From the IMG/VR virus record IMGVR_UViG_3300044712_000146, positions 1-26,521 of that record: a stretch of 26,521 nucleotides of DNA; one strand, written 5' to 3'. Every line of letters begins with the position of its first letter. The first letter of the stretch is position 1. The notes under the pieces are model-generated. The model made no database searches. It was not told the origin of the DNA and saw nothing but the letters and a program-made list of their open reading frames with translations. Position numbers and translations under genes: made by a program. Shown one piece after another: positions 1 through 26,521 of the stretch. The stretch comes from a virus.

Positions 1-1
1 A

Positions 2-550
2 GTCAGCCAATGGTTCACAAAACCAAACACCGCCGTTTACGATCTCGGATGCTCCACAGGAAAACTCCTAGAACGGATCCCACACGACGGCTGGAAGATC
101 GGCATCGATCAGTCAACGAACCTGCTCCCAAAGTCGCATGACCTAACGGACTACATCGCTGAAGATTTACGACACTTCGCCTTCCGACACAAAGCATCGC
201 TCGTGCTATCGATCTTCACCCTCCAGTTCATTCCGCCAACGGATCGGCTCGCCATCCTCGAAAAGATCTACGACTCGATGACCGACGGAGGAGCCTTCAT
301 CTGGGCAGAGAAGGTCAGATCCGAGTCTGGCTTTTGGCAAGAGATTCAAACCTTCGCCCACTACGACTACAAAGCCAACTACTTCACACCGCAAGAGATC
401 CTCGCCAAAGAACACGATCTCCGCAAAATGATGTGGCCCAACACCACCGCCGAAAACATCCACCTAGCATCACAGGCAGGTTTCGACATAACACGATCAG
501 AAGCAATCTGGAAGTTCCACAACTTCGAGTGCCTAATTCTAGTAAAATAA
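2..550 (+). CDS. CmoA-like SAM-dependent methyltransferase family protein (5' partial)
   Basis: The frame is open from the left edge, so the start is outside the window and 182 residues are visible. A class I methyltransferase SAM-binding motif VYDLGCSTGKLLERI lies at about nt 35-79, followed by FTLQF (nt 215-229), then RLAILEKIYDSM, DGGAFIWAEKV and a C-terminal HNFECLILVK. This order matches CmoA as I know it (LGCSTG, FTLQF, LLxKIY, PGGALxLSEK, C-terminal FNFGSLVALK). CmoA makes carboxy-S-adenosylmethionine from SAM and prephenate for the tRNA wobble base cmo5U34. Family membership is inferred from these motifs; the actual substrate is not shown and a different small-molecule or tRNA methyltransferase is possible. 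Its GATC-rich composition matches the bulk of the phage. The stop codon overlaps a putative promoter repeat for the next gene. Confidence 0.72.
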   Translation, partial: VSQWFTKPNTAVYDLGCSTGKLLERIPHDGWKIGIDQSTNLLPKSHDLTDYIAEDLRHFAFRHKASLVLSIFTLQFIPPTDRLAILEKIYDSMTDGGAFIWAEKVRSESGFWQEIQTFAHYDYKANYFTPQEILAKEHDLRKMMWPNTTAENIHLASQAGFDITRSEAIWKFHNFECLILVK

Positions 551-567
551 AACACAAGTTCTATAAA
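543..567 (+). repeat. Direct repeat copy A, probable promoter of the DNA methyltransferase gene
   Basis: The 19-nt block TAAAATAAAACACAAGTTC (543-561), one mismatch, then ATAAA recurs at 1395-1419, so 24 of 25 bases agree. TAAAAT (543-548) fits an actinobacterial -10 hexamer (TANNNT) and overlaps the stop codon of the upstream gene. The promoter role is inferred from composition and position; no convincing -35 box is seen. Confidence 0.6.
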
Positions 568-597
568 AGATTATCTTCGACAAAAGAAAAAAGGGAA

Positions 598-1368
598 ATG
601 ACAAAAACATCAGGAAACAACACAGGGCTAGAACTAAACAAGATTTACATCGAAAACTGTATCGACACCATGAAAAAAATGGCAGACAACTCCATAAACC
701 TGACCGTTACTTCCCCCCCCTACGATGACCTTAGAACCTATAACGGCTACTCATTCGACTTTGAAACAATAGCCTCTGAACTCTATCGAGTAACAGCCCA
801 AGATGGCATCGTTGTCTGGGTTGTCGGCGACGCAACCAAAAACGGATCCGAAACAGGTTCAAGTTTTAGGCAAGCGCTCTACTTTATGAACTTAGGTTTC
901 AAACTACACGACACCATGATCTACGAAAAAAACTCGCCAGCCTACCCAGCATCACGCAATAGTAACCGTTACACGCAAATTTTTGAGTATATGTTTGTGT
1001 TCGCAAAAGGAACTGTGCCAAAACAACTAATTTGTGACAAACCAAATAAATGGGCAGGACACAAGGACTTTTCAGGAAAACTAAAAAATCCAGTCCCAGA
1101 CTTTAGCCCCCGAAATAACATTTGGCGTTATGTCACATCATTCAACGGAATCAAACACCCAGCGCCATTCCCAGAACAACTCGCTTATGACCACATCGTG
1201 TCGTGGTCAAAAAAGGAAGATGTCGTTTATGACCCATTCATGGGAAGCGGAACAACGGCAAAGATGGCGCTACTCGCAGAAAGAAACTTCATCGGAAGTG
1301 AGATCAGCGAAGAATACGCACTTATAGCCAACGAGCGCCTACAAAAGATGGACACAAAAAACAAATAA
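598..1368 (+). CDS. DNA methyltransferase, beta class (N4-cytosine or N6-adenine type)
   Basis: This is a 256-residue protein. Catalytic motif IV TSPPY is at residues 38-42 and the SAM-binding motif DPFMGSGTT is at 212-220, close to the C-terminus. That order (catalytic motif first, target-recognition region between, SAM motif last) defines the beta class of DNA amino-methyltransferases (N6_N4_Mtase family). SPPY is commonest in m4C enzymes but also occurs in m6A ones, so the modified base is uncertain. I chose ATG 598, just after AAGGGA; longer versions of the frame would overlap the CmoA-like gene by more than 200 nt. No restriction endonuclease is adjacent, so this is more likely an orphan enzyme for self-protection or regulation. 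It has only three GATC sites, is AT-richer than its flanks, and is bracketed by 25-nt direct repeats, which suggests acquisition as a separate cassette. Confidence 0.88.
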   Translation: MTKTSGNNTGLELNKIYIENCIDTMKKMADNSINLTVTSPPYDDLRTYNGYSFDFETIASELYRVTAQDGIVVWVVGDATKNGSETGSSFRQALYFMNLGFKLHDTMIYEKNSPAYPASRNSNRYTQIFEYMFVFAKGTVPKQLICDKPNKWAGHKDFSGKLKNPVPDFSPRNNIWRYVTSFNGIKHPAPFPEQLAYDHIVSWSKKEDVVYDPFMGSGTTAKMALLAERNFIGSEISEEYALIANERLQKMDTKNK

Positions 1369-1371
1369 ACA

Positions 1372-1393
1372 CCTTTTTAGAGCATCAAAAAGG
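1372..1393. terminator. Small inverted repeat after the DNA methyltransferase, possible terminator
   Basis: A perfect 7-bp stem CCTTTTT (1372-1378) / AAAAAGG (1387-1393) with an 8-nt loop begins 3 nt after the methyltransferase stop. On the + strand it is not followed by a T-run; on the - strand a T-rich stretch does follow, but there is no - strand gene. It may close the methyltransferase cassette. Confidence 0.35.
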
Positions 1394-1394
1394 A

Positions 1395-1419
1395 TAAAAT
1401 AAAACACAAGTTCGATAAA
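1395..1419 (+). repeat. Direct repeat copy B, probable promoter of the LexA-like regulator
   Basis: This is the second copy of the repeat at 543-567, differing at one position. TAAAAT (1395-1400) is the candidate -10. A start near 1407 would give a short leader containing the ribosome-binding site AAAGGGA (1418-1424) six bases before ATG 1429. Confidence 0.58.
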
Positions 1420-1428
1420 GGGAAAAGT

Positions 1429-1647
1429 ATGCGACCAGTTTCACCCAAAGCCTTGGAGATCCTCTCCTACATCAAGGGCTACCAAGACCACAACGGCTAC
1501 ACACCAAGCCTCCGAGAGATCGCCTCACACTTCGTGATCGTCAGCCCCTCCACAATCAAGTTCCACCTCGACAAACTAGAGAACCTCGGCTACATAGAGC
1601 GCAAGGCCGGAACACCCCGAGCCATCCGAGTAGTGGATCGAGCCTAA
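1429..1647 (+). CDS. LexA N-terminal-type winged helix DNA-binding protein
   Basis: This 72-residue protein matches the LexA DNA-binding domain along its whole length: an opening helix ending ALEILSYIKGY, the typical NGYTPSLREIASHF turn region, a recognition helix SPSTIKFHLDKLENLGYIER, and a wing with TPRAIRV. It lacks the C-terminal self-cleaving peptidase domain (usual LexA length is about 200 residues), so it cannot respond to RecA by self-cleavage. A role as a repressor or competitor at SOS-box-like operators is inferred. It has its own putative promoter and a good ribosome-binding site. High GATC content groups it with the native phage genes. Confidence 0.85.
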   Translation: MRPVSPKALEILSYIKGYQDHNGYTPSLREIASHFVIVSPSTIKFHLDKLENLGYIERKAGTPRAIRVVDRA

Positions 1648-1649
1648 AA

Positions 1650-1778
1650 ATGTCAGAGATCGCCGTCATCATCTCTCTGACCTCACTCGTAATCGCCCTC
1701 ACCACCGTCAACACCGCCTACCGTTACAAAACCAAAAACCCAAAACGCCGAAACAAAAAAGGAAACCACAATGGCTAA
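1650..1778 (+). CDS. Small single-pass membrane protein, unknown function
   Basis: This 42-residue protein starts two bases after the regulator's stop. A hydrophobic segment IAVIISLTSLVIALTTV (residues 4-20) could span the membrane and is followed by a very basic tail rich in K, R and N. The start follows from position; there is no clear ribosome-binding site, so translational coupling is likely. Its end overlaps the next small gene by 8 nt. I do not recognise a family. Confidence 0.5.
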   Translation: MSEIAVIISLTSLVIALTTVNTAYRYKTKNPKRRNKKGNHNG

Positions 1779-1905
1779 AGGCAAAGGCAAACCATCCGCC
1801 CCAGCATCCAAAACCACCACGGATCGCAAAAACGGCAAAGCCTCCAAAAAACGCCCACAGATTTGGGATCCAGAGAAGCGCCGACTCGTAACCAAGGTCA
1901 ACTAA
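1771..1905 (+). CDS. Small basic protein, unknown function
   Basis: This 44-residue protein is rich in Lys, Arg, Ala and Ser, with a C-terminal segment RPQIWDPEKRRLVTKVN. GGAAACCACA precedes ATG 1771 and gives a modest ribosome-binding site. The composition suggests nucleic-acid binding, but no motif supports that. It overlaps the upstream gene by 8 nt and the next one by one base (TAATG), so the group is probably translated in a coupled chain. Confidence 0.5.
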   Translation: MAKGKGKPSAPASKTTTDRKNGKASKKRPQIWDPEKRRLVTKVN

Positions 1906-1982
1906 TGGCAGAACTAATCGTGATCGCCCTGATCGCCCTGATCGGTATTACGCTCTTGATCCTGAAAGACCGCCAAGACTAA
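1905..1982 (+). CDS. 25-residue hydrophobic peptide
   Basis: The start is coupled to the previous stop by TAATG and the end is coupled in the same way to the RusA-like gene. Residues 4-20 (LIVIALIALIGITLLIL) are almost all aliphatic and the C-terminus is charged (KDRQD), so it would sit in the membrane. Four of its five ATC Ile codons are preceded by a codon ending in G, making GATC each time. It could be a real micro-protein or only a coupling ORF. Confidence 0.4.
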   Translation: MAELIVIALIALIGITLLILKDRQD

Positions 1983-2395
1983 TGCCAACGCTCCACACCG
2001 TGATCGACCACAAAGCCAGACCACAAGGCTCCAAAAACCCCTACCGAAACAAACACACAGGGCAGGTCATCCTCGTAGAAGCAAACAAAGGGCTGAAACA
2101 ATCACGGCGTGAACTCTCCACATGGCTGATCTTGGAAGCAACACGGCAAGGCTGGGAAATCCCAAACAAAGACACACCGATCCACATCGACCTGATCTTC
2201 ACCTTCACCAAACCCAAAACCGCCAAAAGACTCCACCACACAACCAAACCCGATGCCGACAAACTAATCCGCTACACACTCGATGCCGTCAGCGACTCAC
2301 TCCGAATCTGGATAGACGACTGCCAAATCACCACAGGCACATGGCACAAACAATACGGCGACACCGACCAGATCGAACTCACGATCACCTACTAG
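1982..2395 (+). CDS. rusA: RusA-family Holliday-junction resolvase
   Basis: This 137-residue protein has the usual RusA length. The family core is clear: an N-terminal strand with ARPQGSKNPYRN, the central KPDADKLIRYTLDAVSD stretch with its acidic metal-binding residues, then IWIDDCQIT and a basic KQYG after it. RusA is a dimeric endonuclease that resolves four-way junctions during phage recombination and before packaging. The start codon overlaps the previous stop (TAATG). It lies next to SSB and upstream of terminase, which is a common place for replication and recombination genes in siphoviruses. Confidence 0.85.
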   Translation: MPTLHTVIDHKARPQGSKNPYRNKHTGQVILVEANKGLKQSRRELSTWLILEATRQGWEIPNKDTPIHIDLIFTFTKPKTAKRLHHTTKPDADKLIRYTLDAVSDSLRIWIDDCQITTGTWHKQYGDTDQIELTITY

Positions 2396-2409
2396 GGGGA
2401 AACACAGGA

Positions 2410-2700
2410 ATGAGCAGGAATCCTTACGAGCCAACACCACTCGTTCCTGACCGCCCAGACTTCGACACCACCGAAGCCAACTGCGCCAAAACCTTCTACC
2501 AAGGCAACCTAATCGACCCCGAAATCTGGTTCACCAACGCACTACAACACCAAGCCGTCAAAATCTGTCGCACCTGCCCCCTAGTATCAGCCTGTGCCGA
2601 ATACGCACTAAAACACCAAATCGAATACGGAGTGTGGGGCGGCCTGACAGAACAAAACCGCAAAGACCTACGCAAAAGACCACGCAAACCCATCAAATAA
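2410..2700 (+). CDS. WhiB-family iron-sulfur transcriptional regulator
   Basis: This 96-residue protein has the four conserved cysteines C25, C53, C56 and C62 (the C...C-x2-C-x5-C arrangement) that hold the [4Fe-4S] cluster. The GVWGG turn follows at residues 74-78 and the tail is basic (KDLRKRPRKPIK), suited to AT-hook-like DNA contact. WhiB proteins bind the principal sigma factor and tune transcription in actinobacteria. Phage members are known to modulate host transcription or superinfection, and a similar role here is inferred. I chose ATG 2410, which follows the strong ribosome-binding site AGGGGGA (2394-2400); earlier in-frame starts overlap the resolvase. The gene contains no GATC at all, unlike most of the window. 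Confidence 0.92.
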   Translation: MSRNPYEPTPLVPDRPDFDTTEANCAKTFYQGNLIDPEIWFTNALQHQAVKICRTCPLVSACAEYALKHQIEYGVWGGLTEQNRKDLRKRPRKPIK

Positions 2701-2717
2701 CAACAGGAAGGCACACA

Positions 2718-3182
2718 ATGAACGACCTCACCATCACCATCACAGGCAACCTAGCCGACGACCCAGAACTGCGCTACACCCAGTCAGGAATCGCAGTCGC
2801 CACCATCCGAATAGGCGTAAACAACCGCACCTACAACAAAACCACACAACAATACGAAGATGGCGAAACCACATGGATCCGAGCAACCGCATGGCGTGAC
2901 CTAGCCGAAAACATCACCCAAAGCCTCACCAAAGGCACCCGAGTGATCGTCACAGGCAAACTCAAGCAACCATCCGCCTACCAAACCGCATCAGGTGAAA
3001 CCCGAGCATCCCTCGAACTCGAAATCGACGAAATCGGCGCATCCCTACGGTACGCAACCGCCACAATCAACAAAATCGCTCGCACCACCGACAACACAAC
3101 CGACCAATGGAACAAAACCCCACAACCACAAACAAACCTGTGGGCAAACCCAGCACCAATCACAGACGACACCCCCTTCTAG
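2718..3182 (+). CDS. ssb: Single-stranded DNA-binding protein
   Basis: This 154-residue protein has an OB-fold: ITGNLADDPELRYTQSG, then a TIRIGVNNR strand, TWIRATAWRDLAENI, and KGTRVIVTGKL, all standard SSB signatures. A Gln/Asn/Pro-rich linker leads to the acidic tip ITDDTPF, equivalent to the DDDIPF-type tail through which SSB recruits partner proteins. ATG 2718 follows AGGAAG. The protein would coat single-stranded DNA during phage replication and recombination, in keeping with the RusA-like gene nearby. It has only two GATC sites and a strongly A/C-rich coding strand. Confidence 0.93.
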   Translation: MNDLTITITGNLADDPELRYTQSGIAVATIRIGVNNRTYNKTTQQYEDGETTWIRATAWRDLAENITQSLTKGTRVIVTGKLKQPSAYQTASGETRASLELEIDEIGASLRYATATINKIARTTDNTTDQWNKTPQPQTNLWANPAPITDDTPF

Positions 3183-3236
3183 GAGCAACCAAGGGTACAA
3201 AAAAGGCAAAATAGAACTCTCGGACTAGAACAGGGT

Positions 3237-3248
3237 TACAATCAAACT
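3237..3248 (+). promoter_or_regulatory. Putative leaderless promoter before small terminase
   Basis: TACAAT (3237-3242) is a TANNNT -10 placed six bases before ATG 3249, so transcription would begin at or next to the start codon, and no ribosome-binding site is present. The same spacing recurs before 24398 and 25199. It sits in a 66-nt gap between SSB and the late genes and could be the late or structural promoter. No good -35 box is seen. Confidence 0.5.
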
Positions 3249-3704
3249 ATGGCTAGACCAAAAGGAAAAGCACCCAAACCCGAAGTGCTACAAAAAGAAA
3301 CCGAAGTAGTAGCCCTACGCCGTCAAGGTCACACATGGGATCAAATAGCCCAAATCGTCGGCTACTCAGATCCATCAGGCGCACACAGCGCCTACATGAG
3401 AGCATCCGCCCGAGTAGTAGCCGAAGATGTAGAAGCGATCCGCCAAATCGAAACCCAAAGACTCGATATGCTCCAATCGGCGTATTGGATCCAAGCCATG
3501 TCAGGCGATGTACCTGCCGGCCTCCAAGTGCTACGCATCATGGAACGCCGATCAAAACTCCTCGGACTGGATCAGCCAGTACGCCAGCAAGTAGAGGTAA
3601 CAACTTATGACCCAGCCAACATCGATGCCGAAGTCGCTAAACTCGTTGCCCTCCTTGATAGCGGCAAGACAGGTGAAGTGGGAACGCCTCCAAGCACGAC
3701 CTAA
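3249..3704 (+). CDS. Terminase small subunit (probable)
   Basis: This 151-residue protein starts with a basic segment and a helix-turn-helix: EVVALRRQGHTWDQIAQIVGYSDPSGAHSAYMRA (about residues 18-51). A long helical region with RQIETQRLDMLQSAYW and LRIMERRSKLLGLD follows. This layout is typical of small terminase subunits in actinophages, which recognise the packaging site on concatemeric DNA and recruit the large subunit. Position directly upstream of an unmistakable large terminase supports the call. The 3' end overlaps the large subunit gene in another frame. Confidence 0.8.
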   Translation: MARPKGKAPKPEVLQKETEVVALRRQGHTWDQIAQIVGYSDPSGAHSAYMRASARVVAEDVEAIRQIETQRLDMLQSAYWIQAMSGDVPAGLQVLRIMERRSKLLGLDQPVRQQVEVTTYDPANIDAEVAKLVALLDSGKTGEVGTPPSTT

Positions 3705-4953
3705 CCAGTTACCGCCAGACAACACAGACTGGCGAGTGTTCATGGCGATCGCAGGGCGTGGCTTCGGTAAAACGAAACTCGCCGCAGAATGGCTCGCTAA
3801 ACAGGCGATCCGTAAACCAAACTCTCGCTGGGCTGTAATCGCTAAAACCTTTGCGGATGTGCGTGACACTTGCTTTGAGGGCGACTCTGGGCTAGTCAAC
3901 ATCCTTAGAGAATACGGAGTGCTACGCAACTACAACAGATCTATGGGCGAGATCTTCCTAATCAATGGATCCAAGATCAAGGGCTTCTCAAGTGAGGAAC
4001 CTGACCGCTTGCGTGGCCCACAGCACGACGGTGGATGGTGTGACGAGTTCGCATCCTTCAGCGACTTTAGTGTTTGGGATAACTACATTATGGGCGCACG
4101 ACTAGGCGACCACCCCCAAACCTTGATCACCACTACCCCCAGACCACTAAAGCGACTGCGTGAACTCTCCTCTAAGGAAGGCACGATCACAGTCCGAGGA
4201 TCCACCTACGAAAACTCAGACAACCTAGCCCCCTCGTTTATTGAGGAACTCCGCCTCTCCTACGAAGGCACACGCCTCGGCAGACAGGAACTCTACGGCG
4301 AGATCCTTGAAGATGTCGAAGGCGCACTCTGGACTAGCGGAGGCATCGAAGATGATCGAGTCAAAGAGGCACCCCCTCTGGCTCGTATCGTGGTGGCGAT
4401 CGACCCAGCCGTAACCTCGGGCGAAAACTCAGACGAAACAGGCATAGTCGTAGCAGGTATCTCCACCGATGCCCACTACTACATCCTCGAAGATCTCTCC
4501 ATGCGAGGCACCCCACAACAATGGGCGAGAGTCGCCGTCGATGCCTTCCACCGTTGGAAGGCTGACCGCATCGTAGGCGAAACAAACAACGGAGGCGACA
4601 TGATCGAACTCCTGCTACGCCAAGTCGATCCAGTCATCCCTTACCGTAAAGTCACAGCCACTCGAGGCAAACTCGTGAGAGCAGAACCAGTCGCCGCCCT
4701 TTCAGAACAACACCGCCTACACATGGTCGGACTATTCGAGAAGTTAGAGGAGCAGATGTGTACATTCACCCCAGACTCCGATGTGTCACCTGACCACCTC
4801 GATGCGATGGTGTGGGCAGTCCACGAACTAATGGAGGGACAGTCGGCTATTATGGGACTAGCGGCGTTAGCGAAGTTCTGCCTATCTTGTAGGATGCCAG
4901 CCCCTCGCACCGCAACAGTTTGCCCATCGTGTCATCAACCGTTAGGGGAATAG
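3607..4953 (+). CDS. terL: Terminase large subunit with C-terminal zinc ribbon
   Basis: This 448-residue packaging ATPase-nuclease has Walker A GRGFGKT at residues 50-56 and Walker B GGWCDEF at 142-148. The RNase H-like nuclease has D266 (VAIDPAV), E325 (VGETNNGGD) and D399 (HLDAMVWA). It drives DNA into the prohead through the portal and makes the end cuts. Unusually, the extreme C-terminus carries C425-x2-C428 and C439-x2-C442, a zinc ribbon. The start is uncertain: ATG 3607 has GAGG upstream but overlaps the small subunit by 98 nt; ATG 3625 and GTG 3673 are in-frame alternatives. I prefer 3607 because the N-terminal helix before ARPNQLPP is normal in this family. Confidence 0.93.
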   Translation: MTQPTSMPKSLNSLPSLIAARQVKWERLQARPNQLPPDNTDWRVFMAIAGRGFGKTKLAAEWLAKQAIRKPNSRWAVIAKTFADVRDTCFEGDSGLVNILREYGVLRNYNRSMGEIFLINGSKIKGFSSEEPDRLRGPQHDGGWCDEFASFSDFSVWDNYIMGARLGDHPQTLITTTPRPLKRLRELSSKEGTITVRGSTYENSDNLAPSFIEELRLSYEGTRLGRQELYGEILEDVEGALWTSGGIEDDRVKEAPPLARIVVAIDPAVTSGENSDETGIVVAGISTDAHYYILEDLSMRGTPQQWARVAVDAFHRWKADRIVGETNNGGDMIELLLRQVDPVIPYRKVTATRGKLVRAEPVAALSEQHRLHMVGLFEKLEEQMCTFTPDSDVSPDHLDAMVWAVHELMEGQSAIMGLAALAKFCLSCRMPAPRTATVCPSCHQPLGE

Positions 4954-4962
4954 GATCTAGGT

Positions 4963-7374
4963 ATGGGAATACTTGACAACTTTGCGGAGCGTGTAGCGAA
5001 ACAGATCGTGAAGGCTTCGCCTATCGCTACCCCGATCAGTAACGCCCAAATCCAACAGGCTCTCGGAGTAAACGCACAGGGCTACGGCAACAGCGTCGGC
5101 TTACCTCGTGACCCAAACATGGCCAATGTGCCATTCACCCCCGGTGTGCCTATCGTTCCCGGTGCGATCAACCCAGTACGCCCAGACGGTCGCCCAGATC
5201 CACGCCGTTACGAGTACCAAGTTGCTCAAAACATCAACATCACCGAAACTCGCCTAGTCCCATTCAAGACTTTGCGATCAGCCGCAGATCAGATCGACAT
5301 TCTCCGCCGTTGTATCGAAGTTTTGAAGCAAAAGATGGTGGCTCTCGACTGGGACATCGTTCTCGGCGAGGATGCTGTCGAAAAAGTGATGGCTGAAACT
5401 GGCGAAAAGTCAAACATCAAGGCGATGGCGATCGCTAAAGAGAAGTACACCGCCGAGATCAATAGGATGCGCCAGTTCTGGGAACAGCCAGATGTCGCCA
5501 ACGGTTTGCTATTCGCTGACTGGCTAAACATGGCTTTGGAGGAGATCCTCGTAATCGACGCTTGGGCTGTCTGGCCTCAAAAGACTGTCGGTGGAGATCT
5601 CCTCGGTTTACAGATCCTCGACGGCACCACTATCAAGCCTCTGATCGATGACCGTGGTATGCGCCCAGCCCCACCAAACCCAGCCTTCCAACAGATCCTT
5701 TACGGCTTCCCACGCTCAGAGTTCTCGGCACCTGTCGAAGGTGAAGATGCTGATGGTGAGTTCCTCGCAGACGAACTCGCTTACATGGTCAAAAACCGTC
5801 GAACCAATACTGTGTATGGTTTCAGCCCTACCGAGCGAGCCTTGACTCTCGCAGACATCTATTTGCGTCGTCAACAATGGCTACGAGCAGAATACACAGA
5901 CGGTGTTCTGCCTGAACTCATGTTTGAAACCGATGCCAACTTTGGTAACAACCCAGATTTGCTTCGTGCTTACGAAAATGTTTTGAATGACGACCTCGCA
6001 GGTCAAACTGAACAGCGTAAACGAGCAAGGATCTTGCCAGCCGGTATCAAGCCTGTACAGTTTGATGGCTATGGTGAAAAGTTCAAGGATGTTTTAGACG
6101 AATACCTAGTGAACTCGATCTGTGGTCACTTCGGTGTGCTACCTACCGAGATCGGCTTTGCCCCGAAGGGTGGCTTGGGTGGATCAGGCTTCCAAGATGG
6201 TCAGGCTGAATCCTCTGAAGTGATCGGTGTGCTACCGCTCGCTAACTGGGTCGGTCGTATGATCTCGAACCTGTCGTATGTTTTCGCAGGTATGCCTCGT
6301 GAACTTGAGTTCAAGTTCCAGCCTTCTAAGCGTAACGAGGGTGTTGGTTTGGCTCAGGAGCAGGACATCAAGCGCAAGAATGGTGGCTTGACTCTGAACG
6401 AACAGCGTAGCCGTGACGGTTTGCCTTTGATTGATGCTCCTGAAGCGGATCAGCCGATGATCGTTACTTCCGCAGGTGCGTTTTTCTTGACTGACGAAGG
6501 TTTGAAGCCTGTGGGCGGTGAGGAAGCATCCGCTCCAGAGCAGGAACCTACCGAGGGCGATAACGCTGAGGGTGAGCCTAAGCCTGAGCCTACGGTCGAG
6601 GAGATCCGTGAGGGTGAAGATGATTTTGAGAAGGGCGTTACCGCTGATCTTGAAAAGTATGACCCTGAACAGGCAAGAGATAGCAAAACAGGCAGGTGGA
6701 GTTATGGTGGGCTTGTAGGTTCACTCGCCGTTGACGCTCGTGCCAAGGCTATCGCCGCAGAGCCATCGATTACCGAAGCGATGAAGGGAGTCGCCGCTAA
6801 ACACGGTGGCGAACTAACTGGACTCGAATACCGTATCAAGAGCGAAAACTCGATCGCTCGCAAGATCGGATCCGATGCCAAGAACGATTATGGTGTCACC
6901 CAAAAGAGTGATCAGGCTGAATGGGAAGCGGCTGCTCGTGCTTCAGCCGCCAAAATGTCTGACACAGTTCGCTACACGATGCTTGCCTCTGAAAAGAACT
7001 ACGCAACTATGGCGAAGAATGTTGTCGCTGATCTGGAATCGCAGGGCTATCAGGCTAAAGTCAAGAACTACTGGCAAGAGGGATCCAACTATAAGGGCAT
7101 CAATGTGGCTCTCGTGGATCCACAGGGTATGCGCGTCGAGTTACAGTTCCACACCGCATCTAGTTTCAAGATGAAGGAAACTGTAAACCACCCGATCTAT
7201 GAGCGTTACCGTAAACTCGCCCCCGGTCAAAAGAGTAAGGTCGCTAGGGAACTAAACGCCCAGATGGTCAAGAACTGGGAAGGCGTGAGAACTCCTCCGT
7301 ACATCAAAACTTTCGGTGAGCCTAAGATCGGCAAGATGATAGACTTAGAAGTGGAGGAGGGGAACTATGAGTGA
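4963..7374 (+). CDS. Portal protein with C-terminal RelA/SpoT-like domain
   Basis: This protein has 803 residues; actinophage portals are usually about 450-550. Residues 1-500 match phage portals of the DUF935/SPP1-like kind: DILRRCIEVLKQKMVALDW, the VIDAWAVWP strand, YGFSPTERAL, and the C-terminal LTLNEQRSRDGLPLID turn. An acidic stretch then leads to a linker KYDPEQARDSKTGRW (residues 565-579). A separate domain follows with EYRIKSENSIARKI (622-635), DTVRYTM (667-673), GSNYKGINVAL and ELQFHT (726-731). These fit the RelA/SpoT nucleotidyltransferase pattern (R-x-K...SI-x-RK, D...R, Y-x-G-[IL]-[NH], E-[LVI]-Q-x-x-T). Twelve portal subunits would place these domains inside the capsid. Whether it makes alarmones or is a toxin is not shown. 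Confidence 0.85.
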   Translation: MGILDNFAERVAKQIVKASPIATPISNAQIQQALGVNAQGYGNSVGLPRDPNMANVPFTPGVPIVPGAINPVRPDGRPDPRRYEYQVAQNINITETRLVPFKTLRSAADQIDILRRCIEVLKQKMVALDWDIVLGEDAVEKVMAETGEKSNIKAMAIAKEKYTAEINRMRQFWEQPDVANGLLFADWLNMALEEILVIDAWAVWPQKTVGGDLLGLQILDGTTIKPLIDDRGMRPAPPNPAFQQILYGFPRSEFSAPVEGEDADGEFLADELAYMVKNRRTNTVYGFSPTERALTLADIYLRRQQWLRAEYTDGVLPELMFETDANFGNNPDLLRAYENVLNDDLAGQTEQRKRARILPAGIKPVQFDGYGEKFKDVLDEYLVNSICGHFGVLPTEIGFAPKGGLGGSGFQDGQAESSEVIGVLPLANWVGRMISNLSYVFAGMPRELEFKFQPSKRNEGVGLAQEQDIKRKNGGLTLNEQRSRDGLPLIDAPEADQPMIVTSAGAFFLTDEGLKPVGGEEASAPEQEPTEGDNAEGEPKPEPTVEEIREGEDDFEKGVTADLEKYDPEQARDSKTGRWSYGGLVGSLAVDARAKAIAAEPSITEAMKGVAAKHGGELTGLEYRIKSENSIARKIGSDAKNDYGVTQKSDQAEWEAAARASAAKMSDTVRYTMLASEKNYATMAKNVVADLESQGYQAKVKNYWQEGSNYKGINVALVDPQGMRVELQFHTASSFKMKETVNHPIYERYRKLAPGQKSKVARELNAQMVKNWEGVRTPPYIKTFGEPKIGKMIDLEVEEGNYE

Positions 7375-7777
7375 GCGTTGGTGGGTGCTTGAGGATGACC
7401 TCGGGCTAGTACAGCGAGTATTCAAAGGCGAGTTCAACGATGACGATTTGATCCTCGATGAACAGGTTTGGAACCCGATCCAAAATGTTTGGGTGCCGAC
7501 CACTTCGATCTCTAAGTGGATGTTTGTCGGTCACGATGATCTCCGTGAGGTGACTCGTGAGGAAGCAGTCCGTAGCCTTCCAGCGAAGGCGCTCGCCGTA
7601 GAGAAGGCTTTGGATCGTGACGAGATCAAGACTTTCCTCAAGTTTGTAGCAAAAAACCCTAAGCGTCAGTTCGAGTTCACCGCTGTGCCTGAGATCATCG
7701 GGGAAGTGTTGAACAAGTTTGTGGGCGCAGGTGACTACGACAGCGCCAGAAGGTACGCCGAACGGTATCTGTCGTGA
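7367..7777 (+). CDS. 136-residue protein of unknown function between portal and MuF genes
   Basis: The start overlaps the portal gene by 8 nt (ATGAGTGA) and the end overlaps the MuF gene by 4 nt (GTGA), so it is translationally tied to both. The N-terminal half is acidic and Trp-rich (RWWVLEDDLG, EFNDDDLILDEQVWN, SKWMFVG) and looks beta-structured. The C-terminal half is helical (EEAVRSLPAKALAVEKALDRDEIKTFLKF, DYDSARRYAERYLS). I do not recognise a family. Because it lies between two genes with effector-like domains, an immunity, antitoxin or assembly-chaperone role is possible, but nothing in the sequence proves it. Confidence 0.7.
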   Translation: MSERWWVLEDDLGLVQRVFKGEFNDDDLILDEQVWNPIQNVWVPTTSISKWMFVGHDDLREVTREEAVRSLPAKALAVEKALDRDEIKTFLKFVAKNPKRQFEFTAVPEIIGEVLNKFVGAGDYDSARRYAERYLS

Positions 7778-9885
7778 GTTTCTGGGAGCAAGTCGATGGC
7801 GCACTCCTACGCCAGTCGGTGCGCTTATCTAAATCAGTTCGTCAAGCCCTAATCGGGTCGTTGGATCCTAAAAAGATCGCTCGGATGTGGTTTGAGGCGT
7901 ATGCCCCTAAGACCCCGATGACTAAGATCGAGGCTCGGATCTGGGCGAAGATGAACATCACCCTAAACGATCGGGCTTTGTTCGCTATCTTGGGTGACTT
8001 GTATGCGACTGGTTATGTGTTTGGTAAAGATGTCGCTGGATCCGCTTACGCTCACGCTGTCGCTAACAAGGCGATCACCGAGGAGGAGATCAATCAGTTA
8101 TTGGCGATCGACTGGTCGAAGTGGGAGGCTGGAAACCACCCAGCGGAAGCGTTGGCTAGACCAAAGGGCGCACTCAAAAAACTTTTGGATAAGCGTGGCT
8201 TAGATCTCGAGGGTTTGAACAACACCACCTTGGATCGTATTGGCACCCAGTTGGCTAACGCTCTCAAAAAGGGATCCACGATTGAGATGCTGGCGGATCT
8301 GATCTCTAATGTTGTATCGGATCCAGAACGAGCGTTGACTATCGCCAACACTTCGATGGCTTCGGCTATGTCTGTCGCTACTCTTGAAACCTATAAAGAG
8401 TTTGGTTTGGAGAAGATGCGTTGGCTGGCGTTGGAGCCTTGCCAGATTTGTCAGGGTAACGCTTCGGCTGGCCCTGTCACGCCGGGGCAGGCGTTTCCTT
8501 CGGGCAATACCGAACCGCCAGCGCACCCTAACTGTCGCTGTGCGCTCGCCCCTGTGATTGATTTGAACCCTGCGATCCCTGAGATTACCTTGGCTACGGA
8601 TCCAGATCTAACCAAGTTTGATCCAAACCAGCCACGAGATGATCGAGGCAGGTTCAGTTCTAACGGTGGATCGGCTGGCATCGCAGACACGAGCGCAACC
8701 ACCACGCCAAACACCGATTACCGTATGCGCCACCAAGCACCTACCCGAGCGAATGATTTTGGCTCTCCAGCGTATGACATCGAGGAGATGATGCCAGACT
8801 TCTACGAGCATCCAGAATGGTATCGCTCAGGTGACTCACAATGGGATAAAGAGAGTGTCGCCGTGATCCAACGGATCAAGGGCAACCCAGATGCTCCTGT
8901 CACTTTGTATCGTGCGGTTCCCAAGGATGTGACTGAGATCAATCAGGGCGACTGGGTTACGCTCTCGCCAGCCTATGCTCGTGATCACAATAGTCAAAAC
9001 CTTGACGGTAAAGGTCATGTTATTAGCATCGAGGCTCGGGCTAGAGATTTGTGGTTTGATGGCAACTCGATCAATGAGTTTGGTTACGATCCAGATCCAG
9101 AAGCACCGATCGAGAAGTTCAATTCCTCACAGCCTCGTGACACTAAGGGTCGCTGGACTTCGAGCGGTATTGCTGGCTGGGAGAAGGCACAGCCAGATCC
9201 GCAGGAGCGTGGAGATCTGATCAGCAAGGCGCAGACTCGCTGGCAGACCACTTGTGCCGAGCGTGGACTTCAAGCAACTCCAGAGGAGATGGAGCGTATC
9301 TCTCAAGATGTGGGAGCCAAATACGATCGCCAGTTTGAGAAGTATGACGCTTACCGCCAAGGCAACCTGTATTTGGAAGTGGATCGCTCCCTCCCAGAAG
9401 GCACCGCCGAGGAATACGCTAAAAACATCGCTGATCTAAAAGAGAAGTTCCCTCTAAACACCGATCGCAGGGTCGCCGTGGTCGTGACTTCGGATCAGTT
9501 GGAATACAAGTCAACGGTAAACGGCTACACCGCTTCGGATGCGGAGGGAACTGTAATTGCTCTCAGCGTCACTAACATGAAGCAAAACCTCCGCATGGAT
9601 CTACGCACTAACCCGATGCCAGCCCGAAACGGACAGTATTACGAGGAGTTCACGCTCGCACACGAGTGGGGACACGCCTACGACATCGTGTCTAAAAACG
9701 CTTGGGGCAACATCGCTCTAAGTAGTTTCATCAATAACAACAACCTCGGAGAGTTTGTGAGCGATTACGGCAACACAAGTACTTTGGAGCAGTATGCCGA
9801 GGTGTTTGCGCAATCGTATATCGAGTCAAAGTATCCAGACGCTCCGAAGTCACCGATCACTCCTAGAGTACAAGGGCAGTTCTAA
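7774..9885 (+). CDS. MuF-type head protein fused to ADP-ribosyltransferase-like and HExxH metallopeptidase-like domains
   Basis: This 703-residue protein starts at GTG 7774, coupled to the previous stop by GTGA. Residues about 1-265 are a MuF head morphogenesis domain, ending with the C223-x2-C226 ... H251-P-N-C254-R-C256 signature. Linker 1 (KFDPNQPRDDRGRFSS, from 281) precedes a domain with YRAVP (R380), GDWVTLSPAYA (392-402) and NSINEFGYD (E435), resembling the R-S-E pattern of ADP-ribosyltransferases. Linker 2 (KFNSSQPRDTKGRWTSSG, from 448) precedes a domain with HEWGH (630-634) and LEQYAEVFAQ (E672 or E676 as third ligand), a zinc metallopeptidase pattern. MuF proteins are minor capsid components beside the portal, and C-terminal toxin domains on them are known in temperate phages. 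Carrying two at once is unusual. Confidence 0.85.
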   Translation: MSFWEQVDGALLRQSVRLSKSVRQALIGSLDPKKIARMWFEAYAPKTPMTKIEARIWAKMNITLNDRALFAILGDLYATGYVFGKDVAGSAYAHAVANKAITEEEINQLLAIDWSKWEAGNHPAEALARPKGALKKLLDKRGLDLEGLNNTTLDRIGTQLANALKKGSTIEMLADLISNVVSDPERALTIANTSMASAMSVATLETYKEFGLEKMRWLALEPCQICQGNASAGPVTPGQAFPSGNTEPPAHPNCRCALAPVIDLNPAIPEITLATDPDLTKFDPNQPRDDRGRFSSNGGSAGIADTSATTTPNTDYRMRHQAPTRANDFGSPAYDIEEMMPDFYEHPEWYRSGDSQWDKESVAVIQRIKGNPDAPVTLYRAVPKDVTEINQGDWVTLSPAYARDHNSQNLDGKGHVISIEARARDLWFDGNSINEFGYDPDPEAPIEKFNSSQPRDTKGRWTSSGIAGWEKAQPDPQERGDLISKAQTRWQTTCAERGLQATPEEMERISQDVGAKYDRQFEKYDAYRQGNLYLEVDRSLPEGTAEEYAKNIADLKEKFPLNTDRRVAVVVTSDQLEYKSTVNGYTASDAEGTVIALSVTNMKQNLRMDLRTNPMPARNGQYYEEFTLAHEWGHAYDIVSKNAWGNIALSSFINNNNLGEFVSDYGNTSTLEQYAEVFAQSYIESKYPDAPKSPITPRVQGQF

Positions 9886-10019
9886 TGCTAATCAATGAAA
9901 AAATGTCTGCCAAGGATCTCGCTAACCTGTCAGACGAAGTTGTGTTCCAAGGGTTCCAGATGGGGATCCCTGTTTTAGTTGACGAATACTTGCGACGACT
10001 GTTTCCTAATAAACGCTAG
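9885..10019 (+). CDS. 44-residue protein of unknown function
   Basis: The start is coupled to the MuF gene stop by TAATG. The product (MLINEKMSAKDLANLSDEVV...) is predicted mostly helical, with an amphipathic N-terminal half, an FQGFQMGIPVLVDEYLRRLF segment and no cysteines. Codon use and GATC content fit the neighbours. It ends immediately before the intergenic region that precedes the head genes. Possible roles include an antitoxin- or chaperone-like partner for the large protein upstream, but this is only positional. Confidence 0.5.
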   Translation: MLINEKMSAKDLANLSDEVVFQGFQMGIPVLVDEYLRRLFPNKR

Positions 10020-10074
10020 AACACGAGTTTTGGGATTCACGCCGTTAGTATGTTATTGACCTATCAATTAGGAG
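10020..10074 (+). promoter_or_regulatory. Intergenic region with possible promoter or operator and ribosome-binding site for head genes
   Basis: The 62-nt gap holds AACACGAGTT (10020-10029), one base different from AACACAAGTT in both direct repeats at 551-560 and 1403-1412. It also holds a TANNNT hexamer TAGTAT (10046-10051), a small palindrome ATTGA-CCTA-TCAAT (10055-10068) and a strong ribosome-binding site AGGAG (10070-10074) before ATG 10082. A shared regulatory motif is suggested but three copies are too few to establish it. Confidence 0.35.
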
Positions 10075-10081
10075 AACTCTG

Positions 10082-10360
10082 ATGGCAGTAGATCACTACA
10101 CTCAGATAGTCGGCACAACTGCGACACGGATCGTGAAAGCGCCAGCCGGTGTCGGAGTGACTACCGCCTACATCACAAACCACGACAACGCCGCACTCTA
10201 CATAGGCGACAGTTCAGTTACCATCAATGACGGCAACTGGGGTTTTACTATTGTCAAAGACGGCAACTATGCCTTCGATCTAGCATCTAATGACGAGATT
10301 TGGGCTGTGAGCGCTACTAGCGCCAATGTCACCGTACTAATGATCAGTAGGCAACTATGA
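10082..10360 (+). CDS. Small beta-rich virion protein, probable head decoration or accessory protein
   Basis: This 92-residue protein has no cysteine and a repeated strand pattern: TRIVKAPAGVGVTTAYITNHD, ALYIGDSSVT, YAFDLASNDEIWAVSATS, NVTVLMISRQL. Proteins of this appearance are frequent beside capsid genes in actinophages and look like single beta-sandwich domains. The strong AGGAG site ahead of it suggests high expression, and it overlaps the protease gene by ATGA. Function is inferred from position; it could be a decoration, fibre-base or unknown structural protein. Confidence 0.55.
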   Translation: MAVDHYTQIVGTTATRIVKAPAGVGVTTAYITNHDNAALYIGDSSVTINDGNWGFTIVKDGNYAFDLASNDEIWAVSATSANVTVLMISRQL

Positions 10361-12111
10361 GTGAAGGTTTCGTTCCTCCTCAAGGTGTTCGCAATAACGC
10401 CAAGCGAGGCTTAGAGTTACGAGCCAAACACAACCGAGGTGGCACAGCCGTCGGCGTAGCCCGAGCCAGAGATCTCTCTAACGGTAAATCGATCCCTATC
10501 GCCACGATCCGCAGGATGGTTTCGTATTTTGCTAGGCACGAAGTGGATAAAAAAGGCGAAGGCTGGGGAGTTGACTCCGCTGGCTATATTGCGTGGCTAT
10601 TGTGGGGCGGTGACGCAGGTAGGGGATGGGCCAATAGGATTAGTAGAGAGTTCGACAAAAAGGAAAAGGCAACTATGACTGATTTCGCAACTTCGTACGC
10701 TCGGATCATCAAGGCTGAGAAGCAAGCCGATGGAACCCTAAAGGTTTACGGCAAAGCAACCGATGACTCGATCGACATCGATAAGCAAATCTGCGACCCA
10801 GCATGGCTGAAGCGAGCGATGCCAGACTGGTTTACCTCTGGCGGTAACATCCGTGAACAGCACTCAAACATCGCCGCAGGTGTCGCAACCGATTACGAGG
10901 AGAAGGAAGATGGTCACTACATTACCGCTCTCGTTGTCGATCCGACCTCGGTAAAAAAGGTTGAAACAGGTGTTCTCAAGGGCTTTTCGATCGGTATTCG
11001 TGGCCCTCGTGTGATCCGTGACACCAAAGCCGCAGGTGGTCGTATCGTTGACGGTCAGATCGTAGAAGTTTCGATCGTTGACCGCCCAGCGAACCCTAAC
11101 GCAAAACTCACTATTGCCAAGGCTGTTGACGGAGGCGATCTAGTCGCCGTCAAACAGATTGACATCCCCTCCCCAGCGGATCTATTCAAAAAGGATCCAA
11201 CTCGGGGATCTAACAAATCCGCCGAATCAGAGGAGAACCCGATGGCAGATGAAACTCCAGAAGTAACTGAGGAAGTAACTGAAGTTACCGAAACTCACCC
11301 AGATCCAGAGGAAACCTTCCACGAGGAAGTTCCAGCGGATCAGCCAGCACTTGATGACGCTGACGCTCTAATCGAAACCGCTAAGTCATTCTTGGCTGAG
11401 ATCAAAAAGTTTGATCAGACCGCCTATGACGAGGCTCGCACCTCGCTGGGTCGCCTGATCCAGATCGAGGCTGACGAGATGGTGGAGATGGGTCACGATG
11501 AACTGAACTCTCTCACCCACTTGGTTGAATCCCTCCGTCACCTTGCCTACTGGTTTGAAGGCGAGGAAGCCGAGGGTGAAGTCGCTGAGGAAACTGGCGA
11601 GATGGAAGTTGACTCAATCGAACTAGCCGCAGAAGCCGATGAAGATGGCGAGATGTGCGAGAAGTGTTCAGAGTCGATGAAGATGTGTAAGTGTAACAAG
11701 TCAGCCGATGCCGACTCCGACGAGGATGACGCAGACGCTCCAGTCGAGAAGGCTGTCAATATCACCTTCAATGACTCAGAGATTTCAGCGCTAGTTGAAA
11801 AAGCCGTATCAAGTGCCAAGGAAACCATCGAGGCAGAGATCACCATTCTGAAGTCCTCTCTCGCAGAGGCAGAGCAGAAGGCGGTAGCCCTCGAACTTGA
11901 ACTTGAAACGGTAAAAAAGTCTGCGGTAGTAGGCGGCCCTAAGCGAGCCGTTCTCACTAGCCCAGACAAAGCAATAGATGAACTGCTCCAGAAGGCCGCA
12001 AGTTACCGAGCCTTTGCCAAGTCCACCGATGACCCACTACTCAAAAAGGGTTACAAGGAACTGGCTGAGGATCTCGAAGCCAAGGCCGCTATCCGAAAGG
12101 AAAACCGCTAA
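10357..12111 (+). CDS. Prohead serine protease fused to scaffold (XkdF-like)
   Basis: This 584-residue protein has three parts. Residues 1-105 form a domain with FVPPQGVRNNAKRGLELR, RMVSYFARHE and AGYIAWLLWGGDAGRGWA, often seen at the front of phage proteases and related proteins. Residues about 110-265 are an XkdF/HK97-like prohead protease, with candidate catalytic His in IREQHS, Ser in LKGFSIGIRG, and the strand VEVSIVDRPANPNA. The rest is a long acidic, helical scaffold ending in a coiled coil (SALVEKAVSSAKETI through ALELELETVKK). Within it lies a cysteine cluster C-x2-C-x6-C-x-C (CEKCSESMKMCKC), an unusual possible metal site. It would shape the prohead and then be cleaved out. Its end overlaps the capsid gene by TAATG. 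Confidence 0.85.
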   Translation: MSEGFVPPQGVRNNAKRGLELRAKHNRGGTAVGVARARDLSNGKSIPIATIRRMVSYFARHEVDKKGEGWGVDSAGYIAWLLWGGDAGRGWANRISREFDKKEKATMTDFATSYARIIKAEKQADGTLKVYGKATDDSIDIDKQICDPAWLKRAMPDWFTSGGNIREQHSNIAAGVATDYEEKEDGHYITALVVDPTSVKKVETGVLKGFSIGIRGPRVIRDTKAAGGRIVDGQIVEVSIVDRPANPNAKLTIAKAVDGGDLVAVKQIDIPSPADLFKKDPTRGSNKSAESEENPMADETPEVTEEVTEVTETHPDPEETFHEEVPADQPALDDADALIETAKSFLAEIKKFDQTAYDEARTSLGRLIQIEADEMVEMGHDELNSLTHLVESLRHLAYWFEGEEAEGEVAEETGEMEVDSIELAAEADEDGEMCEKCSESMKMCKCNKSADADSDEDDADAPVEKAVNITFNDSEISALVEKAVSSAKETIEAEITILKSSLAEAEQKAVALELELETVKKSAVVGGPKRAVLTSPDKAIDELLQKAASYRAFAKSTDDPLLKKGYKELAEDLEAKAAIRKENR

Positions 12112-13754
12112 TGAAGCCAGCAAAGGCTACGGATCTGTTCGGCGATGTATCGCCAGCGGAAGCCGCATCACTCCACCAAGAGTATCTTGGTGAACTAAAC
12201 AAGTCGTTCTCGAACCCATCGACCGTACCGGGTCAGGCTCCACAGGCTGATCCAGTCGCTCAGATCGAGTCGCTAGTCGCTAACAAGTCGCTCTCTCCAG
12301 AGGCAGTTGGCGCACTAAACACCGCACTCGCATCACAGCGTCAGGCTACCGCCGACATCGTGAAGGACATCACCCTAACTAGCCCTCTATCGACCTCGTT
12401 CGCCGCGTTCGACCTAGAGGCTCCAGCGAAGTTGCTGACCCCTCGCCCTACTCCACTCCGTAACAAGTTGCCTCGTAAGCGTGGTGTCGGTACCTCACAC
12501 CGCATCAAGCGCATTACTGGTTACACCGGTACTGGAACTGGCGGTCAGGGAAACATCTGGCCTGGTATCACCGAAAGCACCACTAACACCTTTGGATCGA
12601 TCGCTTACGAGCGTGGCCCGAAGATCAGTTACACCGCTGAGGATGCTATCTTCCCTTACTTCTCGTACTCGCTCTCTGACTCGGTATCGTTCGATGCTAA
12701 CTTCTCAGGTTTGGGCTACGAGGATCTGCGCCAGTTGTCATCGACCTCGACCCTGTACGCAACCATGCTGATGGAGGAGCGTATGCTTCTCATGAGCCGT
12801 GGTACCGCTTCGGGACTCTCGGGTGCGCTTGCCGCTCCGACCGTAACCCTTGGCGCACGAGCAGCCGCTTCAGGCGAAACTGCTCTCGGTGCGGCAACCT
12901 ACTATGTCTATGTAACCTCAGACGCAGGTGCCTTCGGTGAATCTGTACTCTCGACCGTTCAGTCACAGGCTGTGACCTCGGGTCAGGTACTCACCGTTTC
13001 GGTCAACGGCGTTTCAGGCGCACTAGGCTACAAGGTTTACGCAGGTACCGCTACTGGCCCATCGAACGCACACTACCTCGGTCGCATCACTTCGACCGCA
13101 GGTGTTGTTCAGGGTGCGGCTTCGCTCGTAACCACCGGTGACAACCTTGTATGGAACACCAACGGCACCCTCGCATCGACCATCACCGCTGACACTTCGG
13201 CTTACGCTACCGGCTATGACGGTATCATTCCGCAGATCATCAGCAACGGTGGAGTTGTCAACAACATCAACAGCACCTTCAGCACCTCTAACCCGGGTGT
13301 CGAGTTCCAGAATGTGTTTGCTTCGATGTACAACAGCGTCAAGGCTGACCCAGACGAGATCTTCCTCAACGGTTCAGACCGCAAGCAGTTGTCGGATGCG
13401 ATCAAGAATGGTTCGACCGCTAACTACCGCCTCAACCTGACTCAGGATGAGCGTGGCAACTACATCGGTGGTGCTACCATCGGCGCTCTCTACAACGAGA
13501 TCACCGGTAAGATGGTTGACCTCACCGTTCACCCTTGGCTACCACAGGGTGTTGCTCCAGTTCTGTCGTACACCCTGCCAATTCCAGACACCGAGGTTTC
13601 GGATGTTTGGGCAGTTGTGAATGTTCAGGACTACATGGGCATCCAGTGGCCTGTCACCCAGTTCGCTTACGAGTTCAGCACCTACTTCCGTGGTGGCTTC
13701 GTAGGTTACGCTCCAGCATGGAACGGTATCGTAACTGGTATCAAGTCAGCCTAA
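12111..13754 (+). CDS. Major capsid protein with inserted Ig-like domain
   Basis: This 547-residue protein follows protease-scaffold in the expected position. The N-terminal 100 residues are helical and probably act as a scaffold-like delta region. HK97-fold features follow: TPLRNKLPRKRGVGTSHRIKR, the SYTAEDAIFPYFSYSLSD strand, ATMLMEERMLLMSRG, and, after the insertion, DEIFLNGSDRKQLSDAI and the C-terminal VWAVVNVQDYMGIQWPV. Residues about 243-360 form an insertion of beta strands rich in Ala, Gly, Thr and Val (GETALGAATYYVYVTSDAGAF, SGALGYKVYAGTA), an Ig/FnIII-like domain that would decorate the capsid surface. A strong stem-loop follows the gene. Confidence 0.9.
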   Translation: MKPAKATDLFGDVSPAEAASLHQEYLGELNKSFSNPSTVPGQAPQADPVAQIESLVANKSLSPEAVGALNTALASQRQATADIVKDITLTSPLSTSFAAFDLEAPAKLLTPRPTPLRNKLPRKRGVGTSHRIKRITGYTGTGTGGQGNIWPGITESTTNTFGSIAYERGPKISYTAEDAIFPYFSYSLSDSVSFDANFSGLGYEDLRQLSSTSTLYATMLMEERMLLMSRGTASGLSGALAAPTVTLGARAAASGETALGAATYYVYVTSDAGAFGESVLSTVQSQAVTSGQVLTVSVNGVSGALGYKVYAGTATGPSNAHYLGRITSTAGVVQGAASLVTTGDNLVWNTNGTLASTITADTSAYATGYDGIIPQIISNGGVVNNINSTFSTSNPGVEFQNVFASMYNSVKADPDEIFLNGSDRKQLSDAIKNGSTANYRLNLTQDERGNYIGGATIGALYNEITGKMVDLTVHPWLPQGVAPVLSYTLPIPDTEVSDVWAVVNVQDYMGIQWPVTQFAYEFSTYFRGGFVGYAPAWNGIVTGIKSA

Positions 13755-13766
13755 TAACTGACTAAC

Positions 13767-13818
13767 GAGGAGGGGTGGAGTATGGATTGGGAAAACCCGA
13801 TCGGCTCCACCCCTTCTC
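13767..13818 (+). terminator. Strong stem-loop after the major capsid gene
   Basis: A 14-bp stem with one G-T wobble, GAGGAGGGGTGGAG (13767-13780) against 13805-13818, closes a 24-nt loop that itself contains GGGAAAACCC. There is no clean T-run after it, so it is either an intrinsic terminator of the weak kind common downstream of capsid genes or an mRNA 3'-end stabiliser. The next gene has its own ribosome-binding site. Confidence 0.65.
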
Positions 13819-13847
13819 TCTAAACTTCAAAAACTCAGGGAGGCTAA

Positions 13848-14132
13848 ATGTCTAAGTTGTTTGGGCCGCAGGGCGTAAAAGGTATCGATGTCACTACCCC
13901 GAGTGGCAAAAAGGCTTACAACGCCGATAAACAAGGTTTCATTAGCGTAGATAACCCAGCCCACGCTCGACAGGCAAAGGCTGAAGGCTTTGTCGAGGCT
14001 TCCCTATTCAATGGGATCGGCGGAAACGCTTACCCCTGTACTGGTTGTGGCTTCAACTCGGTGTTCCGCAAATACACCTGTTGGAAGTGCGAAACTGTAA
14101 ACGACTTCACTCAGGAGCAAAACAATGGCTAA
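13848..14132 (+). CDS. Small zinc-ribbon protein of the head region
   Basis: This 94-residue protein has the strong site CAGGGAGG upstream. The N-terminal 70 residues include a SAP/LEM-like turn (VDNPAHARQAKAEGFVEASLF), and the C-terminus has PCTGCGF ... YTCWKCE, a C-x2-C ... C-x2-C zinc ribbon. Proteins with this arrangement often lie directly after the capsid gene in actinophages; their role is unknown, perhaps capsid vertex or neck assembly. It overlaps the next gene by 8 nt. Confidence 0.65.
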   Translation: MSKLFGPQGVKGIDVTTPSGKKAYNADKQGFISVDNPAHARQAKAEGFVEASLFNGIGGNAYPCTGCGFNSVFRKYTCWKCETVNDFTQEQNNG

Positions 14133-15018
14133 CGGCATCAGCCCGATCATCCGCCAGATGTCGGCACCTTATCTGTCGCTCCAAGAGTTCAAAAACGCTC
14201 CAACTGCTCTCGACTACGGCAACCTTGTCGTGGGCGGTAATCAAGCCGCTCAGGATGCCGAATTGTCTAACGCCATCCTTCGAGCATCTTCGTGGATCGA
14301 TCAGTTCTGTAACCAGATCATCGGTGCCACAATCAATACTGAGCAACAGCGTGTACGCACTCGCTCAGACGGATCGCTTCGGATCCACCCCAAATACTTC
14401 CCAGTAGTTGCTCTCACCCAGATGTCTTACGGATCCACTCCGCAAAACATGGTTCAAGCCCCAGACTGCTCTATTGCGTGGTTTGAGGAGCAGGAGATCA
14501 TCTTCCCTTATTCTCAGTTGCCTACCACTATGTCAAGCCAAGGCCCTCTGTCTTTTGGCTTCCCCGGTACCCCGGGTCGTGAAGTGTATGTCAACTACAC
14601 ATATGTCAACGGTTACGCCAACACACTAACCGCAACCGCTTCCGCTCTGGGAGCAACCACCATCACAGTCGATAGTGGGACAGGTATTGTGGCTGGAGAA
14701 ACGCTCACGATCTATGACGGCTCCAAGACTGAGCAAGTAACCGTTGGCTCCTCTTATGTGTTTGGATCCACTACGGTTCCTCTAGCCAGCCCTACTTTGT
14801 TTGCTCACGACGCTGGGATTTCGATCTCTGCTCTGCCAGCCGCTATCAAAGAGGCGGCTATCCTCGCCACTTCTGCCTTCCTCAAGATCCGAGGCGACTC
14901 GGCTCTCGTGTTGGCTGTAACAAACACGCCCGGCGTACAAGTTGACGGATCGCAAAAGATTGGAACTGACCTCGCTCTCGCTCAGACGATGCTGGCACCG
15001 TTCAGAAGGATCCGCTAG
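14125..15018 (+). CDS. Head-tail adaptor (connector) protein with beta insertion
   Basis: This 297-residue protein has helical ends like gp6/gp15-type adaptors: LSLQEFKNAPTALDYG, ELSNAILRASSWIDQFCNQ near the N-terminus, and AAIKEAAILATSAFLKIRG with LALAQTMLAPFRRIR at the C-terminus. Between them is a beta-rich insertion (about residues 150-235) with ATTITVDSGTGIVAGETLTIYDG. The adaptor docks under the portal and starts the neck. CAGGAG precedes the ATG inside the upstream gene. A GTG start for the next gene overlaps its stop by one base. Confidence 0.72.
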   Translation: MANGISPIIRQMSAPYLSLQEFKNAPTALDYGNLVVGGNQAAQDAELSNAILRASSWIDQFCNQIIGATINTEQQRVRTRSDGSLRIHPKYFPVVALTQMSYGSTPQNMVQAPDCSIAWFEEQEIIFPYSQLPTTMSSQGPLSFGFPGTPGREVYVNYTYVNGYANTLTATASALGATTITVDSGTGIVAGETLTIYDGSKTEQVTVGSSYVFGSTTVPLASPTLFAHDAGISISALPAAIKEAAILATSAFLKIRGDSALVLAVTNTPGVQVDGSQKIGTDLALAQTMLAPFRRIR

Positions 15019-15512
15019 TGGCAAGTAGCAGACAACAGGTTAGGTTAGCGGTCGGCACTTGGATCGCTGACGCTCAGATCCCTAACCTGAACCAGATCTT
15101 TGCTTCGCACCCTAAGCGCATCAATTTTCAGGAGAACGCAACCGCAGGGCAGATGACTCGTGCGGCTGGACTCGTGTTTATCTCTGACGAGCGAGAGGAA
15201 CGCATCGCTAACGGTGGTGCTTACGAAGGTTGGAAGCGAGTCGATTACACGGTTCAGTTTCAGATTTTCACCCACTCCCTTCAACCGTATTCGCAGGATG
15301 CGATGGATGACTTTGATGCCATCGTGGATGCTGTGAAACAAAAACTTAGGGAAGGTGGGCATAGACTTGGATTGACAGATGGCGATGTCATCTGGCAAGC
15401 GGCTGAACCTGAGATCTCTGTGATCTATGGGGAACCGCAAACCAATGAGGGTGGCGCAACCGAGATTTGGGCGGCTGTCACTTTCACAGTTACACAGATG
15501 ATCCAAGGATAG
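15018..15512 (+). CDS. Tail terminator or tail completion protein (probable)
   Basis: This 164-residue protein starts at GTG 15018, overlapping the previous TAG by one base. It shows the alpha/beta pattern of tail terminators: an N-terminal helix with RQQVRLAVGTWIADAQI, strands RVDYTVQFQIFTHS, a helix QDAMDDFDAIVDAVKQKLREG and a closing strand TEIWAAVTFTVTQMIQG. Position just upstream of the tail tube gene agrees. A stopper function is the main alternative, since no other stopper is obvious here. Confidence 0.6.
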   Translation: MASSRQQVRLAVGTWIADAQIPNLNQIFASHPKRINFQENATAGQMTRAAGLVFISDEREERIANGGAYEGWKRVDYTVQFQIFTHSLQPYSQDAMDDFDAIVDAVKQKLREGGHRLGLTDGDVIWQAAEPEISVIYGEPQTNEGGATEIWAAVTFTVTQMIQG

Positions 15513-15522
15513 GAGAACACAG

Positions 15523-15717
15523 GTGCCTAAGTACCAATACAACGGCGACTCGGTGTTGGAGTTTCCAACTCTCGGTGTCACCGTAAGCAAGGGCGACCAG
15601 TTTGATGGCCCAGATGGCATCACCGCCGAAGGTGTCGCTGTGGTGGCTGAAAAGGCTGGGAAGGCTACGCCAAAAATTGAAACCCCAGAAGAAACCCCAG
15701 CAGAGGAAGTGAACTAA
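15523..15717 (+). CDS. Small protein of unknown function before the tail tube gene
   Basis: This 64-residue protein uses GTG 15523, preceded by AGGAG (15511-15515). The first half is beta-like (KYQYNGDSVLEFPTLGVTVSKGDQF); the second half is a short helix and a Pro/Glu-rich tail (ETPEETPAEE). Similar small proteins occur between neck and tube genes in many siphoviruses, but I cannot assign a function. It is coupled to the tube gene by TAATG. Confidence 0.6.
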   Translation: MPKYQYNGDSVLEFPTLGVTVSKGDQFDGPDGITAEGVAVVAEKAGKATPKIETPEETPAEEVN

Positions 15718-16703
15718 TGCCAGTACAAAACAGCGTTAGAAGTTATCTTGGTATTGCCAAGGAAACAACCAAGGGAACCCCAGTAGCGCCTACGGCGTTT
15801 ATCCCTGTCAACATCGGCAAGTTCAAGCCTGTCGATGTCATCGATCCACTATACGATGACGGACTTCGTGGCTCGATGGTCAAGAATTACAACTACCTTC
15901 AGGGTCGTGTTCGCTCGACTTTTGACTTTGGTGGCGCAGTATTCCCAGACACCTTTGGATGGCCTTTGGCTGGCATTTTGGGATCGGTTGCGACTACTGG
16001 AGCATCGGCTCCATTTACTCACACCGTTTCGCTGAAGAACGCTTCGGCGACTGGCGCAGACGCACAGCCAACTTCGTTTACTCTGACTGACTTCTACTCG
16101 GCGAATGTTCGCTCTTACCCGGGATGCCAGATCCACGGTTTGAGCCTAAAGTTCTCGGCTGACGGCATGATGGAGTTTGACGCAAAGGCAACTGGCTGGG
16201 AGTCTGTAACCGTATCGACCCCTACCCCGTCGTTTACTACCGTTCTACCTACCCCATCGTGGCAGGGAACCGTATCGATCGCAGGTGTTCCAGTTTCGTA
16301 CACCGTCGAAGGATCGATCGACATGACTCGCTCAGTCGAACCGATCTATGGACTGTCGGCTACCCAGAACCCTTACCAGATCTTCACCGGCGCTCTCGAA
16401 GTTTCGGGCAAGTTCACCTTTGTTATGGAAACCGATGCGGAACTCACTCGCTACCTGACTAACACTCAGCCAGCGATCGTTCTCGACTGGAGTAACGGAT
16501 CAGGTTCGACCGCTACCCAGATTCAGGCAACCATTACCAAGGGCGCTTACACCACCGCTTCTATCGAGCGTGGCAAGGATCATGTCGAAGTGACCGTGGA
16601 CATCATGCCACAGGCAAACACGACCGATGCTGGCGCAACTGGAGGCTACTCGCCTATCAAGTGGGTACTGAAGAACGCTGTAACTTCAGGAACCTACCAG
16701 TAA
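15717..16703 (+). CDS. Major tail tube protein
   Basis: This 328-residue protein is Thr, Ser, Val and Ala-rich and beta-structured throughout. Typical tube features are the opening VRSYLGIAKETTKGTPVAPTAF, the GRVRSTFDFGGAVFPDTFG region, IHGLSLKFSADGMMEFDAKATG, and a later strand set SGKFTFVMETDAELTRYL and DHVEVTVDIMPQ. It would form the hexameric rings stacked along the tape measure. A large stem-loop follows the gene, and the assembly chaperones come next, as expected. Confidence 0.87.
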   Translation: MPVQNSVRSYLGIAKETTKGTPVAPTAFIPVNIGKFKPVDVIDPLYDDGLRGSMVKNYNYLQGRVRSTFDFGGAVFPDTFGWPLAGILGSVATTGASAPFTHTVSLKNASATGADAQPTSFTLTDFYSANVRSYPGCQIHGLSLKFSADGMMEFDAKATGWESVTVSTPTPSFTTVLPTPSWQGTVSIAGVPVSYTVEGSIDMTRSVEPIYGLSATQNPYQIFTGALEVSGKFTFVMETDAELTRYLTNTQPAIVLDWSNGSGSTATQIQATITKGAYTTASIERGKDHVEVTVDIMPQANTTDAGATGGYSPIKWVLKNAVTSGTYQ

Positions 16704-16705
16704 AC

Positions 16706-16762
16706 TCAAGGTGTGGGGGGCTGGCGTAGAGATTAGCCTTCGCTTGCCAGCCCCTCACTTGA
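16706..16762 (+). terminator. Stem-loop after the tail tube gene
   Basis: Perfect 9-bp core GGGGCTGGC (16717-16725) with GCCAGCCCC (16746-16754), extended by four more pairs (one wobble) to 16713/16758 and flanked by TCAAG / CTTGA (16706-16710, 16758-16762). The loop is 20 nt. No T-run follows, as with the hairpin after the capsid gene, so transcript termination or mRNA stabilisation are both possible. Confidence 0.65.
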
Positions 16763-16804
16763 AGGCTATAAAGGAAGGCTAACCAAAGGAAGGTAATTAC
16801 TCTT

Positions 16805-17167
16805 ATGAGTGAAAAATCAATCACGCTCCCTGTAAGCGGAGCAACTGTCAAACTGCGTGATCCTCGCACCTTCAAGCAGAAGGATCGCCGTAAGTTGATG
16901 CCGTCAGGTCGAGTCAACGAAGATAACGCAACCGCCAGCGGTTTCGATATGTTTGATCAGGCGATCGCTCTGCTCGTCGAGGAGTGGACTCTGGATCTGG
17001 TCATCCCTTCGATCCGTGTCGAGATTTTGGGTGAACTTGAGATCGCTGACTACGACGCTCTGTTCGATGAAGCCAAGGTCGCTATGGAAGTTTTGTTCCC
17101 CAAGACTAACAAGACCGTCGAAACCGAAGCCGACCCAAAAGCGCCTACCGCCAACTCCAAAGGCTAA
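16805..17167 (+). CDS. Tail assembly chaperone gpG-like
   Basis: This 120-residue acidic, mainly helical protein sits between the tube gene and the tape measure gene, the fixed position of tail chaperones. Segments include ITLPVSGATVKLRDPRTFKQKDRRKL and FDQAIALLVEEWTLDLVIPS. GGAAGG lies upstream of ATG 16805. The message contains a -1 slippery site near its 3' end, so a minority of ribosomes continue into the overlapping second frame to give the longer gpGT product. Confidence 0.85.
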   Translation: MSEKSITLPVSGATVKLRDPRTFKQKDRRKLMPSGRVNEDNATASGFDMFDQAIALLVEEWTLDLVIPSIRVEILGELEIADYDALFDEAKVAMEVLFPKTNKTVETEADPKAPTANSKG

Positions 17168-17367
17168 AGTGGATTCTCCTCGGGAACGAGAGATCTGATG
17201 ATCCAGATCTTGAGTATCCCGATGAACAGTATCGTTACTTTGTGTTTGCGGAACGCTTCGGGTGGACTCCACAACAGGTTGACGAACAGCCAGCGTATTT
17301 ATTGGACTGGTTGTTAGGAATTGCTATTGTGAATGATGAAGCGAAAGCCGAGCAAACTAAAGTATGA
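16805..17367 (+). CDS. Tail assembly chaperone gpGT fusion made by -1 frameshift
   Basis: The reading frame slips at CCCAAAA: codons run from 16805 to 17140, then from 17140 to the TGA at 17365-17367, giving 187 residues (112 plus 75). The second frame is open from 17110 after a TAA at 17107-17109, so the shift must occur between 17110 and 17167. The added part includes LKWILLGNERSDD, YRYFVFAERFGWTPQQVDEQ and PAYLLDWLLGIAIVN, typical of the T domain that contacts the tape measure. The T frame has no suitable start of its own. Confidence 0.85.
17134..17140 (+). promoter_or_regulatory. Programmed -1 ribosomal frameshift site CCCAAAA
   Basis: In the gpG frame it reads C CCA AAA (last base of GAC, then Pro and Lys codons), which is a canonical X-XXY-YYZ heptamer. 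It lies 24 nt before the gpG stop at 17165-17167, inside the region where the T frame is open. I did not establish a downstream pseudoknot. Confidence 0.82.
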
Positions 17368-17798
17368 GCGACAACGGATTTAGGATCACTAACCTTGATC
17401 AACTCAAGGCGGCGATCCAGAAGCGTGAGCAGTACATCGAGTCTGCTGGCCAGTTTGCGCTCAATCAAGTTGCCTTTGCGGTGGAGGCTCAAGCCAAGCG
17501 TAATGCTATGACTGGGCAACACCCGAGAGGGCAGGGACACATTCCCGGTACAGGCCCGGGCCCGAACCGTGTAACTGGAAACCTTATTCGCTCGATCCAC
17601 ACCGAGTCACGAAAAGGGTTTGGCACTTACACGGCTTCGGTGTTCCCTACGATGGTTTACTCCCGAGCAGTTGAACTCGGACATCCACGGTGGAAGTCAG
17701 GGGTAAAATATCCTTATCTAGCACCAGCCGCAGATAAGATCCGACCGCTTGCTTCACGGATTTTCACAGCGGCGTTTATTCAGAAGTGGAAGGGATAG
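17364..17798 (+). CDS. HK97 gp10-like tail/neck protein
   Basis: This 144-residue protein overlaps the gpGT stop by ATGA. It has the gp10-family layout: an N-terminal helix NLDQLKAAIQKREQYI, then QVAFAVEAQAKRNAM, the NRVTGNLIRSIHTES turn, VYSRAVELGHPRW and a C-terminal YPYLAPAADKIRPLAS. Family members (HK97 gp10, minor tail or neck component) are usually encoded before the tube gene, between adaptor and terminator. Here the gene lies after the chaperones, which is an unusual order. Confidence 0.72.
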   Translation: MSDNGFRITNLDQLKAAIQKREQYIESAGQFALNQVAFAVEAQAKRNAMTGQHPRGQGHIPGTGPGPNRVTGNLIRSIHTESRKGFGTYTASVFPTMVYSRAVELGHPRWKSGVKYPYLAPAADKIRPLASRIFTAAFIQKWKG

Positions 17799-17801
17799 CC
17801 G

Positions 17802-20630
17802 ATGGCAGGTCAGATCCCTCCAATGGTCGTCGAGGTACTCCTCGAAACTGACCGTATCAAAGCGCAACTAAACCAACTTCAATCCCAGTTCGATCAGTTT
17901 GGATCTAAGGTCGGATCGCAAACCAAGGCTGTTGACGGTTTGGCAGGTGGTTTCAAAAAGTTGGCGGTAGCCGCGGCCGCTGTAACGGCGATCAAAATGG
18001 TCGCTGGAACTGTTCAGGAAGTAACACAAGCCGCTTCGAGTCTTGTCGCTGAGGCTGAAGGTGTTAGACAAACTTTTGGTGAGAACAGCGATGTGATCGC
18101 TAAGTGGGCTGAAAGTGCGGCCAAGACGGCAGGTATGTCTGAAACTGCGGCGCTTCAAGCCGCTAAGAGTTTCGGTGGTTTCGCTCGATCCGCTGGCTTG
18201 GCTGGCGATAGCGCTTCGACTTTTGCCACAGGTTTGGCTCAGGCCGCAGGTGACTTGGGATCATTTTTTGATGTGCCGACTGAGGATGCGCTTCGTGCGA
18301 TCCAGTCAGGTTTGGCAGGTCAGACTGAACCACTACGCCGTTACAACATTCTGATCAATGATGCGACACTTCGTCAGCGAGCCTTGGCTATGGGCTTGGT
18401 TCAAACCACGACGGAAGCCCTGTCACCTCAAAACAAGGTGTTGGCTACTCAGGCTGAGATCATGGCACAGTTGGGCCCAGCCGCAGGTGACTTTGTGAAA
18501 TACGCTGGCGACTACGGTAACTCGGTGAAAACCGTAAACGCTATGATCGACAACTTGAAGGCTAATGTGGGTGAACAGTTGCTCCCTGTTATGGGTGAGT
18601 TAGTTCAGTCATTTATGCCTTTGATTGAACAAGTTGGGCCGTTGGCGGAGCAACTATTCAAAAACCTTGAGCCTTTGATCTCGGCTTTGGTAGATGCGGT
18701 CGGACAACTCCTACCGCTTCTCACACCTATTTTTGAAGTTCTCGGATCAGTAGCCGAAACTGTGGCGAGTATTTTTGCGGCGATCCTGCCACCAATTTTG
18801 GACATCATCGAAGTGATCCTGCCTCCGCTCCAACAGATCGTCGATGTGTTCCTTGGTTTGATCAATGACATCATTCCGCCTTTGGCTTCGCTGTTCAATG
18901 AGGCGCTAGTTCCTATCATCTCGTTTTTGGCGCAGATTTTAGAGGATTATGTTGTGCCAATGTTGGATGCGATGGCGAAACAACTTGGCGACACTCTCTA
19001 CGATGCGATCACGGCTGTCACAGACATTCTTGTGGTGATGATTGATGCTCTCAAGCCGATTGGTCAGATTGTCAAAGACATCGAAAAGGCTACTGGCGTA
19101 AGTTTCCTTGAGATGGCAATCAATTTGAACCCTCTGATTATTGCCCTGAAATTGGTTAGCGGTATTCTTCAGTTCATCTCGTATTCGGCTGAGATCTCGG
19201 GCAAGTTGTTCAAGGGCGACTTCGCAGGTGCGGCCGCCACGATCGGTATGGGCTTTGAGAAGTGGAAGGCCGCTCGAGATGCTAGTCGAGTTCAATACCG
19301 CTCCAGCGGTGTTGACACTACTACGATGGCTGGGATCCTAGCCGCTTCAGGTGATCTATCTGGAAGCAAAACTACGCCTCCACCTATTTACACTCCTCCT
19401 CCCCTCGGAGGCACAGCAGAGGAGCGGAAGGCTAAAGAGTATGCGGATCGCCGAAAAAAGATTCTGTCGGCCGTCAAAGAGGCTCGTGCCGACATGGAAC
19501 AGGCACAAAAAAAGTATGCCGACGCTACTGCTTCGGCTCAGGAGCGTTACGGCGAGCGCATCGCTGACGCTCAAAACACTTTTACCAAGCGCATCAATGA
19601 GATCACGACTCAGCGTGACAAGGATATCGCTTCGGCTTCTAAGGATCACGGTGATCGTGTAATCGCCATCCAGAAGGATTTTGCGAGCCGACTTCAAGAC
19701 ATCGTAAAACAGTCGATGGATCGCCTTCGTAGTGCCTTCTCGTCGGCTGTTGGCACAGACATCGGTTCGCTGTTTGCTTCGATGTTGCCTAAAGACGGTG
19801 CGTTATCTCAGGCAACCTATCGTGAGATGCGTAACGGCATGGAAGTTGCCGTATCTTGGTGGGGTCAGTCGATCAATACGCCTTCGGGTATCGGTGGCGT
19901 GGTCGAGTCTTTGCGCTCGAAACTAGATGCGGCAAGGCAACTAGCCGCTAATGCGGCCGCACTATCTAACGCTGGCTATTCGCAAACTTTTATCGAGCAG
20001 GTGATCGGTCAAGGCACCGATGTTGGCAACCAGATGGCTCAGGAGATCCTAAACTCGGCTCCTGAAACTCAGGCTGAACTCAAGAGCCTTTATCTGGAAC
20101 TTGAAAAAGTTACTGAGAGCGGTGTCGATAAACTCGCTCAAACCATCTACGAAAAGAATGGTTTGGCTACCACCGAGTTGCGTAACCTTTACACGGCAAC
20201 TCAGGCGGATCTGGTTCAGGCTCTCGCTGACGAACAAAGAATGTACACCGAGCAGGTCGCAGAGATCAATAGGACTTTCAACGAGGCTTTCGCCGAGGCG
20301 GAAGTTACTCGTGATCAAGCGATTAGGGATGCTCAAGCGGAACTAACTAAGTCGCTCGCTGAAGCGGCTCAGACGCTCTACGACTCTTTGATTGACATTC
20401 GTAAAAAGTTCAATGCCGAAATCGCCGCTATGAAGGGCAACTTGGCTGGCTTGGGTCAAGTTGTTAGCGGTGTTCGTGCTACTAACTCTGCGGCCGCTAA
20501 CGCCGCTATGAAGCAAGTTCAGATCAATACGACTGTGAACGCTGAGAGTAACGCTTCACCTGAGTCGATCGCTAACTCCACTATCGCCGCAATTCGTTTC
20601 GGTATCCCTACTTCGATTTTGACGGCGTAA
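17802..20630 (+). CDS. Tail tape measure protein
   Basis: At 942 residues this is the largest gene in the window and follows the chaperones as expected. The N-terminal part is amphipathic helix (ETDRIKAQLNQLQSQFDQFG), then Ala-rich repeats (ATFATG-like, FGGFARSAGLAGDS). Residues about 265-390 are strongly hydrophobic and Pro-rich (LPLLTPIFEVLGSVAE, ILPPILDIIEVILPPL), suited to membrane insertion at DNA ejection. Two long coiled coils with regular Asp/Arg/Glu patterns follow (around 545-640 and 835-895). By the usual 1.5 Angstrom per residue rule the tail would be about 140 nm. No peptidase domain is evident. It ends 10 nt before the distal tail gene. Confidence 0.93.
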   Translation: MAGQIPPMVVEVLLETDRIKAQLNQLQSQFDQFGSKVGSQTKAVDGLAGGFKKLAVAAAAVTAIKMVAGTVQEVTQAASSLVAEAEGVRQTFGENSDVIAKWAESAAKTAGMSETAALQAAKSFGGFARSAGLAGDSASTFATGLAQAAGDLGSFFDVPTEDALRAIQSGLAGQTEPLRRYNILINDATLRQRALAMGLVQTTTEALSPQNKVLATQAEIMAQLGPAAGDFVKYAGDYGNSVKTVNAMIDNLKANVGEQLLPVMGELVQSFMPLIEQVGPLAEQLFKNLEPLISALVDAVGQLLPLLTPIFEVLGSVAETVASIFAAILPPILDIIEVILPPLQQIVDVFLGLINDIIPPLASLFNEALVPIISFLAQILEDYVVPMLDAMAKQLGDTLYDAITAVTDILVVMIDALKPIGQIVKDIEKATGVSFLEMAINLNPLIIALKLVSGILQFISYSAEISGKLFKGDFAGAAATIGMGFEKWKAARDASRVQYRSSGVDTTTMAGILAASGDLSGSKTTPPPIYTPPPLGGTAEERKAKEYADRRKKILSAVKEARADMEQAQKKYADATASAQERYGERIADAQNTFTKRINEITTQRDKDIASASKDHGDRVIAIQKDFASRLQDIVKQSMDRLRSAFSSAVGTDIGSLFASMLPKDGALSQATYREMRNGMEVAVSWWGQSINTPSGIGGVVESLRSKLDAARQLAANAAALSNAGYSQTFIEQVIGQGTDVGNQMAQEILNSAPETQAELKSLYLELEKVTESGVDKLAQTIYEKNGLATTELRNLYTATQADLVQALADEQRMYTEQVAEINRTFNEAFAEAEVTRDQAIRDAQAELTKSLAEAAQTLYDSLIDIRKKFNAEIAAMKGNLAGLGQVVSGVRATNSAAANAAMKQVQINTTVNAESNASPESIANSTIAAIRFGIPTSILTA

Positions 20631-20640
20631 GGAACAAATT

Positions 20641-21495
20641 ATGACATTAGCCAACTATCAGTTCCAGTTTGGATCCTTTGTATTCGGTGGAGGCAACTCG
20701 GTTTACCAGATTCAAAGCGTCGATGGGCTTGAGGATCTCCCTGAACTGCGTACCCAAGACGATAACCGAGGCTATAACGACGGTATGTTCTCGGGTCGTG
20801 ACTTCCTCTCGGGTCGCACGATCACGATGGATATGCTCGTGCTGGGTGGTAACGGTAACAACGCACAACAGAACTTTGATTTACTTCAGAACGCTCTGAT
20901 CCCACAACAGAACGGCACTACTTCGATGCTGTTCAAGTTGGCGACGACGGACACCGAGAAACTCATAAACTGTCGTGTGCGTGGGCGTAAGGCTCGCATC
21001 GACCCTGACTACACTTACGGCTACATCAAAACCCAGTACACATTCTTTGCGCCCGATCCACGCTATTACGATTCGACTGCGACAACTGGAACAATGGTGG
21101 TTCAAAACGCTTTAGGTCGCACCTATGATCGCACCTACAACCTGACTTATGGTGGCGGATCGCTAATCAATTCGCTGGCGGTAGTCAATAACGGCAACAC
21201 CACCACTTACCCTGTAATCACGATCGTGGGCCCTATCACGAACCCTACGATCGGTAACTTGACGACAAACCAATACATTACAGTCAACACGACTCTAATT
21301 AACACCGATAGCCTTGTGATTGATCTGCTAAACAAAACTGTCACTCTAAACGGTGTGACTGCTCGCAACCTGCTCGCAGGGAACTCAGTTTGGTTTGGCG
21401 CACCACCGGGAACCAGTAATTACTACTTCTCTGGAACAAACACTCTACTTGGTACCACTTCTGCTACCGTTGTTTATAGAAGCGCTTACATCTAG
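20641..21495 (+). CDS. Distal tail protein (Dit-like)
   Basis: This 284-residue protein directly follows the tape measure gene. The N-terminal half has the Dit signature style: FQFGSFVFGGGNSVYQIQSVDGLEDLP, then SGRDFLSGRTITMDMLVLGG, AQQNFDLLQNALIP and LINCRVRGRKARIDPDY ... QYTFFAPDPRYYD. The C-terminal half is a galectin-like beta domain with GNTTTYPVITIVGPITNP and LVIDLLNKTVTLNGV. It would form the hexameric ring at the tail tip. AAGGAAC upstream serves as ribosome-binding site. Confidence 0.82.
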   Translation: MTLANYQFQFGSFVFGGGNSVYQIQSVDGLEDLPELRTQDDNRGYNDGMFSGRDFLSGRTITMDMLVLGGNGNNAQQNFDLLQNALIPQQNGTTSMLFKLATTDTEKLINCRVRGRKARIDPDYTYGYIKTQYTFFAPDPRYYDSTATTGTMVVQNALGRTYDRTYNLTYGGGSLINSLAVVNNGNTTTYPVITIVGPITNPTIGNLTTNQYITVNTTLINTDSLVIDLLNKTVTLNGVTARNLLAGNSVWFGAPPGTSNYYFSGTNTLLGTTSATVVYRSAYI

Positions 21496-21503
21496 GAGAT
21501 CTA

Positions 21504-22511
21504 ATGCCTTTACGCACACCCCCATCTTGGCTTCAACAGGGATCGCACCCAGCCGAGAATGACCGCCTAACCGCACAGGCGATCTATGCGACCACAGGTA
21601 TCGTCGGATCCGCTTCGATGGCTGTCACCGCCAACGGCACTCCTAACATGAGCGTGAATGTTGCTTCGGGCTGGGCGGCTATTGTTTCGTCAGTTACTAA
21701 CGGCGGTGTCTATGTTGCTTACAACGATGGCACCACGAACCTTGCGATTACCGCCGCTAACCCTTCGCTTCCTCGTGTTGACCGTGTTGTCGTAACTGTC
21801 AACGATGCGTTTTATTCAGGCTCTCTAAACAATGTTGTGTTTAGTGTGATCGCTGGAACGCCAGCCGCATCGCCTACCGCTCCTGCTACACCAAACAACT
21901 CGATATCTTTGGCTACGATCGCTGTGGGTGCTGGCGTTACCTCGATCGTGTCAGGCAACATTACGGACACTCGTGTTCAGACGACCACGAACTTGCCTGT
22001 GGGTGACATTACGGCTGTTACGGCTGGATCAGGTTTGAGCGGTGGAGGCACCTCGGGCGATGTGACTCTAAGCCTCGCTACTTCGCCAAACATTACAACG
22101 CCTACAATTTCGAGTGCTTCGCTGACTGGATCCACTCAGGAACTTTTGACGGCTGTTGGTACTGGTTTCGCTGGCTATACTTTTGACACCGTAACTTCGG
22201 CTGTTGTTTTGATTACCGCTAACGCTACCGCTAACGGTACAGTCAACATTCGTGGTAATTCGACCACGACTCTAAACTCGTTCCTCGCCGTGAATGAGTC
22301 TTTGACTGTTGTTTTGGCTATCACTAACGGTGCGTCAGCGTTTTATCCGACAGCGTGGCAGATCGATGGTGTGGGTGTGACTGTTCGTTGGCAGGGTGGT
22401 ACCGCACCGACCGCAGGTAACGCTAACTCGATCGATGTTTATACTTTGGCGATTCTAAAGACGGCGAGCGCAACTTATACTGTTTTGGGATCACAGTCTA
22501 GGTTCGCATAG
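21504..22511 (+). CDS. Minor tail protein, possible receptor-binding or fibre protein
   Basis: This 335-residue protein opens with PPSWLQQGSHPAENDRLTAQAI and continues TTGIVGSASMAVTANG, ASGWAAIVSSVTNGGVYV, and PSLPRVDRVVVTVNDAFYSGS, a module common in actinophage minor tail proteins just downstream of the distal tail gene. A fibre-type turn SGLSGGGTSGDVTLSLA is at about residues 178-194. The C-terminal third is a separate beta domain, Thr/Ala/Asn-rich, that may contact the host. AGGAG precedes the ATG. Confidence 0.72.
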   Translation: MPLRTPPSWLQQGSHPAENDRLTAQAIYATTGIVGSASMAVTANGTPNMSVNVASGWAAIVSSVTNGGVYVAYNDGTTNLAITAANPSLPRVDRVVVTVNDAFYSGSLNNVVFSVIAGTPAASPTAPATPNNSISLATIAVGAGVTSIVSGNITDTRVQTTTNLPVGDITAVTAGSGLSGGGTSGDVTLSLATSPNITTPTISSASLTGSTQELLTAVGTGFAGYTFDTVTSAVVLITANATANGTVNIRGNSTTTLNSFLAVNESLTVVLAITNGASAFYPTAWQIDGVGVTVRWQGGTAPTAGNANSIDVYTLAILKTASATYTVLGSQSRFA

Positions 22512-22512
22512 T

Positions 22513-23082
22513 ATGTCGCCTGTACTTTCAACTTTTGGTAACTTTACCGTTTCCGCTTTCGGTTTCGGTAAGGGCGGTAAAGCAGATTTTGAATTGATCC
22601 AAACTCAAACAACTGCCAGCGCTGTTGCTTCCGTAACTTTTACAGGTATCCCCACGGTTTATCGGCATCTTTTGATCCGAGGCGCTTATTTGATCAATGG
22701 AACAGTTCGTGTGGCTGTGCGCTTGAATGGCGACACAGGTAGCAACTATTCGTGGCACACGATGGATGGTAACGGTTTGAATAACACCGTATCAACCGCA
22801 AATAACTTCACTACCAATATGATCCAAGGCGGATTCACTACTAACAGATTTGTGGCTAACACTAACTCTCCACTTTTGGTCGAGATTCTTGATTATCAGC
22901 AAGCCAAGAATAAAACTGTTACGACTTTTACAGGATATCAAGATGACACTTCGGGTAGTCGTATAGCCGTTGGAACTGGTTTATGGAACTCAACTGCCGC
23001 AGTAACATCTGTAACTGTGTTAGCGTCAACAGGAAACATAGTGGCAGATAGTCGCTTTTCTTTGTATGGAATTAGGGGCTAA
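22513..23082 (+). CDS. Tail fibre-like beta-sandwich protein, paralog 1 of 3
   Basis: This 189-residue protein starts one base after the previous stop, without a clear ribosome-binding site, so coupling is likely. Beta-rich core: VASVTFTGIPTVYRHLLIRG near residue 40, a variable middle with LDYQQAKNKTVTTFTGY, and a closing SRFSLYGIRG. The same start and end blocks recur in the next two genes. The N-terminal 35 residues are unique. Position at the tail tip, between the minor tail protein and the lysis genes, suggests a receptor-binding component. GATC is near background (9 sites in 22513-24097). Confidence 0.62.
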   Translation: MSPVLSTFGNFTVSAFGFGKGGKADFELIQTQTTASAVASVTFTGIPTVYRHLLIRGAYLINGTVRVAVRLNGDTGSNYSWHTMDGNGLNNTVSTANNFTTNMIQGGFTTNRFVANTNSPLLVEILDYQQAKNKTVTTFTGYQDDTSGSRIAVGTGLWNSTAAVTSVTVLASTGNIVADSRFSLYGIRG

Positions 23083-23084
23083 TT

Positions 23085-23546
23085 ATGCCTATCGGAGTAT
23101 CCGCTTTAGTAGGACTAGCAAACACGACTCTGGCATCCAATGTCACGACCGTAACTTTTAGTTCGATTAGTCAAGCGTACAGAGATCTAATGTTGGTATC
23201 TGCCGTTGTGGGCGATGGAATAGACATTAGGTTCAATGGAAGTACGTCAACTTATTGGAATGTTTATGTAACAACTCAAGCCGGTCCAACTGCTTCAGCC
23301 AGTTCAAGTTCAAGTTTTAACCTCGGCGTTGGTGGTACGGGTACAAACCAAATGAGTGTTGTCAACATCTTTGATTACACAGCCGCGACTCAAAAATTGA
23401 TTTTGGCTGAATTGGGTGTTGCTTCTAATTTTAATATTTTCCGTATGGGCCGCTGGGATGGCACAGCCACGGTGACATCTATCACTATTACAGGAACGCT
23501 AAACGCTGGATCTACTTTTGCTTTGTATGGGGTGTCATCAGTATGA
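23085..23546 (+). CDS. Tail fibre-like beta-sandwich protein, paralog 2 of 3
   Basis: This 153-residue protein begins two bases after the previous stop. It repeats the family pattern: TTVTFSSISQAYRDLMLVSAV, a Ser-rich middle (PTASASSSSSFNLG), VVNIFDYTAATQKLILAE, then TVTSITITG and a terminal STFALYGVSSV. Compared with paralog 1 it lacks the N-terminal extension, so it is a nearly bare domain. It overlaps the third gene by ATGA. Function as in paralog 1 is inferred from similarity and position. Confidence 0.6.
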   Translation: MPIGVSALVGLANTTLASNVTTVTFSSISQAYRDLMLVSAVVGDGIDIRFNGSTSTYWNVYVTTQAGPTASASSSSSFNLGVGGTGTNQMSVVNIFDYTAATQKLILAELGVASNFNIFRMGRWDGTATVTSITITGTLNAGSTFALYGVSSV

Positions 23547-24097
23547 CAATGACTCTAATTTCAACTTTGACTGCTAACGGTACAAGTAATGTGATGTCTT
23601 TTACAGGTATCCCTTCAACTTACACCGACCTAATTTTTTTGATCTCTGGTAGAGGCGTGACCGCCGCAACTCAAACCGACCTATTCATGTATTTTGGAAC
23701 TACTAACGGCACAAATAGAACAGGCTACAACAGAATAGGTATGTGGCCAAACAGCACAATAATTTCAGCATTTTCAGGATCCAATGACACTCAATGGAAC
23801 CTTCAGCAAACCATTCCTGCGACTAACGCAACCGCAAATACTTTCAGCAACCTTCGAGTTCACCTAATGAATTATGCGACTACTGCGGTAAAAAATGTCG
23901 TTGTTCGAGGCGGTAATGAAAACTTTGCGGCCGCAAACTATCACATAACGATGACAGGCAATAACAATGCCGCATCCAATTTGTTTGCTATAAACTCGGT
24001 GACTTTTGAATTAGGTTCAGGCATAAACTGGATTTCAGGTAGCAGTATTTCGCTTTATGGTTTGACTAGAGGATCTGGCGGAGCCACCGTTTCATAG
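23543..24097 (+). CDS. Tail fibre-like beta-sandwich protein, paralog 3 of 3
   Basis: This 184-residue protein begins within the previous stop codon (ATGA); ATG 23549 is an alternative. The family pattern is again present: SNVMSFTGIPSTYTDLIFLISGRG, the inner strand VHLMNYATTAVKNVVVRGG, then AINSVTFELGSGINWISGSSISLYGLTRG. It is richer in Asn and Thr and has an AT-richer coding sequence than the tape measure region. It probably packs or acts together with the other two copies, or represents an alternative receptor-binding variant. Confidence 0.6.
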   Translation: MTMTLISTLTANGTSNVMSFTGIPSTYTDLIFLISGRGVTAATQTDLFMYFGTTNGTNRTGYNRIGMWPNSTIISAFSGSNDTQWNLQQTIPATNATANTFSNLRVHLMNYATTAVKNVVVRGGNENFAAANYHITMTGNNNAASNLFAINSVTFELGSGINWISGSSISLYGLTRGSGGATVS

Positions 24098-24111
24098 TTA
24101 GGAAACTCAAA

Positions 24112-24342
24112 ATGGATAAACTCACTAAATTGGTTGTGGACTGCTCGACAGGAGAGGAACAATACATTCCTCTAACTGACGAGGAGATTGCGCTTATGGA
24201 AGCAAACCGTATTCAGGTTGAAAAAGATGAGGCTGAGAGGCTAAAGCAGGAAAAGGCGATCGCTCAGGCTAAGGCTTCGGCGGAAGCCAAGTTGAAGGCT
24301 CTTGGTTTATCGGCTGAGGAGATCGCCGCTCTCAAAGCCTAA
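24112..24342 (+). CDS. Small helical coiled-coil protein after the tail fibre genes
   Basis: In this 76-residue protein the first 22 residues (LTKLVVDCSTGEEQYIPLTDEE) look like a small hairpin and the rest is a charged helix (EANRIQVEKDEAERLKQEKAIAQAKASAEAK) ending LKALGLSAEEIAALKA. Such proteins follow tail fibre genes in many actinophages and may be fibre-assembly or connector proteins; the exact role is unknown. AGGAAA lies ahead of ATG 24112. Confidence 0.65.
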   Translation: MDKLTKLVVDCSTGEEQYIPLTDEEIALMEANRIQVEKDEAERLKQEKAIAQAKASAEAKLKALGLSAEEIAALKA

Positions 24343-24354
24343 GTTTTGAGAACA

Positions 24355-24374
24355 CCCTAAACCTTAGTTTGGGG
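24355..24374 (+). terminator. Short stem-loop between tail and lysis genes
   Basis: CCCTAAAC pairs with GTTTGGGG to give an 8-bp stem (one T-G wobble) around a CTTA tetraloop, 12 nt after the upstream stop. No T-run follows. It directly precedes the putative leaderless promoter of the lysis cassette, which suits a transcript boundary. Confidence 0.4.
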
Positions 24375-24385
24375 GTAACGCTGGA

Positions 24386-24397
24386 TAGAATTGCCTT
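24386..24397 (+). promoter_or_regulatory. Putative leaderless promoter of the lysis cassette
   Basis: TAGAAT (24386-24391) lies six bases before ATG 24398 and no ribosome-binding site is present. This is the same spacing as before 3249 and 25199. A partial -35, TTAGTT (24364-24369), falls inside the preceding hairpin. Confidence 0.5.
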
Positions 24398-24646
24398 ATG
24401 CCAGAACAGGAACAAGCACACGCTAAAGTTACGATCCAGATGCTTTATGACAAGCAACTGGAGAATAACAAACTCTTGATCGAAGCCATCACGGATCTGA
24501 AGTCGCTCAAAGACATTCCTGACCGTGTTCGCCTCACCGAGATCGCTATTGCTAAGTTTGCGTGGATCGAGAAGGTCGCTTACGCCGCCCTCACCGCTGG
24601 CGTGGTCGCTGTTGTCAGCGCTGTTCTAATGATGTCGAAGGGATAA
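24398..24646 (+). CDS. XhlA-like membrane protein, probable holin component
   Basis: This 82-residue protein has an N-terminal soluble helix (LYDKQLENNKLLIEAITDLKSL), a short segment RVRLTEIAIAKFAWIEKVAYA and one transmembrane helix (LTAGVVAVVSAVLMM, about residues 65-79) with a short basic end. This resembles the hemolysin XhlA family, which works with a holin and endolysin in phage lysis. The M23 endopeptidase gene begins two bases after its stop. Experimental roles in actinobacterial phages differ, so the holin call is inferred from context. Confidence 0.7.
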   Translation: MPEQEQAHAKVTIQMLYDKQLENNKLLIEAITDLKSLKDIPDRVRLTEIAIAKFAWIEKVAYAALTAGVVAVVSAVLMMSKG

Positions 24647-24648
24647 CC

Positions 24649-25170
24649 GTGACTCACTTTTTTGAACCTATCATCGGGCCGGGCTGGGAACGCCGAGATG
24701 AACTTGGCAACACCGCCCCTTACCGTAGCCAGCCTCACCGTGGATCAGACTGGGGTTACAAGAATGGATCCGAAGGCAAAGCGATCTTTGCGATTCACGG
24801 CGGTCAGGTAACTAAGGTTTACAACGATCCAGCACTCGGCTGGACTGTGATCACCAAACTTGTATGTGATGACTCGTGCGGTTACAACGGTGAACACATC
24901 GAATACAACCATATGCTCGAGAAGCCGACCCTCAAGGTGGGTGACGCTTTGCTTGCTCGCCGTAGCCAGATCGGGAAGATCGGCGCTACTGGATCCTCAC
25001 TTTCACAGTCTGGAGCCTTCCACCTTCACGCTTCGATGGCACCATCAGATGTTCCACACAACGCTGACCGTAAGACTCTGCGTGACTTGTTCAAACTAAT
25101 CGATGCTTCTACCGCCCAGCGCAGGAAGATCAGCGAAGCAAAGAAGGCCGCTGAGTCGGCTTCTAAATAG
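24649..25170 (+). CDS. M23-family peptidase endolysin
   Basis: This 173-residue protein starts at GTG 24649, immediately after the preceding stop; longer versions of the frame would run through the upstream gene. M23 (lysostaphin-type) zinc motifs are visible: H30-x3-D34 in HRGSDWG and H125-L-H127 in AFHLHASM, with EYNHM and a KVGDALLARRSQIGKIGATGSS stretch between. M23 enzymes cut peptide cross-links in peptidoglycan. A basic, Ala-rich C-terminal helix follows; there is no recognisable cell-wall-binding domain and no signal peptide, so export would need the neighbouring membrane proteins. Confidence 0.87.
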   Translation: MTHFFEPIIGPGWERRDELGNTAPYRSQPHRGSDWGYKNGSEGKAIFAIHGGQVTKVYNDPALGWTVITKLVCDDSCGYNGEHIEYNHMLEKPTLKVGDALLARRSQIGKIGATGSSLSQSGAFHLHASMAPSDVPHNADRKTLRDLFKLIDASTAQRRKISEAKKAAESASK

Positions 25171-25186
25171 TGTCTAACCGTAGAGA

Positions 25187-25198
25187 TAGACTGGATCC
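25187..25198 (+). promoter_or_regulatory. Putative leaderless promoter of the second membrane protein gene
   Basis: TAGACT (25187-25192) lies six bases before ATG 25199, with no ribosome-binding site in the 28-nt gap after the endolysin gene. The geometry matches the elements before 3249 and 24398. Confidence 0.42.
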
Positions 25199-25534
25199 AT
25201 GACAAAGCAAGCAGTAGTTAGAAGGATCCGAGCGATCTCGGCTGTCGTGGCAGAGATCCTTTGGCGATCCTTTGGGCTTGGGTTGTTTTACATTCCTCGA
25301 GGACTCGCTGTCGGCGGTGGCTTCACCATGTTCACAGGTGATCTAATGAACACCGTGGTGGGTGCTTCGGCTGGATGGTTTATTGCCCTGTTGGATGCGT
25401 ATGCTGAGATCGGTAAAGAGATCGCTCTAACTGCGAAGGTCACTAGCAAGAGCATCAATAGGGGGTTCCGTAATGCTGTTGAACAGGCTGAGGAAGCCGA
25501 AGCGCAAAAGGAACAGCAAGACAAGAAAAGGTAG
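25199..25534 (+). CDS. Membrane protein of the lysis region, second holin candidate
   Basis: In this 111-residue protein a basic N-terminus (KQAVVRRIRA) precedes two hydrophobic segments, about residues 12-40 (ISAVVAEILWRSFGLGLFYI) and 46-69 (VVGASAGWFIALLDAY). The tail is a charged helix rich in Glu, Gln and Lys. Two membrane spans with a charged cytoplasmic tail fit a class II holin, and the gene follows the endolysin. Many actinophages place two small membrane proteins beside the endolysin, so this and the XhlA-like protein may act together. The family is not recognised with certainty. Confidence 0.62.
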   Translation: MTKQAVVRRIRAISAVVAEILWRSFGLGLFYIPRGLAVGGGFTMFTGDLMNTVVGASAGWFIALLDAYAEIGKEIALTAKVTSKSINRGFRNAVEQAEEAEAQKEQQDKKR

Positions 25535-25543
25535 GCTAATGCT

Positions 25544-26521
25544 ATGAGCAACTACCGTTATCTGTTCGCTGATCTGCTCACGAATAGGATTCTCGCTGAA
25601 CTCCCTATGACTGGGGTGAACTTTACTCAGCAACTCAATTCGGCTGGAACTTTTACAGGCACGATTCAACTCGCTGGATCAAACCCGGCCGCTTTGAATG
25701 TTGACGCTGGCACGACTCCAGCACGAACCGCAGTTTATGTTGACCGTGACGGTGTTTTGGTTTGGGGTGGAGTGATTTGGGGGCGTGAATACAATTCCTC
25801 GACTCAGCATCTAACGATTCAAGCCCGAGAGTTTGAGTCGTATCTGGAACGACGCAGGATTACGACCACGCAGGTGTTTCAGAATGTTGATCAGTTGTTT
25901 GTAGCCCAGCAACTTGTCAACACGATGAATGGTCAACCTAACGGCAACATCGGTATTCAAGTTGGATCTGAAACTTCAGGTGTTTTGATTAGTCGCACCT
26001 ATTATTCGTATGAATTGAAGTCTGTTTATTCGGCACTTCTGGATTTGTCTAAGTCCACGGATGGGTTCGACTTCAATATTCAGGTGGCGTATGACGGTGG
26101 TGGAAACCCTACCAAGACGCTCGTGTTGTCTTATCCTCGATCGGGTACTTCGTATTATCGTGGGTCGATTGCCCAGCAACAGACAAACATTATCAAAAAC
26201 CCTATTCCTGCTACTACGACGGCTGTCGATCCTCAAGAGTCGTGGACAGTTCTAAACCGTGGTGGAGGCTCGGGATCGAGCGTTTTGAACGCTTCTGGTT
26301 TGACTGACACCGTAAGCATTATTGGATCTACTTCGGCGTATGCGATCGGTTTGACTGGTACTTCGCTGGCGCAAAAGATTCAAATCTCACCGGGGCAGAC
26401 TTACACCTTCTCGATGTTTTTGACTTCCTCTGTACTCGATTACCGTAATCTGACTGTCGAATGGTTTGATCTGGCAAACAACAGCATCGGCACTTCGGCT
26501 AGTAACTTGTTTACTTTGGAC
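25544..26521 (+). CDS. Tail hub-like minor protein with carbohydrate-binding-like domain (3' partial)
   Basis: The frame stays open to the right edge, so the C-terminus lies outside; 326 residues are visible. Residues about 1-225 resemble Gp37/hub-like tail proteins of actinophages (Siphovirus ReqiPepy6 Gp37-like): MTGVNFTQQLNSAGTFTGTI, TAVYVDRDGVLVWGGVIWGR, QHLTIQAREFESYLERRR and a later SVYSALLDLSKSTDGF. From about residue 231 a jelly-roll, carbohydrate-binding-like domain begins (SWTVLNRGGGSGSSVLN, then KIQISPGQTYTFSMFL and LTVEWFDLANNSIG). The hub would close the tail tip and hold wall-binding modules. It is separated from the distal tail genes by the fibre paralogs and lysis cassette. 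Confidence 0.75.
   Translation, partial: MSNYRYLFADLLTNRILAELPMTGVNFTQQLNSAGTFTGTIQLAGSNPAALNVDAGTTPARTAVYVDRDGVLVWGGVIWGREYNSSTQHLTIQAREFESYLERRRITTTQVFQNVDQLFVAQQLVNTMNGQPNGNIGIQVGSETSGVLISRTYYSYELKSVYSALLDLSKSTDGFDFNIQVAYDGGGNPTKTLVLSYPRSGTSYYRGSIAQQQTNIIKNPIPATTTAVDPQESWTVLNRGGGSGSSVLNASGLTDTVSIIGSTSAYAIGLTGTSLAQKIQISPGQTYTFSMFLTSSVLDYRNLTVEWFDLANNSIGTSASNLFTLD

Follow-up and report, generated by a model that had tools for sequence, protein, structure and literature searches.

A repeat-flanked DNA methyltransferase gene in an uncultured phage: possible insertion at a cmoA-lexA junction

How did a single DNA methyltransferase gene come to lie between two almost identical copies of a short repeat in a phage genome? 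The window, i.e. the whole stretch of DNA analysed here (26.5 kb), is a virus record without a completeness estimate. Its source is an uncultured phage, and the host is probably an actinobacterium, which we take the WhiB gene in the window to indicate. The gene order is CmoA-like, methyltransferase, LexA-type DNA-binding domain gene, RusA, WhiB, SSB, terminase and structural genes. A search of the window for tRNAs and Rfam families found none. The first three genes are encoded on the plus strand. The gene at 2-550, whose 5' end lies beyond the window, encodes a CmoA-like SAM-dependent methyltransferase (phrog_4752 tRNA methyltransferase, E 5e-47; TIGR00740, E 5e-28, which is below the curated cut-off of this model). 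It is followed by the DNA methyltransferase gene (598-1368; ATG at 598; PF01555, E 1.9e-41). The gene at 1429-1647 (ATG at 1429) encodes a 72 aa protein that comprises only a LexA-type winged-helix DNA-binding domain (PF01726, E 8.1e-17; PDB 3k2z LexA, E 3.6e-11).

A sequence-only reading had placed two 25-nt repeats on the plus strand at 543-567 and 1395-1419 with 24 of 25 positions identical, and both coordinates and identity were borne out. The copies are 852 nt apart and share an exact core of 19 nt (543-561 = 1395-1413), which is the only exact direct repeat of at least 17 nt in the window and hence the longest. A chance match of A/T-rich low-complexity DNA might be considered, since both copies are located in A/T-rich intergenic DNA. 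However, the longest exact repeat in 100 dinucleotide shuffles of the window measured 12-17 nt. When the two AT-rich stretches around the copies are compared, their best-matching 25-mers agree at 24 positions, a value that never exceeded 19 in 300 local shuffles. These shuffles already refute such a match, whose probability is negligible. As the identity exceeds that of the shuffles, the two copies appear to share a common descent. The segment between them contains neither a transposase nor a bounding pair of inverted repeats, and insertion of a transposable element was rejected. With up to three mismatches allowed, no third copy of the core was found elsewhere in the window, and the exact 19-mer had no match in the viral contig collection. 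The relatives fetched are contigs of 37-40 kb, which suggests that the early region is partly missing from the window. Additional repeat copies could therefore be present in the missing part.

Both copies precede start codons, copy 2 that of the lexA-like gene (ATG 1429) and copy 1 that of the methyltransferase gene (ATG 598), at distances of 9 and 30 nt. Copy 1 is composite: It opens with 8 nt from the terminal codons of the CmoA-like gene, and the remainder belongs to the methyltransferase leader (551-597, plus strand, GC 28%), in which AAAAAAGGGAA is located immediately 5' of the ATG. The stretch AAAGGGAAA is common to this leader and the leader of the lexA-like gene.

This composition provides a polarity. 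The CmoA-like gene ends with V-K-stop (GTA AAA TAA, 542-550, plus strand), and the last 8 nt of these codons are the opening 8 nt of copy 1, where they are coding. In copy 2, directly 5' of the lexA-like gene, these 8 nt are not part of a coding sequence. A [VI]-K-stop terminus is conserved in the ~45 CmoA-like homologues (33-59% identity), with one exception among the complete ends. Due to this near-universal terminus, the piece TAAAATAA in copy 1 can be regarded as old cmoA coding sequence and its counterpart in copy 2 as a non-coding remnant of the cmoA 3' end. When one repeat unit is removed, the distance between the cmoA stop codon and the lexA ATG amounts to 26 nt, a normal spacing. Common descent of the copies together with the non-coding remnant in copy 2 makes an ancestral cmoA-repeat-lexA junction the simplest history. 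We lean, with moderate confidence, towards an insertion of the methyltransferase gene at the cmoA-lexA junction accompanied by a duplication of this junction. Conserved terminal codons of a neighbour that are caught in one of two repeats may thus indicate the direction of an insertion even without a known empty-site relative. Two points weaken this history. The remnant comprises just 8 nt and is A/T-rich, and microhomology-based joining of cmoA to a pre-existing repeat could mimic the polarity. Furthermore, if the insertion were very old, an identity of 24/25 would require selection or gene conversion.

For the insertion, the following sequence of events can be envisaged. A phage-borne orphan DNA methyltransferase gene would have entered the junction between the CmoA-like gene and the gene for the LexA-domain protein, and recombination would have duplicated this junction, i.e. 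the last 8 nt of cmoA and a short leader. The likeliest route might be that two sibling phages, of which one carried cmoA-leader-methyltransferase and the other cmoA-leader-lexA, underwent an end-overlapping illegitimate recombination. The stacked product would be cmoA-leader-methyltransferase-(cmoA remnant)-leader-lexA, so that both genes would keep a leader, presumably with their own expression signals. The enzyme presumably methylates the phage DNA, with predicted N4-cytosine specificity, and could protect it against host restriction.

An insertion does not imply recent arrival. The gene had been described as compositionally foreign, and its GATC counts were given correctly: three in 598-1368 versus 11 in 1-550 and four in 1429-1647. 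A foreign moron of deviating composition, imported recently and cleanly removable by repeat recombination, would fit the 24/25 identity of repeats separated by 852 nt as well as the GC content of 43% versus 51% overall (0.432 for the gene, 0.511 for the whole window). However, low GC and GATC scarcity are typical of the gene family. In 85% of the distinct methyltransferase homologues, GC is below that of the own contig, and on contigs with more than 46% GC, the gene deviates from its contig by -0.056 on average. A regression on contig GC predicts 0.459 for the methyltransferase gene (residual sd 0.035), compared to the observed 0.432. On this basis, the low GC was not accepted as indicating import. 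GATC averages 1.0 per homologous gene, hence three are not low for the family, and other 771-nt stretches of the window also hold three or fewer. Moreover, GATC is no restriction-linked marker here, since the window contains 322 versus 275 expected, i.e. it is not avoided and even slightly over-represented.

Other words are avoided. In the window, AGCT (0 observed/114 expected), TGCA (0/64), ACGT (1/66), CGCG (4/112) and TTAA (3/63) are excluded; the 6-mer GTCGAC (0 versus 8.6 expected) and the non-palindromic GGAC are depleted, too. Site avoidance is known from many phages (PMC6286503). None of the five excluded words occurs in the methyltransferase gene, whereas 76 methyltransferase homologues contain 1-22 of them (mean 10.2) and none has zero. 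A count of zero was not reached in any of 20,000 synonymous shuffles of the gene (mean 8.9), and recoding with the codon usage of the window yielded a mean of 11.3 excluded words. The cassette does contain GCGC, TCGA and CATG, words excluded by other phages. From this purging it follows that the gene has either been resident for a long time or originated from a phage that faced the same restriction; recent acquisition from an unrelated genome is incompatible with it. Together with the lack of a sigma-70 promoter and a canonical terminator, this renders the recent foreign moron very improbable. Instead, the insertion is probably real, the gene is not recent foreign DNA, and the locus reflects fairly ordinary phage gene shuffling. 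From the excluded words of a genome, the duration of a gene's residence under its restriction pressure can be roughly gauged. Polarity and excluded words together allow "inserted" to be told apart from "recently foreign"; by composition alone, the two would be mixed up here.

Three consecutive genes at 22513-24097 are better candidates for recent import than the methyltransferase gene. Their GC3 is 0.36-0.39 versus 0.47 for the methyltransferase gene, and of the excluded words in the window, the single ACGT, one CGCG (of four) and two TTAA (of three) fall within them. In many TerL relatives (L082-L161), the excluded 4-nt palindromes are different ones and number up to six per relative, for instance ACGT/CGCG/GCGC/GTAC/TCGA in L083 and AGCT/CATG/GATC in L091, as if the lineages had met different sets of restriction enzymes.

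The methyltransferase itself is an intact N6_N4_Mtase that matches PF01555 over its full length (profile positions 1-221 of 221). The order of motifs is of the beta type, with motif IV (TSPPY) at residues 38-42 and motif I (DPFMGSGTT) at residues 212-220; aligning 10 homologues showed both to be invariant or almost so. The dN values versus homologues are 0.16-0.24 at saturated dS. Intact conserved motifs and low dN identify the protein as an enzyme under constraint. Its best PDB match is 8s9m, a cytosine-N4 methyltransferase, and this closest solved structure and the SPPY motif suggest a predicted N4-cytosine type. About 10 additional N-terminal residues (MTKTSGNNTG, 598-627) are absent from most homologues; the distant relative L078 contains a similar GNNT stretch. 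The closest homologues (60-80%) are encoded on viral contigs, and cellular ones reach at most 59% except for one 52-residue fragment at 62%. The exclusion patterns yielded no clear candidate for the recognition site: CGCG is excluded in the window, but in none of the 39 testable contigs with close homologues.

Do the repeats have a function? A regulatory role is a live rival and compatible with an insertion history. In this view, the repeat would act as a functional regulatory module, be it a promoter, an operator or a start-associated element. Selection would keep it identical before two early genes, and the methyltransferase gene would simply be co-regulated. We regard this as possible, though rather doubtful. 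The location of both copies directly 5' of start codons agrees with it, as do other repeats found just before two start codons each in the terminase relative L128 and in contig L067. Start-associated sequences are, in addition, documented in cluster K mycobacteriophages (PMC3203893). One candidate function is an operator for the LexA-domain protein, whose gene follows copy 2: The dyad TAAAAC-N4-GTTC[TG]A at 548-563 and 1400-1415 differs from the SOS box of Gram-positive bacteria, TCGAAC-N4-GTTCGA, at three and two positions. However, matches with up to three mismatches are frequent (27 in the window versus 13 expected from shuffling), and with three and two mismatches the dyad is suggestive only and not significant in the window. 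A LexA-box operator was not adopted. Two copies in 26.5 kb are few for a module, and a module alone does not explain why the repeat includes the conserved end of cmoA.

Expression signals do not strengthen the regulatory role either. Each repeat had been credited with a candidate -10 box, but a scan confined to sigma-70-type promoters detected no site at either copy. Of the proposed moron that was inserted or duplicated with its promoter, the insertion and the duplicated leader are supported by the cmoA terminal codons being non-coding in copy 2, and the sigma-70 promoter was not found. The small inverted repeat that was said to close the gene exists as an A/T-rich hairpin (CCTTTTT...AAAAAGG, 1372-1393, plus strand) that folding predicts at -4.9 kcal/mol (z -4.4). 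It lacks terminator features: With only two G-C pairs and without a T-run it is non-canonical as an intrinsic terminator. A terminator scan yielded no terminator-like site 3' of the methyltransferase gene and did not report this hairpin.

The repeats in L128 and L067 differ from those of the window. L128 carries a long imperfect repeat (~2640-2727 and 3825-3913) with an exact 18-nt core, CACTTTAGATTTCTCTTA, directly 5' of two early genes, which looks like a repeated leader or promoter. L067 has a 21-nt repeat on its minus strand, ATACCTAGAAGGGGTACAACA (2735 and 3485 in reverse-complement coordinates). Each copy lies 21-23 nt 5' of a start codon, and one of the two genes resembles that of a sliding clamp.

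An insertion could have left relatives in which the site is empty. Viral contigs were scanned with the exact 19-mer and with the terminase, CmoA-like and LexA-like protein sequences. The nearest phages had about 67% terminase identity, which is not close enough for a comparison of the site, and no genome with a cmoA-lexA junction and no cmoA or lexA beside a close methyltransferase homologue was found. This counts against the insertion history. None of 80 terminase relatives encodes a close methyltransferase homologue within the stretch fetched. Several carry other methyltransferases (25-41% identity) at varied positions of the early region, just 5' of terS in L083, L088, L100 and L101 and 5' of rusA in L089 and L096. 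Both facts indicate that the methyltransferase gene is accessory, in agreement with an insertion.

A parallel case, which by analogy would speak for the insertion history, is L073. Here, a perfect 24-nt repeat, AAGGAGAATGGGCGATGAGTTTAA (4240-4263 and 5010-5033), encloses a methyltransferase gene of the same family (58% identical). The repeat comprises the 3'-terminal codons (KENGR-stop) of the upstream gene as well as the Shine-Dalgarno sequence/RBS and the ATG of the next gene. A gene enclosed by a repeat pair at start-associated positions was seen four times among ~210 loci, in the window, L073, L067 and L122. These loci were picked around methyltransferases, terminases or CmoA-like genes, and therefore no enrichment is claimed. 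Repeat-bracketing as a general habit of the methyltransferase family was rejected, as it was found only in L073 and the window among 75 loci scored and was not significant versus random pairs. It is conceivable, albeit improbable, that methyltransferases of this family repeatedly enter phage genomes by junction stacking – in the window and independently in L073 – which would copy the last codons and the leader of the upstream gene, and that such cassettes are gained and lost as restriction pressure shifts.

Lambdoid morons are single extra genes between two genes, with their own promoter and terminator and an odd composition linked to import. The cassette in the window is likewise a single extra gene between two others, perhaps with its own expression signals. 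In contrast to lambdoid morons, it has neither a recognisable sigma-70 promoter, the signal type scanned, nor a U-tract terminator, its composition is explained by the gene family, and it is located on the same strand as its neighbours. The enzyme resembles the N6_N4 DNA methyltransferases of phrog_67/PF01555 in its full-length Pfam match and intact motifs, and differs from most members by its ~10 extra N-terminal residues. The start-associated sequence (SAS) of cluster K mycobacteriophages, GGGATAGGAGCCC, is present in many copies 3-7 bp from start codons (PMC3203893). Like SAS/ESAS, the repeats in the window are short, on one strand and just 5' of start codons of non-structural genes, and the stop codon of the upstream gene may fall within the repeat (PMC3203893). 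They were nevertheless not classified as SAS/ESAS, as the sequence is different and A/T-rich, the distances to the ATG are 9 and 30 nt and only two copies are present in the window. Lactococcal 936-type phages acquired orphan methyltransferases between conserved genes, variable among relatives, that are reported to protect against restriction (PMC4190342). The window gene, too, is a solitary phage DNA methyltransferase gene between two other genes. Unlike in the window, a term search of the 936-type description (PMC4190342) gave no duplicated junction. The methyltransferase of the window further differs by its early-region location, with the cmoA-like and lexA-like genes as neighbours, and by an activity that is predicted. 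Acquired orphan phage methyltransferases are already known, and the window provides another such example.
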